A DNA stretch of 64,000 bases, taken from positions 310,001 through 374,000 of the forward strand of contig JANQQE010000030.1 in the NCBI GenBank assembly GCA_028285105.1, given 5' to 3'. Below the pieces are notes generated by a model. It did not search any database. It was not told the origin of the DNA and saw only the letters and a program-made list of their open reading frames with translations. The stretch comes from Alphaproteobacteria bacterium (GTDB lineage Bacteria > Planctomycetota > Phycisphaerae > UBA1845). The position numbers and the translations under genes were made by a program. Within the stretch, counting starts at the first letter, position 1. Every line of letters begins with the position of its first letter. This document shows, one piece after another, positions 1 to 64,000 of the stretch.

Positions 1-2
1 AA

Positions 3-500
3 ATTGTCTTCGGCGGATTCAACGATCTTGCGTTCGGTGCGGCGCAGGATGTCGATCTGTACAACAGCAACCAAACCGATACCGCGATCATCTTCACCGA
101 ATCGTTCGAGACCGATCTATTCATTCAGCCGCCCTCGCCGGCAGGGATGTCAGTCGCAATAGGCAACGTAACCGCCCACGAAGCCGGCCACCTGCTGGGA
201 CTGCACCACGTCCGCGACGCCGACGCAATCATGGACGAAGCCTCGCCGACGTTTACGCTATTGGCCGACCAGGAATTCATCTCCGCTCCGCTATCAACAT
301 CAATCTTCCCACTGGGCAACCACAACTCGGCTGCCCTGCTGGAAGTGATCGTGGGGCTGAACCCGAATCCGGTAGCGACAACAAGGCATTTCATCGAACC
401 GCAACCGGAAATGAGCCCCACAAAGTCGCGAGCGAAATGTTTGAACTGTGTTCGACGGGAAGCGATGATCATTGGCACAAACGATTTGGGAACCAAATGA
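3..500 (+). CDS. metzincin-type zinc metalloprotease, C-terminal part (5' truncated by window edge)
   Basis: The frame is open from the first bases of the window, so the start lies upstream. The translation holds HEAGHLLGLHH, which fits the metzincin zinc motif HExxHxxGxxH: three histidines bind zinc and the glutamate is the catalytic base. About ten residues later comes an AIMDEA segment that could be the Met-turn of matrixin-like proteases. The upstream part (TDTAIIFTESF) resembles the strand before the active-site helix in secreted matrixin or pappalysin-like proteins. After the catalytic core about 90 residues follow without a recognisable domain. Such enzymes are normally exported, but the signal peptide region is outside the window. 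The family is fairly sure; the substrate is unknown. Confidence 0.7.
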   Translation: MVFGGFNDLAFGAAQDVDLYNSNQTDTAIIFTESFETDLFIQPPSPAGMSVAIGNVTAHEAGHLLGLHHVRDADAIMDEASPTFTLLADQEFISAPLSTSIFPLGNHNSAALLEVIVGLNPNPVATTRHFIEPQPEMSPTKSRAKCLNCVRREAMIIGTNDLGTK

Positions 501-566
501 TCAATCGGTTTCGTGACGATCAAGGAATAGCAACTATCCTGAATCCTCTTCTAGGAGTTTCAAGCG

Positions 567-1112
567 ATGGCCTCGAATATACAACACTATATCGAGACTG
601 CTAAACTCGTAACGATTGAACGAAGAAGAATAGACCTGAACGATCTGTCTGGATTCATTCTAGACTACACAGATGACTTTTTGCTAATCGCCAGGGAGTA
701 TGAATTCTTCATGGACGGTTGGATGGTGCTGAAACGTCAAGCTATCAGCGAATTGCGATCAAGCGAAGTCAATGCCTATTGCAAAACGATATTGAAACAG
801 GAGGGGCTCTTAGAAGATATAGCCCCTGGATTTGCAATTGACCTATCTGATTTTCAGCAACTCTTCCAATCGCTCAAACGCCAACGTGACTTCGTCATCG
901 TTGAGTGCGAAAGCCTCGATGAGAGTATATTCTTGATCGGGCCGATTGATCGCATTACCCAAAGTCAGGTCGCAATTCGACACTTTGACGGGTGCGGGAA
1001 TTGGAGAGACGATGCATGTACGATTGACTACTCCGACATAACGGCTATCCAGTTCGGTGGGAATTACATCCGACTTCACCAAAAATACATCGTGGCAGAT
1101 CAGGCGACATAA
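567..1112 (+). CDS. hypothetical protein with two related Sm/SH3-like halves
   Basis: 181 residues, ATG start preceded by an AGGAG-type ribosome binding site at about 551-556. There is no signal peptide or membrane segment. The two halves look alike: residues about 20-70 (GFILDYTDDFLLIA...DGW...ISELR) and about 115-175 (DESIFLIGPIDRI...IDYSDITAIQFGG.YI) both show short beta strands ending in an I-x-x-I(Q/R) strand. This matches a widespread uncharacterised bacterial protein type whose repeats end in sDIT.i.FGg.Y. No function is known. The DNA is richer in A/T than its neighbours (25 G+C of 60 in positions 661-720), suggesting a different history from the surrounding genes. Confidence 0.6.
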   Translation: MASNIQHYIETAKLVTIERRRIDLNDLSGFILDYTDDFLLIAREYEFFMDGWMVLKRQAISELRSSEVNAYCKTILKQEGLLEDIAPGFAIDLSDFQQLFQSLKRQRDFVIVECESLDESIFLIGPIDRITQSQVAIRHFDGCGNWRDDACTIDYSDITAIQFGGNYIRLHQKYIVADQAT

Positions 1113-1211
1113 ATCCGAACGATCAAATATTACGAAAGAACATGGTCAAAATGCGTAAATCGCGGACGAAAAACTGTTTCGACTCGAGGCGGCGAATGAA
1201 AACGTGAATTA

Positions 1212-1907
1212 CTACAAAGTCAGCCAGAAACACCCGACCGCTATGGCGGCTAGTCCGCTTCCCCAGAAGAGATACTTTGAACCTTTTTCGTTGGTTGCGC
1301 CGATTCGTCCGGCTAGTCTTCCTACTGTCCAGCTGAAGATGGTCATGCCGGCAATGGAACCGATGCCGAATGCTACTACGTAGATGACGGCGGCCCATCG
1401 GGTCGGGAGTGCTAGCGCTGGCAGCACGCCGATCAGGTGCGATGTGCCGGCGAATCCGTGCAGTAAGCCGATGCCCAACGCGCGGTGTTCGTGCTTGTGT
1501 GCGATGTGTTCATGATCGCCGTGTTCGTGTTTGTGGACGCCTTCTTCGTGGACATGAATGTGGGCATGAACCACGCCGTCGTGTTCGTGGACGTGGCTGT
1601 GGATTTTCACCGACATGGCTTTGCGAATTGCCCAAAGACCGACGGCGATCAGCACAATGCCGACGATCCGCTCGCTCCAAGACGACAACCAATCCAGCGG
1701 TAACGCATCGCGCAGAATGATGGCAGCCAGTGCCAAGATCCACACGCCACCGGAATGCCCGATGCCCCAAAAAAACCCCGTGCGGACAGGCGTTTTCCTT
1801 TGATCGACCGCGAGCGGTGCGACGGCTGCAAGGTGGTCGGGACCGGCGAAAACGTGGGCAGCCCCAGCCGCCAGTCCGGTTAGGATTGTTATCAGTGTCG
1901 TCATCAT
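1212..1907 (-). CDS. UreH/NiCoT-like nickel or cobalt transport membrane protein with His-rich loop
   Basis: About 231 residues with six hydrophobic helices. The N-terminal HVFAGPDHLAAVAPLA and the GHSGG segment in helix 2 are typical of the UreH/nickel-cobalt transporter superfamily, where the first helix HxxxxDH-type motif binds the metal. Between helices 3 and 4, residues about 103-141 contain 16 histidines in 39 positions, a metal-chelating cytoplasmic or periplasmic loop. A longer open frame reaches 2111, but its first 68 residues look non-coding and overlap palindromic repeats, so I start at the ATG-ATG at 1907/1904 directly before the hydrophobic N-terminus. Nickel or cobalt uptake or efflux is a family-based guess; no urease or hydrogenase gene lies nearby. 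Confidence 0.75.
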   Translation of the reverse strand: MMTTLITILTGLAAGAAHVFAGPDHLAAVAPLAVDQRKTPVRTGFFWGIGHSGGVWILALAAIILRDALPLDWLSSWSERIVGIVLIAVGLWAIRKAMSVKIHSHVHEHDGVVHAHIHVHEEGVHKHEHGDHEHIAHKHEHRALGIGLLHGFAGTSHLIGVLPALALPTRWAAVIYVVAFGIGSIAGMTIFSWTVGRLAGRIGATNEKGSKYLFWGSGLAAIAVGCFWLTL

Positions 1908-2013
1908 CAGTTTGCCGTAACCATCAATTCTGAATCTTGCAATCTTCGTGCCAAACGCCGGACGAATAATGAATTGTATCAGGGTGGCCGCAATCGTACA
2001 GACGGGTTCTGGA

Positions 2014-2041
2014 AGGGTGGCCCATGTTCTCCGAACATGGG
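2014..2041. repeat. REP-like palindromic unit (GGGTGGCCCA head)
   Basis: GGGTGGCCCA is followed by a perfect hairpin: CCCATGTTC (2021-2029), loop TCC, GAACATGGG (2033-2041). A second unit with the same GGGTGGCCCA head lies in opposite orientation at 2186-2213. The pair therefore looks like two inverted copies of one element flanking about 144 bp. The rest of the 1908-2241 gap contains no gene I can support. Confidence 0.6.
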
Positions 2042-2185
2042 GGAGTCGATGATGAGCGATCGTGCGCAGCCCAGGCACATTTGGAAACGAACACTGTCGC
2101 CCGTTGCTCATGGCATTGTGTGAAGCGAATGCGGGCGGGGCTGGGTGGGATTGCGGGAATTCATGCCAAGACGATCATCGCCTCC

Positions 2186-2213
2186 CCCACCTCCGGAAGG
2201 AGGTGGGCCACCC
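2186..2213. repeat. REP-like palindromic unit, inverted copy
   Basis: CCCACCTCC (2186-2194), tetraloop GGAA, GGAGGTGGG (2199-2207), then CCACCC. Read on the minus strand it begins GGGTGGCCCA exactly like the unit at 2014-2041, but the hairpin arms differ in sequence while keeping perfect pairing. Compensatory change of this kind indicates that the structure is conserved rather than the exact bases. Confidence 0.6.
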
Positions 2214-2219
2214 GTCGTC

Positions 2220-2279
2220 GGTCCGTTGTGCGGACCACTCGTTAATTCGGTTCGACCAAATCGGTCCGCACAGCGGACC
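2220..2279. repeat. two GGTCCG-type palindromes
   Basis: The first is GGTCCG (2220-2225), loop TTGTG, CGGACC (2231-2236). The second is GGTCCGC (2263-2269), loop ACA, GCGGACC (2273-2279). The second copy lies inside the 3' end of the thymidylate-kinase-like gene and supplies several of its last codons. From memory, similar GGTCCGC palindromes recur in planctomycete intergenic DNA; a genome-wide count would confirm this. Confidence 0.55.
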
Positions 2280-2979
2280 CTACGGGGAATTCGTTTAATT
2301 TCTCGGTGATTAGCTTGCGAATGTGGTATTGGGTTTGTTCGATGCTTTCGGATGGGACGATGGTCACACCGAGCCCGGCTTGTTGTACGTCTAGGTAGGC
2401 TTTGGCTTTGGTTTCGAAGTAGTCCATCTCGTGTTCGGGTTTGCGGCGCTCGGCCTCTGCTGGATCGGTGGTCAGTAGAATCGCGACATCGGGCCTCGGC
2501 ACGAGTCGAACGAGCGTCCGCGCGAACCATCCTGTCGGATTGGCGAGGCAGACAAGCTTGTCGAAAATGTAGCGATCGCACAGCACGACATCATAGCCGC
2601 GAATCCGAAACCACATCAGCACGGTCGCGCACACGAAGCAGTCGATCGGATACACGAGGTATCGGCGCAGTCGAACGCCGAAGGTGTTGCGGTCCTGGTC
2701 GAACGTTCGTCCACCCGGATACGTTCTGATGCGACTTTGCGGCGTTGCGTTCGCGGTGGCTGTCGTAGGCTTCGAGGCTGCAACAACCTTTCTTGAATCG
2801 GCCAGTGCTTTGCGCGCTGCACGACGTTCGCGAAAGAATGCATACATGCCGGTCATCGAACAGTAGAGTGTCACAAGTACTTTCACGCTGCGCCCCTGCT
2901 TGCGCAAGAACGCAGCTGCCTGCGCAATCTGCGTCGACTTTCCTGCACCATCGATACCGGAGAACGTCACGATCAGCAT
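2242..2979 (-). CDS. thymidylate-kinase-like P-loop kinase in a glycan locus
   Basis: 245 residues. The Walker A motif GIDGAGKST sits at residues 8-16, followed by a central CDRYIFDK segment like the DRY motif of dTMP kinases. The region between them (about 60-105) is a basic, Ala/Thr-rich insert not usual in housekeeping dTMP kinase, and its neighbours belong to a polysaccharide locus. It may therefore phosphorylate another small molecule or a sugar rather than dTMP. The start codon overlaps the stop of the upstream methyltransferase by 7 bp, so the two are probably translated together. The last 15 or so residues (from FPVGSAVRT) are encoded by a GGTCCGC palindrome, which suggests the original C-terminus was replaced or extended by repeat insertion. 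Confidence 0.75.
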   Translation of the reverse strand: MLIVTFSGIDGAGKSTQIAQAAAFLRKQGRSVKVLVTLYCSMTGMYAFFRERRAARKALADSRKVVAASKPTTATANATPQSRIRTYPGGRTFDQDRNTFGVRLRRYLVYPIDCFVCATVLMWFRIRGYDVVLCDRYIFDKLVCLANPTGWFARTLVRLVPRPDVAILLTTDPAEAERRKPEHEMDYFETKAKAYLDVQQAGLGVTIVPSESIEQTQYHIRKLITEKLNEFPVGSAVRTDLVEPN

Positions 2980-3809
2980 GGCGATTTCGGCTTTCTGGCT
3001 TGGACCAGCAGCGTCTTACTCAGGTAGCGCACCGGCGAATTGGCTTCCAACAGGTGTAAGCCTTTCGAAATCGGCGGCATCAGGCGCGCGAGCGTACACG
3101 TTCCGTCAAGTCCGACACCCTGCATCTGGACATTTTCAAAGTTGGCAAAGAGTCGGCTCGCATCCGATGGCGAAACGAATGTATGCGGATGGGTTTCGCG
3201 GCGCAATCGGAAGGCGCTCACGAGCATCTGGCAGGTAATTCCGCGAAGGACGTTTCGCAATTCGATAATCAACTGACCTCCCGGTTTCAGCACTCTGCGC
3301 ATCTCTGCGACGATCTGCGGCCAGGTGGATTTCGGAAGCAGATGCGTCAGTCGAAGGCATGTAAATATGTCAACGCAGTTATCGGGCAAAGGCAATCGAT
3401 AGGCATCGCCCATCGACAGAATCAAATCCGCTCCTGACTCTTGCGACCGATCTGCACAGACGCTCAGCATGCCGGCTGCGATATCAATCCCGATCATCCT
3501 GTGGGCGTACCCGCGTTGCCGAAGATGCAGGAGGAACTTTCCGGTACCGACCGGCATATCGACCTGCACCGAATCGCGCCGCGTTTGATCCATCATGGAT
3601 TCGATCGCGCGGTACGAATTTGCAAAGTAGTAGCGCGTTGCATCGTTGACGTCGCGGTCGGTGTCGTAGTGTTTGGCTTTGTCGTCGTAGGTTTTGACGA
3701 GGCGATCTTTCAAATCGTTAAGCGAAGCGTCGCCGAGCAGATCCGGGATTTCCGTTGCGGCTTCCGATTCAATCTGAATAGACGATTCATGATGAGATAG
3801 CGTTGGCAC
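2973..3809 (-). CDS. class I SAM-dependent methyltransferase
   Basis: 278 residues with a Rossmann methyltransferase core: motif I VDMPVGTGKF at residues 83-92, acidic loop GIDIA near 107-111, motif II/III region GDAYRLPLPDNCVDIFTC, and post-motif VLKPGGQLIIELRN. This is the Methyltransf_11/25 type seen in glycan and quinone methylation. The start chosen is GTG at 3809, preceded by AAAGGA nine bases upstream. It precedes the thymidylate-kinase-like gene with a short overlap and follows the APH-like kinase gene (172 bp gap) on the same strand, suggesting one transcription unit. A role in modifying a sugar or polysaccharide end is inferred from context only. Confidence 0.8.
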   Translation of the reverse strand: MPTLSHHESSIQIESEAATEIPDLLGDASLNDLKDRLVKTYDDKAKHYDTDRDVNDATRYYFANSYRAIESMMDQTRRDSVQVDMPVGTGKFLLHLRQRGYAHRMIGIDIAAGMLSVCADRSQESGADLILSMGDAYRLPLPDNCVDIFTCLRLTHLLPKSTWPQIVAEMRRVLKPGGQLIIELRNVLRGITCQMLVSAFRLRRETHPHTFVSPSDASRLFANFENVQMQGVGLDGTCTLARLMPPISKGLHLLEANSPVRYLSKTLLVQARKPKSPC

Positions 3810-3981
3810 GGGTCTGATTCCTTTCAGATCGGCGGGCCGGTAAGCGGCAGCGATGCAGTCCGTTACGCGCGTAAACGTGGCGCCCTGGTCTGTATATCGG
3901 AATGCTTGAGAGCGCCCCGCAACTATCGTCTTGGGAAACGTGATCTCGTCGAGGAATCCTGAGCCAGCGTATCAATACAGA

Positions 3982-5073
3982 TCATGCCGATTTGGCCACC
4001 CTGCCGATCGGGTAACGGCGGGTCAGCAAACGGTCGAGGGCTTTGCGGCAATACACGCGATCGATGGGGCGACCTGGGTTGCATCGATTTCCCAGGTATT
4101 GCAGGCAAGTCATGGTCGCGAGGATGTCGATCCCATGCAGTTCGAGCGTGTCGATTCCATTTGGAAACCGAGCCTCCACGAACGCTCGCCAAACAGCGTC
4201 GGCTGCATCGCGTCTGGGGTCCATCCAGAGGTTCGCGGCGAAGACAGCCACATCGCTCAAAGGCCAACTCACACGGGGGGCTGTCCACCAATCGATCACC
4301 GAAAACGAGTCACCATCAACAAGCACGTTGTCCGGTTTGAAGTCGCCATGGACGAAACCGGCTTTGATGTCGGTGGCAAAATACGAGACCGCCCGAGAGA
4401 TGTCATAACGATCCGACCACTGTCTCGCCTTTTTGCAGCCGGCAAGCGAAAGTTGGTATGCCGATTCCGATGCCAGGGCGATGCGCGTTTCGATCAACCG
4501 ATCGGCGCGCACGTGCAAGTTGCCTGCGGGCGTTCGAAACACTTCATGCCCCAGCAAGGTATCGATCTCGTTGACGTCGATGCCGTCGATTTGACTGTAT
4601 TCATAGTGCCAACGGGCCACAGCACGAATTGCGTCGGGCAGCTTTAGGGCGTGTTGATTGAGCAGTTCTCCAACCGGTACGCCCTGAACCCCTTCGATGA
4701 GCAGTGCGTTTTCTTCCGGCCAATGGTCGATGAGCTTGGGAACGGATCGCGCCAGCGTCGGACAATGCGAGGTCCACCAATCCATATGACGCATCGTTTG
4801 TTTCAGTGCGCGTGGATCGGCATCGGGACACCACTTGATCCAGAACGATGTCGATGGTGCCTCGCTTTGCAGTTGACCACGAACCATGAATCCGCCAGCA
4901 CCGAAACGCACGCGACGATCCAAGACAATCTCCGCATCGCGTTGAGCCGCCGGCCAATAGTCGCCCCGCCGCGATTCGAGCTGCGCAATCCATCGCCGAC
5001 GCTGCACCTGTCGCAGCAGTGCCGTCGCGCGCACATCGCGGGCCAGTCTCAATGTCGATTGCAGGAGTTCCAT
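3982..5073 (-). CDS. APH-fold (aminoglycoside phosphotransferase/choline kinase-like) kinase
   Basis: 363 residues. The C-terminal half carries the APH catalytic loop FVHGDFKPDNVLVD (HGD at 242-244, N249) and the metal-binding Asp in SVIDWW (D261), the equivalents of the HxDxxxxN and DFG elements of protein kinases. The N-terminal lobe has a WIKWC strand that could hold the ATP lysine. In this setting, the first gene of a minus-strand set with a methyltransferase and a P-loop kinase, a sugar or lipid-linked glycan is a more likely substrate than an antibiotic. It is transcribed divergently from the O-antigen-ligase-like gene at 5334. The 260 bp between them should contain both promoters, but I see no clear consensus. 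Confidence 0.75.
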   Translation of the reverse strand: MELLQSTLRLARDVRATALLRQVQRRRWIAQLESRRGDYWPAAQRDAEIVLDRRVRFGAGGFMVRGQLQSEAPSTSFWIKWCPDADPRALKQTMRHMDWWTSHCPTLARSVPKLIDHWPEENALLIEGVQGVPVGELLNQHALKLPDAIRAVARWHYEYSQIDGIDVNEIDTLLGHEVFRTPAGNLHVRADRLIETRIALASESAYQLSLAGCKKARQWSDRYDISRAVSYFATDIKAGFVHGDFKPDNVLVDGDSFSVIDWWTAPRVSWPLSDVAVFAANLWMDPRRDAADAVWRAFVEARFPNGIDTLELHGIDILATMTCLQYLGNRCNPGRPIDRVYCRKALDRLLTRRYPIGRVAKSA

Positions 5074-5333
5074 CTATCGTCATTATCGGACACTTGGACT
5101 TTGAAGTGAAACGACCGCCACCACGCGATGAGAAATCGAACAATCACTCCCCTTGCGTCCGAGAAAAACCCGCCCAAAACCGGCGTTACCACTCATATTT
5201 TCGGCCCCAAAATTAATGTCCGAAAACACGAATTTGCAACGAGCGATAACTTATCGCCGCGTGCATCGCTGCCGAATTCTACAACAGCGTTCGCCTGTTT
5301 GTAGACGCACTTGCACCGGGAGTTTGGCACCGC

Positions 5334-7262
5334 ATGTGGCCCATCAAGACCTGCATCTTCTTCGCCGGTTTCATCAGTTCGTGCGGACTCTCCCTGGTGT
5401 TCCCCATCCTTGGCATTGTCACGTACATGATGATCTACCAGCTTAACCCCGACGACACCTGGTGGGGCAAACCGCTTGAAGACCTCGACATTCGACTTTC
5501 GCTGACGGCGGCTGTCTGCATGATCCTGGGCATGCTCATCAGTTCCGCGCGCGTTCCGAAGACCAAGGAGGTCGTCGGCGATTGGCTGTTGATGCTCATC
5601 ACTTTTACGCTCATCGTTCTTGCAAGCTTGTGGATCGGTACCGGAACCACCCAGTATGGTGACATGCTGGCTGACAAGATGGTCAAGATGATGATCTTTC
5701 TCTTCTGCCTTGTGCGCATGGGTGGTACAACGCGCAACTTCCGGATGGTGCTTTGGACGTTCGCGATCGGAACGCTGTACATTGGGTACGAAGCATACAA
5801 CGCAAGCGGGTCCGACTTCGCCGACGGTCGCCTGAACTTCATCGGTGGTCCGGACTTTAGAGAATCGTCGGGCCTCGCCGTGCACATGGCCGCCATGCTC
5901 CCCTTACTGGGTGTGTTGTTTCTATCGACCAAGAAGTGGCGGTGGAAAGCGCTCTTGATGATTGCGGGGGTGTTGGCCGTCAACACCATCATTCAATGTC
6001 GCACCCGGTCAGCATTTGTCGGCTTGATCGTCGGTACAATCATCGCGATCCTCATTTTACCGCGCAAGCAGAGACTTAAAGTCGGCGTTTCAATCATCGC
6101 GGTCACACTCGGCATGTTCGCACTGGCAGACGAGCATTTCTGGATCCGGATGCAAACGATTGTCGGTCACGAAACTTATGCCAAAGAGGGCGCCATTCAG
6201 GCACGACTGGAACTTTGGGGCGCTGGCTGGCAAATGTTCCTCGATCACCCGTTCGGTGTCGGCATCGGTCAATTCAAACAAGCCGTCGAGCAGTACAACA
6301 CGGGCGCAGAAATGTACGCCTTCTCGATTCCGCGACGCGTGACCCACAACAGTTATCTACTTTGCATGACGGAACTCGGTATTCAAGGCATCAGCGTCCT
6401 GTTCGCTCTGTTCAGCCTGACGCTTTGGAAGTTGTATCTGTGCTGGCGTTGGTCGCGCATTGAAGGCGACTCTTCACCGATCAAGCTATACGCCTACGGT
6501 TGCCTGCTGGCGATTGTGATCTACTCGGTTGCGGCTGCCTTTACGGATCGTTTGTATACCGAATCGTTCTGGTGGGTGATGGCCCTCCCCGTCTGTCTTG
6601 AGCGGGCAGCCGCCAGACGTTTCGCTGGAATGCTCGCATCGGATGAACAATCGATTGCAGAGGAATCCGCATCCGTCGACGCGGGTAAGGATCACGACCC
6701 GCAAGACAGCTATTCCGAAACGCGCTGGACACCGGTTCCCCGCCGAGGGCTTCACGGTTCGGTCCGCCACTTGAATCCTGCCCGCGAAATTCCCGTGCCT
6801 GAAAGCGATACCCTGGTTCGAATATCCAAACCGTCATTTACCGAAATGACCCACCGCAAGCACCGTCGCCGAAAGCGCGTCTCAGAAAATCTGTTCGCAG
6901 GCAATACCCCAAAGACGGTTACCCAACTCGGCGAATCGACCGACACCATCAGCCACGCAGTCGAGTCACTGCTCGGTTCGTCAACCGGTGACATAAGAAT
7001 GTTCGATCTGGAAGAAGGCGTTGGACAGTGGGCCGCCCGCACTGATTCCGTCACCATTAGTTACAGCGGACAACTGGCCAACGGCGTCGTATTCGACACA
7101 GCCGACCACGAACACGTTGAACTCAATTCAATTATGCCCGAACTGTCCAAAGGCATCCGAACCATGCGAGAAGCCGGCAGACGCCGCATTGTCATCCCTG
7201 CAAAAGACACCAGTGAAGAAACCATGATCTTCGATGTCACCCTGCTTGCTGTTCACGAGTGA
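5334..7262 (+). CDS. O-antigen ligase/Wzy-like membrane protein fused to an FKBP-like C-terminal domain
   Basis: 642 residues. Residues 1 to about 430 form a polytopic membrane protein with the layout of the O-antigen ligase family, in particular the exosortase A-associated putative O-glycosylation ligase: N-terminal IVTYMMIYQLNP...WG, the periplasmic-loop signature GAIQARLELWGAGWQMFLDHPFGVGIGQF, and HNSYLLCMTELGI. A basic, Ser-rich linker of about 140 residues follows. Residues 572-642 match an FKBP peptidyl-prolyl isomerase core: SVTISYSGQLANGVVFDT, then MPELSKGIRTMREAGRRRIVIPA and TMIFDVTLL. The FKBP active-site Trp position is Leu and the flap loop is missing, so catalysis is doubtful. 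ATG start with CGGGAG upstream. The paralogue at 9257 lacks the linker and FKBP part. Confidence 0.8.
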   Translation: MWPIKTCIFFAGFISSCGLSLVFPILGIVTYMMIYQLNPDDTWWGKPLEDLDIRLSLTAAVCMILGMLISSARVPKTKEVVGDWLLMLITFTLIVLASLWIGTGTTQYGDMLADKMVKMMIFLFCLVRMGGTTRNFRMVLWTFAIGTLYIGYEAYNASGSDFADGRLNFIGGPDFRESSGLAVHMAAMLPLLGVLFLSTKKWRWKALLMIAGVLAVNTIIQCRTRSAFVGLIVGTIIAILILPRKQRLKVGVSIIAVTLGMFALADEHFWIRMQTIVGHETYAKEGAIQARLELWGAGWQMFLDHPFGVGIGQFKQAVEQYNTGAEMYAFSIPRRVTHNSYLLCMTELGIQGISVLFALFSLTLWKLYLCWRWSRIEGDSSPIKLYAYGCLLAIVIYSVAAAFTDRLYTESFWWVMALPVCLERAAARRFAGMLASDEQSIAEESASVDAGKDHDPQDSYSETRWTPVPRRGLHGSVRHLNPAREIPVPESDTLVRISKPSFTEMTHRKHRRRKRVSENLFAGNTPKTVTQLGESTDTISHAVESLLGSSTGDIRMFDLEEGVGQWAARTDSVTISYSGQLANGVVFDTADHEHVELNSIMPELSKGIRTMREAGRRRIVIPAKDTSEETMIFDVTLLAVHE

Positions 7263-7466
7263 GGGCATTCAATTCAGTCGCCGTATGATGATATTTGACA
7301 CGGGCATGATGACTCAGGTTACCCACGTTTGACTGATAGAATTTGACGCTGACGCAACGCCTCGATAGTCTTGATATACTTCGGTGCCGATTTATGAAAT
7401 CCACTATTCATTGGGATCGTTTTGTTACCCAATGCCATTTGAATATCACCTACGGAGTAAGCAACT

Positions 7467-8969
7467 ATGTGCGGAAAAACAATGTACTTGAGCTTGCTTG
7501 CGGTATCGCTCGTAGCCCTACCAGCACTGGCTGACGAACTGATCCTTAAAGACGGTCAAGTGATCGAAGGTGAAGCCGATAGAGAAAAAGATATCTGGAC
7601 CATCGTTACAAAGGATGGCGAAACGAAGACCTTCAATAAATCGGAGGTTAAACGACACATATACGAGTCGCGCGTCACTCCGTTGGAGGCGGCGTCCATG
7701 ATGAAACAATTCGTCGAGCTGGTTGAACCGGTACTCTTTGCACCTGAACCTCAGCAGTACATTTGGTCTCGTGCCATCACGGAACGCAGCGGCGGATACA
7801 GCTACCGATCAAGAAACAGCGCCGTGTTTCGTCGCGATCGAGCGCGAGTCAGGACCGGACAATTCCAGTTCGATTACACACAAGGCGGAAGGGACTCAAA
7901 CGCGCGAACCGATGGTGCATCGCGAGAAACGACGGAATCGGCAGAATTGCGCGACAAGGGAATTGACGCCGTTTTTGTCGATGAATGGGCTCGATACATT
8001 GCATACTTTGAACGTCTTGATGAAGATTTGCTGTACGAAGAACTTACCTCACGTCGAAAATATTCCGGGTCACTCGCCGAATTCGCAATGTGGCCTCCGA
8101 AGGGCTACGAGCAACAATCCGAAGCGCTCAAGAAAGCGCTCGACGAAATCAAAGAGTCGATCCAGTTGGCCAAGACAACACAACAACTGGTGCAGGTCAT
8201 TCCGATCAAACAGCGCAAGCTACAGGAAGCTGTCACCAAGGCCCAATCGCGAGTTGCTCGCGCCCAATCGAAGGTAGACATCGCCGCCCCAAACCAGCGA
8301 AAGCACAGGCTGAATAGCCTCGCGAAAGCGGAAGGGGCATTGCGCAGAGCACTCGGAAATCTGCAAAACGATATCCCCAAAGCCACGCGCAATGCTGAAA
8401 GAAGAATCAACAACTTTGCCCGTCGCCGCGAAGTGGCTATCGGTTCCGTCGTTCGCGCCGCCGAGGAGCTTGGCGCAGTCTACACTGAAGAATCGGGAGG
8501 AGATTTAGACCTTCCGCCAACCGAGTCCCTTACGCTTGCGGATGCAATTGAAAAAGCGATGCAGCAAGTTGAAAGCCATCGCGCAAACAGCAAAGACCTC
8601 ACGCCATTGGGACTCGATACGCTTCGTTCGAAGACCCGCGGCAATATTCGAGAAATATTCACCGGCCGAACATTTGTCATGCGCGTCTTCGTCAAGACCA
8701 ATGGCCGATCGCCCGAAGGGGGATACCATCTGGTGGCTGAGGATCGCGCGGACGGTCAGGGCAATTCTCGCATCAAGACGACCCTGCAATTTGGCGACAG
8801 TTTTCTGAGCGATTTGGCCATGTGCAAGACGGATACCGGCGTCACGATTGAAGCCAGCGTCCAAGATGTAACGCTCGAACGTTCACTCGCAGATCTGGAA
8901 TCCTCATCGCTCGATCCGGTGTTCGTCGTTGAGGGTACGGTCGTTGCGATTACGACGGGCTGCGGCTAG
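7467..8969 (+). CDS. exported coiled-coil protein of unknown function
   Basis: 500 residues. A signal peptide ends PALA|DE (cleavage after residue 22). The mature N-terminus reads DELILKDGQVIEGEADREKDIWTI and then KTFNKSEV, a short beta domain found at the front of many planctomycete exported proteins. Residues about 215-330 are rich in Lys, Arg, Ala and Gln with heptad-like spacing (coiled coil). The C-terminal 130 residues look like a beta-rich domain with two cysteines. There is no catalytic motif that I recognise. It lies between the two O-antigen-ligase paralogues, all on the plus strand, so an envelope-linked role is possible. Upstream CGGAG at about 7453 supports the ATG used. Confidence 0.65.
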   Translation: MCGKTMYLSLLAVSLVALPALADELILKDGQVIEGEADREKDIWTIVTKDGETKTFNKSEVKRHIYESRVTPLEAASMMKQFVELVEPVLFAPEPQQYIWSRAITERSGGYSYRSRNSAVFRRDRARVRTGQFQFDYTQGGRDSNARTDGASRETTESAELRDKGIDAVFVDEWARYIAYFERLDEDLLYEELTSRRKYSGSLAEFAMWPPKGYEQQSEALKKALDEIKESIQLAKTTQQLVQVIPIKQRKLQEAVTKAQSRVARAQSKVDIAAPNQRKHRLNSLAKAEGALRRALGNLQNDIPKATRNAERRINNFARRREVAIGSVVRAAEELGAVYTEESGGDLDLPPTESLTLADAIEKAMQQVESHRANSKDLTPLGLDTLRSKTRGNIREIFTGRTFVMRVFVKTNGRSPEGGYHLVAEDRADGQGNSRIKTTLQFGDSFLSDLAMCKTDTGVTIEASVQDVTLERSLADLESSSLDPVFVVEGTVVAITTGCG

Positions 8970-9256
8970 TCGCTTACGCCAATTGGCGTCCTATCATCGA
9001 TTCGGATTCCGATCAGCTGTCGAATATTCGCTCGTGACGTGTGCTTCTTTCCGATGGAGCCGGTCGCATGATTTGCGCACGGGTGTTCAATTAAACCAAA
9101 CAGCGGCTTCACGCTTTCATACCTTTCCACTTATCCGTCCGAAAATGCACACGTTCTTGCCAGCGGCAGACCTATTTTCTCCAATCCCAATGCGTTTTTG
9201 CCGAATCAGTTATAGGAACTTCACGAAGCCATCGTGCGCGCTTCGTCTCGGAAAAA

Positions 9257-10684
9257 ATGTTGCTCGGACAAGTCACCACATTTCTTTGGCCGCTGAAGAC
9301 GTGCCTGTTTTTTGTGGCGTTCGTGTGCGCGTGCGGGTTGTCGCTGGTTTTTCCGATCGTCGGCATCGTCAATTACATGCTGGTCTATCAGCTGCACCCC
9401 GGAAAAATGTGGTGGGGACAACCGCTCGACGATCTGGGCATTCGTTATTCGATGACGGCTGCGATGTGTCTGGTCCTTGGCATGCTTCTCAGCGCCGGGC
9501 GCGTTCCGAAGTCAAGAGTGCTGCTCGGTTCGTGGTTGACGCTCGTGCTGTTCTTTACCGGCATTGTTCTCTGGAGCTTTGCACTCAACCCAGGCAGTAC
9601 CGATTACGGCGCAATACTCGCCGACAAGATGGTCAAGATGGCCATCTTTCTGATCTGCCTCGTACGCATGGGCTCGATCCGTGGCAACTTCAAAATACTG
9701 CTTTGGACCTTTGTCGCCGGAACGATCGTCATCGGTTACGACGCATTCGGCGCACCGCAAGATGACTTTGCTGACGGTCGGCTAAATTTCGTTGGCGGAC
9801 CGGACTTCCGCGAGTCTTCCGGATTGGCAGTACACATGGCCGCCATGCTCCCACTCATCGGGGTGGTGTTCATGGTCACCAAGGCGAAACACTGGCGGGC
9901 CATCGCTGGTATCAGCGGCATTTTGGCCGTCAATACCGTGGTATTGTGTCGCACACGATCCGCATTTGTGGGACTTCTGGCTGGCGTAGCGATCGCGCTG
10001 TTGATGGTGCCGCGCGGTTGGCGATTGAAAATTTATTCGTCGATTATCGTCGGCTGCATTGGGGCGATGTCGCTGGCGGATCAGCACTTCTGGGATCGCA
10101 TGACAACAATTCTGCGGCCAGCCGACTACGCCTCCGACGGCGCAATCCAGTCTCGAATCGAATTGTGGACCGTTGCACACGAAATGTTCTTGGATCATCC
10201 ATTCGGTGTCGGCGTGGGTCGCTTCAAAGACTACGCGCACTTATACAACACGGGTGATTACCGTTACGCATTCGACGAACCGGGCCGCGTCGCTCACAAC
10301 AGCTACCTGCTATGCATCACCGAGTTGGGCATTCATGGCTTTGCGGTGTTTGTGCTGATTATCTGCGTCGTCCTTCATCGAATTCGCCGATGTTTCAAAC
10401 TTGCGAAGGACTCCGACGATCCAGCCAGTTCGCGATTGATGGCGTACGGATGCTTTTTGTCGGTGGTGGTCTATCTGGCGTCGGCTGCGTTTACCGACCG
10501 ATTGTACACCGAGTCGTTCTGGTGGGTTTTGGCACTGCCAATCTGCCTCGATCGCGCGTTGGCGTTTGAAGTCGCTCGGCAGGAAGAAACCGATTGGGAA
10601 TTGAATCCAGCGTGGAGCCCGTTGTATGACGATGAGCCGCAATACATCCCAGCCGCAAATTCTCCACGTTGTGCATTCACTTGA
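9257..10684 (+). CDS. O-antigen ligase/Wzy-like membrane protein (no FKBP domain)
   Basis: 475 residues and about ten to twelve membrane helices. It is a clear paralogue of the 5334-7262 product: both contain FADGRLNF(I/V)GGPDFRESSGLAVHMAAMLPL-type blocks, GAIQSRIELWTVAHEMFLDHPFGVGVGRF and HNSYLLCITELGIHG. The loop with the conserved Arg and His-Asn residues is typical of WaaL/Wzy and exosortase A-associated ligases, which join or polymerise lipid-linked glycans on the outer face of the membrane. The C-terminus stops shortly after the last helix. The 3' end overlaps the next glycosyltransferase by 59 bp, indicating an operon. The 287 bp upstream of the start contain the palindrome ACGCCAATTGGCGT (8976-8989) and nothing else recognisable. 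Confidence 0.8.
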   Translation: MLLGQVTTFLWPLKTCLFFVAFVCACGLSLVFPIVGIVNYMLVYQLHPGKMWWGQPLDDLGIRYSMTAAMCLVLGMLLSAGRVPKSRVLLGSWLTLVLFFTGIVLWSFALNPGSTDYGAILADKMVKMAIFLICLVRMGSIRGNFKILLWTFVAGTIVIGYDAFGAPQDDFADGRLNFVGGPDFRESSGLAVHMAAMLPLIGVVFMVTKAKHWRAIAGISGILAVNTVVLCRTRSAFVGLLAGVAIALLMVPRGWRLKIYSSIIVGCIGAMSLADQHFWDRMTTILRPADYASDGAIQSRIELWTVAHEMFLDHPFGVGVGRFKDYAHLYNTGDYRYAFDEPGRVAHNSYLLCITELGIHGFAVFVLIICVVLHRIRRCFKLAKDSDDPASSRLMAYGCFLSVVVYLASAAFTDRLYTESFWWVLALPICLDRALAFEVARQEETDWELNPAWSPLYDDEPQYIPAANSPRCAFT

Positions 10685-11828
10685 ACCAGGCGGTACGGAG
10701 CGAATGCTTTGTCGCTTGGTGGAAACGCTTAAGCACGGCAACGCCCATCACCACATTTGCAGCCTCCGAGATCCGCGACCGTTTGAAGGCACACTGGGCG
10801 ACGGCTTGAACGTATTCTCGCTTTCCGCACGCAATCGCGAACGCTTCCTTTATCGCCGACTCGCCGCCGCAATTCGTGAACGCAACATCGATATTGTCCA
10901 TGCCCGCAACTGGGGTACATGGACGGATGCTGCATTGGCATGTCGTTCAATTCGAAGCGTCCAACTCGCCGTCGGATTCCACGGTTTGCAAAATGGCAGG
11001 GCTTTCACGGCGATTCAGCGCGTTCGAGCCAAATTGCTTGGGCTGACGACGCTGCCCGCGACGGCTGTGTCTTCGGCAGCGCGTGATGTGTTGGTGGATT
11101 CGCTTGGCTTCTGTCGCTCGAACGTCAAAGTAATCCCCAACGGAGTGGACACTGACCGATTCATTGTCAAAATCGACCAATCAAGGCATTCCGCGCGCAG
11201 CAAACTCGACATCTCCACCGGGGAATTCGTCGTCGGCTCCGTCGCCAACTTCTTTGAACGTGTTAAAGGGCTCGACATCTTGATCGATGCATTCAACCAA
11301 CTCGTTGCCCACCGTCCCGAGGCACGATTGATACTAGTCGGATATGGTCCGCTGGAAGGAGAATTACGGTCGCAAATCAATCGGCTCGATCTCGATGATC
11401 GCGTGTCGTTCGCCGGCCGGGTCGATAGCGTCGAAAGCGTGTTGCCTGCCTTTGACGTCTTCGTCTGTCCAAGTCGATCAGAAGGGATGAGTAACGCCGT
11501 CCTGGAGGCGATGGCCACAGGCTTGCCTTGCGTGGTGACCGACGTGTCCGATCATCGCAGCATGTTTGCGCCAATCGATGCCGATTTGGTTGTCCCACCC
11601 GACAATGCAGAACAGTTGGCGGAAGCAATGCATCGACTCATCGACAAAGAAAAAACGCGTATCGAAGTCGGAAAAGCAAGTCGCAAGTTGGTCGAAAAAC
11701 GCTTTACTTTCAACGCTTGCGCAAATGCATACCGAGACACTTACGCCAAACTTTGCCGCGTTGGCTTCAATCGATCTCAAGGATGGGCTGACGGTTCTTC
11801 GATGACTGAGTTCGCTGGAGCGCGTTAG
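10626..11828 (+). CDS. GT4-family glycosyltransferase, PEP-CTERM/EpsH-type
   Basis: 400 residues with a GT-B fold. The N-terminal acceptor half opens LHVVHSLEPGGTERML, the signature glycine loop of the sugar transferases found in exosortase-type EPS loci. The C-terminal donor half contains VGSVANFFERVKGLD, VGYGPLEGELR and FVCPSRSEGMSNAVLEAMATGLPCV, with the E-x7-E motif that contacts the nucleotide-sugar. It probably adds a hexose to the growing repeat unit on the cytoplasmic side. The ATG at 10626 has GGAG eight bases upstream and overlaps the ligase gene; ATG at 10632 is an alternative. Its 3' end overlaps the convergent methyltransferase gene by 62 bp. Confidence 0.85.
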   Translation: MTMSRNTSQPQILHVVHSLEPGGTERMLCRLVETLKHGNAHHHICSLRDPRPFEGTLGDGLNVFSLSARNRERFLYRRLAAAIRERNIDIVHARNWGTWTDAALACRSIRSVQLAVGFHGLQNGRAFTAIQRVRAKLLGLTTLPATAVSSAARDVLVDSLGFCRSNVKVIPNGVDTDRFIVKIDQSRHSARSKLDISTGEFVVGSVANFFERVKGLDILIDAFNQLVAHRPEARLILVGYGPLEGELRSQINRLDLDDRVSFAGRVDSVESVLPAFDVFVCPSRSEGMSNAVLEAMATGLPCVVTDVSDHRSMFAPIDADLVVPPDNAEQLAEAMHRLIDKEKTRIEVGKASRKLVEKRFTFNACANAYRDTYAKLCRVGFNRSQGWADGSSMTEFAGAR

Positions 11829-12624
11829 TGACTGCGTGCGGTTGAACCACCACAAAATCAAACGCCAAGTGTCGCACGACATCCTGCATGCGCCGCCCCA
11901 TCGGCCAACGTGCGATCCGCTTCATAAAATCGCTGCGGGCGTATTTTTGCGGGCTAATATTTAAGCCATGTTTCCGGGCGTGCCGGCCAATCGTCGATGC
12001 CGAGTAAAACGTGTGATTTGAAACGGGGAATCGGTAACGCCTTCGAAAAATATTCTCCGCCACCATCTTGCGCAAACGGACCGGCAGCAGCGAAATCAAT
12101 GGAAGCTTATAGAGTGCGTCACGCCGAACCATCCGCAACGCCGTCCCGGTATACACGACGGCGATTCCGTTCGGCGCGAGTACGCGGGCCATCTCTGCGA
12201 AGAATAGATCGAGGTCCTCGACAATCTCAAGCACACCGAGCGAAATAACAACATCGAAACTTTGCGACCGAACCGGCCAGCGCTTCAACGCATTGAACCG
12301 CGCAAACCGCAGACTCGCTTCCTCACGCTCGCCAGTGGCCTCGCCCCCCCCCATGGACGCTGCAAGTTCATCGTAGTCGTGGTCGAACATGTCGGCTCCG
12401 ACGCAGCGCCCCCCGCGTGCATACATCGCACAAATGTCGCCGCCATGAGCCGCCCCGACATCCAACACCCGCAATCCTCGAAGGCTGCCTACACGCGATT
12501 CGATTTCTTTCGCCAATCGGAGCCCGCGCTCAAATCGACCGATACGCCACTTCCGCGCTTTTTCGTGCGGGGCATTTCGTTCGATGACGTTGCGATAGCG
12601 CTCTCGAATTTGTTGTGTCATCAT
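11767..12624 (-). CDS. class I SAM-dependent methyltransferase
   Basis: About 285 residues from the ATG at 12624. Motif I is LRVLDVGAAHGGD, followed by GADMFDHD, then FDVVISLGVLEIVEDLDLFFAEMARVLAPNGIAVVYTG. This is the Methyltransf_11/23 arrangement common in polysaccharide loci, where it methylates sugars. A longer frame extends to 12696, but ATG at 12624 forms an ATGA overlap with the stop of the acyltransferase gene upstream, the usual sign of translational coupling. The C-terminus overlaps the convergent glycosyltransferase, so the last codons are shared DNA read on both strands. The methyl acceptor is unknown. Confidence 0.8.
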   Translation of the reverse strand: MMTQQIRERYRNVIERNAPHEKARKWRIGRFERGLRLAKEIESRVGSLRGLRVLDVGAAHGGDICAMYARGGRCVGADMFDHDYDELAASMGGGEATGEREEASLRFARFNALKRWPVRSQSFDVVISLGVLEIVEDLDLFFAEMARVLAPNGIAVVYTGTALRMVRRDALYKLPLISLLPVRLRKMVAENIFRRRYRFPVSNHTFYSASTIGRHARKHGLNISPQKYARSDFMKRIARWPMGRRMQDVVRHLAFDFVVVQPHAVTNALQRTQSSKNRQPILEID

Positions 12625-13793
12625 TCGTTCGCGTCTCCATTGCTTAAAGTCGCAGCACGGGCGCGTTTCGTCATTGCTTGTTTGAGACGCGACCATCGTT
12701 CGTCGCCGAGTAGCTTTTTACCGATTCGTTTCATGCCTTGGGCCATCTGCTCCTTGGCGATCGCAGTGGTGGCCGGACGTCGCATACCGATCATCACCGT
12801 CGCCTGCGTCGCGTGCGATTTGGCCAGGCGCGATTTGTACGGTTCGTCGCCACGCAGAAAATCGAATCGATGCATCGACTCTGCAATCGCTTGTTCGATG
12901 GCGGATGTCATCAGCATCATGCCGGCATTGAGAACGTTCGATTCCGGATCGCGACCGATCTGATAAAAACTCGTCACACCACCGAAATGAAACGCAATGA
13001 GCACGCCTACCACGCGACCGTCATTGACCAACTCATATGTACGCAGCCACTTATGGCGGGCAGCGTCTTTGCAAAAACGCTCCAGGAACGATCGCATCTG
13101 CGGCAGCGCAAACTTGCTCGCTGTCCCATTTGCGTTCCACCGTTTGGCATGTAGGCGGCAGAACTCGTCGATGGTCACTTCGAGGTTGCGTTGCCCATCG
13201 CCGAATCGAATCTCCGCGCTCGATGTGTCAAGTTTACGACGACTACGCCTGACAGCCGACCGCCTCTTGTGCGATAGCGTCCTCAGATACCCGTCAAACG
13301 TCGAAGGCAGATCGATGTATGGCAGCGTCTGGATTTCGCGGTCGACAGTACGCAACTGTTCTTGACGTGCCCACGCATGAAGTTCACGATGCAATTTCGT
13401 ATCGCAACCGACGCCTTCGAGGAGAAAACCATCGTACATGTCATTGTGTTGTACAAGGTAGTCGAAGAACGCATCGCAGACCTCGCCACGTACAGATGGA
13501 TCGCAGAGTAAACCCAGATGGTCCCCTTTGACGTGATCGCTTCCGAGAAACTTGACCCAACGCACACCGTCCGATTTGCAAACACAAAGCGGAAACAACC
13601 CAACCGTTCGGTCACCACTCGTCGCGACCAACACAATCGGTTTGGCGTCGCGCCCCACTGTTTCTATCCAGGCTGCGCACCATTCGTACGTTGAGAAAAC
13701 CGAAGGAGAAGTATCGAGTTGTACCGCATCTGTCCACGCTTGGATCAGTCGCGGGTTAGCAAGGTCCTCGTAGGCGGTGACGTTCAAATCCAC
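12621..13793 (-). CDS. FemAB/CelD-like GNAT acyltransferase of a polysaccharide locus
   Basis: 390 residues of the Acetyltransf_6 (BcsL/CelD/FemAB-like) type. The N-terminal half resembles the CelD domain (VFSTYEWCAAWIETVG...LFPLCV). The C-terminal GNAT half contains YLRTLSHKRRSAVRRSRRKL and the closing motif FDFLRGDEPYKSRLA, which is characteristic of this family. Related proteins in exosortase A loci are annotated as FemAB-like. They transfer acyl or aminoacyl groups onto glycans or precursors. GTG start at 13793 with a strong GGAGG eight bases upstream, overlapping the deacetylase gene by 10 bp. It belongs to the minus-strand operon 15472 to 11767. Confidence 0.8.
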   Translation of the reverse strand: MDLNVTAYEDLANPRLIQAWTDAVQLDTSPSVFSTYEWCAAWIETVGRDAKPIVLVATSGDRTVGLFPLCVCKSDGVRWVKFLGSDHVKGDHLGLLCDPSVRGEVCDAFFDYLVQHNDMYDGFLLEGVGCDTKLHRELHAWARQEQLRTVDREIQTLPYIDLPSTFDGYLRTLSHKRRSAVRRSRRKLDTSSAEIRFGDGQRNLEVTIDEFCRLHAKRWNANGTASKFALPQMRSFLERFCKDAARHKWLRTYELVNDGRVVGVLIAFHFGGVTSFYQIGRDPESNVLNAGMMLMTSAIEQAIAESMHRFDFLRGDEPYKSRLAKSHATQATVMIGMRRPATTAIAKEQMAQGMKRIGKKLLGDERWSRLKQAMTKRARAATLSNGDANE

Positions 13794-14854
13794 CCGTGTT
13801 GCCTCCGGCGACGTTTGTCCAGTATTCCGCTGAGTTCAAGCATGAAGCGCATGCGGGTGTGCCCGATGCCAATTGAAACGCGCGGTAGGGCGAACGTTGG
13901 CGATGAATTCGTGCAGAATCCGGCTTGTGTGGTGACGGCGTATTTGAAGCCCGACGCACCAAGCACGTCGGCATCGTCGGAATCAAAATCGGTGGGACCA
14001 CCATTCGGATATGCGAAACCAACCGGCTCGATTTGCAAATGTTCGCGAATATCTTCAAAGCACTTTGTCACCTGACGGATGCGGGTGTTCTTCGTTTGTT
14101 TCGAAAGGATCGCGTGGTCTACGGTATGTCCACCGATCTCGTGTCCCTCGTCGACAAGGGTTCGCAACTGTAGCCATGACAAAGGCTTAAGAGCATGGAC
14201 GGCCTCCTGCGGCGCGTTGGTCAGCACCTGACCATCAACCCGAGAGAGAATCCTTTGAAGCGTTTCAATGCTTAGTGACTTGTGTACATTCGGTTGCTCG
14301 CACATTTCGTCAAGCGCGGGCGATGATGCATTCTCTCGCATTTTTGGATACGCCCGAAGCAAGCCCACGATCTCAGCCGCCGGGATGCGTCTTGCAGTCA
14401 CCAACCCCGTCGAAACATAAAACGTCGCCGGTATCCCCAATTCATTCAGAACCGGTCTTGCATAAGCGAACGTACATGCCGGCACGTCGTCAAACGTGAT
14501 CGCGATGGTCGGCTTCGATTTTCGATTGCCGGTTCCCTTTTTGCCAAAGACATCGTTCAACCGAACGGTCTTCGCAAATGACTGAACGAGCTGCATCTGC
14601 TCGCGAAACTGACTTTGCGTGACGAAGTAGTCCGGAACCCAGGACGCCCCTTCCAGTTCGTCTGCAACCACGCCATGATAACATAGGATGCGTAAAGACT
14701 GCCGCGATCGAAACAAACCACGCAGGAATCCGCGACTCGGGGAAAGGCGCTGCGAGAGGCTTGGTTGAACACTCGCGATGGATTCAATCGAAGGACCCGA
14801 CTGAATTGGAGATGATTCTACGGCCATCCATGGCGCTCCAAAAAGTTTAGACAT
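13784..14854 (-). CDS. polysaccharide deacetylase family protein (NodB homology domain)
   Basis: About 356 residues. It has the NodB fold landmarks RILCYHGVV, AITFDDVPACT (metal-binding Asp-Asp; the usual final Gly of TFDDG is Val here), IPATFYVSTGLV, GHEIGGHTVDHAIL (HxxxH metal ligands) and FAYPNGG. These enzymes remove N-acetyl groups from glycan hexosamines. The layout matches the deacetylases of exosortase A EPS loci. There is no signal peptide. The start is the ATG at 14854; an in-frame GTG at 14875 is also possible. The gene lies 9-30 bp from the upstream methyltransferase and overlaps the acyltransferase, so it is mid-operon. Confidence 0.8.
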   Translation of the reverse strand: MSKLFGAPWMAVESSPIQSGPSIESIASVQPSLSQRLSPSRGFLRGLFRSRQSLRILCYHGVVADELEGASWVPDYFVTQSQFREQMQLVQSFAKTVRLNDVFGKKGTGNRKSKPTIAITFDDVPACTFAYARPVLNELGIPATFYVSTGLVTARRIPAAEIVGLLRAYPKMRENASSPALDEMCEQPNVHKSLSIETLQRILSRVDGQVLTNAPQEAVHALKPLSWLQLRTLVDEGHEIGGHTVDHAILSKQTKNTRIRQVTKCFEDIREHLQIEPVGFAYPNGGPTDFDSDDADVLGASGFKYAVTTQAGFCTNSSPTFALPRVSIGIGHTRMRFMLELSGILDKRRRRQHGWI

Positions 14855-14884
14855 GTATTCACGCCGATTACGCACACGAATTGG

Positions 14885-15472
14885 CTAGCCACGTTTGCGC
14901 GCGCAACTGATGGACAATCCGTTGTACCAATCCACGCTGCAATCCGGATCGAACTGCTCAAAGTGTTTTCGATAATCGGTCAGAGTATTCTGCCAAATGT
15001 TGTCTTCTGGCTTTCGTCCGGAGCAGTCCGTCGCAATGATCAAGATGAACCGGCCGCCAGGTTTGACGTAACGCATCAGGTTGCGCGTCAATCCCATCGC
15101 GGTCTCGCCTGCAAGGTCGTAGTGATACAGACTGCAACCGCGTGTGATGATGATATCGAAACTCGATTCGTCGAAAGGCAGATCCGTGGTCGCGTCGGCA
15201 TGGACATACGTGCGATTCGGATATTTGTTGCGGGCGTACTCGATGCCCGATGCGTTGATGTCCAAACCCACACAGTCAAATCCCATGCGACAAAACAGAT
15301 TCGTATGGAACCCGATGCCGCACGCGACTTCGAGCATCCGCAACCCACGGGGTAGTTTGAACCTTTTCACCAGGTTTTTGCGATGCCACAACCACTCGCG
15401 AACGGTGCTGTACCGCCATCCGCCGGACACATAGAATTCATCATAAATCGTTGGTGCATAAGCAGTTGCCAT
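14885..15472 (-). CDS. class I SAM-dependent methyltransferase
   Basis: 195 residues from ATG 15472, which has CAGGGA about nine bases upstream. A longer frame starts at 15535 with a weaker site. Motif I is LRMLEVACGIGFHTN, then CVGLDINASGIEYA, then FDIIITRGCSLYHYD and YVKPGGRFILIIATD. It is the first gene of a four-gene minus-strand set (methyltransferase, deacetylase, acyltransferase, methyltransferase) divergent from the chain-length gene at 15900. That set looks like a glycan-tailoring module. Substrate unknown. Confidence 0.8.
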   Translation of the reverse strand: MATAYAPTIYDEFYVSGGWRYSTVREWLWHRKNLVKRFKLPRGLRMLEVACGIGFHTNLFCRMGFDCVGLDINASGIEYARNKYPNRTYVHADATTDLPFDESSFDIIITRGCSLYHYDLAGETAMGLTRNLMRYVKPGGRFILIIATDCSGRKPEDNIWQNTLTDYRKHFEQFDPDCSVDWYNGLSISCARKRG

Positions 15473-15561
15473 TATCGATATTCCCTGATCGTCGATTCGG
15501 ACATGGACCGATTTCGGGCCATTTTCGGCTGTCATTGAACCCGTTAAGCCAGAAAAAGGGC

Positions 15562-15611
15562 GCGGGCCTCATATGATTATCGGCGGTTTGGTGGGCCAAT
15601 TTGAGGCCCGC
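15562..15611. repeat. inverted repeat in the divergent promoter region (15473-15899)
   Basis: GCGGGCCTCA (15562-15571) and TGAGGCCCGC (15602-15611) are perfect 10-bp inverted arms separated by 30 bases. The spacer also contains GGGCC, which can pair with GGCCC in the right arm, so two alternative hairpins are possible. The element lies between divergent genes, where a terminator is not expected. An operator or leader structure for the chain-length gene is possible. The rest of the 427-bp gap has no gene. Confidence 0.5.
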
Positions 15612-15899
15612 ACGCTCCTTCCGTTCGAATCCTGCCCTCGCATTTGGATCGATACGCTCAACTGATGATCGGTCCCTCGCGGGCACGGCGAATTCGCTTT
15701 CCATCGCATGGAACGGTACAGGTCCTATCGGTCGAATCCGATAAACACATGGATAGAGTGCGCTGCGTCCACACGTTTTCGGTCGCCAACGCAATTCGTC
15801 GATCCATCTATCGGATTCGACGTCGTCTCACGGTTACGAATGCAACGCATGCCCGCGCTCGATCGAAGAACGCGGCTGCTCTTGCGAAATGGAGTCACC

Positions 15900-17831
15900 A
15901 TGAAGCCGGAACAAGGAAGCCAAATCGATCCGCGTACGGAGCGATCGTCGGAAGACTCGTCGTTCGTATTACTGCGGAACAACATCTTTGAAGTGTTTCG
16001 AATTCTCATCCTTCGAAGGTGGGCGTTCTTTGTTCCGTTTTGCCTCGTCGTTTGCCTGGCGACGATCATCAGCCAATACATTCCGCGCATCTACAAATCG
16101 ACAACCGTGATCGAACGGCGCGACCATCCGGTACTGATCAACCTGCGACAAACCGTCGCGACCGGCGAATTCGCACGGTTCTTCCGCCCGACTCTGTCGC
16201 GTGACGTGAAATCGATCGACACCGTATCGGAAGCGGTCGCACAGGCTGGATTGATTCCAAATCTTCCGCGCAATGCAGACGGTACGCCCACCGAAGAGGG
16301 CTGGGATCTTTGCCGTCGCAGGGCGGCTGAACTGACCCACGGCGTCAACGTCCGACTCATTCAGCGGACCGAACACCTCGACCAGATTCAGATCACATTC
16401 GAGGGTCAAAGTCCATCGATGCCTCAGCGATTTGTGCGGGCGATCAAGGATGCCTACGTCCGCCGCATGCGCGCTCAACTTGTCACCTTACTGGTTGATG
16501 CGAAGACCTATTTTGAAAACACGGCACGGGAACAGCGTCAGCAAATCTCGGACCTCGAGTCTGAAACGCTCGCATTTCAAGCCGAATTCATCGGGATCGA
16601 CCCGACCAACCCGGGCGCTCTCAAGTTAAAGCTCACGTCTCTCGAGAGTGAGCGCGCGGAACTCGAACGCGATCGCAACATGCTAACGCTTGAAACCGAG
16701 GCACGTCGCCGACGCATCGAGCAGCACAAGTTGCGTTCGCAACAATCGCTCGCCATGCAAATCGGATCGGCATTTCCAATCAAGCGTAATCTGAGCCCAG
16801 AAGCCCAGACCATTGAAGGCGAAATACTGACCATGCAGCGCGAAATTCACGATCTGAAAACCACACGGCGCATGACCGACCGCCACCCAGACATCATCGA
16901 ATTAAAAAAACGTATAGACCGCGCGAAGGGTCAACTCGAGTCGCAATACGCTGCATCGACAACTGGCGGCGCGGCGTCACTCGCGACCGAACACGTTGCG
17001 GCTGGCGGTAGCGCTGCCATTTGGGACATGGAGTTGGCCGACCTGCAACTCGACCTTCAAGATCGCGAGAATCGATTGGCTGCGATGGATCAACGGCTGC
17101 GCGTCATCGAGTCAGACATCACCAAGCACAAGCGTCTCGAAGACAACATCTTCAGGTATCGCAAAGATTTCCAGGTGAAACAGGACTTGCTCGATCAGGC
17201 TCGGGCCGAACACACCATGAACTCGCGACGCGTTGTAGAAATCGCCGGAATTCTAAACGCCGACGAATCCGAACGCGGCGTGTCCTTTACCGAACTGACG
17301 CCACCAACCGCATGCATCAAACCGATCAGCCCCCGAAGCACGACTGTTTTGGCACTTTCGATCCTTGCAGGATTGGGTGCGGGCGCCGTCGGAGTACTGC
17401 GCAAGGAACTGTTTGACCAAACGTATCACACCACAAAACAGGTCACGCGAAGTCTCGGGCTTGCGGTGCTTGAATCGGTGGAGGAATTCATCACGTCGGT
17501 CGAACGCGCCAGAATGTTTCGTCGCCGCGTTATATACGCACCCGCCGTCGTCTTCGTGTTGCTCACAGCCGTCGGTATCTCCTGCGCGGCTGCGTTCTTG
17601 AGCATTGAAAAACCAAAGGCGTACGATCGCTACATGACCAAACCGCGTGCGCTTTGGCAATCGGTATGGAACGACAAGTCGATTTCCGACTCGACGAAGG
17701 TTTCCGATTCTCAAAAGCCCGATAAGTCCGAAGTCGAAAAAGTGCCTGCGAAAAATCAAACGCCACGAATACGTCAAAAACCGGTTAAGAAAAGCGACAC
17801 GGCATTGGCGTCGATCGAAGCCGGTCAATAA
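15900..17831 (+). CDS. Wzz/GumC-like polysaccharide chain-length determinant
   Basis: 643 residues. A first membrane helix at about residues 40-62 (WAFFVPFCLVVCLATIIS) is followed by a large periplasmic part with long coiled coils (about 190-480), including TDRHPDIIELKKRI, the conserved segment of GumC/Wzz proteins. A second and third hydrophobic stretch follow (STTVLALSILAGLGAGAVGVL and APAVVFVLLTAVGISC). The tail is Lys/Ser-rich with no Walker motifs, so the tyrosine-kinase domain found in some family members is absent. It probably controls polymer length or export. The start is ATG 15900 with GGAG directly upstream; the open frame back to 15708 lacks protein-like character. The next glycosyltransferase begins 5 bp after its stop. 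Confidence 0.8.
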   Translation: MKPEQGSQIDPRTERSSEDSSFVLLRNNIFEVFRILILRRWAFFVPFCLVVCLATIISQYIPRIYKSTTVIERRDHPVLINLRQTVATGEFARFFRPTLSRDVKSIDTVSEAVAQAGLIPNLPRNADGTPTEEGWDLCRRRAAELTHGVNVRLIQRTEHLDQIQITFEGQSPSMPQRFVRAIKDAYVRRMRAQLVTLLVDAKTYFENTAREQRQQISDLESETLAFQAEFIGIDPTNPGALKLKLTSLESERAELERDRNMLTLETEARRRRIEQHKLRSQQSLAMQIGSAFPIKRNLSPEAQTIEGEILTMQREIHDLKTTRRMTDRHPDIIELKKRIDRAKGQLESQYAASTTGGAASLATEHVAAGGSAAIWDMELADLQLDLQDRENRLAAMDQRLRVIESDITKHKRLEDNIFRYRKDFQVKQDLLDQARAEHTMNSRRVVEIAGILNADESERGVSFTELTPPTACIKPISPRSTTVLALSILAGLGAGAVGVLRKELFDQTYHTTKQVTRSLGLAVLESVEEFITSVERARMFRRRVIYAPAVVFVLLTAVGISCAAAFLSIEKPKAYDRYMTKPRALWQSVWNDKSISDSTKVSDSQKPDKSEVEKVPAKNQTPRIRQKPVKKSDTALASIEAGQ

Positions 17832-17836
17832 CAAAC

Positions 17837-19171
17837 ATGCATTCTGCACCGCGACGCGTCCTAATGATCGCTGCCGCCTTTCCGCCTTCGGGTGGATCGG
17901 GCGTCCAGCGCACGCTCAAGTTCTCCAAATACCTGCCACAATTCGGATGGCTGCCCATCGTCTGGACGGTGGACCACATTGACGCCCTGCCCATCGACGA
18001 ATCGCTTTGCGACGAAATCCCCGAATGCGCAGAAGTTCATCGACGCCCACACCGCTTCGGCAAAGGGGCGGCTGGCAAACTTACAGATGCATTGCAACAT
18101 GCGGGACCGTTGGGATCGCGGCTGGCTGACGCTGCGAAATGGCGAATTGAAAAATGGAACCGGAAGCGCGCCTGGCCCGACGAGTTCGCAAAATGGGTCG
18201 AGGATAGCGTCGCTCCATTACTGAAGCTAATTCGCGACCGCAATGTCGATGCGTTCTACTCCACGTACAGCCCATCTGCCAACCATCTTTTGGCGTTGAA
18301 GCTCAAGCAAGCCACCGGATTGCCCTGGATCGCCGACTTTCGCGACCTGTGGACCGATGATCTTCGCTATCGCGAAACCGATGTGAGACGTCACAAAGCG
18401 AACGTAGAACTTGAACAGACGGTTCTCGAAACCGCTGATGCCGTAGTTGGAGTATCTCCGTCACAAACCGAAGTGCTTGTCGGCCACGTTCCGGAGCAAC
18501 GGGAGAAGTTCGTCACCATCACCAATGGGTACGATCCCGCCGACTTTGAAAACGTCACCGGATACAAGCGAGTTCCCAACCGGCCTTTCACGCTGTCATT
18601 CGTAGGTCGCTTCGACCGACAGCGTGCAGACGACGATCTGTTCATTGCGCTGCAAGAATTCGTAAAGAGACTCGGCGAAAATCGCGACGAATTCGTCTTT
18701 CGCATCGTCGGGGAGTTTGACGCATCGACAGCGCGAAAGTTAAGCGAAGCCAAAATCCCCTTCGAGACAACAGGATACGTATCGCACGCGGAAGCCATTC
18801 AAGAAATGTACTCAGCCGACGCCCTACTCCTGACGACCGACCGAGGCGGCCCCAACGCTTCGACGGTCATCTGCGGAAAAATATTCGAATACCTCGCAAG
18901 CCAGCGGCCAATTCTCACGGTAGGCCCCGAGGGATGGGAAGGCCAACGCATCATCGAATCATTCAACGCAGGCATAACCACAACGTGGAACCCTCGGGAC
19001 ATTACTGATGCACTTTGCAATTTGCGCAAGTCCTGGTCGAGTCAAACTGAGATTGCAAGTGCAGATCCGACCGACCTCAAATCGATCAGCCGAATCTCGC
19101 TAACAAAGCAACTCTGCAAAACAATTGCAAAAGTTTCCGTTACCACATCTACACCAACAATCGCGACGTAA
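17837..19171 (+). CDS. GT4-like glycosyltransferase
   Basis: 444 residues with a GT-B arrangement. The N-terminal half opens FPPSGGSGVQRTLKFSKYLPQFGW, typical of GT4-like enzymes that bind the acceptor there, and contains WIADFRDLWTDD. The C-terminal half has TLSFVGRFDRQR, FETTGYVSHAEAIQEMYSADALLL and VICGKIFEYLASQRPIL, the nucleotide-sugar side with the Glu of KIFEYL. It follows the chain-length gene immediately, so the two are co-transcribed. There is no good Shine-Dalgarno sequence, consistent with coupling to the upstream stop. Sugar specificity cannot be deduced. Confidence 0.8.
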   Translation: MHSAPRRVLMIAAAFPPSGGSGVQRTLKFSKYLPQFGWLPIVWTVDHIDALPIDESLCDEIPECAEVHRRPHRFGKGAAGKLTDALQHAGPLGSRLADAAKWRIEKWNRKRAWPDEFAKWVEDSVAPLLKLIRDRNVDAFYSTYSPSANHLLALKLKQATGLPWIADFRDLWTDDLRYRETDVRRHKANVELEQTVLETADAVVGVSPSQTEVLVGHVPEQREKFVTITNGYDPADFENVTGYKRVPNRPFTLSFVGRFDRQRADDDLFIALQEFVKRLGENRDEFVFRIVGEFDASTARKLSEAKIPFETTGYVSHAEAIQEMYSADALLLTTDRGGPNASTVICGKIFEYLASQRPILTVGPEGWEGQRIIESFNAGITTTWNPRDITDALCNLRKSWSSQTEIASADPTDLKSISRISLTKQLCKTIAKVSVTTSTPTIAT

Positions 19172-19306
19172 GGCGGGTTGTGCCCACTGCCGTTTTCGCG
19201 TTTCAAGTCATGTTCGGCACCGCCCAACCTATGAATCCAGCATTCCAAGAATCGCATCGGTTTATAAGAGCATTTTCTCAGCCGGATTCCGTATGGTTAG
19301 GGAACC

Positions 19307-19996
19307 ATGTTTATCCCCTACGAAGCCGCCGTCCCGATGCAACGATACCCGTGGACCAATTTTGTATTGATCGGGATCACAGCAATCGTATCGCTGATCG
19401 CCCTTGCCGATGAGGGCATCCTGCGGGACCTAGCTGCCACCCAACAAAGTGGACCAACAACATTCATTACCTACGGTTTTGTCCATGCCGGCATTATGCA
19501 TCTGATCGGCAACATGCTGTTCCTGTACGTATTTGGAAACGCAGTTAACACCAAGATCGGGCACGCGCAATATTTGGTGCTTTACCTCGTCATGTTGGCC
19601 GCATCCGTCGGCGTTCAACTAAGATTTTTAAGCACGCCTGTGTCGATCGTGGGTGCATCCGGCGCGATTTACGGCGTCATGGGAATGTTCATAGTGCTGT
19701 ACCCGCGCAACGAAATTAGTTGCTGCTGGTTTGTGTTTTATCGCATGTCCAGTCACTTCGGATCGTTCGAAGTCTCATCGATCTGGATCGTGCTATACTG
19801 GGTCCTCTGCGACGTTGCGATGCTCAAGCTCGATCTCGCGGGAAACGTCGGCGTTCACGCGCACCTTGCCGGTTTCGCTTTTGGCGCGGCCGCCGCGATC
19901 GCTGCGACACTGGTGCGCCTGATTGGGTCGGACGAGTGCGAAGAGAATCTGCTGGAATCGGTCGGATTGATGGGGCAATGGCAGGAAGTCGATTAG
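19307..19996 (+). CDS. rhomboid family intramembrane serine protease
   Basis: 229 residues with six to seven membrane helices. The rhomboid marks are present: HLIGNMLFLYVFG in helix 2, catalytic serine in GASGAIYG (Ser118), and catalytic histidine in HAHLAGFAFG (His186). The loop after helix 1 is short, as in bacterial rhomboids that begin with a variant of IPLRD.xP (here MFIPYEAAVP). These enzymes cleave membrane proteins within the bilayer. AGGGA precedes the ATG. Only 3 bp separate its stop from the convergent gene at 20000, and no terminator is visible between them. Confidence 0.88.
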   Translation: MFIPYEAAVPMQRYPWTNFVLIGITAIVSLIALADEGILRDLAATQQSGPTTFITYGFVHAGIMHLIGNMLFLYVFGNAVNTKIGHAQYLVLYLVMLAASVGVQLRFLSTPVSIVGASGAIYGVMGMFIVLYPRNEISCCWFVFYRMSSHFGSFEVSSIWIVLYWVLCDVAMLKLDLAGNVGVHAHLAGFAFGAAAAIAATLVRLIGSDECEENLLESVGLMGQWQEVD

Positions 19997-19999
19997 ACG

Positions 20000-20341
20000 T
20001 TACTTGCTCCCGTCCGGATCGAATCCCCATCGCGCATTGGCGTAGCCCACGATGACTTCGGCGAGGGCTTGCTCCAGGGTGGGTTGATCGCTTCTAAAGA
20101 ATTCGCCGGCGAGGACTTGCCCGGTGATGAGTGCCGTGTATGGGCCTTGGCTGCTTCCGCGCGCGTGTTCGCCGTCGAGTTTCATCATGACGACTGCCCC
20201 ATCAGCGCGCAGCTTTTCGAGGATCGGCATCAGTTCATCCACGCCCTTCCAGTCTGCTGGCATGGGCGAAAGGCTGAGGAATCGCGCGAGACGCGGCATG
20301 GCCCGCTGCGGAGTGGAACCCTTGTTGGCCTTCTTGGACAT
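20000..20341 (-). CDS. conserved hypothetical protein
   Basis: 113 residues, soluble, ATG start. The N-terminus is basic (MSKKANKGSTPQ), followed by alpha/beta sequence: MPILEKLRADGAVVMMKLDGEHARG, then YTALITGQVLAGEFFRSDQPTLEQALAEVIVGYANARWG. The repeated hydrophobic pattern suggests one compact domain, but I do not recognise the family. It is convergent with the rhomboid gene, and its upstream neighbour is the divergent DUF937 gene 244 bp away. Coding character is good (typical codon use, no shadow of a longer gene). Confidence 0.6.
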   Translation of the reverse strand: MSKKANKGSTPQRAMPRLARFLSLSPMPADWKGVDELMPILEKLRADGAVVMMKLDGEHARGSSQGPYTALITGQVLAGEFFRSDQPTLEQALAEVIVGYANARWGFDPDGSK

Positions 20342-20585
20342 TAGATCGTCCGATCGTTTATCAAAGTCGGTCCATCGTCAAACAGGCAGAATCGGGATTG
20401 GCGGCTCGATTTGCCCATTAAATTGTATCGGCAAATCGATTTCGGTACGATTGCGGACAATCCATAACGCGCAATCAATTGCGTTTATGGGGCCTCGCGA
20501 TGTGGGTACAACGGGGGAAATGTGCGACTGTCTTTGGGCCACGACGGTCAAAATCTTCGGCTGAAATGGTGAATGGAGATACATC

Positions 20586-21128
20586 ATGAGTTTGTTGGAA
20601 ACAATTCTGGGGGCTGGCGGCGGCGCGCCGGTGGAGAAACTTGGCGGACAGTTTGGCTTGGGGGGAGATCAAGTTGGATCGATCTTGAAGCAACTTGTTC
20701 CCGCGCTCAATGCCGGCGTGAAACGCAACACGCAATCGAAAGATGGGTTGGCATCGCTATTGGGCGCGCTTGCAAAGAAAGATCACGATCGATACCTCGA
20801 CGAGCCCGACCTGCTCGAACGCGACGATGCAGTCAAAGAAGGAAACGGTATCCTCGGTCACATCCTCGGCAGCAAAGATGTAAGCCGCCAACTCGCTGGC
20901 CGTGCGTCATCCAAAACGGGCGTCGATGCTGGCATCATTAAGAAGATGTTGCCACTCGTCGCGACGATGGTCATGGGTTCGATGCGCAAAGAAACCAAGC
21001 AACTCGGCGCAACCGTCGAAGAAGCCCGACAAAAAGGCAGTGGAAATCCGCTGGCGAGTTTCCTCGATGCGGATGGCGATGGATCCATCGTGGACGACTT
21101 GTTCGGCATGGCCAAGAAATTCTTCTAA
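20586..21128 (+). CDS. DUF937 (YidB-like) domain protein
   Basis: 180 residues. The sequence SLLETILGAGGG...LGGQFGLGGDQVGSILKQLVPALNAGVKRN and the second block GNGILGHILGSKDVSRQLAGRASSKTGVDAGIIKKMLPLVATMVMGSM match the DUF937 family, which includes E. coli YidB. These are repeated helical segments with Gly-rich turns. The C-terminus has NPLASFLDADGDGSIVDDLFGMAKKFF, also usual for the family. The molecular function is not established. A DUF4332 gene follows 112 bp downstream on the same strand. Confidence 0.85.
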   Translation: MSLLETILGAGGGAPVEKLGGQFGLGGDQVGSILKQLVPALNAGVKRNTQSKDGLASLLGALAKKDHDRYLDEPDLLERDDAVKEGNGILGHILGSKDVSRQLAGRASSKTGVDAGIIKKMLPLVATMVMGSMRKETKQLGATVEEARQKGSGNPLASFLDADGDGSIVDDLFGMAKKFF

Positions 21129-21240
21129 CCCAAACCGCGGGCGTAATGACCAAAGCGCCATGTGCTTATTCGTGTTGTTCGGGCGGAGTCGATCATCCGC
21201 TCAGATAGAATTCACAATTTTTTGAGGGGGATCACGACGA

Positions 21241-21650
21241 TGGCAAACATGAAGATTGAAGACGTCGAAGGCATCGGTCCGAACTATGGCGAAAAGCTTC
21301 GGGCGGCTGGCATTCCCGACACCGACACGCTCCTCAAGATCGGTTGCAACTCCAACGGCCGCAAAGACCTGGTCGACAAAACCGGTTTGAGCGCAACCCA
21401 TCTGCTCAAGTGGATCAACATGGTCGATCTGTTTCGGGTCAAAGGAATCGGTGCCGAGTTCGCCGAATTATTGGAAGTCGCGGGCGTCGATACCGTCAAG
21501 GAACTCGCGACGCGCAATGTATCCAATCTTGTCGCCAAGATGAATGAGGTCAACGCAACGAAGAACCTGACCCGCCGCGTTCCATCCGAAAAGGAAGTCA
21601 TCGGCTGGATCGACGAAGCAAAATCGCTTCCCGCAATGGTTACGCACTAA
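21241..21650 (+). CDS. DUF4332 helix-hairpin-helix protein
   Basis: 136 residues from ATG 21241, with a GAGGGGG ribosome binding site. The open frame back to 21162 is not needed. IEDVEGIGPNYGEKLRAAGIPDTDTLLKIG and the later LFRVKGIGAEFAELLEVAGVDTVKELA are two helix-hairpin-helix units typical of DUF4332, resembling the DNA-binding HhH of polymerases and nucleases. No nuclease residues are visible, so it may bind nucleic acid or be a scaffold. A hairpin 35 bp after the stop may end its transcript. Confidence 0.85.
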
Positions 21651-21684
21651 CCCAATCGTCATCAAATACAATCGCCAATATACG

Positions 21685-21726
21685 CCGATGCCTCATGTTC
21701 GTTGACAAGCGGACATGAGGCGTCGT
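21685..21726. terminator. hairpin between convergent genes
   Basis: CGATGCCTCATGTTCG (21686-21701) pairs with GCGGACATGAGGCGTCG downstream (up to 21726), allowing two G-U pairs, around a short loop. It lies between the DUF4332 gene and the convergent helicase gene. The T-run is weak, so it may act as a bidirectional terminator or only stabilise the 3' ends. Confidence 0.45.
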
Positions 21727-21786
21727 CATTTCAAGACGAACCATGCATTGAATAAATCAGAATTAAAGGAGTCAGAGTTACATGAA

Positions 21787-23082
21787 CTAGCGGCGGCGAC
21801 GAGACGGTTTGAAGCGTCCGCCCAGTGTACGGCGAACTTTGGTTTCAGGTTTGCCGTCTTCACTGTTGGAGGATTGCATGCGACCGGCTAATACCTCCCC
21901 GGGCGATTGGGTTGGTGCAGCCAGTTTTTCGTCCTGTACAGGCGAAGGCTTGTACCCGTCGTAGTGAATCTCTTCGATCTGGGCGTTGATGAGCATTTCG
22001 ATATCCGTCAGTAGCTTGCCCTCGTCGCGCGTCACGAGACTGACGGCTTTCCCGCGTTTGCCCATGCGACCGGTGCGTCCGATGCGATGGACGTAAACCT
22101 GAATTTCCGGCGGCAGATCGTAATTAATAATGTGCGTCACATCGTGAACGTCGATCCCTCGAGCCGCAAGGTCCGTTGCAACGAGTACTTTCAAACGGTT
22201 CTTGCGAAACTTATCGAGAACAGCTTCGCGTTTTTTCTGGATGAGGTCGCCGTGAATCTCCATCGCTCCGAAGCCTTCTCTATGAAGCTTCGCGGCAACT
22301 TTTCGGGCGGCGGCTTTGGTGTTGGTAAATACGATGACCCGATCAGGGTTGTCTCTTTTGAGGATGGCCTTGATCGCGCGATCCTTGTCGCGCCGCTCGG
22401 CAGTGATGAAATACTGATCGATCATGTCGACCGTCAAGCTGTCTCGAGACACGTTGATCTCGACCGGATCCTTCATGTACTGCTTGGATAATTTCCGAAT
22501 TTCGCCGTCGATCGTCGCCGACACAAACACCGTCTGATGCTTGCCACGAATTTGTCCGAGAATCTTTTTGATGTCGTCGCGGAAACCAATGTCGAGCATC
22601 CGATCGACTTCATCGAGCAAAGCGTACTCGACATTTTGAATCTTGAGGTAACCGCGACCCATCATGTCCATCACTCTTCCGGGCGTGCCCACGCAAAAGT
22701 GCGGCTTCTTTCCGAGTTGATGGACTTGCGTTTGAATCTTTTGCCCTCCGTATACCGCAACACATCGAAGCTTACTGAATTCACCGATCCGTCGAAGTTC
22801 GCCCGTGACTTGAACGGCCAGTTCGCGCGTTGGAACGAGGCAAAGCGCCTGCAATCCCTTGTTGCGATCCATCCGTTGCAACGTCGGAATCCCGAAGGCA
22901 GCGGTCTTGCCCGTCCCCGTCTTGGCCTGACCCAGCACATCGTGACCGGCGATGATTTTGGGAATCATCTCGCGCTGGATGGGCGAAGGCTCCTCATAGC
23001 CGATTTTCGCGAGGGCTTTGAGAATAGGGGTCTCTACACCGAGATCGGCGAAGGGTTGAGGAAGATTAGGATGCTTCTGCAT
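21787..23082 (-). CDS. DEAD-box family ATP-dependent RNA helicase (RhlE/SrmB type)
   Basis: 431 residues with the two-domain helicase core. Motifs: Q motif (PSPIQREMIPKIIAG), I AKTGTGKT (53-60), Ia PTRELAVQ, Ib TPGRVMDM, II DEVD (157-160, replacing DEAD), III SAT, IV VIVFTNT, V ATDLAARGIDV, VI HRIGRTGRMG. Such proteins unwind RNA in ribosome assembly, mRNA decay or cold adaptation. The C-terminal tail of about 70 residues ends in a basic GGRFKPSRRRR patch that probably binds RNA. ATG start. The CPBP protease gene lies upstream on the same strand with a 52-bp gap. Confidence 0.93.
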   Translation of the reverse strand: MQKHPNLPQPFADLGVETPILKALAKIGYEEPSPIQREMIPKIIAGHDVLGQAKTGTGKTAAFGIPTLQRMDRNKGLQALCLVPTRELAVQVTGELRRIGEFSKLRCVAVYGGQKIQTQVHQLGKKPHFCVGTPGRVMDMMGRGYLKIQNVEYALLDEVDRMLDIGFRDDIKKILGQIRGKHQTVFVSATIDGEIRKLSKQYMKDPVEINVSRDSLTVDMIDQYFITAERRDKDRAIKAILKRDNPDRVIVFTNTKAAARKVAAKLHREGFGAMEIHGDLIQKKREAVLDKFRKNRLKVLVATDLAARGIDVHDVTHIINYDLPPEIQVYVHRIGRTGRMGKRGKAVSLVTRDEGKLLTDIEMLINAQIEEIHYDGYKPSPVQDEKLAAPTQSPGEVLAGRMQSSNSEDGKPETKVRRTLGGRFKPSRRRR

Positions 23083-23134
23083 ATGACTCCAATACGATTA
23101 TGGCCCAGCCCCGATAATACCAGAGCCAACCGAC

Positions 23135-23983
23135 TCACGCCACCAATTCAAACGTGGGCAGCAGGGTACCTCTCATTCGATAAACCATCCATATCTGTCC
23201 GAGGTTGTACAAAGCATGGCCGACAACGCTCGCAACGATTGACCGACGCCAAACCGTAAACACCGTCCAGATAATACCGAGAACCGTAAGCGGTATAGCC
23301 ACAATCGGCTCTTGCGTGAAGACATGGAGCAATCCAAAGAGACCCGCAGAAATCAACGTGGCCAGTATCCAACCGCCAAACATCCGTCGAAGATGGGTGA
23401 CCAGGACGCCGCGAAAGATGGCCTCCTCCCAGAACGCAACAAGGCAAATCACAATCGTTAGAAACGCTGGATGGATCGGTGGTAGCATTTCTTTGATGCG
23501 ATCCGGATTCTCCTGGAGATTGCCGATCGCTTCCGGCGAGACCAGCGCAATAACGAGGATCGACACGATGTATCCGGCATAGCTGGCTATAGCTACAAGC
23601 AACCCAATCGCACAATCGGCTTTCCAATTTGAGAATGAAAGTCCGATCGACGCAGCAGAACACTCCGATCTCCACATCAACGTAACGGCCAAGACCACCA
23701 GCACAATGCCAACAACAACCGTCAATACCACGGGTGTAGCCGATTCCGCGAAATCGCTTTCAGTCACATCCGCACCATAAGCAGCGCGTATACAGAATGC
23801 TGCGACAACTTGCATCAGGATGAACGCAGCCATTAACAAAGCAAGATGGGCAGCCGCCCTCGACCGTGGAATCTTCTCCAGCAACATCGGGTTGGGCGCA
23901 ACACAAAACTCGACTGGCCCATCTATCGGCGTTGCGACTGGTATGGGCGTATCGCCATGGTTCTGCGTATCGTTCAGAGACAT
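23135..23983 (-). CDS. CPBP family intramembrane metalloprotease
   Basis: 282 residues with about eight hydrophobic segments. The active-site motifs of the CPBP (Abi/CAAX protease-like) family are present: EEAIFRG (Glu186, Glu187, Arg191), FGLLH with His220, and VGHALYN with His256. Eukaryotic relatives remove the last residues of prenylated proteins; bacterial ones act in membrane protein processing or bacteriocin immunity, mostly undefined. The N-terminal 40 residues are cytoplasmic and polar. It may be co-transcribed with the helicase downstream. Confidence 0.85.
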   Translation of the reverse strand: MSLNDTQNHGDTPIPVATPIDGPVEFCVAPNPMLLEKIPRSRAAAHLALLMAAFILMQVVAAFCIRAAYGADVTESDFAESATPVVLTVVVGIVLVVLAVTLMWRSECSAASIGLSFSNWKADCAIGLLVAIASYAGYIVSILVIALVSPEAIGNLQENPDRIKEMLPPIHPAFLTIVICLVAFWEEAIFRGVLVTHLRRMFGGWILATLISAGLFGLLHVFTQEPIVAIPLTVLGIIWTVFTVWRRSIVASVVGHALYNLGQIWMVYRMRGTLLPTFELVA

Positions 23984-24040
23984 GACGATTGTACACCGGT
24001 GGAGAATCGAGAATTGAAGGAATCGATCGAGGCTGGCCTC

Positions 24041-24793
24041 TTAGTCGTCGTTCAATTGCGCAAAAATGTCATCGGGGATGTCAACATTGGATGAAACATT
24101 TTGCGTGTCGTCGTGATCTTCCAATGCATCCATCAACTTGACGATCTTCCTCGCCGAATCGAGATCGACGGCCACTGTGGTGTCAGCCACCATCGAAATC
24201 TCAGCCGACTGGATGGGAATTTTGGCAGATTCGATCGCGCCCTTCACGGTGAGGTAATCATCCGGCGAGCAGCTGATCTCGTGGCAGATCGGACCGGAGT
24301 CGATGTCTTCCGCCCCGGCTTCCAGCGCAACCTCCATGATCTTGTCTTCAGCAATGGCGTCGGCACCGACCACGATCACGCCACGCTGCTTGAACATCCA
24401 CGCGACGCTACCGACGGCTCCGAGATTTCCACCTGCACGCTCGAAGATTTTTTTGATCTCTGGTGCGGTTCGCGCACGATTGTCGGTCAGCGCCGAACAC
24501 ATGACAGCCACCCCACCCGGAGCGTACCCTTCGTAGATACACTCTTCATAGTTAACACCGTCAAGACCGCCCGCCCCCTTCTTGATGGCCCGTTCGATCG
24601 TGTCGCGGGGCATGTTGGCTGACTTGGCTTTGTCCACCGCAAGTCGCAACCTCGGGTTTGCTTCCGGATCGCCCCCACCCAATTTCGCGGCGACGGTAAT
24701 ATCGCGCGACACCTTGCTCCAGGCCTTGCTGCGTTTGGCGTCGGTGGCGGCTTTCTTGTGTTTAATCGTGGACCACTTTGAGTGACCTGACAT
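24041..24793 (-). CDS. yebC: YebC/PmpR/TACO1 family protein
   Basis: 250 residues, the usual family length. It opens MSGHSKWSTIKHKKAATDAKRSKAWSK and continues with PRLRLAVDKAKSANMPRDTIERAIKKGAG and YEGYAPGGVAVMCSALTDNRART, the classic YebC signatures. Family members were described as transcriptional regulators and more recently as translation factors helping ribosomes through proline stretches; mitochondrial TACO1 is the homologue. The acidic C-terminus (DIFAQLNDD) is normal. AAGGAA precedes the start. The long TPR gene lies 88 bp upstream on the same strand. Confidence 0.95.
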   Translation of the reverse strand: MSGHSKWSTIKHKKAATDAKRSKAWSKVSRDITVAAKLGGGDPEANPRLRLAVDKAKSANMPRDTIERAIKKGAGGLDGVNYEECIYEGYAPGGVAVMCSALTDNRARTAPEIKKIFERAGGNLGAVGSVAWMFKQRGVIVVGADAIAEDKIMEVALEAGAEDIDSGPICHEISCSPDDYLTVKGAIESAKIPIQSAEISMVADTTVAVDLDSARKIVKLMDALEDHDDTQNVSSNVDIPDDIFAQLNDD

Positions 24794-24881
24794 CGACTTG
24801 ATTCCTTCTTGTTCGTGTACCGGTATGGGTCGAATCGAATCGCTTCATCGGTGAAGCATTCAACAACCGGGACGATTGCAT

Positions 24882-27800
24882 CTATTCATCGGAAAAAGAC
24901 CTTTTCACCACCGTTGCAACATTGGGCTCTGTTCCGTTCTCGACCGATTCCAGCCGTTGTTTTGCATTCTGCACAGCGCGCCGTGTCGGGCCGCTGACGG
25001 GCGGACGGGCCAACGCCTTCTCGGCCATTTCCAAGCCCTCTTTCCACCATTTGACAGCATCATCACGGTCGCCCAACTGCCAGCAAGTGTCACCCATGTG
25101 TTCGCAGATTACCGGGTCTTCGCCGTCGAATCCGCGACGGGCCATCGCCAACCAACGCTTTGCTTCGGCGAACTCGCCCTTCTTGTAATGCACCCATCCA
25201 AGACTGTCCAGATAGGCACTGTTTCTAGGTGAATCGCCCACGGCAAGGCGAATCATGTTTTCAGCCCGGTCCAATTCCAGACCCGTGTCGGCCAATGTGT
25301 AGCCCAGATCGTTGTGCAGACCGACGTTGGTCGGGTCAAGTTTGAAGTATTTCTCCAGCGCTTCTCGGGCACCGTCGAGGTCTCCCGATTCCTGATACGC
25401 AAATGAAAGCAAGCTTAGATACAAGTACTCCGACTCGATCGACCCGGCATTGCGGGCTTGCTTAAGCCAGCGGTTGAGTCGATCGACCGCCTCAGCCGCT
25501 CGGCCATGATTTATCAAGACCTGCACCACTGCCTGGCGAAGGAAACCGTGAATTTCAATATTATCCGCCATCTCCTCATCACTGACCGCCATCATTCCTT
25601 CAATGACGTCGATGGCTTCGTCAGGTTGCCCGCTGACATCATAGGTCAATTGCAGTTCATTGAGATACAACTCCTTAAACGCCCCATCGACTGCGCTATT
25701 CTTGGCCAGAGCGATGGCTTCATCGAATTGATTCGTCTCCCGCAGGAACGCAATCATCGTCGTGTGGAGTCGATCGTTTTGCGGATCGCTTTCGATCGCC
25801 TCCAACAACAGTTCCATTACCTCGCCCCGTTGATACGACGGCAAATCGCGCCAAATGACATTCAGGTCGCCTCGCGCAAAACCGCCGGGTATGTCGGTCT
25901 GCCATCGCTTGATCAACTCCATCGCCCGGTCATGCTTTCCAATTCCCTGGCAAATGTTAATCAGGTACAGGAGAACGCCCGGGTCATCGCTGGCTCTCAG
26001 TCGCATCAACTCGAGTTCTTTCAATGCTGCGGAATCGTTGCCTAGCGCGCGATGGATCGCCACGATTTTCGTACGAATCTGGCGGACATATGCCGGATTG
26101 GAATCCGAATCTTCGATCAACTGGCGGCCATAAACCATGGCCGCTTCGTAGCGCTGAACGGTCAAGAGTAACTCAAGCAAGTTATTCTTCCATACCGCTC
26201 GGTGCGGATGCCGCTTCAGTAATTCTTCTTGCAAGACGAGCGCATCTTCGAATTCCAGGTTTCGCGTGCGACACTCCATCAGCATGCTGGTCAATTCGAT
26301 GTTGTTCGGTTCCATCTGCCGCGCCGATTCCAACGCAGCAATTGCATCCGGCCAATTCATTTGCTGCATATACGACAATCCGATCAGTTGCAGCGAGTCC
26401 ACGTCCGGTTTGGATGCATCGATCGCATTCTGAAGTGTCTTGCGAAAACGATCGTAATCCGGGTTGCTTGCATTGAACTCGAGCGCCGCAATACACCGTG
26501 CCACCACCGTCGGCGCTGCGCGATGAACGCGCATCTTTTGAATCTGCTCCGCGGCTGCTCGGCGATCACCGTTATTGATATGATTCAAGCAAAGACGACT
26601 TCGCGCTTCGTCGTTAAACGCATCGATGCGGAGGATTTTTTCCAATTGCCTGCGCGAGGCGACCGTTCTGTTGGCTTCATCGTACAATTCAGCCAGCTCG
26701 AGCATGGCATCGATGTTGCCACGGTGCAGTCGGATCGCCGATTCGAAATGTTTGATGGCCGATTCCGGGTCGTCCAAACCGCGATAGGCCTGACCCGCGA
26801 TCGCTTCGAGCCTCGTGTCTCGGTCAAACTGATACTTCTTGGGCGCAGCAATGTCGATGGCTTCTTGCCATTGCCAGCGATCCAAAAAAATCCGAGCGAG
26901 CGCGACTCTGGCTGCAACGAATGCAGGACGTTCTTCGAGCGAATGCTCCATCCAAGTCTGGCCGGCATCGCGCTCATCGAACGCCAGCGCCACCTGCCCC
27001 AAGACGTAAGATTCGGCGAAATCGCTCGCTTTTGCCAAGTGGTTCCCTGTTGCAAGGTGTGCCAGGTCGGAGTTCTCGTTGATCTCGGCGTGCGATCGAA
27101 TCCAGTTGGTGACTTCCGCTGCCGCATCCGTTCGATTTCGCACGGCTTCAATCATCGCCTCAATCGCCGGATTCCAAGCGCCGGCTGCCAGAAAGACTTC
27201 AACTGCCGTCCCGATCGTCTCCAGTTTCGCAGAGGGCGATTCGAGTTGACTCTCCATCAACCGAACAGCTTCGTCCTTGCGGTCCGATTCGATCAGCGCC
27301 CGGGCGTACGCGCTCGTGACTTTTGGGCTAGCGTCACCACCTTCAATGGCACTCTCAAACGCCTCGACGATGGCGTCGGGACGGTTCTGATGCGCATAGA
27401 TTGCCATCAGCACTTCAACGGCTTCGGGCTGCATCGAAAGTGCATCACGAGCATGTCGAATGGCTTTGTCCATATCGCCCGCGCGGGCGTACAACTTGGC
27501 ATGATCGATCAATTCATGCGGTTGGATGTCGAGATCGTCCTTCAATGAATCGAGATACTCAACGGCGCGAGCGTATTGACCAAGTTTCGCATGAGCCCAT
27601 GCGAGTTGCTCGTACTCGTGTTTCTGATGGCGAACGAGTTGATGGTAGAGTTGCTTGTGTTCTTCGAGTTCTGGAATATAAACGGTAGACCTTGCGGTGA
27701 TCGCAGTATAGAGATCGATGGCAGCTTGAATGTATCCTTCAGCGAGAAGCAATGCACCCAATTCGCCTTCGGCTGCGCGTGCGAACATGCTGCCGTCAAC

Positions 27801-28334
27801 ATCGCCCGAACACGCCAAAGTCTTTCGATATTCCAGGATCGCAGTCTCATTTTCAAACCGACTTGCTGCCAGTCGACCCAAAATGTAGTGACACGTTGTG
27901 TCATCTTCGCCTTGCTTCAGCGATTGTTCAACGTGATAGCGTGCCCTTTTGTAATCGCCGGACAACCACGCGGTCAGCGCCAGCGCTCGAACGATCCGCC
28001 GATCGCCTGCTGCGATTCGCTGCGCTTTCTCCAACTCGATCAGCGCTTCCGTATAGCGCTCTTCACCTCGCAGCGTTACCGTTCGATCGATCGCACGAAC
28101 AACCCGATCCGGCAACGGGTCGGCAACCGCATCGTCATGCTCGATTTCGATGACCGGTTTCAACTCGTCAAAAGGAACATGCGCTTTTTCAGAATCGAGT
28201 TCAGGCGATTGGTCTCGAAATATATCTTCCGACGAAACCGAGTCCGCTGCCTGAATCGTCCCGCACAATGCCACAGCGTTTACGATAACTGCCAGCCCGA
28301 CGCAGAATCGGAATCCACGATTGATTCTAAACAT
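24882..28334 (-). CDS. large exported tetratricopeptide repeat protein
   Basis: 1150 residues from ATG 28334, which has AAGGAG seven bases upstream; the frame back to 28439 is not needed. A signal peptide is likely (MFRINRGFRFCVGLAVIVNAVALCGTIQAAD). Most of the remainder is built of TPR-like helical pairs with the A-x-x-x-L-E-x-A pattern, for example ALIELEKAQRIAAGDRRIVRALALTAW, AIKHFESAIRLHRGNIDAMLELAELYDEANR and AENMIRLAVGDSPRNSAYLDSLGWVHYKKGEFAEAKRWL. At least fifteen units can be seen. It is probably a periplasmic scaffold for protein complexes. There is no catalytic domain and no membrane anchor at the C-terminus. The upstream neighbour is the HhH-GPD gene (178 bp gap). Confidence 0.85.
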   Translation of the reverse strand: MFRINRGFRFCVGLAVIVNAVALCGTIQAADSVSSEDIFRDQSPELDSEKAHVPFDELKPVIEIEHDDAVADPLPDRVVRAIDRTVTLRGEERYTEALIELEKAQRIAAGDRRIVRALALTAWLSGDYKRARYHVEQSLKQGEDDTTCHYILGRLAASRFENETAILEYRKTLACSGDVDGSMFARAAEGELGALLLAEGYIQAAIDLYTAITARSTVYIPELEEHKQLYHQLVRHQKHEYEQLAWAHAKLGQYARAVEYLDSLKDDLDIQPHELIDHAKLYARAGDMDKAIRHARDALSMQPEAVEVLMAIYAHQNRPDAIVEAFESAIEGGDASPKVTSAYARALIESDRKDEAVRLMESQLESPSAKLETIGTAVEVFLAAGAWNPAIEAMIEAVRNRTDAAAEVTNWIRSHAEINENSDLAHLATGNHLAKASDFAESYVLGQVALAFDERDAGQTWMEHSLEERPAFVAARVALARIFLDRWQWQEAIDIAAPKKYQFDRDTRLEAIAGQAYRGLDDPESAIKHFESAIRLHRGNIDAMLELAELYDEANRTVASRRQLEKILRIDAFNDEARSRLCLNHINNGDRRAAAEQIQKMRVHRAAPTVVARCIAALEFNASNPDYDRFRKTLQNAIDASKPDVDSLQLIGLSYMQQMNWPDAIAALESARQMEPNNIELTSMLMECRTRNLEFEDALVLQEELLKRHPHRAVWKNNLLELLLTVQRYEAAMVYGRQLIEDSDSNPAYVRQIRTKIVAIHRALGNDSAALKELELMRLRASDDPGVLLYLINICQGIGKHDRAMELIKRWQTDIPGGFARGDLNVIWRDLPSYQRGEVMELLLEAIESDPQNDRLHTTMIAFLRETNQFDEAIALAKNSAVDGAFKELYLNELQLTYDVSGQPDEAIDVIEGMMAVSDEEMADNIEIHGFLRQAVVQVLINHGRAAEAVDRLNRWLKQARNAGSIESEYLYLSLLSFAYQESGDLDGAREALEKYFKLDPTNVGLHNDLGYTLADTGLELDRAENMIRLAVGDSPRNSAYLDSLGWVHYKKGEFAEAKRWLAMARRGFDGEDPVICEHMGDTCWQLGDRDDAVKWWKEGLEMAEKALARPPVSGPTRRAVQNAKQRLESVENGTEPNVATVVKRSFSDE

Positions 28335-28512
28335 GGCACTACTCCTTACGGCTACGACCGGACGATTGAGAATGCGCAATCGATAGAAGCCATTTACTTT
28401 AGATAATATACGCCGTGCGGCAGGTGGCGAGAATCGCATGGTATTGACATCGGCAGCGGACGGAGCCTGGGTTCAACACGAAGTTCGTCGGCAGCGTTGG
28501 TGGGGTTAGTAT

Positions 28513-29319
28513 CTACCTTTTGGAAGCCGTTTTTTTCTTCTTTGTTTTGGACTTTGTGGCTGATTTATTCTTGGCTGAGCCCTTCTTCTTAACCGCCGAT
28601 TTCTTCTTGGCGGTACCGTTTTTCTTGGCTGTCGATTTCTTTTTGGTCTTTGCTTTTCCCTCTGTCAGCTTTGTTTTGGGTGCCTTGCTGGATTTGGATT
28701 TACCGTTCAGCCCGAATTTCCTGGACCTCACAACCGCGTCCAGGTCCATGCAGAATTCCTTCGCGTCCGAAGAACTCACATGCCGCTCAAGGAAGGATTG
28801 CACTTCCGCGCTGCTGGCATTTGCATCGACGAGATCGTTTTCCTTGAGGAACTCAAGCGCCACATCGTTGACCGGAATGGCATGTCCGCCAAGACTCCAC
28901 AACATCACCGACGCCATTGTGTAAGGCGTGATCCCGTCAAGGTCGGAAAGATAAGACTTGATCTCGCGTACGCCCTTGGAAGAAAGGTGCTCGAGCGAAA
29001 TCGTGTATTCCAACTGAAATACGGCATTGAGTACGGTCAACAGAGTCTTGGCGCGCTGTACACTTCGCGGAATGTGTTTGCTGATCGACGACGAGACTTC
29101 GGCTGGCGTCGAAACGCGCAACTCGTTGTAATCGACCATGTCGTCAAGAATCTGCGAAAACGCTTTCTCGGCGCGGTCGAGCGAGGTTTCCTGACTGAGC
29201 ACCGCGAGAATCAACTGCTCGACGGGCGGCCGAACATCCGGCGGTTCGCTGGTCCGTTCACCGCGAAACTTGCTGTACGCCTGCTTGATTTTCTTGCCAT
29301 AGAGAGTCCCGTTTTTCAT
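28513..29319 (-). CDS. HhH-GPD-like protein with degenerate active site and histone H1-like lysine tail
   Basis: 268 residues. Residues about 30-200 follow the endonuclease III/HhH-GPD helical fold: PPVEQLILAVLSQETSLDRAEKAF, then YLSDLDGITPYTMASVMLWSLGGHAIPVNDVALEFL. In active glycosylases the hairpin reads LPGVGRKTA with a catalytic Lys, and the next loop holds an Asp in VDTH. Here the Lys is absent and the Asp position is Asn151 followed by Asp152. The 4Fe-4S cysteines of EndoIII are also missing. Residues 203-268 are a low-complexity Lys/Ala/Ser/Thr tail (AKKKSAVKKKGSAK), like histone H1 and other bacterial nucleoid proteins. The start codon overlaps the rbfA stop (ATGA), so the two are translationally coupled. 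Confidence 0.7.
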   Translation of the reverse strand: MKNGTLYGKKIKQAYSKFRGERTSEPPDVRPPVEQLILAVLSQETSLDRAEKAFSQILDDMVDYNELRVSTPAEVSSSISKHIPRSVQRAKTLLTVLNAVFQLEYTISLEHLSSKGVREIKSYLSDLDGITPYTMASVMLWSLGGHAIPVNDVALEFLKENDLVDANASSAEVQSFLERHVSSSDAKEFCMDLDAVVRSRKFGLNGKSKSSKAPKTKLTEGKAKTKKKSTAKKNGTAKKKSAVKKKGSAKNKSATKSKTKKKKTASKR

Positions 29320-29777
29320 GGCTGGACTCCGTCTTCTGATTGATTTCTATTCATCTCTTCAACCGCATGTTCATCTAGCTCGGTGACAACATCATCGCCT
29401 GATACTGGGTCATCGTCGGATGCTGGCCCCATTTCTGCCGCGTTGGTGTTGATGATCTCCATGATCTCAGCCGCTTTCTTGATCGAGTGGTCGCTCACGA
29501 ACGTCAGATGAGGACAAACGCGCGCCGACACTCCCTTGGCCACTGCCCGCTGAATCAACCCCTGGGCGCTCTTGAGACCGCGCATCGTGCTGCGCTGCTC
29601 TTCTTCGCTGCCCATCACGCTGATATACACCTTGGCGAGTTGCAGATCCGGAGCGACTTCGACCTTGGTCACGCTGACGAACTTTCCGATTCGCGGATCG
29701 TGAACCTTGTTCGCGATCATGTCACTGGCGATCGACCGGATCAGGCTGGCCATCTTGTCTGTACGAAATGATTTCAT
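29316..29777 (-). CDS. rbfA: ribosome-binding factor A
   Basis: 153 residues. The KH-like RbfA core is clear: RTDKMASLIRSIASDMIANKVHDPRIGKFVSVTKVEVAPDLQLAKVYISVMG, then LKSAQGLIQRAVAKGVSARVCPHLTFVSDHSIKKAAEI. RbfA assists late 16S rRNA processing of the 30S subunit. After the core comes an acidic tail of about 35 residues. It lies in the expected nusA-infB-rbfA order, with DUF503 just upstream (74 bp), and overlaps the HhH-GPD gene downstream by 4 bp. No truB or rpsO follows, unlike many bacteria. Confidence 0.93.
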   Translation of the reverse strand: MKSFRTDKMASLIRSIASDMIANKVHDPRIGKFVSVTKVEVAPDLQLAKVYISVMGSEEEQRSTMRGLKSAQGLIQRAVAKGVSARVCPHLTFVSDHSIKKAAEIMEIINTNAAEMGPASDDDPVSGDDVVTELDEHAVEEMNRNQSEDGVQP

Positions 29778-29851
29778 GAATGAAGGTAACGTCTTTGCAC
29801 TCTACCGACGAACGCCGCATCTTTGTAACGTCGATGCACCCGACCCGTCGG

Positions 29852-30133
29852 CTAGAGAATCTCCTTTTCAAACGACAATAACGAGGCAACCGAGTCCCGC
29901 TGAGCCACCGCGACGATCTGATCGAAACATCCGTGAACCAACTTGGGGTCGTTGGAAACCATCGCAACAGCCAATCCCGCCCGTTGACGAAGTTCCTGAT
30001 GTTCGACCTCGGCCACCGAGACGTTGAACCGATTGGAAATACGCTCCTTCAAACTCTTCACGACGCGCCGCTTATCCTTAAGCGACTGCGCTTCATAAAC
30101 CACCAACTCCAACGTGAGTACGCCAACGACCAT
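29852..30133 (-). CDS. DUF503 (YlxP-like) protein
   Basis: 93 residues: VVGVLTLELVVYEAQSLKDKRRVVKSLKERISNRFNVSVAEVEHQELRQRAGLAVAMVSND is the full DUF503 signature. The family is small and almost always encoded between infB and rbfA, as here, which points to a role around ribosome maturation. Its biochemical function is not established. It is probably part of the nusA-infB-rbfA transcription unit. Confidence 0.92.
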   Translation of the reverse strand: MVVGVLTLELVVYEAQSLKDKRRVVKSLKERISNRFNVSVAEVEHQELRQRAGLAVAMVSNDPKLVHGCFDQIVAVAQRDSVASLLSFEKEIL

Positions 30134-30187
30134 TCGTTTTGGATGCCAAGCTTCAAGACCTTGCCAACGTCCTCACGGGCAAACGCC

Positions 30188-31303
30188 CTAAGGATTGACT
30201 CGACGCGAGATCACCGCACCGTTGACCGGATCGATTTTGAAGAGGCGGTATGAACCGTCTTCCTTGTTTTCATAACTGCACACACCAACGCGCTCCAGAG
30301 CGTCTTCGACGTACGTTTGGACATCACTTGGAACTTGATAGAAATCCAATTCGCGTTGTGCTTGCAGCAGCTCGAATCCATAACTTGAATTGCGAGGCAG
30401 ATGCTCAATCGTATCTTTGGGCGTCAATTTTCTTGGCAGGAACATTGCGGTGGTCGTCTCCCACGTTTGGCTGTCTACCTCGCACTCAAACACCCGCACC
30501 AAATGCAGCGCGCCTCGCAGTTTTTCAACTCGCGTCGCCACGCTACCATCGGGAACAAAGTAATCGCGAATCTTCTTGTCGATATCTGCGTCGTTTCTTT
30601 CAATATCCCTACGCAGTTTTTTATACTCGGGAAGGTCCATCAGTTCGGCTTCATTGATTCGAATCGCCACTGCGATCGTATGCCTACCCGGTTTAAGTCG
30701 AAGTGCCCTATTCGTACGAACATTCTTGTTGGCCATTGGGTCATCGAGGATGGAACCAGTCACCGATGTCTTCGCCAGATGGTAAATCCCAGCCCCTGAA
30801 GGCACGCTGCTCACATAGACGCCTTCTTGCTGACTGTTCAGCGATTCGGACATCAAGCCCATGCGTTTCCGGGGCGCCGATCTGTTGTTGCTTTCCTGTT
30901 GGCGATCTTCCTTTGCCACCTTGGGCGGCGGTGATGACTCACCGGTCAGACTTTTGTACAGACCGGGCACATACTTGTACCCCACGACAATCAAGATCAC
31001 GATGACCGCGACATAGGTCATTTTCATCGCAATGTCGAACGGGTCAAAAGCGTTGGCCGGCTTACCTGCTGCCAGGCGCTTCTCTTGTCGCGCTTTGGTC
31101 TTGTGGTATTTCTGACCTACTTTTGTGGCTTGGGCGTCGTACGAACCGGTTTGCTCGACCTGATCGAACAGCAGATCGAGATCGTCCTGGGCTTGGCGCG
31201 TTACCAATGCCTCCTTACCGCAATACGAACAACGGACGATCTTTCCGGAGTCCTCATCTCGCGCCCGAATGGTATGGCCGCATTCGCCTTTGAATTCAAT
31301 CAT
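30188..31303 (-). CDS. zinc-ribbon, single-pass membrane protein of unknown function
   Basis: 371 residues. The N-terminal 30 residues form a zinc-ribbon-like unit (ECGHTIRAR...VRCSYCGKEALV). A membrane helix follows at about residues 92-113 (MTYVAVIVILIVVGYKYVPG). The distal part includes VYVSSVPSGAGIYHLAKTS...LRLKPGRHTIAVAI, which resembles a PEGA-type surface domain, and then a region without a known match. The topology suggests a cytoplasmic zinc ribbon and an external C-terminal part. It sits between infB and DUF503 on the same strand, an unusual insertion in that operon. The gap to infB is 206 bp, so it may have its own promoter. Confidence 0.65.
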   Translation of the reverse strand: MIEFKGECGHTIRARDEDSGKIVRCSYCGKEALVTRQAQDDLDLLFDQVEQTGSYDAQATKVGQKYHKTKARQEKRLAAGKPANAFDPFDIAMKMTYVAVIVILIVVGYKYVPGLYKSLTGESSPPPKVAKEDRQQESNNRSAPRKRMGLMSESLNSQQEGVYVSSVPSGAGIYHLAKTSVTGSILDDPMANKNVRTNRALRLKPGRHTIAVAIRINEAELMDLPEYKKLRRDIERNDADIDKKIRDYFVPDGSVATRVEKLRGALHLVRVFECEVDSQTWETTTAMFLPRKLTPKDTIEHLPRNSSYGFELLQAQRELDFYQVPSDVQTYVEDALERVGVCSYENKEDGSYRLFKIDPVNGAVISRRVNP

Positions 31304-31509
31304 GCGTTTTTCATAGCCCGTAAAGGTCTTGATTCATGGTACCTCGCAAGAACGAGATTCAATGTATCGCTTCCTTCCTGCAAACAATCAAACAAAGGTA
31401 CCGACCCATTCAGACCCCACCGCAACGATCGACCATTTCCGCGACTCGGCTCATCGATCGCCTTTTATGTCATCAGGCATCACTCTCGTTTTAATACACC
31501 ACACCAAGT

Positions 31510-34374
31510 CTACGAATCGTCTGCTGCCGCGGCGGCTGCCTCTTCCAGCGTACGCGCGGTCTTGATGACTTCATACGTTTCGATCATGTCGCCAGCCTTG
31601 ATGTCGTCAAACCCTTCAAGCCTGATACCGCACTCCATACCGTTGCGTACTTCTTTCGCGTCATCCTTGAACCGGCGAAGCGACTCAAACTTGCAGTTGT
31701 CGCGTATCAGCACACCGTCGCGAACCACGCGGGCAAGGTGCTTGCTCGAAATCGTACCCTCGCGAACATAACTTCCTGCCACCAATCCAAGTTTTGAGAT
31801 ACGGAACAGTTCGCGAACTTCCGCCGCACCCCGGGACTCGATTTTCTCATCGGGGGCAAGCAACCCTTCGAGGGCTTTCTTGATGTCATCTGTGACGTCA
31901 TAGATGACCTTGTAGTTCCGCACATCGACATTCTTCTGCTCCGCCAACTTTCGCGTTTTTGATGGAACAGACACGCGATAGGCGATGATGATCGCATTGG
32001 ATGCGTCGGCAAGGTGAATATCACTGTCGGTGATCGATCCGATACCGGCATGAAGCACGTTCAAACGCACCTCATTGTCCGGGAACTGCTGGAGCGTCTG
32101 CACCAGCACATCGACCGAACCGTCCACGTCGGCTTTGACAATGACGGGAAGTTCCTGCACATCGACACCGCTACGCATCTTGACCAGGTCTTCAAGGCTT
32201 CGGGCCTTCTTGACCGAAGACCTCGCGTCGCTGACCCGCTGATCTTTGACTTCTTCGCCAACCTGCTTGGCCCGCTGCATGTTTTCGACGACGAAGAATT
32301 CGTCACCCGAAGAAGGCACCTCGCTCATGCCCCAGATTTCAGCGGGCATCGCCGGACCGGCTGATTTGATCGATTTGCCGCGATCATCGCGAATCGAACG
32401 AACCTTGCCATATGCATTACCGCAAACCACGACGTCCCCGACCTTCACCGTTCCATCGCGTACGATCACCTGCATCACCGGACCTGCACCCTGACGATTC
32501 TCGGCTTCGATGACCACACCGGACGCGGGGATGGTCTTGTCGGCTTGGTACTCGTGAAGGTCCGCCAACGTCGAAAGATGCTCAAGCAATTCATCGACGC
32601 CCTCACCGGTCGTTGCCGATGTATGGACGACATCGATGTCACCACCCCAATCGCCTGCGGGGGTGAGCCCATGCTCGGTGAGCTGCGTATAAATCCTGGT
32701 GACGTTTTGCGTACCGAGGTCAATCTTGTTGAGCGCGACGACGATCGGCACTTCTGCCGCCTTCGCATGGTTAATGGCTTCAATCGTTTGCGGCATGATT
32801 CCGTCGTCGGCAGCGACGACCAACACCACGACGTCCGTCACCTGCGCACCACGGGCACGCATCGCCGTAAACGCTTCGTGGCCGGGTGTATCCAGGAACG
32901 TTACCGACTTTCCAGCGACGTTATAATGATACGAACTGATGTGCTGCGTGATACCACCGTCTTCACCAGCCGCAACTCGGGCTTTTCGGATCCGGTCGAG
33001 CAAGCTGGTCTTGCCGTGATCGACGTGACCGAGAATCGTAACGATGGGAGGCCGGCGTTTGAGTTTCTTGCGCTCCAGTGCCTCATGTTCTTCTTTGACT
33101 TTGTCCATACCCGTCTTGGCTTTGACAATGGTTAACTCGACACCCAGTTCCGTTGCCACCAATTCGGCAACTTCGGTCGGGATCACGCTCGTGACCGAAA
33201 GCATCAAGCCATGTTCTTTTTGGAATATCGGGAACAATCGCTGGAAGGGTACACCCAACCCGGCACAGAACTGCTTGACCGTGATCGGTTCTTCCAATTG
33301 GGCTTCGGTAATTGGCGCAACTTCCACACGTCCGCCGCCGCCACCGCTCTTGCTGCGGGCTCGGCGCGAAACAAGACGCCTACCCGTCGCACCCCGCAAA
33401 CGGGCGCGACGTTCAGCAAGATCCTGATTGTTCCACTCGCTCAGACGTTCACCGACTTCGCGTTCGTGCAGGCTTTCACGACGACCCGACATCTTGCGGC
33501 CGCTCGATTTCTGTTCGACAGCTTTACCGCGCCGCTTACCACCCCGATCTGGCTGACCTGGCGCATCTCCCGGAACGACTGCCGGTCCACGAGCCGCAAC
33601 ACCCTCAGACTCGGTCTTTTTGGGTCGGCGCGGTCCACGTTTGGGAATCGCATATTCTTCCGGCGCTTCGTATCGAACCACGCGCGGTCCGGAGAGCTTC
33701 GCGGGCGCTGGAACGTTTTGCGGCCCTGCCGGAGCAACTTCCTCCGGTTCCGACGGCGCTTCATCAACCGTCGCTTCATCCGTCGCGGGAGACTCTGTCG
33801 CAACTTCAGCAGCCGCATCCAATGTTCCCGTAGACGATATGTTTTCTGCTGACGGGTCAGTTGCCGACTTGTCCGACTCAACAACTTCGGAATCGGCAAT
33901 CGCAACGTCGCCTGGCTGATCGCCGACTTTTGTCAACGTCGCTGCGTCCACCTCTACAGACGTGCCTACTTGTTTCTTGGCGGTTGTCTTGCCGGTCTTG
34001 GATTTGGGCTTGGCGTCAGTCGTCTCTGCATCGGCGACAGCAGATGATTCCGGCGCTTCAAGTTCTGCGACTGCGGTTGCCGAATCGGACTCGCCACCCG
34101 CCGAAGTCGCTGCCGACTTGGACTTGGCTTTGGCTTTGCGCTTCTTCTTGGCTTTGCTGCGCGCCTTTTCGAGATCCACCCTTTTGGTCTTTTCGACGAC
34201 GTGTACGTGCGCGCCCTCGCTGAACCACTCGCGCACCGTCGCCTCAAGTCCCGGACCGAGGGTAGACATATGATTCTTCAAGTCTATTTCCTCAGCACGG
34301 CACTTCGTCAGGATGTCTTTACTTGTGACGTTCAGTTCCTTTGCAAGGATGTGAACGCGCATTTTTTCAGCCAA
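31510..34374 (-). CDS. infB: translation initiation factor IF-2
   Basis: 954 residues. The IF2-N domain is at 5-50 ([34 protein letters not shown]). A long low-complexity Ala/Glu/Lys region follows (60-350), then a second IF2-N-like unit ([19 protein letters not shown]). The G domain begins at about 445 with GHVDHGKTS (449-457), DTPGHEAF and NKID, and the C1/C2 domains follow. IF-2 delivers initiator tRNA to the 30S subunit. The start codon is probably TTG at 34374: GGAG stands seven bases before it, whereas the in-frame ATG at 34362 is too far from that site. nusA lies 87 bp upstream. Confidence 0.96.
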
Positions 34375-34461
34375 AACACTTCTCCATCAAACCCAGGATC
34401 AACCGGTGGCTGCTCAAAATCGCAACCAACCGGGCACAACCAACTGCAGCTTCAAATCCAA

Positions 34462-35898
34462 CTATTCCGCACGCTCAGCCACGGGCTTTTCAGCGACCGG
34501 TTTGTCAGACACCGGCTCTTCAGATACGGATTCATCCGCCGCCACATCGCTAGCAGAATCACTTGCTTGACCGGCATCGGGTGAAACTTCACCCGCCGTC
34601 AAACCCTCGATGGCTTCGCTTTCCGATCCGCCAGCAACTGCATCAGCCTCACCAGTTTCTTCTGTATTGGCTTCATCAGTGCCAGATTCACCGGCTTCTG
34701 CCCGTTTCGCATCCTCAGCCGCTGCCAATTCCTTGGCGGCTTGCTCTTCGGTTGCGAACCTTTCTGCCGCGGCCTTCGCAGCTTCGACCAGTTCGGCGGC
34801 TTGCTTTTCTTCCAACTCCAACTCAGACACCAGCGGTTCGACACCAACCTCATCGATGTCCGCAAGGTTGATAATGCCCATCGCCAAAAACTTCTCAATG
34901 AGGATGTCGTCAACGCCCTCGATCTCGCGAAGGGCAGTGCTCATCTGATCGATGCCCTTGTCGTAATCGGACGGCGTGAGGATATCGATGTCCCATCCCG
35001 TCAAACGGGCGGCAAGCCTCACGTTCTGACCACGCTTACCGATCGCCAGCGAAAGCTGATCCTCAGCCACCACGACCGACGCCCGACCCATCTCAAAACA
35101 AAGGGCCGTCTCCTGCACTTCGGCAGGCTTAAGGGCGTTGGCAATCAACACCTGCGACGATTCGTTCCACCGCACGATATCGATTTTTTCACCGTTGAGT
35201 TCGTCAACAATGTTGCGAATGCGACTGCCGCGAACACCGACACACGCACCCACCGCATCGACCTTTGAATCGATTGAAGCAACAGCCACCTTCGTTCGGT
35301 AACCAGCTTCTCTTGCGAGCGCCTTAATCTCGATGATGCGTTCGCCAACTTCGGGCACCTCCAGATCGAACAATCGCCGGATGTAATCCGGATGCGTACG
35401 CGTCAGCACAATTCGCACCTCGTGCGGCTGCTCGCGCACGTCGAGAATCATGCCGCGAACGCGCTCACCCGGATGGTGCGTCTCACCAGGGATTTGCTCG
35501 CTTCTGGGCAGAAACCCTTCGGTCCGCCCCAGGTGCAAGACCAGTGCGCCACCTTCGTAGCGCGCCACCGTCCCGGTGATGATTTGACCAACACGTTCTG
35601 AGAATTCTTCAAACAGACTGTCTCGCTCGGCTTCGCGAAACTTCTGGATCATTACCTGCTTCGCCGTCTGAGCCGCGATGCGTCCCAACTCTTTCATGCT
35701 GATGGGTTCGTCGTCGCGCGTGGCGTTGATTTCACCCGTGGTGCGATCGATGCGTACCATCACATCGTTGGCGGCACCGTATGCTTTTCGAGCGGCAGAA
35801 AGCATCGCCATCTCGAGGTCCTCAAACACCATCTGCTTGTCGATGTTTTTTTCGCGACTGATGTGCTCAACAACCTTGAGCAACTCTTGATTCATCAT
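34462..35898 (-). CDS. nusA: transcription termination/antitermination protein NusA
   Basis: About 478 residues. The N-terminal RNA polymerase-binding domain (LLKVVEHISREKNIDKQMVFEDLEMAMLSAARKAYG) is followed by S1 (VGQIITGTVARYEGGALVLHLGRTEGFLPRSEQIPGE), KH1 and KH2 (AVGACVGVRGSRIRNIVDELNGEKIDIVRW; EDQLSLAIGKRGQNVRLAARLTGWDIDI). A helix-hairpin-helix segment (EGVDDILIEKFLAMGIINLADIDEVG) and a long acidic Ala/Glu/Ser tail end the protein. The start is taken at the ATG-ATG at 35898/35895; a frame to 35931 exists. rimP, usually just upstream, is absent; the next gene upstream is an ABC ATPase. Confidence 0.95.
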   Translation of the reverse strand: MMNQELLKVVEHISREKNIDKQMVFEDLEMAMLSAARKAYGAANDVMVRIDRTTGEINATRDDEPISMKELGRIAAQTAKQVMIQKFREAERDSLFEEFSERVGQIITGTVARYEGGALVLHLGRTEGFLPRSEQIPGETHHPGERVRGMILDVREQPHEVRIVLTRTHPDYIRRLFDLEVPEVGERIIEIKALAREAGYRTKVAVASIDSKVDAVGACVGVRGSRIRNIVDELNGEKIDIVRWNESSQVLIANALKPAEVQETALCFEMGRASVVVAEDQLSLAIGKRGQNVRLAARLTGWDIDILTPSDYDKGIDQMSTALREIEGVDDILIEKFLAMGIINLADIDEVGVEPLVSELELEEKQAAELVEAAKAAAERFATEEQAAKELAAAEDAKRAEAGESGTDEANTEETGEADAVAGGSESEAIEGLTAGEVSPDAGQASDSASDVAADESVSEEPVSDKPVAEKPVAERAE

Positions 35899-36252
35899 GG
35901 CATCTGTACCCTGGCTTTCATGTCGTTGCATGGATTACCGGCGTCCATGCGCGCCCGAATTACTAAATTGCACTTTATGAACTTCAGCTATCCAATCTGA
36001 ATGGCCATGCATCTATGCCGACCGTTGCCAGCCGACTCAGCCATGCAGCTTTCAACAAAAAACAAAAAAGCGGGCGCTAGAGGCAAACCCACTTTCGAAC
36101 CGACACGAACCCAACATGGCAAGATTCTGCCTTATCGCATCGGCTTTGCTCCACGCAGCGCGGACAACTGTCCGCTCGATTTCTCAACCAGCCGCATCGC
36201 ACAGACCCTGACTACATCGCACAGATCGAACATCGCACAGAATGGTGACGGA
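35899..36252. other. intergenic region with a triple CATCGCACAGA repeat
   Basis: This 354-bp stretch between ugpC-like (stop 36253) and nusA (start 35898), both on the minus strand, has no supportable gene. CATCGCACAGA occurs three times (36195-36205, 36215-36225, 36231-36241). Near 36055-36076 the minus strand reads AGCGCCCGCTTTTTTG, a weak terminator-like sequence that could end the ABC ATPase transcript. The nusA promoter should lie in the lower part, but no clear -35/-10 pair was seen. Confidence 0.4.
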
Positions 36253-37431
36253 TCAGTTCGCACTGGCGTCAACTCCCGCAAACGAACCTTCGCGGCTCGC
36301 ATCGATTTGTCCTTCGTATGTCAAGTTCATGCCACACTCGCCCGGTTCAAAAATATGGACGTTGCCAACATCAAACGAAACACCAACAGTGCCACCTTCT
36401 GTCACTTTCGTATCGACCGGAACGCGAGCCACCAGCGATTGGCTGCCGGATGCGGTCTGGTCGGGGCACTGCAAGTAAACGTCAGCATCTCTGCCGAGTA
36501 CTTCAACCATCGAAACCGCAAGCCTCAAACCGCTGCTTGCTTCCGGATCAATCCGAATGCCTTGAGGCCGAACGCCGTAAACCGCGGCATCGCCAACGCA
36601 TCCGCTTAAGATCGTCTGACTTCGGACGGGCAATTCAAGCTGACCGAAGCCGGCATCGAAAACCAACCTGTCGCCCCGCTCGACGATCCTGCCGTCGAGA
36701 AAGTTCATCGGTGGAACCCCGACAAACCCGGCAACAAACCGATTGAGCGGCTGCTCGTATATCTCGCGAGGCGCTGCACATTGCTGCAATTCGCCCCGAT
36801 GCATCACAGCGATCCTGTCGCCCAGCGCCATCGCTTCTTCTTGATCGTGCGTGACGTAGATCGACGTCGCTTGCAAATCGCGGTGAAGTCGCTTCAACTC
36901 CGAACGCATCTTCACCCGAAGCCGGGCATCGAGATTCGAGAGCGGCTCGTCAAACAAGAACGCCTTGGGCGTCCTAACGATCGCTCGTCCTACTGCCACC
37001 CGCTGCCGCTCGCCCCCGGAAAGAGACTTGGGCTTGCGATTCAGCAAATGCTCGATCCCAAGCATCCGGGCTGTTTCAGTCACTTTCTCGTGAATCTGAG
37101 CCTTGGGCACCCGGCGCATCTTCAAGCCAAACGCCATATTCTTGAACACTGTCATGTGCGGATACAGTGCGTAATTCTGAAAGACCATCGCGATGTCGCG
37201 ATCTTTGGGAGCCACCTCATTGACGACCCGGTCACCGATCGTCACCGTCCCGCCGGTGGGCGTCTCCAAACCGGCAATCATCCGAAGCGTTGACGTCTTT
37301 CCGCACCCGGAAGGGCCCACCAAAACCAACAACTCGCGGTCTGCCACCTCAAGCGTGACATTTTCGACGGCTCGAACGGGCGGCTTGCCTGGGTAAATCT
37401 TCGAGAGGCTATCCAGTCCAACCACCGCCAT
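36253..37431 (-). CDS. ugpC: ABC transporter ATP-binding protein, UgpC/MalK type
   Basis: 392 residues. Walker A GPSGCGKT (39-46), Q-loop QNYALYPHMTV, signature SLSGGERQRVAVGRA, Walker B AFLFDEPLSNLD and H-loop VTHDQEEAM are all present. After residue 240 come TOBE/OB-fold regulatory domains (FVGVPPMNFLDGRI; YGVRPQGIRI) as in MalK, UgpC and MsmX, which energise sugar or glycerol-phosphate importers and can serve several permeases. No permease or binding protein is next to it, so this is a stand-alone ATPase. A near-consensus promoter lies 72-99 bp upstream. The symbol is by family resemblance; the imported substrate is not known. Confidence 0.88.
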   Translation of the reverse strand: MAVVGLDSLSKIYPGKPPVRAVENVTLEVADRELLVLVGPSGCGKTSTLRMIAGLETPTGGTVTIGDRVVNEVAPKDRDIAMVFQNYALYPHMTVFKNMAFGLKMRRVPKAQIHEKVTETARMLGIEHLLNRKPKSLSGGERQRVAVGRAIVRTPKAFLFDEPLSNLDARLRVKMRSELKRLHRDLQATSIYVTHDQEEAMALGDRIAVMHRGELQQCAAPREIYEQPLNRFVAGFVGVPPMNFLDGRIVERGDRLVFDAGFGQLELPVRSQTILSGCVGDAAVYGVRPQGIRIDPEASSGLRLAVSMVEVLGRDADVYLQCPDQTASGSQSLVARVPVDTKVTEGGTVGVSFDVGNVHIFEPGECGMNLTYEGQIDASREGSFAGVDASAN

Positions 37432-37502
37432 TTGTGCGCAAACCCCTGCCGGTAAGGGCAGTTAGCCGGTTTTGACAAAAACCACCCCTTCGGCTTTTGG
37501 TC

Positions 37503-37530
37503 ATTATAAATCCAAGCTTGAGAGTGTCAA
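37503..37530 (-). promoter_or_regulatory. near-consensus sigma70 promoter for the UgpC-like gene
   Basis: On the minus strand, TTGACA (37530-37525), a 16-bp spacer and TATAAT (37508-37503) form a full consensus pair. Transcription should begin near 37496, giving a leader of about 65 nt before the ATG at 37431. The leader contains CTGCC-GGTAA-GGGCAG, a small hairpin close to the start codon. The remaining gap up to 37810 holds no gene and must contain the secretin promoter on the other strand. Confidence 0.7.
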
Positions 37531-37810
37531 TTCAGGGAGTTGTCAGTCGAGCCTTGGCAACCATGACACCATGCCCCCAATCGGATAGCTGGGAAGCCTG
37601 TACATATTCGGCAATGCCAGACTGATTCGCATATTCCGCGCAAAATACCCAAACTAAAGCGCCTGCAAACGTTGGCATCTCAACGAATCTGAAGTTTGCG
37701 ATGGGACGTCCGCTCGATTCTTGTTGTCGTCGCGCCTTGCTGAATGTAGTCTCGTCAAGCTGTCAAAGATCATTCGGGGCCAACCGCATTTCCTACCGGA
37801 GCGAATTATC

Positions 37811-39073
37811 ATGATCGAATCGCGCCAACGTTTCACACGCCATGGGTCAATCCATACACCGCTGACAATCCTCGCCGCGATGCTGTTGTTGGGAAGCGGT
37901 TGCGAAATGACCATTCCCGGAGGAAATGGCAACAACGACGACAGTAGTTCGATGGATATGTCAACCAATGGCGCCGACTCAGACGTTATGCCGGACGACA
38001 GCGATGTCGGGGACGATGGGGTCAACGCATCCGCGAAGATCGAACTCGTGCTGACAGCCCTTGCGACGGACGCCGACTTTCTGGACACGCTCGGCATCAC
38101 ACTCGATCAATCCCTCGCCGTCGAATCGAGAAACTCCACACAAGCCACACCGGCAGATGAAGCCGCATCACGATCGCGTCGCGTGCGCGTCGCAGCCGAC
38201 CCGCAGTCGCTTCAAAACACGATCGCGGTTTCGCCTTCGTTGGTCGGTGGGATTGAGAATCGGCAGGTCATGATTGGCGTAAAGTTCGTCGAAGTCACGC
38301 CTGTACCCATCGCTTTCCCCATCGACGCCTCGGACAACGAAGCGATTAAGGCATTCATGGCGCCGCCGCCCAACGGGCTCAATTTCCTTTCGCAAGACGA
38401 CATCGTGGAATTACCAGAGCTCAACGACCTCAATGGCGGTGTGATACTAGATTCTACGACCACACCCGAACTCGATTCGATTCAGGCAACGCTACTTAAC
38501 AACACCGACATCAATGCCATTCTAGCTGCCGCCAACGAAAACGAGCAGAACATCGTCTTGAATGCGCCGAAAGTGACGGTCCTTAACGGCCAATACACGT
38601 CATTCATTCACCGCAACGAATTCGCCGACAGCACCGACTTGGAACCCGAATTCAAAATCGGGAAGGATACCGTTGACGAGGAGGTCCCATTCGTTCAATC
38701 GGGTTTCGTGCTTGATGTCATCCCGCAAGTCAACAGTGACGGATCCGTGACATTGACCATTGTCCCAGGCACGCGCGGTATCGTGTTCGCCCAGGCACAG
38801 ACCGTTCAGATCAATGGCGTGGAAGTCTTTATCGAATTGCCGGTCTTTCAGCGTTCGACTGTAGAAACATCGGTTTCGGTTCCTGACGGGGGCACCATCC
38901 TGCTCGGCGGTATCAAACGACTTGCAGAAGGCGATGTTGAGCATGGCCTCCCCGTTCTGTCGAAGATTCCGTACGTCAGCCGATTGTTCACCAACACCGC
39001 CGCAATTCAAGATTCTCAGTCGCTGATGTTGATGGTGACCCCTCGAATCATCATCCAAGAAGAGGATGAATAA
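37811..39073 (+). CDS. orphan secretin-domain lipoprotein
   Basis: 420 residues from ATG 37811. The N-terminus (SIHTPLTILAAMLLLGSGC) looks like a lipoprotein signal with Cys31 as the lipid site. An acidic Asp/Ser-rich linker follows. The middle has VMIGVKFVEVTPVP, the strand that opens the secretin domain. The end has VSVPDGGTILLGGI and GLPVLSKIPYVSRLFTNTAAIQDSQSLMLMVTPRII, the most conserved secretin (type II/III secretion, PilQ) block. The protein is shorter than usual secretins: no clear N0 or N1 domain, only about 150 residues of unknown sequence before the core. No pilus or secretion genes are adjacent. It probably forms an outer-membrane ring or partners a larger secretin. Confidence 0.82.
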   Translation: MIESRQRFTRHGSIHTPLTILAAMLLLGSGCEMTIPGGNGNNDDSSSMDMSTNGADSDVMPDDSDVGDDGVNASAKIELVLTALATDADFLDTLGITLDQSLAVESRNSTQATPADEAASRSRRVRVAADPQSLQNTIAVSPSLVGGIENRQVMIGVKFVEVTPVPIAFPIDASDNEAIKAFMAPPPNGLNFLSQDDIVELPELNDLNGGVILDSTTTPELDSIQATLLNNTDINAILAAANENEQNIVLNAPKVTVLNGQYTSFIHRNEFADSTDLEPEFKIGKDTVDEEVPFVQSGFVLDVIPQVNSDGSVTLTIVPGTRGIVFAQAQTVQINGVEVFIELPVFQRSTVETSVSVPDGGTILLGGIKRLAEGDVEHGLPVLSKIPYVSRLFTNTAAIQDSQSLMLMVTPRIIIQEEDE

Positions 39074-39109
39074 TAGCATTCTTGTTTCTAAATCCGAGTC
39101 GCTTCCGCC

Positions 39110-39514
39110 ATGAAACCAAAGCTGTTTCGCATCCTGGTGCCAGTCCGTGACATTGAACGGGCCGCCACTTTTTACGCGACGATTCTAAATTTCAAGGGAA
39201 TCAGGGTCTCACACGGGCGACATTATTTCGACTGCGACGGGACGATTCTCGCCTGCTTCGACCCCATTGCCGACGGCGACGGTTATGACGCGAAACCCAT
39301 AACGGAATTCATTTACGTTGCGGTCGATGATCTTGAAGATGCACACGATCGATGCCAAAACGCTCATGCTGACTTCGACGTCGAAGACATACACGGCGAT
39401 CCGGCGCATGCGATTGCATCGCGCCCATGGGGCGAACGCTCGTTTTATTTCAAGGATCCGTTTGGAAACAAACTTTGCTTCGTGGATCGATCGACGTGTT
39501 TTACGGGTTCTTAG
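39110..39514 (+). CDS. VOC family (glyoxalase/dioxygenase-like) protein
   Basis: 134 residues with the beta-alpha-beta-beta-beta layout of the vicinal oxygen chelate fold: LFRILVPVRDIERAATFYATILNF at the start and WGERSFYFKDPFGNKLCFVD at the end. The last motif (G..s.y..DPfGN..cf.) is typical of glyoxalase and bleomycin-resistance-like members. Metal ligands cannot be assigned with certainty. It lies 36 bp after the secretin gene on the same strand and may be read through from it, but no functional link is apparent. Confidence 0.8.
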   Translation: MKPKLFRILVPVRDIERAATFYATILNFKGIRVSHGRHYFDCDGTILACFDPIADGDGYDAKPITEFIYVAVDDLEDAHDRCQNAHADFDVEDIHGDPAHAIASRPWGERSFYFKDPFGNKLCFVDRSTCFTGS

Positions 39515-39533
39515 TCAACGACCGTGGCAAACG

Positions 39534-39875
39534 CTACAAGATAAAATCGAGTTGCAATCCGACAGAGCTCTTGCCTATCGATTGCGTACAGTGTGCGACT
39601 TTACAGGGAATCCATGGATCGCGGCTGTCCCGTCGAATCATCACGTTGCTGTATTCGGAGAGTTTGCTGCGGGTGCTGACGCCGATACCGCCGGTGCCGA
39701 TATCACGACACGTCACGTATGATACGTCACCGTCAACGAGCAACTCCATCTGCTGATACCACTCGTAGCGTGTGTTGGAGCGCTTGGCATCGTAGGCGTC
39801 GGAATGCCCATCGGCAGCGGCTTCGCAGATCCATTCGGCAATAACCGATTTGATGTCTACTGTGTTGGTCGTCAT
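39534..39875 (-). CDS. PilZ domain protein
   Basis: 113 residues from ATG 39875, which has GGGAG five bases before it; the frame back to 39962 adds an unlikely N-terminus. The C-terminal 80 residues show PilZ features: RxxxR as RSNTR, then CRDIGTGGIGV in the place of the D-x-S-x-x-G motif (Ser replaced by Gly), and a closing strand IGKSSVGLQLDF. PilZ domains bind cyclic di-GMP through these two motifs. With the Ser missing, binding may be weak. A second PilZ protein with an intact motif is encoded at 60062. Confidence 0.65.
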   Translation of the reverse strand: MTTNTVDIKSVIAEWICEAAADGHSDAYDAKRSNTRYEWYQQMELLVDGDVSYVTCRDIGTGGIGVSTRSKLSEYSNVMIRRDSRDPWIPCKVAHCTQSIGKSSVGLQLDFIL

Positions 39876-40178
39876 TTTTGCTCCCGTCGAAAACGCGACT
39901 TGGCTGCATGTGCAAAACGACCGGCCCGGCGACAGGCAGGATGTATCGATCGCGCGCGTCACCCATTACAACTTCCAATATGAATCGTAGAATTGTCGCG
40001 TCCGGTTAAGGAAATACGGTCCGCGAAACGCAAGCGAATTCCCCAATTCGCCGTACAGCATCAATGTGTTCAATCGGACATGACAAAGGGCGCACGAACC
40101 CCAGGCATTCCCGCCATCGATCAGCCTGCCTTAGAGCATCAATGTAGAATTGACGCGGAACCGATGCGAAGTGCGCGG

Positions 40179-41069
40179 CTATCTGAGGATTGAGCGCAGC
40201 GCGGTTTCGAGCGTCGCGTGTTCAAAGTCGAAACCCGAACTTTCAAGTCGGTTCGGTGTCGCACGGGTGCTCGACAGCAGCAATGCTTCGGCCATCTCGC
40301 CGAATGCCAATTTGGCTGCAAATGCCGGCATTGGAAAGATGGTTGGGCGTTTCAGTACGCTTCCCAGCGTCTTGGTGAATGTGCGGTTCGTCACCGCTTC
40401 GGGCGCAACGGTATTGACCGGACCGCTGAGTGACTCCGTCTTGATTGCATGGACGATCGCACGGGACACGTCGGTCAAAGATATCCAGCTCATGTACTGT
40501 TTTCCGTCACCCAGTACGCCGCCAACCCCGAGTTTGAACGGTGTCAGCATCTTCGCCAATGCCCCACCCTCGCGTCCGAGAACCACGCCGATGCGCATGT
40601 GAGCCACGCGGATTCCAGCATCGCGGGCGGGGTCGGCAGCCTCCTCCCATTCGCGGCAAACCGTCGGTAGAAAACCCTCACCGATGGAACTATCGTCCGA
40701 CATCACTGCCTCACCGCGATCGCCGTAGTAACCGACTGCCGACGCACAAACCAACACCGACGGTTTCATGTCGAGCTTTGCAAGTGCCTCACACAGAAGT
40801 CGCGTACCCACGACGCGACTGTCGCGAATCGACTGCTTGAGTTTTTCCGTCCATCTGCCGGCAGCGATGTTTTCGCCGGCAAGGTGAACGACGGCATCCC
40901 ACGGTCCACCGACCAGGTCGATCCTTTTCTCCGCCGGATCCCATGTGGGCTGACCCGCGTTGGCAGCCGCGCCGCGTTTCAGGGGTGTCACATCGTGACC
41001 TTCCGCGCTGAGTCGGCGCGTCAGATCAGTTCCGACCATTCCACTTGCCCCTGTCACAAGAATATTCAT
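40179..41069 (-). CDS. TIGR01777 family NAD(P)-dependent epimerase/oxidoreductase
   Basis: 296 residues from ATG 41069 with GGAG upstream. The Rossmann glycine motif VTGASGMVGTDL, the VHLAGENIAAGRWTEKLKQSIRDSRVVGTRLL block and the strongly conserved ALAKMLTPFKLGVGGVLGDGKQYMSWISLTDVSRAI assign it to the TIGR01777 subgroup of extended short-chain dehydrogenases. YGDRGE and YYG.R contain the catalytic Tyr region. The physiological reaction is unknown; relatives are sometimes linked to cell division (SulA annotation, considered unreliable). Confidence 0.92.
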   Translation of the reverse strand: MNILVTGASGMVGTDLTRRLSAEGHDVTPLKRGAAANAGQPTWDPAEKRIDLVGGPWDAVVHLAGENIAAGRWTEKLKQSIRDSRVVGTRLLCEALAKLDMKPSVLVCASAVGYYGDRGEAVMSDDSSIGEGFLPTVCREWEEAADPARDAGIRVAHMRIGVVLGREGGALAKMLTPFKLGVGGVLGDGKQYMSWISLTDVSRAIVHAIKTESLSGPVNTVAPEAVTNRTFTKTLGSVLKRPTIFPMPAFAAKLAFGEMAEALLLSSTRATPNRLESSGFDFEHATLETALRSILR

Positions 41070-41317
41070 TGCATTCGCTCCGGTTGCCCGTAGGAGTTTG
41101 TGCCAGCGCCGTTGGCTCACTCAAAACATTATCGGGCTACGATTCTCCAAGACCACCGTCTTCAACGCGAACTTCTTGGCATTTTGGCAAGATCGTATTG
41201 TAAGGTTGAACAAAATCCACCCTGCGGGTCATGGGCCGGTGCGTGATTCATTTAACGAACTGCCTGGCGCTTTTTTCATCATTTTCATTATCAATGACGG
41301 GATTGGGAGCAGAGACG

Positions 41318-41614
41318 ATGCATGACTACAATGATCAGCAAAACTCAAGCGGGTTTTTCGAGACAAGCACAAGCAACGAGTCCGCGTCCAAAATGACCAA
41401 ACGCGACTGGATGGCGGCGATGTGTCTTCAAGGCATTCTCGCCAACAAGAACACCACCAAAACGACGATGTGGTCCACCGCACAAAGCGCCGTGATGTAT
41501 GCCGATCAACTCATCGCTGCACTCGATTCTGACCTGTCTGCCGGCGTGCCCATGGTTCAGCCACCTGCATTCCCAGGCATCGCCATTCCCGTCGTACAAG
41601 CCACCGTCGACTGA
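41318..41614 (+). CDS. small phage-type hypothetical protein
   Basis: 98 residues from ATG 41318 (GGGAG eight bases upstream). KMTKRDWMAAMCLQGILANKN...AQSAVMYADQLIAAL follows the pattern of small phage-encoded proteins of the type LRDyfAg.amqgllA...Ay..ADamLa.R. The rest is Ser/Thr/Asn-rich, ending in a Pro/Val-rich tail. No other phage gene is near. It stands alone, 70 bp before a strong terminator. Function unknown; a domesticated phage gene is my guess. Confidence 0.55.
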   Translation: MHDYNDQQNSSGFFETSTSNESASKMTKRDWMAAMCLQGILANKNTTKTTMWSTAQSAVMYADQLIAALDSDLSAGVPMVQPPAFPGIAIPVVQATVD

Positions 41615-41684
41615 TCCGCCGCTCACGACTCTGCATCGTTTTCTCTTACCATTGCTTTGTGAGCAGGGCGAAACCACGGAAATG

Positions 41685-41724
41685 AAAAAAGAGCGCTACC
41701 CCATCGGATAGCGCTCTTTTTTTT
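41685..41724. terminator. strong bidirectional Rho-independent terminator
   Basis: AAAAAA (41685-41690), stem GAGCGCTA (41691-41698), 10-nt loop, stem TAGCGCTC (41709-41716), TTTTTTTT (41717-41724). The perfect 8-bp GC-rich stem, flanked by A and T runs, works in both directions. It separates the small plus-strand gene from the convergent gene at 41755. Confidence 0.9.
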
Positions 41725-41754
41725 CGATTGTGTCTTCGATTGCGGTTCGTCTCG

Positions 41755-42459
41755 CTAGCCGGATACGGGAACGGCGCCAGGCGACTGGGCGTTTGTTCCG
41801 CACGTTTGTTCGACCGACCGTTCCACGATTTTCATGTCCCGGATGCTGGCGTTCGAATCGGGATCGGTCTCCCCATTTTGGCGGAGCAGCGATGTCACTT
41901 CGGCGATCCCTTTTTGAATACATTCAAGGGCATCCTGCTGATTGCCCATGACAAAGCGGCGGTTGGCTTGTGCGATCCACTTTTGAGCCGTCAAATTGGG
42001 AACGACTTCCTGACGGGCTGCCGACAACTGCTGCGACGGATGGCGACGGCGGGCAAACGCAATAATCGCCAATCCGTGCTGAGCGTCGTCGCTTGCGGTT
42101 CTAAACAACGTCGATGCCGATTCAACATCGCCTTGGTTTTGGGCTTCGGTAGCCCCGTTGAAAGCGGCTTTTCGGCGCTGCTGAAACTGCGTGAATTCCC
42201 GATCCAATTCCATCCATTCCTGCGGGGTAATCGGGTTCCCTGTCGGCGTCTCGCTGTCGGGCTCGAATCGCGCCGACAGAAACTGAAGCGACGTGTCTCG
42301 ACCGCCGGGCCGCACACCGTCGGGCCGACCGACGAGCATCACTTGCACGACAGAAAGCGAATCCTGGTATTGAAGCATGGACCGGCCATCATTGGTCCGG
42401 AACAATCGAACGCGGTTTCTGCTCGTCATTGGTTGAACATCAAATTGATCGTGCGGCAT
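41755..42459 (-). CDS. conserved hypothetical protein
   Basis: 234 residues, soluble. The first 70 residues (YQDSLSVVQVMLVGRPDGVRPGGRDTSLQFLSARFEP) look like a small alpha/beta domain. The rest is helical with repeated Ala/Gln-rich units that might be degenerate TPRs, for example AQNQGDVESASTLFRTASDDAQHGLAIIAFARRRHP and QANRRFVMGNQQDALECIQKGIAEVTSLL. I do not recognise the family. It ends 31 bp before the bidirectional terminator and starts 362 bp from the rplT stop. That gap contains the rplT terminator but no gene. Confidence 0.6.
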   Translation of the reverse strand: MPHDQFDVQPMTSRNRVRLFRTNDGRSMLQYQDSLSVVQVMLVGRPDGVRPGGRDTSLQFLSARFEPDSETPTGNPITPQEWMELDREFTQFQQRRKAAFNGATEAQNQGDVESASTLFRTASDDAQHGLAIIAFARRRHPSQQLSAARQEVVPNLTAQKWIAQANRRFVMGNQQDALECIQKGIAEVTSLLRQNGETDPDSNASIRDMKIVERSVEQTCGTNAQSPGAVPVSG

Positions 42460-42761
42460 CTCTGATTACCCTCATCCTGGCGCGAAAATTAGCGCTTAAA
42501 GATTCCGTTACGAAATCTATATCGGGCACTTTGATGCCTCTGTTTATGTAGCCCAAGGACAAAACAAGGCTTCACCGACGATTGACACATTTATTGGGAC
42601 TTAGGCAGGGCTTTAGGACCAGGTATTCGTGGGATTTGCTTGATCGAAGTTCGTTTGCTCTCGAATCGGACAATGCGAAAGAGAGCATGTGTGAGATACC
42701 GTTTTATCGGCGACTGTTCTTGCTGAGCAAACGTGCAAGCGTTTCCTGCGGTCCGCGCATG

Positions 42762-42799
42762 AAAAAACCGGCCTGAACCGCGATGGATTCCGACCGGTT
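42762..42799 (-). terminator. probable terminator of rpmI-rplT
   Basis: On the minus strand AACCGG (42799-42794) can pair with CCGGTT (42771-42766), followed at once by TTTTTT (42767-42762). The loop of about 22 nt is long, and an alternative AACCG/CGGTT stem exists. It lies 23 bp after the rplT stop, the right place for its terminator. Confidence 0.55.
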
Positions 42800-42821
42800 G
42801 AATATTCTTGAAGAACTTCGA

Positions 42822-43190
42822 CTATGCAGCGATTTTTGCAGCGTGCTGCTTGGCAATTTCAACCAATTTATCGAAAGCGGCTGGGTCGTCGATGGCCAAC
42901 TCGCTGAGCATCTTGCGGTTGATGATGACCTGTGCTTCGTTCAATCCGAAGATGAAGCGACTGTAGGCGATGTCGCGCATCTTGCAGGCGGCAGAGATAC
43001 GCGTGATCCACAGCGATCGGAATTCGCGCTTGCGACGTTTGCGATCGCGGTATGCCGAAACACCCGCCCGTGTGACGGCAGTGACAGCCGTACGATAAAG
43101 TTTGCTACGCCCGCCCCGAAATCCACGGGCTTCACGAAGCAATCTGTGTTTCCTGCGATGTCGGGCAGCGCCTGTTCTTGCACGTGGCAT
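42822..43190 (-). CDS. rplT: 50S ribosomal protein bL20
   Basis: 122 residues. MPRARTGAARHRRKHRLLREARGFRGGRSKLYRTA and DRKRRKREFRSLWITRISAACKMRDIAYSRFIFGLNEAQVIINRKMLSELA are diagnostic for bL20, which binds 23S rRNA during early assembly. It lies 77 bp after rpmI, the usual order. infC, which normally starts this operon, is not found upstream. In some bacteria bL20 represses its own operon; no clear leader structure was seen here. Confidence 0.97.
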   Translation of the reverse strand: MPRARTGAARHRRKHRLLREARGFRGGRSKLYRTAVTAVTRAGVSAYRDRKRRKREFRSLWITRISAACKMRDIAYSRFIFGLNEAQVIINRKMLSELAIDDPAAFDKLVEIAKQHAAKIAA

Positions 43191-43267
43191 GGTTCAATTA
43201 TCTCCAGCAACTGGCCCTTCTCAATTCGGGCCCAATTCATATCCAAATGGCTGCTAAATAGGCGAAA

Positions 43268-43465
43268 TCAGTCGCCCAGTAGTTCGATCACGCGCTTGAC
43301 GTCGCCTTTGGCCAGATACGCCGGCTTGCGGAGTTTCCGCTTGCGATCGCCAGTCTTGGAACTCATGAGGTGCCCGCTGAATGAACGACGATAGCGGACT
43401 TTCCCCGACGCTGTCACTTTAAGCCGCTTGCGAGCCCCCTTGTGCGACTTCATCTTGTTACGCAT
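43268..43465 (-). CDS. rpmI: 50S ribosomal protein bL35
   Basis: 65 residues from the ATG at 43465, which has GGAGG just upstream; the longer frame to 43594 is only the leader. MRNKMKSHKGARKRLKVTASGKVRYRRSFSGHLMSSKTGDRKRKLRKPAYLAKGD fits bL35. It forms a two-gene unit with rplT. A promoter with TTGATG and TAGAAT sits 59-86 bp upstream. Confidence 0.95.
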   Translation of the reverse strand: MRNKMKSHKGARKRLKVTASGKVRYRRSFSGHLMSSKTGDRKRKLRKPAYLAKGDVKRVIELLGD

Positions 43466-43523
43466 CGGTACGCCTCCAAAACTGGCACAAACCAAGAAAC
43501 CCCCCTGAAACTGCGAGCCAAGC

Positions 43524-43551
43524 ATTCTAACAAGTGAAAAATCCGCATCAA
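43524..43551 (-). promoter_or_regulatory. probable sigma70 promoter for rpmI-rplT
   Basis: On the minus strand TTGATG (43551-43546), a 16-bp spacer and TAGAAT (43529-43524) give a good -35/-10 pair. The start would be near 43517, making a leader of about 52 nt before rpmI. The spacer length equals that of the promoter at 37503-37530. Confidence 0.5.
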
Positions 43552-43635
43552 CCCCAACGAAGAACGTGATTGCGGCTCTTCGAGGGGAGGGCAATTCTTT
43601 TGCCTGTCGCTCAATTCATGCCGAAGAGGTCGAAA

Positions 43636-44148
43636 TCAGACGCCATCAGGGGAGCCTGCAAGCAACTTTTTCCGTCGAGAGTGGGCTTCGACCCATTCGG
43701 ACATGCTCAACCAGGCAGCCGTGACCTTCCCATCATCGAACAGGACGCAAGCGCAGCCGTCCGTCGCAGGCAGAATAAGCCCCTTGCGTGGTCCGGCGAT
43801 GATCAGAAACGGTTGGTCAGAAGCTTCCAGTTGGCTGAGTTCTATGGAATTTGGATAGTGCGCCAATGGCTCTCCTTTCTTGAGTTCGAGGCCTTCGGGC
43901 AGTTTACGAGGAAGGAAGCCTCGTTCATCCAAGATTTGCTGCAGACTGGATTCGATCCGCTCAGCCCACCGCAAGCTGTCCAACTTGCTGCGGGCATCTC
44001 GCTGGCGAACCACGACCAGGCAAAACAAGATCGCAGAAACGAAAAGGAACAGCGCCGTTAATCGAAATCTTCGACCAAGCCGTCGCGGTTCGGATCCGCC
44101 CGCCGGCCCGTCGCGATTGTCGTTTGAAACGACAGATGTAGAAGACAT
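43636..44148 (-). CDS. hypothetical membrane-anchored protein
   Basis: 170 residues. The N-terminus is polar and basic (EPRRLGRRFRLT), followed by one membrane helix (ALFLFVSAILFCLVVV, about residues 32-48). The outer part of 120 residues begins with a helix (RDARSKLDSLRWAERIESSLQQILDERGFLP) and ends with beta-rich sequence (PFLIIAGPRKGLILPATDGCACVLFDDGKVTAAWLSMSEW). The layout resembles a type IV pseudopilin-like or prepilin-anchored protein of planctomycetes without the usual cleavage motif. No function can be given. Confidence 0.6.
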   Translation of the reverse strand: MSSTSVVSNDNRDGPAGGSEPRRLGRRFRLTALFLFVSAILFCLVVVRQRDARSKLDSLRWAERIESSLQQILDERGFLPRKLPEGLELKKGEPLAHYPNSIELSQLEASDQPFLIIAGPRKGLILPATDGCACVLFDDGKVTAAWLSMSEWVEAHSRRKKLLAGSPDGV

Positions 44149-44522
44149 TGACCAAAAACCCCAAAATCAAAGAAGTTGCACCACAGGCGTCAACCCAAAG
44201 TGCAGTGACCCACTTCCCCACCAGCCACTTCACCGCAAGATCGTACATTCGACGCAGCACAAAGAAAGCAGCACGCAACTCACACGGCATCGCCGAAGTT
44301 ACCAAGACAGATAATAATACGACGTGTATCGAGAACGTCGGTTCACCCCGACCGCAAAATTAAACATTCTCGTGTTTGAAACAATCGCCGACCCAATTGT
44401 GCACTAGTCTTTGTGCTTCAGTCTCAACACTGTGCGTCAATCTTTACTCAGTCGAACTGAATCGAGTTGATCTGGCCCATCACGACCTTGTTGGCAACCC
44501 ACATCTTGCAAAATCCATTGCC
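44149..44522. other. intergenic region without a clear feature
   Basis: 374 bp between the FHA gene and the hypothetical membrane protein gene, both on the minus strand. An open frame (43961-44305, minus) covers part of it but runs on as a shadow of the neighbouring gene. No terminator, repeat or promoter stands out. Confidence 0.4.
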
Positions 44523-45011
44523 CTACAGATCGTCATCGTCGAACGGATCGATCGCAGTCTGATCCGCGCTGGATGCCAAGGCTTCCAGTGCGCTGATCGG
44601 ATCGAGTTCATCGTCGATCGCGGCTTCACCGGGAAGGGGGTCTTGCGCGGGTTGATCTTTGCCGGCTGCATCGTGTCGCTTGAGTTTGGTTTTGACCGGC
44701 CGAAGTTCTGTCGGCTCGCCGTCAATCTGAAGCGTAAACACAACCGGACCAATAACGACATGATCGCCCGCACTGAGCGCAGATTGCTTCACACGCTTGT
44801 TGTTGACAAACGTACCGTTGGAGCTGCCTAGGTCTTTGACGGATACCTCTTCGTCTTTAATTGTGAATTCCGCATGGCGACGGGATACCTCGGTCACGGG
44901 GATGCGAATGTCGCAATCGTTCTTGCGCCCCACACAGGTAAGATCCTGGTTTAGCGGGAATTCGCGCCGTTCGCCGTTGGAGCGAAACATGACCAGTTTG
45001 GCATCGAGCAT
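44523..45011 (-). CDS. FHA domain protein
   Basis: 162 residues. The forkhead-associated domain spans about residues 5-95 with the phosphothreonine-binding motifs GRKNDCDIRI, VSRRHAEF and LGSSNGTFVNNKRV. FHA domains recognise phosphothreonine peptides made by Ser/Thr kinases; one such kinase is encoded at 53878 in this window. The C-terminal 60 residues are acidic and disordered (ending DPFDDDDL). ATG start. It stands alone, so its partner cannot be named. Confidence 0.92.
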   Translation of the reverse strand: MLDAKLVMFRSNGERREFPLNQDLTCVGRKNDCDIRIPVTEVSRRHAEFTIKDEEVSVKDLGSSNGTFVNNKRVKQSALSAGDHVVIGPVVFTLQIDGEPTELRPVKTKLKRHDAAGKDQPAQDPLPGEAAIDDELDPISALEALASSADQTAIDPFDDDDL

Positions 45012-45455
45012 GTGGTGGGTCCTCGATACTGATGAATCCTCAAGCTGTCATCTTGCAGTTGTCATCCTGCAAATCTCACAACCATCCTGATTTGTAGCAA
45101 CCCGATCTTCGCCTTGATCGTTGAAGAATTCGAGACTAACGGTGGGCCAATCAAGAAGTCGATCAGCCGCCTCGCTCAGTCACGATCCTTGGATGATATG
45201 GCCCCGTCGCTGATTGGATAGCGTCACTGATCAGGACCCATCACAAAAGTCCTGCAGCAGAGAACCCGAACCTTCCAACGAAACCAGACCGCCCAAAGGA
45301 TACCTGCACCCCAGAAGGGAAACTAGTCTCTAGCCCCTCGAATCGACTATAACCCATTGCTGGGCAAGGTGCAATCGACTTCACACGGAGGTCGATCCGG
45401 ACCACCCAAAGTTGCATGTTCTCCATAAATTGATTCGCATGGCGGATTGCCCCAC
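45012..45455. other. intergenic region between divergent genes
   Basis: 444 bp between the FHA gene (minus) and hemW (plus), with no supportable gene. TGTCATCTTGCA and TGTCATCCTGCA form a near-direct repeat at about 45045-45070, just upstream of the FHA gene start. No tRNA or strong promoter was seen. Confidence 0.4.
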
Positions 45456-46670
45456 ATGAATGATGTCATTACCGAAAAAAATCTGGGCCTGTATCTGCAT
45501 TGGCCTTTCTGCGAATCGAAGTGCGGATATTGCGACTTCTATTCAGTACCGCTGAAAGGACGCGAAGTTGCACCTCTACTGACGGCATTCGAAACCGACC
45601 TGAAACTTCGAGTTGCCGATTGCGACGCCCCCATCGACTCCATCTTTTGGGGTGGGGGCACGCCAACCACGCTCGAACATGACTACCTCGCAAGAGTCCT
45701 CGGCAGCATTCGGGCAGCGACACTAGGTCATCCGATTCGCGAGTTCACCATCGAAGCCAACCCTGCCACCGTTGACGAACGCAAGGCTTCGATCCTGATC
45801 GATGGTGGTGTCACCAGGGTATCGTTGGGTGCCCAATCGTTTCATCCAGCCGAACTCAACGCCCTTGAACGCCTTCACCTTCCCAGCGACATTCCCGTGG
45901 CGATCGAAATCATCCGCAGCGTCGGCATCGCCAACTACAACATCGATCTGATTTTCGGCATCGGCGGGCAGACGTTGGACAGTTGGCAGGAATCGCTCAA
46001 ACGCGCTGTCGATCTCGAACCGAACCATTTGGCCTGCTATGGGTTGACCTATGAACATGGCACGTCACTGACCAAGCAACTCAAACTCGGAACCATCGAA
46101 GTATGCGACGAACAACTGGAAGCCGACATGTTCCTCGCCTGCAAAGATTTTCTCGAAGGCTGCGGGTACGAACAATACGAACTTTCCAACTATGCAAAAC
46201 CCGGTCATCGCTGCCTGCACAATCTGATTTATTGGAAGAACGGTTCATACCAAGCCGTCGGACCCTCGGCAGCAGGTTGCATCAAGGATGTGCGCTTCAA
46301 GAATGTCCGCGACATCAATGAATACGTTCGGCAGATCAACGCAAGAGGGCAAGCAATTGCCGAGCAGGAAACCGTCACCGACGAACTGCGGGCGCTTGAA
46401 TTCCTGATGATGCGGATGCGACTCATCGAAGGTCTCGATTGTGCGGACTTCAAACGATGCACGGGTATCGATCTGTCCGAACGCTGCGCAGACGCCATCG
46501 CCCGGCTTGCCGATGCAGGGCTCGTCGAACGCGGTGGCGATTGCGTAAAAATGACGCGGCGCGGATTGTTGTTGGCCGACACCGTGATTCGCGAGTTGGC
46601 GGGCGACTTGGATCCTCCGTCAGGCATGTCATTGAACGTAATTCGCGATCGCTCCGATTCGGAGAACTGA
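45456..46670 (+). CDS. hemW: HemW-like radical SAM protein
   Basis: About 404 residues. The radical SAM cluster is CESKCGYCDF (Cys19, 23, 26) preceded by LYLHWPF, exactly as in HemW. GGGTPTTL, FTIEANPATV, LGAQSF and NIDLIFGIGGQTLDSW follow, and the C-terminal HemN_C domain is present (ALEFLMMRMRLIEGLD). HemW was long annotated as oxygen-independent coproporphyrinogen oxidase but acts as a haem-binding chaperone. The HemN-specific extra cysteine pattern is absent. ATG at 45456 is preferred over an in-frame TTG at 45447. nadA follows 155 bp downstream. Confidence 0.93.
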   Translation: MNDVITEKNLGLYLHWPFCESKCGYCDFYSVPLKGREVAPLLTAFETDLKLRVADCDAPIDSIFWGGGTPTTLEHDYLARVLGSIRAATLGHPIREFTIEANPATVDERKASILIDGGVTRVSLGAQSFHPAELNALERLHLPSDIPVAIEIIRSVGIANYNIDLIFGIGGQTLDSWQESLKRAVDLEPNHLACYGLTYEHGTSLTKQLKLGTIEVCDEQLEADMFLACKDFLEGCGYEQYELSNYAKPGHRCLHNLIYWKNGSYQAVGPSAAGCIKDVRFKNVRDINEYVRQINARGQAIAEQETVTDELRALEFLMMRMRLIEGLDCADFKRCTGIDLSERCADAIARLADAGLVERGGDCVKMTRRGLLLADTVIRELAGDLDPPSGMSLNVIRDRSDSEN

Positions 46671-46825
46671 ATCGGGCAGCACTTGCAAGCGCAATTGTCA
46701 CAGGCACAACAGACCACTAAGATGTTACCGACCAAGGCCCTTAAGATCGAAATTCTTTTGGGTTGAGGTAATCGCCAAACGAAGATGTCGCCTTACGGAG
46801 ATGCCTTGCGGAGACATGACGAAGC

Positions 46826-47950
46826 ATGTTATTTCAGCCACCCATATCACCGAGTTACTCGAAACTTTCGTCCAAACAAATCGCCGAGCGCATCGCCGAA
46901 CACAAGCGCAACTTCGGCGACCGGTTGGTGATTCTCGGTCATCATTATCAGCAGGACGATGTCCTCGAATTCGCGGATTTCAACGGGGACAGCCTCAAGC
47001 TCTCGCAAATCGCAGCCAACCAGAATGCGGCTGAGTTCGTCGTGTTTTGCGGCGTACACTTCATGGCCGAGTCGGCAGACATTCTCACCGACGACACCGT
47101 CAAAGTGATCCTGCCCGATTTGTCGGCTGGCTGCTCGATGGCAGACATGGCCGCCCTCGATCAACTCGAAGACGCCTGGGCGTTTCTCACCGAGTCGGCA
47201 GGCGAAACCTTCGTCCCGATCACCTACGTCAACTCAGCCGCAAGCATCAAAGCCTTTTGTGGCGAGCATGGCGGCGCGTGTTGCACCAGCAGCAATGCGG
47301 CGATGGTTCTCGAATGGGCGTTCAAACAAGGCGAGAAAGTCATCTTCCTGCCCGATCAACACCTCGGACGCAACACGGCATATGCGATGGGCATCCCGCT
47401 CGACGAGATGGTCGTCTACGATCCGAAGGAACCCGACAGCGGGTTGACTGCCGAGCAGGCGAAGGCAGCAAGGGTCATTTTGTGGAAAGGTCATTGCAGC
47501 GTCCACCAGTTGTTCAACGAAGCGCAGTGCGATGCCATCCGTGCAAACGAACCAGACCGCAAGATTCTTGTTCATCCCGAGTGCAGTTGGGAAGTCGTCC
47601 AAAAAGCCCACCTGTCGGGCAGCACTGAGTTCATCATCAACACCATTAGAGATGCACCGGCTGGCAGCAAGTGGGCGATCGGTACGGAAGTACATCTCGT
47701 CAACCGGCTGACCAAAACGCACACCGACAAAGACGTCCGCTCATTGGCAACGATTCAATGCCTTTGCACAACCATGTATCGCATCAGCCCGACGCAGCTA
47801 CTTTGGAGTCTCGACGAGTTGGCCGACGGGCGAGTCACAAACCAGATCAGAGTCACGCCCGACATCAAGCACTGGGCCAACGTCGCGCTCGATCGGATGC
47901 TTTCCAACGTGGCGTCAGCGCCGAAAGCGATTTCGCAACTGGTTGACTGA
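46826..47950 (+). CDS. nadA: quinolinate synthase NadA
   Basis: 374 residues. NadA makes quinolinate from iminoaspartate and dihydroxyacetone phosphate for NAD synthesis, using a 4Fe-4S cluster. VILGHHYQQDDVLEFADFNGDSLKLSQIA, VFCGVHFMAESADIL, LPDLSAGCSMADMA, TSSNAA, FLPDQHLGRNTA, WKGHCSVHQ and VHPECSW are family blocks, and cluster cysteines can be placed at VFC, HPEC and near the C-terminus. The extended C-terminal type (with the YRISP insert) is used. nadB and nadC are not in the window. The next gene, hpt, begins 67 bp later. Confidence 0.95.
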   Translation: MLFQPPISPSYSKLSSKQIAERIAEHKRNFGDRLVILGHHYQQDDVLEFADFNGDSLKLSQIAANQNAAEFVVFCGVHFMAESADILTDDTVKVILPDLSAGCSMADMAALDQLEDAWAFLTESAGETFVPITYVNSAASIKAFCGEHGGACCTSSNAAMVLEWAFKQGEKVIFLPDQHLGRNTAYAMGIPLDEMVVYDPKEPDSGLTAEQAKAARVILWKGHCSVHQLFNEAQCDAIRANEPDRKILVHPECSWEVVQKAHLSGSTEFIINTIRDAPAGSKWAIGTEVHLVNRLTKTHTDKDVRSLATIQCLCTTMYRISPTQLLWSLDELADGRVTNQIRVTPDIKHWANVALDRMLSNVASAPKAISQLVD

Positions 47951-48005
47951 GTACCGCCGCATTTGCTTGCCCGCGAAAATCTCTCGCGACAATTCAACCG
48001 ATCGT

Positions 48006-48020
48006 TATAATGCCTCGATG
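48006..48020 (+). promoter_or_regulatory. TATAAT box close to the hpt start codon, possible leaderless transcript
   Basis: A perfect -10 hexamer TATAAT lies at 48006-48011, only six bases before the ATG at 48018. A normal start site (about 7 nt after the box) would coincide with the ATG, giving a leaderless mRNA. No Shine-Dalgarno sequence is present upstream, in agreement. The -35 region is weak. Confidence 0.4.
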
Positions 48021-48557
48021 GAAACGGACATCGACCGAATTCTGATTACAGATCGCGAGTTGGCTCAACGCGTCAAAGAGCTTGCCTCCCAGATCGCCGC
48101 ATGCTATCCGGATGAGGATACGGGGCTGATTTTGGTGCCGATTTTGTCGGGATCGATCATTTTCCTGGCGGATTTGATTCGCCACATGCCGATAAAAATG
48201 AAGCTGGGGCTGATGACCGTGTCCAGCTACGTAGGTGCAACGACCGAATCGCAGGGTCCAAAGCTTCAGATGGACCTCGAAGAAGACATTCGCGACCAAC
48301 ATGTTCTGGTCGTCGATGACATCCTCGACACGGGCAAGACGCTTCGCTTCGTCCGCAGTACATTGGGCAAACGAAACCCGCGTTCGATTCGGACGGCAGT
48401 CCTGCTTCGCAAGCCCGAGAAAGCACCGCCCGACGTGACCGCAGATTTCGTCGGGTTTGAAATTGCCGATGAGTTTGTCGTGGGGTATGGCCTCGACTAT
48501 GACGACCACTATCGAAACTTCCCGCACATTGCCGTCCTCAAACCGGATTGTTATTGA
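48018..48557 (+). CDS. hpt: hypoxanthine phosphoribosyltransferase
   Basis: 179 residues from ATG 48018; an in-frame TTG at 47943 gives an improbable extension. The PRPP-binding motif VLVVDDILDTGKTL and the flexible loop region MTVSSYVGATTESQG mark a purine salvage phosphoribosyltransferase. LVPILSGSIIFLADLIRHM and DFVGFEIADEFVVGYGLDYDDHYRNFPHIAVL complete the HPRT pattern. It converts hypoxanthine or guanine with PRPP to IMP or GMP in the cytosol. The next gene overlaps its 3' end. Confidence 0.94.
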   Translation: METDIDRILITDRELAQRVKELASQIAACYPDEDTGLILVPILSGSIIFLADLIRHMPIKMKLGLMTVSSYVGATTESQGPKLQMDLEEDIRDQHVLVVDDILDTGKTLRFVRSTLGKRNPRSIRTAVLLRKPEKAPPDVTADFVGFEIADEFVVGYGLDYDDHYRNFPHIAVLKPDCY

Positions 48558-49149
48558 TCCGTGTTCTGACCGGATTGCAACAACCCCAAGGCGATTCAGC
48601 GCGGCAGCGGTCAAGAGCTCGACAGCCGTCGTTGAAGAACAGCTCTCCATCGCCGATGAAATCCTCGACGGTGGCGAAACCGTCCTGCTCGCGATCAAAC
48701 CTTCTCTTTGGTTCGTTCTTTTCGATGCCGCCCGCTGGGTTTTCCTGGGTGCCACGCTGCTGTTGATTTCTGCATTCTCTGCGTTTCAGGTGACCTGGGT
48801 GTCGCGACAGACTATCGGACAGTTGGGGGCGGCGATCATCATCGCGCGGTTGGGCATGGCATTCTTAAGATGGGTGTCAAGATTCTACATCCTGACCAAT
48901 CGGCGGGTCATGCGGGTGCGCGGTGTGTTTAAGGTCGATATTCTTTCGTGCCCGCTGCTGTCCATCCGTCGAACCGAAATCACCATCGGACCGCACGAAA
49001 AAGTGACACGTCTTGGCACGATCCTGTTCGCCTCCGACGAAGTCCCCTGCGACGACTTTCACTGGTTCCAGATCAACAAGGTCGAAGAGGTCCACGAACG
49101 CATCCGCCGGGCCATCGACCGCGCATCCGACGAACAGCCGCGCATCTGA
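48499..49149 (+). CDS. membrane protein with bacterial PH domain (YdbT/bPH2-like)
   Basis: About 216 residues. Two membrane helices (about WFVLFDAARWVFLGATLLLISAF and QLGAAIIIARLGMAFLRWV) precede a bPH2 domain: FYILTNRRVMRVRGVFKVDILSCPLLSIRRTEITIGPHEKVTRLGTILFAS. This layout is that of YdbT/YdbS-like proteins, whose role is unknown (some are linked to envelope stress or bacteriocin resistance). The start is uncertain because no ATG occurs after the hpt stop. ATG 48499 overlaps hpt by 59 bp; 48487 and 48457 are alternatives. The N-terminal 35 residues may thus be poorly conserved. Confidence 0.8.
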   Translation: MTTTIETSRTLPSSNRIVIDPCSDRIATTPRRFSAAAVKSSTAVVEEQLSIADEILDGGETVLLAIKPSLWFVLFDAARWVFLGATLLLISAFSAFQVTWVSRQTIGQLGAAIIIARLGMAFLRWVSRFYILTNRRVMRVRGVFKVDILSCPLLSIRRTEITIGPHEKVTRLGTILFASDEVPCDDFHWFQINKVEEVHERIRRAIDRASDEQPRI

Positions 49150-49240
49150 TATCGTCAGCTCATCAAAACCAGTACGTTTCCGGCGTGTTGCAATTGATCG
49201 CTCGATTGGTAGCCTACCGATTCATTTTTCGGAGGAGATC

Positions 49241-50218
49241 ATGCGCGTACTGTCCGGCATCCAATCCAGCGGAAAACTGCACCTGGGAAACTACCTGGGC
49301 GCACTCAAGCAGCACGTCGAGTTGCAACAGGACAACGAGTGCTTCTACTTCATCGCCAACTACCACGCGCTGACCACCATCCACGATCCCGACTTGGCTC
49401 GCAGCCTCACCCGCGACGTCGCCCTTGACTACCTGGCCCTGGGCCTCGACCCGGCAAAAGCCGCCCTTTATCGCCAGACCGACCTGCCCGAAGTCTGCGA
49501 ATTGCAATGGATTCTAAGCTGCGTCACCGGTAAGGGCTTGCTCGAACGGGCCGTCAGCTACAAAGACAAACTCGTGAAGGGTCTGCAATCGTCGATGGGA
49601 TTGTTCTGTTATCCGGTGTTGCAAGCGGCTGACATATTGATCGTCGAATCCGATTGGGTACCGGTTGGCAAGGATCAAGTTCAACACATCGAAATGACCG
49701 CCGACATGGCCGGATACTTCAACGGCGCGTTCGGCAACGGTGAAGAGATTCTAAAAGCACCCGCAGCCCGCCTCAACCAAGCCTTCACCGTTCCGGGCGT
49801 TGACGGCCAAAAGATGTCGAAGAGTTACGGGAATGCCATCGACCTGTTCGACACGCCCAAGAACAGCAAGAAGCGCATCATGAGCATCCTAACCGACAGC
49901 ACCCCGGTCGAAGATTCCAAAGACCCGGCCAAGTGCAACGTGTTCGCGATCTTGAGCCTTATGGTGGACGACAAAGAACTCGCCGAATGGGAAGAGCGCT
50001 ATCGCGCCGGCGGAATGGGTTATGGCGACGTCAAGAAAAGGTTGGCCGAACGATTCGAAGAAACCTTCGGACCGGCTCGCGAAAAACGCGCCGAACTCGA
50101 AAAGGACGAAGCCTATGTTGAAGACATCCTCGTCGAAGGTGCAAAAAAAGCAAGAGCCATCGCCGAACCTCTGATGGCCAGAATCCGCGACGCATGCGGC
50201 CTGCAAACTGCGAAATAA
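49241..50218 (+). CDS. trpS: tryptophanyl-tRNA synthetase
   Basis: 325 residues, the usual compact length. The class I signatures are GKLHLGNYLGAL (HIGH variant) near residue 12 and KMSKSYGNAIDLF. The specificity region LYRQTDLPEVCELQWILSCVTGKGLLERAVSYKDK is typical. It charges tRNA-Trp with tryptophan. ATG 49241 is chosen for the strong GGAGGAG site four bases before it; the open frame to 49013 overlaps the PH gene and is a shadow. It is separated from the PH gene by 91 bp and could form an operon with it. Confidence 0.96.
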   Translation: MRVLSGIQSSGKLHLGNYLGALKQHVELQQDNECFYFIANYHALTTIHDPDLARSLTRDVALDYLALGLDPAKAALYRQTDLPEVCELQWILSCVTGKGLLERAVSYKDKLVKGLQSSMGLFCYPVLQAADILIVESDWVPVGKDQVQHIEMTADMAGYFNGAFGNGEEILKAPAARLNQAFTVPGVDGQKMSKSYGNAIDLFDTPKNSKKRIMSILTDSTPVEDSKDPAKCNVFAILSLMVDDKELAEWEERYRAGGMGYGDVKKRLAERFEETFGPAREKRAELEKDEAYVEDILVEGAKKARAIAEPLMARIRDACGLQTAK

Positions 50219-50506
50219 CAACACTGACAGATTGCGTTGCTTCCCATGTTCGCTGCTATGCATCTCACTTCCGCCGCTGGCATAACGTCTAGCGCTAGGA
50301 CAACATGTACACTAACAATGCACATGCGTTTACTAAATTGACGGGCGTCCGAAATGAGGCTGACATCCGGCAAAGTCCCGTTTTCAATTGAGTCGAGCGC
50401 GTCGTCCGGATAGGATGATCGACCGGAGTTTGGTATCTTGGAATACTCGGCTGCAAACGTTCAAGAGGAATCCGTGCCAAATCGAGCGACAGAATCCGGA
50501 ACAACA

Positions 50507-50767
50507 ATGCCTCAAATCACAGACCAAGAGAAGCTACTGAGAGAATACGAATTAGTCTGGGTGTCTAAAGGTCCCTTGAATGGCATGTGGCGAGGCGATT
50601 ATCTAAAATGTCCTACCTGTGATTATTATGTCTTAAAAGGTATGTGCTACGATGCCTGCCCTTGCGGCAATATCAGTATTGACTCAGATATACTTAGGGT
50701 TTGCATTGTAAATACGCCTGAGTCTGAAGTGGAAGTATATAACGCACGGAAGAATTGTTTCGGGTAG
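50507..50767 (+). CDS. small AT-rich zinc-ribbon-like protein
   Basis: 86 residues from ATG 50507 (GTG at 50474 with AGAGGA upstream is an alternative). KCPTCDYYVLKGMCYDACPCGNISID gives CPTC and CYDACPC clusters that could hold a zinc ion. There is no signal peptide. The DNA is visibly AT-rich: 24 G+C of 60 at positions 50581-50640 against 36 of 60 at 49981-50040 in trpS. That and the lack of recognised relatives suggest recent acquisition. The 288 bp upstream hold no gene. Function unknown. Confidence 0.5.
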   Translation: MPQITDQEKLLREYELVWVSKGPLNGMWRGDYLKCPTCDYYVLKGMCYDACPCGNISIDSDILRVCIVNTPESEVEVYNARKNCFG

Positions 50768-50905
50768 GCGCGGGAATCAGCATCGCCATCTCTGAATCAT
50801 AGATAAGTAACGAACGCAAGCAGCCAGCTTACGTCCATCAATTCCGATGCATCAAGTTTCAGGCGTTTGGCTGGTAAGCATCTCGTCAAGCTGAGGGGCC
50901 ATGTC

Positions 50906-51430
50906 ATGCTCGATCCACGTTCGCCAGACTTTGAACCAGTTATCGAAACCGACGAGGACAATCCCAGGGAATGGACGCCGCAGCGCGGACTCATCAACGG
51001 TCTGATCGCCTCCATCATCGCTGCCACCATCATGACCGTTGGCTGGACAGCCTTAACGCGCATCTCACCGCTATCGATGATCTTTCACGTTTGCGACGAT
51101 GCGCAGTCCACGTTCATTCTTGCGGTGATCGGCATTGTAATCGGTTTCGTGATGACGTGGATTTTGTTCATTTGCATGCACAGAGTTTCGCGTATGGTAA
51201 GCCGCCCCTGCACTATCGGCGTGGTCGTCCTTGTCCTGCTGATGATCCTCGCCCGTCAGATCGCCATCGCCGCATTCGACATCAAAATCGATGGCCTCGA
51301 CGTTTCCGGCTGGGAATGGATGGGACTAAGAAGAATTATCGTATCCAACGTAGGCCTATGGGTAGGCATCGGCGGCGCAACGTACCTCTTCCGTGAAGGC
51401 GAATCGATTGTGGATATGTTTTACGGCTGA
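50906..51430 (+). CDS. hypothetical four-helix membrane protein
   Basis: 174 residues from ATG 50906 (GAGGGG eight bases upstream). After 35 polar residues come four hydrophobic segments (GLINGLIASIIAATIMTVGW; STFILAVIGIVIGFVMTWIL; IGVVVLVLLMILARQIAI; IIVSNVGLWVGIGGATYLF). No motif links it to a known family. The 3' end overlaps the convergent gene by 10 bp. Confidence 0.6.
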   Translation: MLDPRSPDFEPVIETDEDNPREWTPQRGLINGLIASIIAATIMTVGWTALTRISPLSMIFHVCDDAQSTFILAVIGIVIGFVMTWILFICMHRVSRMVSRPCTIGVVVLVLLMILARQIAIAAFDIKIDGLDVSGWEWMGLRRIIVSNVGLWVGIGGATYLFREGESIVDMFYG

Positions 51431-51897
51431 TGCCACGGCAAGGTATTCGCCGATTGCAGTTTTCGTTTCTTCACAGTTTGAATAATCCCCTGAACAAACT
51501 GCGACAAACCCACCCCAATGGGGCCAGTCCAAATAGGAACTCCACCTGAGACTTCGCGTGCCGCCCTGCTTGCGATGACGAACCAGACGACGCCGATCGT
51601 TAAGAGTAACGCCCCCGCGATCACGTTTCCAAGCGCGCTGCGTCGAGAAGAATCATTCCAAGATTGCGTTACGATTTCCTCATTGCGCGCTCGCTTCTTC
51701 GTCACGAAGATGCCCTTGATTCCAACGAACACCGCGCTCGCACAAAGAAGCACCATGACCCAAAGGACTCCGCGTTCATCCTCTTGCGATTCGCCCCAAT
51801 GCTCCCAGATTGCGATCAATCCCATGAGCCCGCCTGATGCAAAGCTTCCAAAAACAATCTGGAGAATGGCAGAAGCAATCAGGCGGACCCAACTCAT
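51421..51897 (-). CDS. hypothetical membrane protein
   Basis: 158 residues from ATG 51897; a GTG frame to 51948 is possible. Three to four hydrophobic segments are visible (LIASAILQIVFGSFASGGLMGLIAIW; VLWVMVLLCASAVFVGIKGIFV; VIAGALLLTIGVVWFVIASRAA; WTGPIGVGLSQFVQGII). The sequence is not recognised. It lies between a convergent membrane protein gene and the lipoprotein gene upstream on the same strand (64 bp gap). Confidence 0.55.
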   Translation of the reverse strand: MSWVRLIASAILQIVFGSFASGGLMGLIAIWEHWGESQEDERGVLWVMVLLCASAVFVGIKGIFVTKKRARNEEIVTQSWNDSSRRSALGNVIAGALLLTIGVVWFVIASRAAREVSGGVPIWTGPIGVGLSQFVQGIIQTVKKRKLQSANTLPWHQP

Positions 51898-51961
51898 AGA
51901 ATGATTCGCAAGTGGTAGTTCTAAGTTGCGGCAAGCCGCACGCACCAATTTGGGTGAATCG

Positions 51962-53674
51962 CTACGGCTGGCGGCCGAAGACTCTTAGCTCAGCGATACC
52001 GCCACAGGATGGGTCTTGGTGACCGACCAGGATCAGTTGTACCGAGCGGCCTCTGGTGCCATCCGGGATGGCTTGATCGATATCCACGCGACTGCCTGCG
52101 AAACCGTATTCCTGCGAGAAAGTCACGCCGCCATTGACGTCGAGGATTTGCAGCGTTCCGGCAGCGAATCCGAATTTGCCACCGCCTTCGAATTGTTCCG
52201 GATCGGTTTCGACGCGGGAGATGATGAATTCGGTTGCTTCGGCCAACTGCCATGTGAACACTTCGGAGTTATCGTCATCGGTTCCGCCATCGGAAAACCA
52301 ACTGCTGACGCTGTTGCCATCCAGCGCTGCAGCGACGGGGAAGTCGGCAGAGAAACGCGACGATGCACTACCGCCGCCCAGACCTGTGATGTTCAAGTTG
52401 ACGTCTTGCAGGAAGTCATCGAGAACGACTTCGCAGAATTGAACGACCGGGTCGTCGCCGCGGACACGCTGTCCTTGGTTGTTTTGATCGCATTTGGCAG
52501 CTTCTAGTGCGCTCGCCACGTCCTTGGCCCCCAGTGCCAATGACGCCGGTGCGCTGACGACATTGGCTCCGTATCGCGTAATCTGGCTGATCGCCTCGCG
52601 CGACGCACTAAAACCCTCGCCTTCATTTTGACCGAACGTATCGGTGTTTTCGTCGGCTGCAAAGGCTATGGAGAATCCATAAACAACGCCGACTGTCGTC
52701 ACCACGACCCCGGCAAGAATCGCTCCTTCCGCCGCGATGAAAAGCCCGCCAATCGTAAAGACAGCAGCTGCCGTCGCCGGAATGATGCTCCCCAATTGAG
52801 CGGCTTGCAACGCATCGTCTTTCACCTCGCCGATACACTGCTGGATACATTCAACGGGATCGACGTTGGGATTGTTGATGCAATTTCCGCCAATGATGCG
52901 GCTGGTCTCCGAACCGTTTCGACGTTGAATCTCGTTGTGGGCACCGACGATGAGGCCCGCGATGTATCGTTCGGCTTCGCGCACTTCATCGGCTTGCACC
53001 GTGACGGGCTCGATGTCGAACATGGCCAGCGTCAACGTCTGGTTCGTTTCCCACTCCGCAAGCAAGCCTTCGTAGAACTCGCGACTTTCAATCAATCCAC
53101 CGCGGAATGCATCGTTTTCCGATTGAGTGTCAAAGTCGTCGCCAGTGGCATCGAGTCGAGTCAGCGCCGAATCGATGTCTTCCAGGGTTGAGTTGATAAA
53201 CAACTCGATGATGGCGCCCGTTTCGACGCCTTCAAGATCGGCTAACTCGTCAGCGATCACATCGCCTTCGTCATTGACGCCATCGATCGATATACCGAAC
53301 CGGCCGGCGGTAATTGCGGCTTCGTTGGCAAGGACGTACGGCGGCATGGCGACGGAAAGCTCTCCATCGGCGTGCGCAAATGCTTCATGCTCCTGGACGA
53401 ATCCGTCATCCTGGCGGAACGAAACGATGCGGAACTCGCCCTCGACAATGCTGCTGTGGCGAATGGTCAGAAACTCACCGATCTTCAGATTCGCGGCGGA
53501 AAAATCCAACGCTTCGCTACCATTGTCCCCGCCGTCTCCGCCATCGCCGCCACCCCCGCCATTGTCATTGTCCACCGGTGGCGGTGTGCATGACGGCACA
53601 TTCATCGAAATGAAGAGCATGAGTCCGATGCAACCGATGGTCTTGGCGACATGACTTCCGCGACGATGCAACAT
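51962..53674 (-). CDS. large lipoprotein with hydrophobic hairpin and C-terminal discoidin-like domain
   Basis: 570 residues. The N-terminus AKTIGCIGLMLFISMNVPSC is a lipoprotein-type signal, with a Gly/Asp linker after the Cys. The middle contains cysteines (CINNPNVDPVECIQQC) followed by about 45 apolar Gly/Ala-rich residues (SIIPATAAAVFTIGGLFIAA, then AILAGVVVTTVGVVYGFSIAF), a helical hairpin that could enter a membrane. The last 140 residues (SRFSADFPVAAALDGNSVSSWFSDGG...FTWQLAEATEFIISRVE) resemble an F5/8 type C (discoidin) carbohydrate-binding domain. A cell-surface role is likely; the function is unknown. Confidence 0.65.
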   Translation of the reverse strand: MLHRRGSHVAKTIGCIGLMLFISMNVPSCTPPPVDNDNGGGGGDGGDGGDNGSEALDFSAANLKIGEFLTIRHSSIVEGEFRIVSFRQDDGFVQEHEAFAHADGELSVAMPPYVLANEAAITAGRFGISIDGVNDEGDVIADELADLEGVETGAIIELFINSTLEDIDSALTRLDATGDDFDTQSENDAFRGGLIESREFYEGLLAEWETNQTLTLAMFDIEPVTVQADEVREAERYIAGLIVGAHNEIQRRNGSETSRIIGGNCINNPNVDPVECIQQCIGEVKDDALQAAQLGSIIPATAAAVFTIGGLFIAAEGAILAGVVVTTVGVVYGFSIAFAADENTDTFGQNEGEGFSASREAISQITRYGANVVSAPASLALGAKDVASALEAAKCDQNNQGQRVRGDDPVVQFCEVVLDDFLQDVNLNITGLGGGSASSRFSADFPVAAALDGNSVSSWFSDGGTDDDNSEVFTWQLAEATEFIISRVETDPEQFEGGGKFGFAAGTLQILDVNGGVTFSQEYGFAGSRVDIDQAIPDGTRGRSVQLILVGHQDPSCGGIAELRVFGRQP

Positions 53675-53877
53675 GATTCACAGTTCCTTGGCGGGCAAAG
53701 TATCGCTTGGTTTCAAAACAGCGCTTTACGCAAGAGGTGCAACAATGATCAGCCGCCGATGGTTGCAATGCAAGTCATCGTTCAAACTGATTCGGAATGC
53801 CCGAGTTGTGATTTTACGAGATGGGGTTTGGCGAAGCAACGAATATCGAGATGGCGATTGGACGATTCACTTTGGCG

Positions 53878-55113
53878 TCAGTTCACAGCTTGCATGATGT
53901 TGATCAGGATGGAAATCATCAGCGCAATCGACACCACCACCAGCCATGTCCAAGCTTCGCTGCGCGGTTTCTTGGGATTGAGATCTTTCGCGGTCGGCGA
54001 TGAAACCGTCACGCCCGATTCGGCCAAGTCCTTGAGTACACCGGCATCGTACTTCTTGCGGGCAAGCAACGGCGCTTCACCCTTGGCGATCGCTTCAAAG
54101 TCAATGATAAGCTCCCGCGACGACGGATATCGATCTTCGCGCCGCTTGGCCATCATAAACTCAATCACCTCAGCCACTCCGGCAGAGAGCTTCGTGTTCA
54201 AATGGTCCGGCGGAATGAGCGGTTCTTTCAGATGCTTGTGCATGACTGCCGACGGTGTCGAACCGTCAAACGGTACGCGCCCCGTCACGACATGATAAAA
54301 CGTAGCACCCAACGAATAAATATCCGCCCGGAAGTCGATGTTGATCTCACCGCGAATCTGTTCGGGGCTGATGTAGTACGGTGTGCCATACGCCCGCCCC
54401 GCTTCCATCTCCGCCACTTTGTAATCGCTGACTTCGCGGGCGAGACCCATGTCGGCCAACTTCACCTCGCCGCTATTGGTGATCATGATGTTCTTGGGTT
54501 TGACATCGCGGTGAATGAATCCGCGGGCGTGGGCGTGTTCCAGCGCGCGGGCCACACCCAGGATCGTTTCCAGCGCGTCCTGCTCGTCGAGCGGTTTGTT
54601 GTCAACGATCTTGTCATACAACGTGCAACCGTCGATGTACTCCATCACGAAGTAGTGGTATCCACCAGCTTCACCGACATCGATGGCCTGCACGATATTC
54701 GGATGATTCAAACGAGCGGCTGCCCGCCCCTCGCGATAAAAGCGATCGACGAATTCCTGATTCTCGCTCATGCGGCGTGGCAAAACTTTAACCGCGACAA
54801 TGCGATCGAGGCTGAGTTGCTTGGCCTGGAACACGGTGGCCATCGCCCCTTGCCCCAGCTTTTTGAGAATTTGAAATCCGGGGATTTGCTGTGCGGGACG
54901 ATACATCGAATCTTCGTCCATCGCTTTCCCGAGGCGCGCAATCTGACTTTTGGTGAGGTATCCGCACGACACCAGAACGTCGGCAAGGGTGACCGTCTTA
55001 CCCTCGGCTTCGAGCTCTTCCTTGCGGTTTTTGCAGAGAGCAATCTCTTCGGACGTGCAGAGTTTCTGCTCGGTGATCTTGCGTAAGATATCGCTTTCGT
55101 CGCCAACGGTCAT
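53878..55113 (-). CDS. membrane-anchored serine/threonine protein kinase
   Basis: 411 residues. The first 75 form a helical domain (EQKLCTSEEIALCK...TLADVLVSCGYLTKSQIARL) seen ahead of many planctomycete kinases. The kinase domain (about 80-340) has GQGAMATVF (P-loop), VAVKVLPRR (ATP Lys), HRDVKPKNIM (catalytic loop; Glu or Asp is usual where Lys stands), ADMGLAR (DFG variant), GTPYYISPEQIRG and DIYSLGATFYHV. One C-terminal membrane helix ends the protein (WTWLVVVSIALMISILINIM), so it is anchored with the kinase in the cytoplasm. ATG 55113 or GTG 55119. The FHA protein at 44523 might read its phosphorylation, an inference. Confidence 0.92.
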   Translation of the reverse strand: MTVGDESDILRKITEQKLCTSEEIALCKNRKEELEAEGKTVTLADVLVSCGYLTKSQIARLGKAMDEDSMYRPAQQIPGFQILKKLGQGAMATVFQAKQLSLDRIVAVKVLPRRMSENQEFVDRFYREGRAAARLNHPNIVQAIDVGEAGGYHYFVMEYIDGCTLYDKIVDNKPLDEQDALETILGVARALEHAHARGFIHRDVKPKNIMITNSGEVKLADMGLAREVSDYKVAEMEAGRAYGTPYYISPEQIRGEINIDFRADIYSLGATFYHVVTGRVPFDGSTPSAVMHKHLKEPLIPPDHLNTKLSAGVAEVIEFMMAKRREDRYPSSRELIIDFEAIAKGEAPLLARKKYDAGVLKDLAESGVTVSSPTAKDLNPKKPRSEAWTWLVVVSIALMISILINIMQAVN

Positions 55114-55409
55114 AGGCACACGGTTCCGATTTTCAAATAGCTATGCAGTGCGGCTGCACGCGATTGGATTTCGACTATTTTCCCCTGACGAGAAACGGCG
55201 ATCATATGTGGCAATGGTAAGGCGTTCAACCAATATTTAACTGCGCTTGAAAAGTCTTGTTTCGTGCAAGATCGCAGGTTGTGAATAAAGCCGAATCCTG
55301 CCACCGCTCCCTTTCAATGGCCCATTATAGGCAGGCAAATTCGAGTCTTCCCAGAATTTGCGACCTACCTATATACCGATTCAAAAAATCATTAGAAACA
55401 GTCGCATTA

Positions 55410-56624
55410 TTATGATCCGCGCACAAATATTCCTTCGATTTGTTCGGCCAATGAAGTGCTACTGTTCGCATTCGTCCGATACACGTTGCATATCTTGCCA
55501 AGACGATCTGCATTGAATTCCGCGGCGGCTTGGTCGTCGAAATCTGATAAGCCGATTCGGCGTACGATTGCGGCGCGGAGGTGATCGATGCCGTCGCCAG
55601 TTGACGCCGAAATCTCAATGACGTTTGCGGTCGAAAATTTTGCGAACACTGCCCAATCCCTGGCGGCAGGCAAGTCGGATTTATTGGCTACGAATATGTC
55701 ATTGGTTTCGACCTTCGAGGCGGCATCGTCCAGGTCGGCTCGTGTTGCTGTGCTTCGGTCGATCACGCAGATGCGGAGGCTGCTTTCCTTCGCCGCCGAT
55801 CGGCCCCGGGCGATGGCGATGTCTTCCAGCGACGTGGGGGCATCGCGCAGACCAGCCGTATCGATCAGCGTTAACCCGACACCATCAATGACAACCGCCA
55901 CCGTGACCCAGTCGCGGGTGGTGCCTTCGGTGTCCGAAACGATCACTTCGCCACGACCCGAAAGCGCATTGACCAGCGACGACTTTCCGGCATTGGGCGG
56001 TCCGATCACGCTGATTTTCGGCGGTGTCAGCAAGTTCGCCGCGCGATTGGATTGTTCGATGAGGGCCTGCAGTTTCGCGCGCGCATTGTTTACGTTCCCG
56101 CACTTTGCCGCATCGATGATTTCGATGTATGCGATTGGGAGCAATTCGATCTGTAACATCAGAAACCTCGCAGCCCGTCGCGTGGTTGCACGAATCAACC
56201 GCCTCATCGCGTCGGCTGCGATGGTCGCGCGCATGCCGTCGTTCGTCGGGTTGCAACTCGCAACTGAATCGGGCGGCACCAACGATGCGCCTCGTTCCGT
56301 GAGCATCATCAGGATGCGTTCAACAACGCGAATCCCGCCGTGCCCGGAAATATCGACACCGACCACATTGCCAGCACTCCCGTGCTGTGGGGCGAGGATG
56401 ACTTCGTCAATTGCCTCAGTGTCATCGTAGAACTTACCGAAGTACAAGCGTCCTGGTTGGGGCGATTCGGGGAGCTTGGTTTTGAATCCTTCCACGCATT
56501 CGCAAACAATCGACCACGATTTGTCACCGCACAGTGCAATTACCGCAATCGCCCCTACGCCCGGCGGAGTAAGTGGACAACAAATGAGCGAATCGAATGT
56601 TGTGGGAGTGTCATGCAATGGCAT
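55410..56624 (-). CDS. mnmE: MnmE/TrmE-like GTPase lacking the C-terminal Cys motif
   Basis: 404 residues, against about 450 for usual MnmE. The N-terminal folate-binding-like part contains PGVGAIAVIALCG and the VGVDISGHGGIRVVERIL block (ElsCHGG variant). The helical region and the inserted G domain follow: IGPPNAGKSSLVNALSGRGEVIVSDTEGTTRDWV, LIDTAGLRD, NKSD. MnmE with MnmG modifies wobble uridine of tRNA. The C-terminus normally ends FC(I/L)GK, whose Cys is needed for activity; here it ends EQIEGIFVRGS. It may be a diverged or non-catalytic form. coaX lies 48 bp upstream on the same strand. Confidence 0.78.
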   Translation of the reverse strand: MPLHDTPTTFDSLICCPLTPPGVGAIAVIALCGDKSWSIVCECVEGFKTKLPESPQPGRLYFGKFYDDTEAIDEVILAPQHGSAGNVVGVDISGHGGIRVVERILMMLTERGASLVPPDSVASCNPTNDGMRATIAADAMRRLIRATTRRAARFLMLQIELLPIAYIEIIDAAKCGNVNNARAKLQALIEQSNRAANLLTPPKISVIGPPNAGKSSLVNALSGRGEVIVSDTEGTTRDWVTVAVVIDGVGLTLIDTAGLRDAPTSLEDIAIARGRSAAKESSLRICVIDRSTATRADLDDAASKVETNDIFVANKSDLPAARDWAVFAKFSTANVIEISASTGDGIDHLRAAIVRRIGLSDFDDQAAAEFNADRLGKICNVYRTNANSSTSLAEQIEGIFVRGS

Positions 56625-56672
56625 TTCTCTAACCGAACTGAATCGTCGCCCGGCAGAAATGTTTCGCTTTGG

Positions 56673-57470
56673 CTATCCGCGCATTTCGGTGGCGCGCTTG
56701 ATATACGCGATGCCGATACCCATCAAGCACAGGTCAGGTACCCAGCTGTCAACAAAGTCGAGGTCATCCTTCAGCGCCTCTGCTCCCCCACCGGTCAGCA
56801 CCACCTGATTCCAACGGTTTTCGTCGGTGGCGATCTGTTCGACGATGCCTCGAATCGCCCCGCATATGCCGTAATGAATTCCGCTCTGGATCGCCGCATC
56901 GGTTGACTTGCCGATGACGTTTCCGGCGAGCATTTTCTCGACCAGGGGAAGTTGCGCGGTATCGCTGTTGAGCGACCGGGCTTGCAGGTACGGCCCGGGC
57001 AGAATCGTCCCGCCCTGAAACACGCCATCGTTATCGATCAAGTCAATCGTGATCGCACTGCCAACGTCGACAATCGTGCAGGCATGGCCAGTATGGTCGA
57101 AAGCGGCGGCGGCTGTGCAGATGCGATCGACACCAACCAGCGACGGTTCGGGAAGGTCCACCTCAACCGGAAGCGGTGTGTTCTGCCCAACGACAAACGG
57201 GCGAAGTTCCAACTCGTTTTCGATATGGTCGGCCAACCACCCGGTCACCTCCGGAACGACCGAAGCAATGATGATCGCCTGCCGCATTTCGTTTTCGCAC
57301 TTTTCGCGCACGACATCCAGCGCGCGAAACACGTCGGCTTGTACGTGCGACCCAACCCGTTCGACATCTTTGATATCGCCATCGACCCAACGGGCCAGCT
57401 TGATCGACGTGTTGCCGACATCCACAACCACCATCGACAACGGCCCGAGATCGCCCACTTGATAATTCAT
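56673..57470 (-). CDS. coaX: type III pantothenate kinase
   Basis: 265 residues, the normal length. VVVDVGNTSIKLARW (phosphate-binding motif of the ASKHA fold), SLVGVDRICTAAAAF, TIVDVGSAITIDLID and GGTILPGPYLQARSL are family landmarks. CoaX phosphorylates pantothenate to start coenzyme A synthesis and needs a monovalent cation. The usual DFGTA(T) motif reads DVGSAIT. Its start overlaps the obg stop by 4 bp (ATGA), so the genes are translationally coupled. Confidence 0.93.
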   Translation of the reverse strand: MNYQVGDLGPLSMVVVDVGNTSIKLARWVDGDIKDVERVGSHVQADVFRALDVVREKCENEMRQAIIIASVVPEVTGWLADHIENELELRPFVVGQNTPLPVEVDLPEPSLVGVDRICTAAAAFDHTGHACTIVDVGSAITIDLIDNDGVFQGGTILPGPYLQARSLNSDTAQLPLVEKMLAGNVIGKSTDAAIQSGIHYGICGAIRGIVEQIATDENRWNQVVLTGGGAEALKDDLDFVDSWVPDLCLMGIGIAYIKRATEMRG

Positions 57471-58519
57471 GATTCGTTCGTCCTGAGGTGCGGAGGCGTT
57501 GGCAGTTCGATCGGTTGTCGCTCCACCGGTTTGTTTCGACCCACCATCGACCAGAGTCGTTCGGTCAGTTGGCCAACACCTTGACCGCTCACCGCGCTGA
57601 TGCTCAAAACATCCTTACCGATCGCCTCCGCGAATTCGTCCACCGCCTCCGAATCGGGCAGCAGGTCGGTCTTGTTGGCGACGACGATTTCTTCCTTGTT
57701 TGCGAGCGATGCGCTGTGTTCGCGAAGCTCCCGTCGGATGGCATGATACGCGTCAACTGGCGATTGTTCATCCATCGGACAGACATCGACCAAATGCACG
57801 ATTACCCGCGTCCGTTCAATGTGCCGCAAGAATGCATCGCCCAGGCCAGCCCCCTCGTGCGCACCTTCAATTAAACCGGGAATATCGGCAACCACAAACC
57901 GACGGTTGTCGGAAAGCTCGACGATACCGAGTTGCGGTTTCAGCGTGGTGAACGGATACGCACCGATCTTCGGTCGGGCTTGCGAGATGCGCGACAGGAG
58001 CGTGCTTTTGCCGGCATTGGGCAAACCAACCAACCCGACGTCGGCGATGAGTTTCAATTCCAAACGCAACTCGCGCGACTCGCCCGGTTCACCCGGTTCG
58101 TGTTCGCGCGGGGCTTGCTGGGTTGCCGTCGCAAAGCTGACGTTCCCCCGACCGCCTTTACCCCCTATGGCGATGCGGCATTCCACACCTTCGTCGTGCA
58201 AATCTTTGACCAGCAGATCGGTCGAACGATCGTAAACCAAGGTTCCGACTGGCAATTCGATAATCAAATCGTTGCCCCCGGCGCCCGTCTTGTTCTTGCC
58301 TTCGCCCGGACCGCCGTTGGAGGCGTTCCAATGATGCTTGCCCTTGAAGTCGAGCAGTGTCTCAACGGAGTGATTACCGCGCAAGATCACACTGCCGCCG
58401 TCACCACCGCTGCCACCGTCAGGCCCACCGAAGGCGACGTACTTCTCGCGTCGGAAACTGACGCAACCGTCACCACCGTTACCGGCTTGCACGACTATTT
58501 CGGCTTCATCGATAAACAT
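57467..58519 (-). CDS. obg: Obg family GTPase (ObgE/CgtA)
   Basis: 350 residues from ATG 58519; the frame to 58585 has no site and overlaps the terminator. The glycine-rich Obg fold is complete: MFIDEAEIVVQAGNGGDGCVSFRREKYVAFGGPDGGSGGDGG. The G domain has VGLPNAGKSTLLS, KIGAYPFTTLKPQLG, DIPGLIEGAHEGAGLG and NKTD. Obg takes part in 50S assembly and stress response. The gene order rpmA-obg is common, but here a strong terminator separates the two. Confidence 0.96.
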   Translation of the reverse strand: MFIDEAEIVVQAGNGGDGCVSFRREKYVAFGGPDGGSGGDGGSVILRGNHSVETLLDFKGKHHWNASNGGPGEGKNKTGAGGNDLIIELPVGTLVYDRSTDLLVKDLHDEGVECRIAIGGKGGRGNVSFATATQQAPREHEPGEPGESRELRLELKLIADVGLVGLPNAGKSTLLSRISQARPKIGAYPFTTLKPQLGIVELSDNRRFVVADIPGLIEGAHEGAGLGDAFLRHIERTRVIVHLVDVCPMDEQSPVDAYHAIRRELREHSASLANKEEIVVANKTDLLPDSEAVDEFAEAIGKDVLSISAVSGQGVGQLTERLWSMVGRNKPVERQPIELPTPPHLRTNES

Positions 58520-58564
58520 GATTCTGATTCTAGAAGTTGCTGCCAACCGTTCCAAAGCCGGCGC

Positions 58565-58593
58565 GCAAAAAAAGAGGGCTGACACTTAGCCCT
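58565..58593 (-). terminator. Rho-independent terminator after rpmA
   Basis: On the minus strand AGAGGGCT (58593-58586), 7-nt loop, AGCCCTCT (58578-58571), then TTTTTT (58570-58565). The perfect 8-bp stem and T-run lie 74 bp after the rpmA stop and 46 bp before obg, so obg needs its own promoter or read-through. Confidence 0.9.
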
Positions 58594-58666
58594 CTCAATA
58601 TCAATTCTGCAAGACCGCATGGCAACAGAGTCCAACACACCAAGCGTCTTCGACATGACGCAGACG

Positions 58667-58912
58667 CTAGTTGGCCGACGGGACCACCCGAACTTTGCGG
58701 CCTTTGAATTCCACATGGCCGTCGCACAAAGCAAACAGCGTGTAGTCGCTGCCGCACCCGACGTGGCGACCCGGAATGAACTTGGTTCCACACTGGCGGA
58801 CGATGATCGATCCGGTCTGAACAACTTCGCCACCGTACTTTTTCACACCACGATACTGAGGGTTACTGTCACGACCGTTGCGCGATGAACCCTGCCCCTT
58901 CTTATGTGCCAT
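58667..58912 (-). CDS. rpmA: 50S ribosomal protein bL27
   Basis: 81 residues from ATG 58912. [48 protein letters not shown] is bL27, whose N-terminal tail reaches the peptidyl transferase centre. There is no Firmicute-type N-terminal cleaved extension. rplU (bL21), nearly always just upstream, is missing; a hypothetical exported protein gene is there instead. A promoter is visible at 58979-59006. Confidence 0.96.
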
Positions 58913-58978
58913 CAGACAACTCCAACATGGACAATGATGCTGCAGACGAGGCCCTTCGACCTGCCGACTGAGCCCCAC

Positions 58979-59006
58979 AATCTAACAATCTGTCAGAATC
59001 TTTCAA
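58979..59006 (-). promoter_or_regulatory. probable sigma70 promoter for rpmA
   Basis: On the minus strand TTGAAA (59006-59001), 16-bp spacer, TAGATT (58984-58979). Transcription would begin near 58972, about 60 nt before the rpmA ATG. Its presence agrees with rpmA being separate from an rplU gene. Confidence 0.5.
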
Positions 59007-59046
59007 ATTTACGAATTGGGAGAAGAGATTTCCGGATCTTAGAGTC

Positions 59047-59697
59047 CTACCGCATGATCCATTCACGGAGACGCCGGATGGGCGTCGATGATGCCCGGGT
59101 GATCTCATCTCCTGGGATGTCATAGGTGATTGCCAGGGTCTTCCGCAATGGGAAGAACCGCGGATTTTCGCTCGACTCGGGTTTTTGAGGGTCGAAACTG
59201 GGGTTGGTGGCCTTGGCGTACTCACCGGAAAGGCCAGCAAGGAATACCGTCACCGAATCGGCTTTCGGATCGAAATTGCGGAATACCGCCACCGATGTCC
59301 GTGCATGGTCTTCGCCCTGAAGCAGCTGCCCGTTGATGCGGATCGGGTCTCTGAAAAACGGGTACAGTTTGCTGTATCGCTGTTTAAGAACATCGTAAAC
59401 CGAGGGGCTTACCGCTTCGCCGGCAGGGATTACCTCGAGCGTGGACGTCACCAGATCGAATGTCGGATAGAAATCGATGTCCTTACCGGTGTTGTTGGTC
59501 ACCGTATACAGCATGTACCAAAATGCCGTCGGATGATTGTCACCCGGCAGGGTCACGCTGATTCGCCGAAGGTCGTGGAACTCGATATCGAGTTGCCACT
59601 TTCGGGCGATTTTGCTGGCTTCTGGGGCTGCCGACACCGATGCCGCAATACAGCACAGACCGGCCAAGCATGCGAGTTGGGCGAGTCGCGTCTTCAT
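59047..59697 (-). CDS. hypothetical exported protein
   Basis: 216 residues from ATG 59697 (a frame to 59742 exists). Signal peptide: MKTRLAQLACLAGLCCIAASVSAAPE, cleavage probably after SAA. The mature protein begins with beta-rich sequence (WQLDIEFHDLRRISVTLPGDNHPTAFWYMLYTVTNNTGKDIDFYPTFDLVT), resembling a periplasmic immunoglobulin-like domain that follows YtV.N.t in planctomycete proteins. No catalytic residues were recognised. It stands upstream of rpmA, where rplU is expected, but with its own stop and a 134-bp gap. Confidence 0.65.
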   Translation of the reverse strand: MKTRLAQLACLAGLCCIAASVSAAPEASKIARKWQLDIEFHDLRRISVTLPGDNHPTAFWYMLYTVTNNTGKDIDFYPTFDLVTSTLEVIPAGEAVSPSVYDVLKQRYSKLYPFFRDPIRINGQLLQGEDHARTSVAVFRNFDPKADSVTVFLAGLSGEYAKATNPSFDPQKPESSENPRFFPLRKTLAITYDIPGDEITRASSTPIRRLREWIMR

Positions 59698-60061
59698 GCC
59701 CGATAAGTCTACCCAGCCACCCTTGCCTGTCAACGAAATCACGCTAACGCCAGCCGTTCAAGCGGCAATGCGAATTGTTCACTCGCCCCGCGAAGCCGTC
59801 ACCCGCCATTCAGCACATTCACGCGGCACATCCAGGCATGACCTCGCCACTTAAGGGTCAGCCCCCGATTCATTGGGACGTTGCGCAAAGAAAATTTGAG
59901 GGCGAATCGGACAACCAGTGCCAATAAGTGGCATTTTATTGCACCCACCCAAATCTTGGAAAGATCACCGGGAGCATCTTCACAATAGACCTCACAGAAG
60001 GGCGTTGTGAATGTTGGTGATCGTCACCGCATTGCAAACGGGGATAGCGAGGAGAGGCATC
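59698..60061. other. intergenic region between divergent genes
   Basis: 364 bp with no supportable gene. TGCCA (59919-59923) and TGGCA (59929-59933) followed by TTTTA form a small weak hairpin. GGTGA-TCG-TCACC (60016-60028) is a palindrome 34 bp before the PilZ gene and could be an operator or chance. Confidence 0.35.
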
Positions 60062-60451
60062 ATGTTCTGCACATCACGCAAATTGGCAACATCGTCGGTC
60101 ATACTGGACTGGGTCAATGACGCACGTCGCAATGGCACCACCGATAACTACAAGGGCAAGCGCCTCCATGAGCGAACGACCTGGAACGCATCGCTGGCCG
60201 TCCGCATCCTGACCGGACCCGATAAAGGTTCCGTCATCATGGTCAAAGCCCGCGACGTATCTCTGGGAGGTGTTGGCTTCCTCTCGCGCCAGAAGATCAA
60301 TCACCACACGCGCCTCGAAATCTGCGCCGGTAACAACGCCCGCAGCGTCACCGGCCGAGTCGTCCATACGACGAACACACTAGGCGGACAGATCGTTGGC
60401 GTCGAATTCGACAGCAGCGCCCCATCCCCCACCCGCCGCCTCGCCGGTTGA
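60062..60451 (+). CDS. PilZ domain protein
   Basis: 129 residues from ATG 60062, preceded by GAGGAGAGG. RLHERTTW holds the R-x-x-x-R motif, and ARDVSLGGVGFLS holds D-x-S-x-x-G; together they bind cyclic di-GMP. The closing strand VGVEFDS is typical. The first 45 residues carry no known domain. It is the intact counterpart of the PilZ-like gene at 39534, so c-di-GMP signalling is likely in this organism. The target cannot be named from the context. Confidence 0.85.
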   Translation: MFCTSRKLATSSVILDWVNDARRNGTTDNYKGKRLHERTTWNASLAVRILTGPDKGSVIMVKARDVSLGGVGFLSRQKINHHTRLEICAGNNARSVTGRVVHTTNTLGGQIVGVEFDSSAPSPTRRLAG

Positions 60452-60494
60452 TGTGCAAGCAACGATAGGTTATTGGAAGTAACGCTCCCACGCC

Positions 60495-60528
60495 CAAAAA
60501 AGTCCAGCGCTCAAGGAAGTAGCGCAGG
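60495..60528 (-). terminator. probable terminator of the DUF4241-like gene
   Basis: On the minus strand GCGCT (60525-60521), 9-nt loop, AGCGC (60511-60507), CTGGAC, TTTTTT (about 60501-60495). Two outer G-C pairs extend the stem across a mismatch. It lies 26 bp after the stop of the gene at 60554. Confidence 0.55.
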
Positions 60529-60553
60529 CACGCCTAACACATATTCACGAGCA

Positions 60554-61267
60554 TCAATTGCCAATGACGACCAATGCCATCGGTTGCCCTGAATCATCGA
60601 GCGCCCAGTATGCCTTGTGAACGCCGACACCCCCCAATTCCACGCATACGGCGTTTGCTCCACTGGCTGGATCAACAACGATACTCAAGGTCTCCTGGTT
60701 GATCATTGGTAGCGGGTTGAACTTCGATTGCTTGGTGCAAACGACAGCATCAACAAGAATCGCACTGCTATCAATGCTTACGCCGGTTAGTCCTTCTGGA
60801 TCTTGAAGATCGTCGTTGTCGTCACCGAATGCGTCCGCGATTACCCACGACGCCGGTGATTTATCAGGAGCGATAAGTACGATCGCCATAACCCCAAAAG
60901 CTGATCTGAACTCATAGACAGAATACTCGCCAACGGGAATCGGCCGCCGAAACGGACGGTTGTCTTCGACGAAGTTGAGATCCGTTGCAAGAATCGTTCC
61001 AGTTGGAACGGTCAGCATACCAACTTCAACGAGTGAGTTGGAAGCTTCAATGTCTGGGACCTGATCGTTAAAGCTGATCCAAGCTTTGGAGAGTACTTCC
61101 GGATTCGCGGAAAGGATGTCTGCAACAGACTCGTCACCCCAATCAACGCCCGGAAACTGCGTCCCGATCAAAGCAGCAGGAATGGCTTGAATGCCCCGCC
61201 GCAGTAACGCGAAACCAACGATAACAATCAAGATGACGAGGCCAATAATGGTGGTTGTTTTGTTCAT
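60554..61267 (-). CDS. membrane-anchored DUF4241-like protein
   Basis: 237 residues. One N-terminal membrane helix (TTIIGLVILIVIVGFALL) anchors it. The body has the order of motifs found in DUF4241: VEVGMLTVPTGTILATDLNFVEDNRPFRRPIPVGEYSVYEF (SGrivv.DPl...pf...vP.GrYpV), then GVSIDSSAILVD (vDaGt), and at the end VGVHKAYWALDDSGQPMALVV (DGvYp.ywG.da.G.pvalv). DUF4241 is of unknown function and often found as a single cytoplasmic domain; an anchor is unusual. Confidence in the family is moderate. Confidence 0.6.
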   Translation of the reverse strand: MNKTTTIIGLVILIVIVGFALLRRGIQAIPAALIGTQFPGVDWGDESVADILSANPEVLSKAWISFNDQVPDIEASNSLVEVGMLTVPTGTILATDLNFVEDNRPFRRPIPVGEYSVYEFRSAFGVMAIVLIAPDKSPASWVIADAFGDDNDDLQDPEGLTGVSIDSSAILVDAVVCTKQSKFNPLPMINQETLSIVVDPASGANAVCVELGGVGVHKAYWALDDSGQPMALVVIGN

Positions 61268-61878
61268 GTCGATAAGGACGAATCGTTCGCCAGGCTAACT
61301 TCTATAACCAAATCGAAAGTCCGGAGTACACGTGCCAGATTTATTCCCGTACGTAGAACACCGTGCAAGCGAAGCATATCAACCTGCTCCCGGATTCGCG
61401 AACAAGACCTCATCAGAATCGAAGTTCTGCGAGCGTGTAATGATCGTTTCCCCTGTGTTTATCAGACGATTGCCAACAATTTCGCAATATTTTTTTGGGA
61501 AATGATGCAACGTCCGACTCTTCGATTCACTGTCATATATGGATCGGACATGATCGGTTGGCACCTCTCTAGCTCGTTCCTATAACGCGCGAATCGCCAC
61601 TTCATACACCCCGCAATTGGGGATTACTCTGTTTCAAACTCGCAAGCCCGACTGCAACTGAATCGCACTCTTCACCATGAACTTCGTTCCCCCACATTTA
61701 TCGCGTTCGCCCACACTTTACATACGCAGAATCTCTACGCCCTACATCTTGCATGTCGCGAAGGGGCAATTGTAGTTTTCGACTGACTTGATGTGTCGTT
61801 CTGCGACCCCCGGATACTGGCGTCGGAAGCGGCGGTATTGGATGGCAGGACGAAAAGGCGGTGGGGAGGAATGAAGTT
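61268..61878. other. long intergenic region upstream of the TadG-like gene
   Basis: 611 bp without a supportable gene. ATTGC (61469-61473) and GCAAT (61484-61488) before TTTTTTT form a weak plus-strand terminator-like hairpin with no gene before it. CCCC-GCAATT-GGGG occurs near 61610-61623. The promoter of the TadG-like gene should be in the last 200 bp. No riboswitch class was recognised. Confidence 0.35.
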
Positions 61879-63732
61879 ATGCGAATGAACGTGAACGGAT
61901 TCAGAACAACGTATCGTCGCCGAGGTGCTGTGGCAGTACAGGTTGCAGTCGCATCGACTGCAATTATGGGATTTGCGGCACTGACGATCGATGTGGGTGT
62001 TGTGTACAACGCCAAGACCGACCTCCAGCGGACGGCAGATGCGGCTGCCCTGGCTGCGTCGTCCAAGCTGGCGTCCTTTGACGAAGGCGATCCGATGGCC
62101 CTTGCCCGCGCCGAAGCCCATCGAATTGTCCAGGCCAACAAAGTCCTTCAGCAGTCGATTGCTGTTTCAGATGCAGACATTGAGTTTGGCCGGGCTGTCT
62201 ATAACGACAATACCGGCTCATACGACTTTCAGCCCACGACCGAGTTTCCGGACGCCGTTCGTGTCACCATGAAGAAAACGGCGGGCAGCGCCAACGGTGC
62301 CCTGCCGCTCTACTTCGCACGCATCTTCGGCAAGCAAAACACCGACGTGGAAGCCGAAGCGGTGGCCATGATGGTTCCGCGGGACATCGCCATCGTCGCC
62401 GACCTTTCATCATCGCACACGGACGACAGCGAACTCAAGAACTTCAAGAAAATCGACATCAACCTGTTTGACGTTTGGGAAGGGTTACCCATCTCGCGCG
62501 GCAGTTGGGGCATTGGCGATGGCGTCAATCCGTATGCAGATGGCGACGCCGGCAACCCACCACCGCCGCCAGGATACTTCCCAGGCGGTCCGGGTAATGG
62601 CGGAACCGATCCTGGCGTACTCGGAACCGGCGAGGTGGCTGGTCCAACGTTCGGTTTGATGTATTACTGGGGTAATTCGATTACGCAGACCTACCAACCG
62701 TCAAGCGATCCGGCGCTTCGCTATTACAAAAAGAACAGCGATTGGCACAACAACGACCTTGAAGATTGGTACGTTGATGCTGGCTACAATGATTCGGAAA
62801 TAGACGCGTTGATGTCGAATGATTATGACGGAAACGGCGCATGGGAAGAACGTGTAGCCGTCGCTCTGGGTCTTGCCCGATGGGACAGCGGTAAAGAAGG
62901 TGGTCTGTGGGAATCAATTCCTGAGAACCAGCGCAAGAATGGTAACGGTAACGGTTGGGTTGGCGGTGGAGAACTAACCTGGCTCGTGGACTATCCGTTT
63001 GAACAGGGTTCCTGGATTGACTACATCAGCTTCGCAGGCAAGAAGTCAAGCGGTGCCGTCAAAGCCGACTCCGACTTCCGCTATCGCTTCGGACTCAAGA
63101 CGTTTACGAATTACCTGCTGGAATCGCGTGAATCGCACGCCGAAACGTCGGACCTCGCCAACGTGCCCACGCAGCCAATGCAAGCCGTCAAAGACGCCGT
63201 GACGCACATGGCCGACCTTATCGAAACGCTCGACACCGAAGACAAGCTGTCGCTCGAAATCTACGGTCAGACCGCCCGTCACGAAATCGACCTGACCGAA
63301 GACTACGAGTCGGTAAAGAACCGTCTCAACGAAATGCAGGCTGGTCACTACGATGCGTGGACGAACATGGGTGGTGGTATCACCCGAGGCATCGAAGAGT
63401 TGACCAGTTCACGGGCACGTCCGACGGCACGCAAGGTTATGATCGTGTTGACCGACGGCAAAGCCAATGTCGCCGCCAACGGTAGCACTGGCGACTACAC
63501 CAATGGACCGATCTACGCCCGTCAAATGGCCGAAGCGGCAGCCGCTCAAGGCATTCGCATCTTCGCAGTCAGTGTCGGTTCCGATTCAGACTCAAGCTTG
63601 ATGGATCAAATCGCCGAAATCGGGCGAGGCGAACACTTCCATGCAGAGGGTTCGATCGACGCCTACAGCGTTCAGCTCGAAAACATCTTCAAGAAACTCG
63701 GAGGAACGCGCCCGGTCGAATTGATCAAGTAA
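61879..63732 (+). CDS. TadG-like pilus-assembly/VWA domain protein with a large insert
   Basis: 617 residues from ATG 61879 with GGAGGA upstream. The N-terminus RRGAVAVQVAVASTAIMGFAALTIDVGVVYNAKTDLQRTADAAALAAS is the TadE/TadG-like (Flp pilus assembly) membrane segment. The VWA domain begins with IVADLSSS, a MIDAS D-x-S-x-S motif (Asp175), and resumes far downstream with DKLSLEIYG, DAWTNMGGGITRGIEEL and KVMIVLTDGKAN. Between them lies an insert of about 230 residues, Gly/Pro/Asn-rich then Trp/Tyr/Asp-rich, with no known fold. A periplasmic or surface adhesion or assembly role is likely. A terminator follows at 63770. Confidence 0.82.
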   Translation: MRMNVNGFRTTYRRRGAVAVQVAVASTAIMGFAALTIDVGVVYNAKTDLQRTADAAALAASSKLASFDEGDPMALARAEAHRIVQANKVLQQSIAVSDADIEFGRAVYNDNTGSYDFQPTTEFPDAVRVTMKKTAGSANGALPLYFARIFGKQNTDVEAEAVAMMVPRDIAIVADLSSSHTDDSELKNFKKIDINLFDVWEGLPISRGSWGIGDGVNPYADGDAGNPPPPPGYFPGGPGNGGTDPGVLGTGEVAGPTFGLMYYWGNSITQTYQPSSDPALRYYKKNSDWHNNDLEDWYVDAGYNDSEIDALMSNDYDGNGAWEERVAVALGLARWDSGKEGGLWESIPENQRKNGNGNGWVGGGELTWLVDYPFEQGSWIDYISFAGKKSSGAVKADSDFRYRFGLKTFTNYLLESRESHAETSDLANVPTQPMQAVKDAVTHMADLIETLDTEDKLSLEIYGQTARHEIDLTEDYESVKNRLNEMQAGHYDAWTNMGGGITRGIEELTSSRARPTARKVMIVLTDGKANVAANGSTGDYTNGPIYARQMAEAAAAQGIRIFAVSVGSDSDSSLMDQIAEIGRGEHFHAEGSIDAYSVQLENIFKKLGGTRPVELIK

Positions 63733-63769
63733 CTCGCCAACGCGAAACCAGATTCCAATCACCATCGCC

Positions 63770-63814
63770 CACCCCGTGGCTTGCGAAAGCGGCTGCGGGG
63801 TGTTTGCTTTTTTG
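63770..63814 (+). terminator. terminator after the TadG-like gene
   Basis: CACCCCGTGGC (63770-63780) pairs with GCTGCGGGGTG (63792-63802), with two wobble pairs, around an 11-nt loop. It is followed by TTTGCTTTTTTG. It lies 37 bp after the stop at 63732. Confidence 0.75.
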
Positions 63815-63941
63815 CACAAAAGGACATATCCGCCAGCCTTGGTACTTCGTTCTTCGTCGAAAATCTCAAATCGGACCCAAGATTCTCGCCGCTCGCTCGT
63901 ACTATGGGTGAAGCTGTTGCGAATGTCTCGGAGCTTCCTGA

Positions 63942-64000
63942 ATGACCGACGACCATCGGCCTGACTGGAATCCATCGGGTCGGCGGGCTTGGATGCTTGC
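63942..64000 (+). CDS. possible start of a gene, cut by the window edge
   Basis: An ATG at 63942 with GGAG nine bases upstream opens a frame that stays open to the end of the window (MTDDHRPDWNPSGRRAWMLA). Only 19-20 residues can be read, with no family information. It follows the terminator of the TadG-like gene, so a new transcription unit would begin here. Weak evidence. Confidence 0.35.
   Translation, partial: MTDDHRPDWNPSGRRAWML

Follow-up and report, generated by a model that had tools for sequence, protein, structure and literature searches.

For enzymes of the Wzy type, the known control acts mainly through separate partners (e.g., Wzz), and the C-terminus of WaaL is cytosolic. An extra C-terminal domain has been described in the O-oligosaccharyltransferase (O-OTase) PglS, where it is modelled as periplasmic (PMC12800693). 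Among FKBP proteins, the cytoplasmic SlyD of Helicobacter pylori binds to one subunit of a permease, and its effect on transport comes mostly from its chaperone domain (PMC7840056). SlyD is most sensitive at its Tyr82 equivalent, with 21% of activity remaining (PMC5034536). A sequence-only reading of the DNA studied here proposed an O-antigen-ligase-like protein fused to an FKBP domain and knew of no described fusion of this kind; the literature we searched likewise contained no paper in which FKBP is relevantly linked to an O-antigen ligase, to Wzy_C or to exosortase.

Domains and distribution of the fusion

The window (the whole 64,000-nucleotide stretch analysed) carries the fusion ORF at positions 5334-7262 of the forward strand, which runs from ATG to TGA as one unbroken frame of 642 aa. 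Three parts follow each other on this strand. Residues 1-431 (5334..6626) form a polytopic glycan ligase or polymerase domain of the WaaL/Wzy_C type, delimited by Pfam, profile and AlphaFold2 (AF2) results. Residues 432-548 (6627..6977) form a linker with low pLDDT, few invariant columns and a dN/dS of ~0.2-0.65, and residues 549-642 (6978..7259) form a flapless FKBP-fold domain, hereafter the tail, recognised by Pfam FKBP_C, AF2, conservation and dN/dS. Both domains of the proposed fusion were borne out by Pfam and by their AF2 folds. Wzy_C (PF04932) matched at residues 211-356 (62.1 bits, E 6.5e-17; curated cut-off 31.7 bits) and FKBP_C (PF00254) at residues 567-624 (26.3 bits, E 9.8e-6; curated cut-off 21.1 bits), the latter rising to 31.4 bits (E 2.4e-7) when the tail was searched by itself. 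The tail also matched FKBP families in NCBIfam, and its top sequence match among solved structures was FkpA (E 1.3e-4). The FKBP part had been placed at residues 572-642; the domain stands, and its start lies further upstream, near residue 549. A chance FKBP match was ruled out by the curated cut-off, the fold match and conservation.

In the AF2 full-length model, the ligase part aligned with WaaL (7tpg_B) over residues 18-429 (Z 25.2, 376 residues), and a profile built from the ligases matched WaaL 7tpg with an E-value of 3.8e-14. The HN and TR motifs fell on those of WaaL in the HMM alignment, so the protein has both the WaaL fold and its catalytic His and Arg motifs; His338 in the large loop aligned with the WaaL His. 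The best NCBIfam match, covering nearly the whole ligase part, was TIGR03097 PEP_O_lig_1 (E 3.4e-27), although its 95.4 bits remain below the curated cut-off of 188.1 for membership. Since sequence alone does not tell ligase, polymerase and O-OTase apart, we refer to the putative enzyme as a WaaL/Wzy_C-type ligase or polymerase. As for the tail, AlphaFold2 modelling of this part from five orthologues gave a confident FKBP core (pLDDT 80-91 per ten-residue block, model residues 41-109). The tail model matched FKBP12 (4n19) with Z 10.4 over 79 residues and an rmsd of 2.2, as expected of an FKBP fold, and residues ~530-642 of the full-length model matched FkpA/Mip with Z 13-14 (FkpA 1q6u, Z 13.7).

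The linker is ~100-118 residues long, and not the basic stretch of about 140 residues first described: an acidic part (residues 431-470, net -6 to -12) precedes the basic one (residues 471-535, net +4 to +8). Residues 449-551 have pLDDT <50 in the full-length model, and the linker is probably disordered, with 13% invariant columns across the five species. Two stretches are conserved amid this loose sequence (window 6870-6977), namely KRVxExxxAGx (near 514-524) and DTIxxxVxxLLG (537-548); these are possible docking motifs.

The in-frame fusion was present in all five species examined of the genus, and the genomes carrying it include the Phycisphaerae or Planctomycetota MAGs OFTM112, 8_bin.52, UBA1845 and M_MetaBat.71. 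Since four further species also have the fusion in frame, a frameshift or a separate tail gene was ruled out. None of the 46 other family genomes examined carried the tail, and ligase matches there stop near residue 430-480. A profile of the tail scored 174-187 bits in the fusions; the rest of the family reached no more than 53 bits, and no other match exceeded ~45 bits in the class and phylum samples. Among the matches listed for the class genomes, compared by eye, Wzy_C and FKBP did not coincide, although independent fusions may exist in distant bacteria, and plasmid records gave only 35% matches to the tail in three Acinetobacter records. The combination of the two parts, each known by itself, appears to be new and was seen in one genus only. 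Separately, an N run flanked by repeated LADKMVK (locus L011, 690-800, on the same contig as locus L039) appears to be an artefact of a scaffold gap in UBA1845 and not biology.

Active site and membrane side of the tail

Alignment with FkpA and family FKBPs showed that the tail keeps the FKBP12 positions Tyr26, Phe36, Asp37 and Phe99, with Leu at the Phe36 position in one species, while the Trp59 equivalent is Leu604 and the flap bearing Tyr82 is missing (a deletion of ~10-12 residues relative to family FKBPs). This agrees with the residues that the sequence-only reading had listed as kept and lost. The set that marks a catalytic FKBP prolyl isomerase (Trp59 floor, 80s flap with Tyr82) is therefore absent from the alignment, in all five species. 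Because these positions are lost, and SlyD is most sensitive at its own counterpart of Tyr82, prolyl isomerase catalysis by the tail is probably weak or lost. An active isomerase or foldase that aids folding of the ligase or of cytosolic partners would fit the FKBP fold, the retained Tyr26, Phe36-Asp37 and Phe99 positions and the purifying selection on the domain (see below), but given the missing flap, Tyr82 and Trp59 equivalents we regard it as unlikely.

The closest FKBP relatives found were proteins of the same family with lipoprotein-like N-termini and a likewise short 40s loop. On the basis of this proximity and the common loop, the tail may derive from a pool of lipoprotein-like family FKBPs. 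One genome also encodes a 699-aa exported-looking frame with five tandem FKBP domains (G000:C1:38924-40762, loci L001-L005), the second of which is also without most of the flap.

The side of the membrane was evaluated from net loop charges averaged over 17 homologues. These alternate (+2.9 / -0.1 / +2.1 / -1.1 / +2.1) up to the active-site Arg loop and continue after it as +2.9 / -1.9 (large loop) / +1.5 / 0.0, in agreement with the positive-inside rule. Three membrane helices follow the large loop containing His338. Taken with the WaaL alignment, the loop charges and the three helices behind the periplasmic catalytic-His loop indicate that residue 430 onward, and hence the tail, is probably in the cytosol. 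The segment right behind the last helix is acidic as a homologue average, which counts against this. A tail in the cytosol would be unlikely to act on glycoprotein acceptors that are exported, so this part of the earlier proposal was not supported. That acceptor idea would have the tail on the outer side of the membrane, where it helps exported acceptors to fold or presents them to be glycosylated. The lipoprotein-signal-like N-termini of its nearest FKBP relatives and the periplasmic C-terminal domain modelled in PglS (PMC12800693) would fit such a location, and both count against a cytosolic docking role; but the loop charges, the helix count behind the catalytic loop and the WaaL alignment over residues 18-429 all point inside, and we consider an outside tail improbable.

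Duplication, selection and gene neighbourhood

A paralogous ligase is encoded 3' of the fusion on the same strand (9257..10684), and Pfam found Wzy_C alone in it, confirming that this copy has no FKBP tail. In the tree, the fusion ligases are monophyletic and so are the tailless paralogues (100/99 each), and the two clades are sisters (support 100/100); two mis-framed rows with absurd branches (FAM_L018, FAM_L029) fall outside both clades. The duplication is therefore older than the radiation of the genus, and the tail was either gained in one copy or lost from the other. Gain is favoured, because the outgroups are without the tail. Gene order around the ligase copies is conserved. Three of the five species have a gene for an exported-looking protein of 500 aa (window 7467-8969) between the copies, and the remaining two do not; the protein has a weak LA_0442/LA_0875 N-terminal match below the cut-off.

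Between species, NG86 dN/dS came to ~0.04-0.09 in the ligase part, against 0.09-0.25 in the FKBP domain and ~0.2-0.65 in the linker, values to be read in light of synonymous sites that are often near saturation. Together with 54% invariant columns in the FKBP domain (five species), this shows that the tail is under purifying selection and the linker is loose. The tail might instead be a captured domain that the enzyme could do without and that has no role of its own. Its restriction to one genus, its missing catalytic positions and a dN/dS above that of the ligase part would suit such a passenger, but we consider this unlikely given the invariant columns, a dN/dS this low despite highly diverged synonymous sites, and a tail never lost in five species.

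The polysaccharide cluster around the ligase copies is similar to XrtA/PEP-CTERM clusters. A GT4 glycosyltransferase (10626..11828, +) matches the PEP-CTERM/XrtA glycosyltransferase family TIGR03088 (180 bits) and a polysaccharide chain-length determinant (15708..17831, +) matches the XrtA chain length determinant family TIGR03007 (100 bits); these and the other matches to XrtA-type families in the cluster are all below cut-off. Further GT4 glycosyltransferases, a polysaccharide deacetylase and a GNAT/FemAB-like protein are also encoded, and one more glycosyltransferase of the cluster lies at 17837-19171. The start of the glycosyltransferase overlaps the end of the paralogue by ~59 bases (window 10626-10684), alike in loci L037, L038, L039 and L040, which suggests translational coupling. 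Upstream, a membrane protein whose long loop is rich in His (window 1212-2111), possibly a metal permease, has a similar gene near the ligase in other species.

Proposed role and comparison with known systems

We propose that, within a polysaccharide cluster of XrtA-like make-up, a WaaL/Wzy_C-type glycan ligase or polymerase was duplicated before the genus diversified, and that one copy bears a C-terminal FKBP domain on what would be a flexible linker. With its flap and key catalytic residues gone, the tail would act on the cytosolic face as a module for docking or holding, tethered to the enzyme and binding either a partner protein or some stretch of the enzyme. Candidate partners include a glycosyltransferase and the ligase itself, and binding may tune assembly or activity instead of isomerising prolines in exported acceptors. 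We give this explanation as a whole, in which a WaaL-type enzyme carries a tethered FKBP that is cytosolic and non-catalytic and serves as a docking or chaperone module, a probability of roughly 0.55. The earlier suggestion of a binding module or chaperone, and not an enzyme, agrees with the lost catalytic positions; the binding itself is something we infer. More tentatively, a covalently built-in, catalytically silent FKBP could give a WaaL/Wzy-type enzyme a cytosolic domain for control or docking, which would be an undescribed way of regulating how lipid-linked glycans are ligated or polymerised. The native fusion points to a cytosolic side of Wzy-type control and provides a testable module, and comparison with the tailless sister copy nearby offers a natural way to see what the tail contributes.

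Compared with described systems, the ligase part is like WaaL (PDB 7tpg/7tpj) and Pfam Wzy_C in its fold, catalytic-His region and TR motif, but WaaL stops where the linker of the fusion protein starts and is without an FKBP tail. TIGR03097, the exosortase-A-associated putative O-glycosylation ligase, is similar as the best NCBIfam match and in its XrtA-like neighbours; however, the fusion ligase is not a member under the curated rule, and the sole exosortase match of the genome is on another contig. PglS is likewise a Wzy_C family enzyme with an extra C-terminal domain, but that domain is modelled at the periplasmic face and is not described as FKBP (PMC12800693). The tail has the FKBP fold of FkpA/Mip-type proteins (PDB 1q6u, 8bjc), and differs from them in its short 40s loop, in the absence of the flap, Tyr82 and Trp59, and in being joined to a membrane enzyme. 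The SlyD/NiuBDE nickel transporter system of H. pylori offers a parallel, with an FKBP in the cytoplasm that binds a permease subunit and affects its activity (PMC7840056), although SlyD is a separate protein with a chaperone domain inserted in its flap, whereas the tail has no insert and is covalently tethered to its enzyme.

Follow-up and report, generated by a model that had tools for sequence, protein, structure and literature searches.

The window, the whole stretch of 64,000 nucleotides that was analysed, carries on its minus strand a gene termed X here, which is embedded in a run of genes that includes infB and rbfA. The features assigned to X and its surroundings are as follows.

24041..24793, minus strand: yebC/TACO1 family gene, downstream of X and a recurrent neighbour phylum-wide
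24882..28439, minus strand: 1185-aa TPR protein, downstream of X
28513..29319, minus strand: gene X, a degenerate HhH-GPD/EndoIII-fold protein of 268 aa with an ATG start (ORF, PDB phmmer, profile, AlphaFold)
28516..28713, minus strand: Lys-rich low-complexity tail of X, residues 203-268, fast-evolving
28732..29319, minus strand: folded core of X, residues 1-196 (AlphaFold pLDDT 95 and alignments), conserved phylum-wide
28867..28869, minus strand: Asn-151 of X in the catalytic-Asp position, the residue before helix 152-160 (helix N-cap)
28915..28941, minus strand: degenerate hairpin LDGITPYTM of X, residues 127-135, with Tyr-133 in the catalytic-Lys position
29110..29133, minus strand: motif D-Y-N-E-L-R-V-S of X, residues 63-70, comprising the helix C-D loop and a short helix, the family's best-conserved element
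29316..29777, minus strand: rbfA (PF02033, 3.9e-31), the TGA stop of which overlaps the ATG of X (ATGA)
29852..30133, minus strand: DUF503 protein between infB and rbfA, kept in many genomes of the class
30188..31303, minus strand: 371-aa protein with a zinc-ribbon-like N terminus, in the same gene run as infB, rbfA, and X
31510..34374, minus strand: infB, translation initiation factor IF-2 (GTP_EFTU and IF-2 domain matches)

All of these genes are read from the same strand, with infB, the 371-aa protein, the DUF503 protein, and rbfA upstream of X and the TPR protein and yebC downstream. X and rbfA overlap by 4 nt, the sequence CCATGA linking the rbfA stop (29316) with the X start. The 371-aa protein has no Pfam family above cut-off; its start resembles a LysW zinc ribbon, and it is conserved between infB and the DUF503 gene in many relatives.

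The single X sequence has zero matches in Pfam, and neither the Pfam nor the NCBIfam scan finds a RimM domain in it. Sequence comparison gives a weak phmmer match in the PDB to Deinococcus radiodurans drEndoIII-1 (0.002) and an NCBIfam match to NF053634, "monofunctional DNA glycosylase," at 1.6e-6 and far under cut-off. A profile of 38 members from the same class strengthens the relationship to 5e-13 for drEndoIII-1 and 7e-8 for ROS1. The AlphaFold model (mean pLDDT 95, pTM 0.90) superposes onto D. radiodurans EndoIII-3 with a Z score of 18.9 (rmsd 3.1, 195 residues), ROS1 (Z 17.1, rmsd 3.7, 192 residues), EndoIII-1 (Z 16.9, rmsd 4.2, 193 residues), and the EndoIII-DNA complex 1orp (Z 15.7, rmsd 3.3, 181 residues). 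The two-domain all-helical glycosylase fold is present in the models of both the window protein and a member linked to rpsP (L097). In the alignment the hairpin LPGVGxKT becomes LDGITPYT in X, the catalytic Lys being replaced by Tyr-133 and the second hairpin Gly by Thr-131, such that G-x-G reads GIT. The VDTH segment becomes VNDV, placing Asn-151 at the catalytic Asp and Asp-152 one position further on; Tyr-133 and Asn-151 correspond to Lys-120 and Asp-138 in EndoIII numbering. In the model Asn-151 immediately precedes helix 152-160. The whole protein has a single Cys and thus no four-cysteine iron-sulfur cluster. X is therefore an HhH-GPD/endonuclease III fold without the catalytic Lys or Asp. 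The original prediction, made from the letters of the window, had described such a fold with the catalytic Lys absent, Asn-Asp at the Asp position, and no iron-sulfur cysteines, encoded in a translation operon from a start that overlaps the rbfA stop, and the model, the alignment, and the domain matches agree with it on each of these points.

Four ordinary HhH-GPD proteins are encoded elsewhere in the same genome, as located by a PF00730 search, and X is not among these four matches. Across the family, PF00730 at 1e-3 matches only 2 of 69 diverse members (best 1.7e-4), so that X is essentially uncatalogued in Pfam, and X genes that are annotated risk being labelled as DNA glycosylases.

Orthologues of X are found in 40/40 genomes of the order and 118/120 of the class, including all 105 of the good class genomes. 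Matches to the class profile occur in 185 of the 199 phylum genomes, some of them being ordinary EndoIII proteins. Outside the class, an N-x-x-R member is held by 99 of the 100 genomes with fetched loci, a figure that is not a prevalence since these genomes were chosen from the better-scoring matches. A wider profile (A3), applied to 34 genomes of which most had given weak or no matches, matched 28, with the motif in two only (G160 and G204) as judged by a simple pattern that a divergent member could escape. The eight genomes of one family, f67 (99-100% complete), gave only ordinary EndoIII-type matches with A3 and no motif-bearing match. These genomes (G195, G215, G232, G249, G264, G293, G307, and G332) are seemingly without X, RimM, and RimP. 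X is thus common, not universal, in Planctomycetota. A scan of genome contigs with a close query gave four loci. A mobile or phage origin was rejected, as tblastn found no match in 72,556 plasmid records and none of the 12 stretches that fit the pattern in a scan of viral contigs encodes a relative.

The family set used for residue counts holds 178 distinct domains after removal of identical domains, duplicates (L035-L038, from genomes already counted), and ordinary HhH-GPD proteins (L001-L004, L111, L120, and L137). Asn-65 is kept in 177/178 and Arg-68 in 178/178. At the catalytic-Lys position a Lys occurs in 0/78 class members and 2/92 aligned others, and no member of the 178 has both the catalytic Lys and Asp. 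The hairpin is gapped in some members, and its second Gly is found in 4/78 class members and 14/94 aligned others compared with 18/18 EndoIII-type proteins, which were picked via the hairpin pattern so that some of their hairpin and Asp letters are fixed by construction. A joint alignment of 175 X members with these 18 proteins, taken from fetched stretches that derive mostly from the A3 search, illustrates two opposite patterns. In the EndoIII-type proteins the B-C loop, the hairpin (Gly/Thr/Ala), the catalytic Asp, and the following Arg are conserved, and all of these are variable in X. Conversely, Asp-63, Asn-65 (174/175), Glu/Asp-66, Arg-68 (175/175), and Val-69 are nearly invariant in X and variable in the EndoIII-type proteins. 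Judged by helix order, the C-D motif loop would be placed at the far end of the helical barrel, away from the DNA-contacting B-C and D-E loops. These counts give good support to the proposal that X is a repurposed repair fold that has ceased to be a glycosylase, and orthologues with an intact catalytic pair, which would have spoken for an enzyme, are absent from the 178.

Ten pairwise comparisons among five sequences give the X core a dN/dS or pN/pS of 0.035-0.21, which places it under purifying selection. For the window member against four near genomes the core dN/dS is 0.035-0.10, with a pN/pS of 0.21 where dS is saturated, and the corresponding tail ratios are 0.17-0.48. Together with the class-wide conservation, this rules out a passenger ORF.

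Linkage to rbfA, put forward from the window alone, is a property of the class. Of the 79 distinct members within the class, 78 have rbfA directly upstream of X, a count that includes L074 (genome G055), which belongs to the class, and the one exception (L025) has a sequence that begins 140 nt before the X gene. The two genes overlap by 4 nt in 53/78 class loci (ATGA 41, GTGA 10, and TTGA 2). The 99 distinct members outside the class are distributed over several contexts, with distances measured between the ends of profile matches and limits of 700, 1200, and 1300 nt. In 37 of them rpsP is upstream of X, typically as ffh-rpsP-X and often with maf next; rbfA is directly upstream in 15; yebC is within 1.3 kb downstream in 27 and farther off in 5; and in the remaining 15 none of the three genes is nearby. 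Six of the 27 yebC-linked loci (L165, L171, L174, L178, L185, and L190) also have infB-rbfA at a distance of 2.4-4 kb upstream of X, an arrangement that falls between the rbfA-linked and yebC-linked forms. On an X tree of 136 rows, many inner branches of which are weak, the rbfA, rpsP, and yebC labels need 4, 5, and 7 changes, and none of 500 shuffles is as low. Such contexts favour a link to translation or the 30S subunit over one to the nucleoid. A recurrent protein near ffh-rpsP-X (cluster c10, e.g. L148:1-1284) has two matches to the RNA polymerase α C-terminal domain together with TPR.

In Escherichia coli the gene order is ffh-rpsP-rimM-trmD-rplS, and rimM fills the slot after rpsP that X occupies in 37/99 members outside the class. 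RimM is a PRC-barrel domain protein, as described in a review (PMC9032327), compared with the all-helical glycosylase fold of X, so any likeness would be one of role only. By PF01782, RimM is found in 0/199 phylum and 0/120 class genomes, and neither PF01782 nor TIGR02273 finds it in the genome that carries the window. TIGR02273 matches in 1/199 phylum genomes (G240). This sole match (G240:C21:452-736) is partial, covering positions 66-164, and comes from a genome that is 86% complete, possibly as contamination. RimP is present in 20/199 phylum and 0/120 class genomes, and RbfA in 191/199 phylum genomes; all ten bacterial controls were positive in the RimM, RimP, and RbfA searches. A 2025 survey gives more than 90% conservation of rimM and rimP in non-CPR bacteria, and its main text has no word starting with "Planctomycet" (PMC12641178). 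The review cited above also notes that a rimM deletion is compensated by extra rbfA dosage (PMC9032327). A literature search by title and abstract, with subscription journals mostly outside its scope, returned no account of X or of RimM loss in Planctomycetes.

X is a conserved dead glycosylase that is apparently translationally coupled to rbfA, occupies rpsP sites in other lineages, and occurs where RimM and RimP are scarce. The best reading of this combination is a factor for 30S maturation or for translation. We consider X to be a non-catalytic EndoIII descendant acting in ribosome biogenesis or translation, most likely a 30S maturation factor made alongside RbfA or S16, with a probability of about 0.6. 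The HhH-GPD repair fold has lost its catalytic residues and would have been kept as a non-catalytic protein, co-produced with RbfA or, depending on the lineage, with S16. X would bind the ribosome, with the invariant D-x-N-E-x-R-V loop presumably docking on the pre-30S particle or on a protein partner and the basic tail perhaps adding non-specific affinity for rRNA, and it may fill the RimM/RimP niche. Replacement of RimM by X is possible and attractive, though not established. A strict form of it is less probable given that at least one family (f67) is seemingly without both proteins, which means that RimM was lost there without X or before X. A fuller history is more tentative than the role itself and somewhat doubtful as a whole, namely that the repair fold was recruited to 30S maturation early in Planctomycetota, with loss of the active site and fixation of the N-E-x-R loop, and that it took over RimM/RimP work and moved between the rbfA and rpsP operons. 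Genomes of this phylum in which RimM and RimP are missing or scarce raise the question of their route of 30S maturation, and X is a conserved candidate in the same operons. If X is a 30S factor, it would to our knowledge be the first protein with an HhH-GPD fold to take part in ribosome assembly. Two observations run counter to this reading. The 15/99 members outside the class near none of the three genes weigh against a 30S role, and a four-cysteine iron-sulfur motif, which a scaffold does not need, is kept in 44/178 members, a point against a purely scaffolding function. The neighbourhood is in any case not proof of the role of X, since runs of mixed housekeeping genes can contain yebC or rbfA.

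An unlikely alternative, though the first to be weighed, is that X is not an assembly factor but a translation-associated RNA-binding factor that acts in initiation, in NusA coupling, or at stalled ribosomes with YebC. The runs nusA-infB-rbfA-X, which is the rbfA-linked form, and X-yebC would fit such a factor. However, infB and nusA are common in the rbfA operon anyway, and the tightest partners of X, rbfA and rpsP, are genes of the small subunit or of its assembly. That X is a DNA-binding structural or lesion-recognising protein without catalysis is quite unlikely; this would make it similar to Schizosaccharomyces pombe Mag2, with the tail as an H1-like nucleoid tether. It draws on the glycosylase fold, on the presence among the Foldseek matches of Mag2, a glycosylase homologue described as sculpting DNA at abasic sites, and on the Lys-rich tail of most class members. 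Mag2 is known for binding DNA rather than excising bases and belongs, unlike X, to an AlkA-like branch, and we know of no link between it and ribosome genes. In EndoIII the B-C, D-E, and hairpin loops contact DNA, and these are the loops that vary in X and are conserved in the 18 EndoIII-type proteins. The tail also evolves fast, and the translation-gene neighbours recur in three contexts.

The tail itself, beginning after about residue 203 and rich in Lys, Ser, Ala, and Thr, is the least conserved part of X, with a pN well above that of the core. At least 15 residues with at least 25% Lys plus Arg are found in the tails of 58/78 class members and 53/100 members outside the class (L074 being counted with the latter set here), and in many members it is different or missing. 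Bacterial H1-like proteins share the Lys/Ala-rich low-complexity character, which in X is confined to the tail, an appendage on a folded domain that is absent from many orthologues. Of the H1-like tail and DNA-binding role in the original prediction, the existence of a Lys-rich tail stands, and the role fits poorly with its weak conservation and with the 30S and translation contexts; at most the tail would have an auxiliary part.

A living monofunctional glycosylase, acting through a retained Asp or the shifted Asp-152, is very improbable and was discarded as the principal interpretation, since both catalytic residues never occur together in a member of the family. An Asp does occur at the catalytic position in 49/78 class and 33/84 aligned other members, and the weak NF053634 match lies in the same direction. 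In the class, however, this position reads Asp 49, Asn 16, Thr 6, and Ser 2 (73/78 in total), before helix 152-160. These four residues are favoured at helix N-caps, so partial conservation there needs no catalysis; the window member has Asn and a degenerate hairpin. Equally improbable is an unrelated housekeeping protein riding conserved operons by historical accident, a reading in keeping with the 15/99 members lacking all three neighbours and with the few independent context changes, and set against the 4-nt start-stop overlap in 53/78 class loci and contexts that differ yet all involve ribosome or translation genes (rbfA, rpsP, and yebC).

The preferred 30S reading extends the original prediction to a phylum-wide family with rpsP and yebC contexts, missing RimM and RimP, and relatives that retain iron-sulfur cysteines. 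If it is true, a base-excision repair scaffold has become a non-enzymatic RNA or protein binder with living intermediates in which the cysteines are kept and catalysis is lost. The motif C-x6-C-x2-C-x4-6-C follows the core in these 44 relatives and is absent from the window member. It is found in 3/78 class members and, with L074 again in the outside set of 100, in 19/37 rpsP-linked, 4/16 other rbfA-linked, and 8/27 yebC-linked members and 10/20 with neither. The simplest reading is that X descends from an iron-sulfur endonuclease III resembling DR2438 (drEndoIII-1, NF053634). D. radiodurans EndoIII-1 and III-3 share the fold of the whole core and are the best PDB sequence relatives of X, which differs in lacking the hairpin Lys, the Gly-x-Gly, the fixed Asp, and, in the window member, the iron-sulfur cysteines, and in having the N-E-x-R motif and the Lys-rich tail. 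Arabidopsis ROS1 of the DME/ROS1 glycosylases is similarly close by structure (Z 17.1) and sequence (7e-8); unlike X, it is an active multi-domain demethylase with catalytic residues and an iron-sulfur cluster. A profile of 26 rpsP-linked members matches EndoIII-1 at 2.3e-24, and the model of the rpsP-linked member L097 (pLDDT 93) aligns with EndoIII-3 over 221 residues (Z 16.3, rmsd 7.7).
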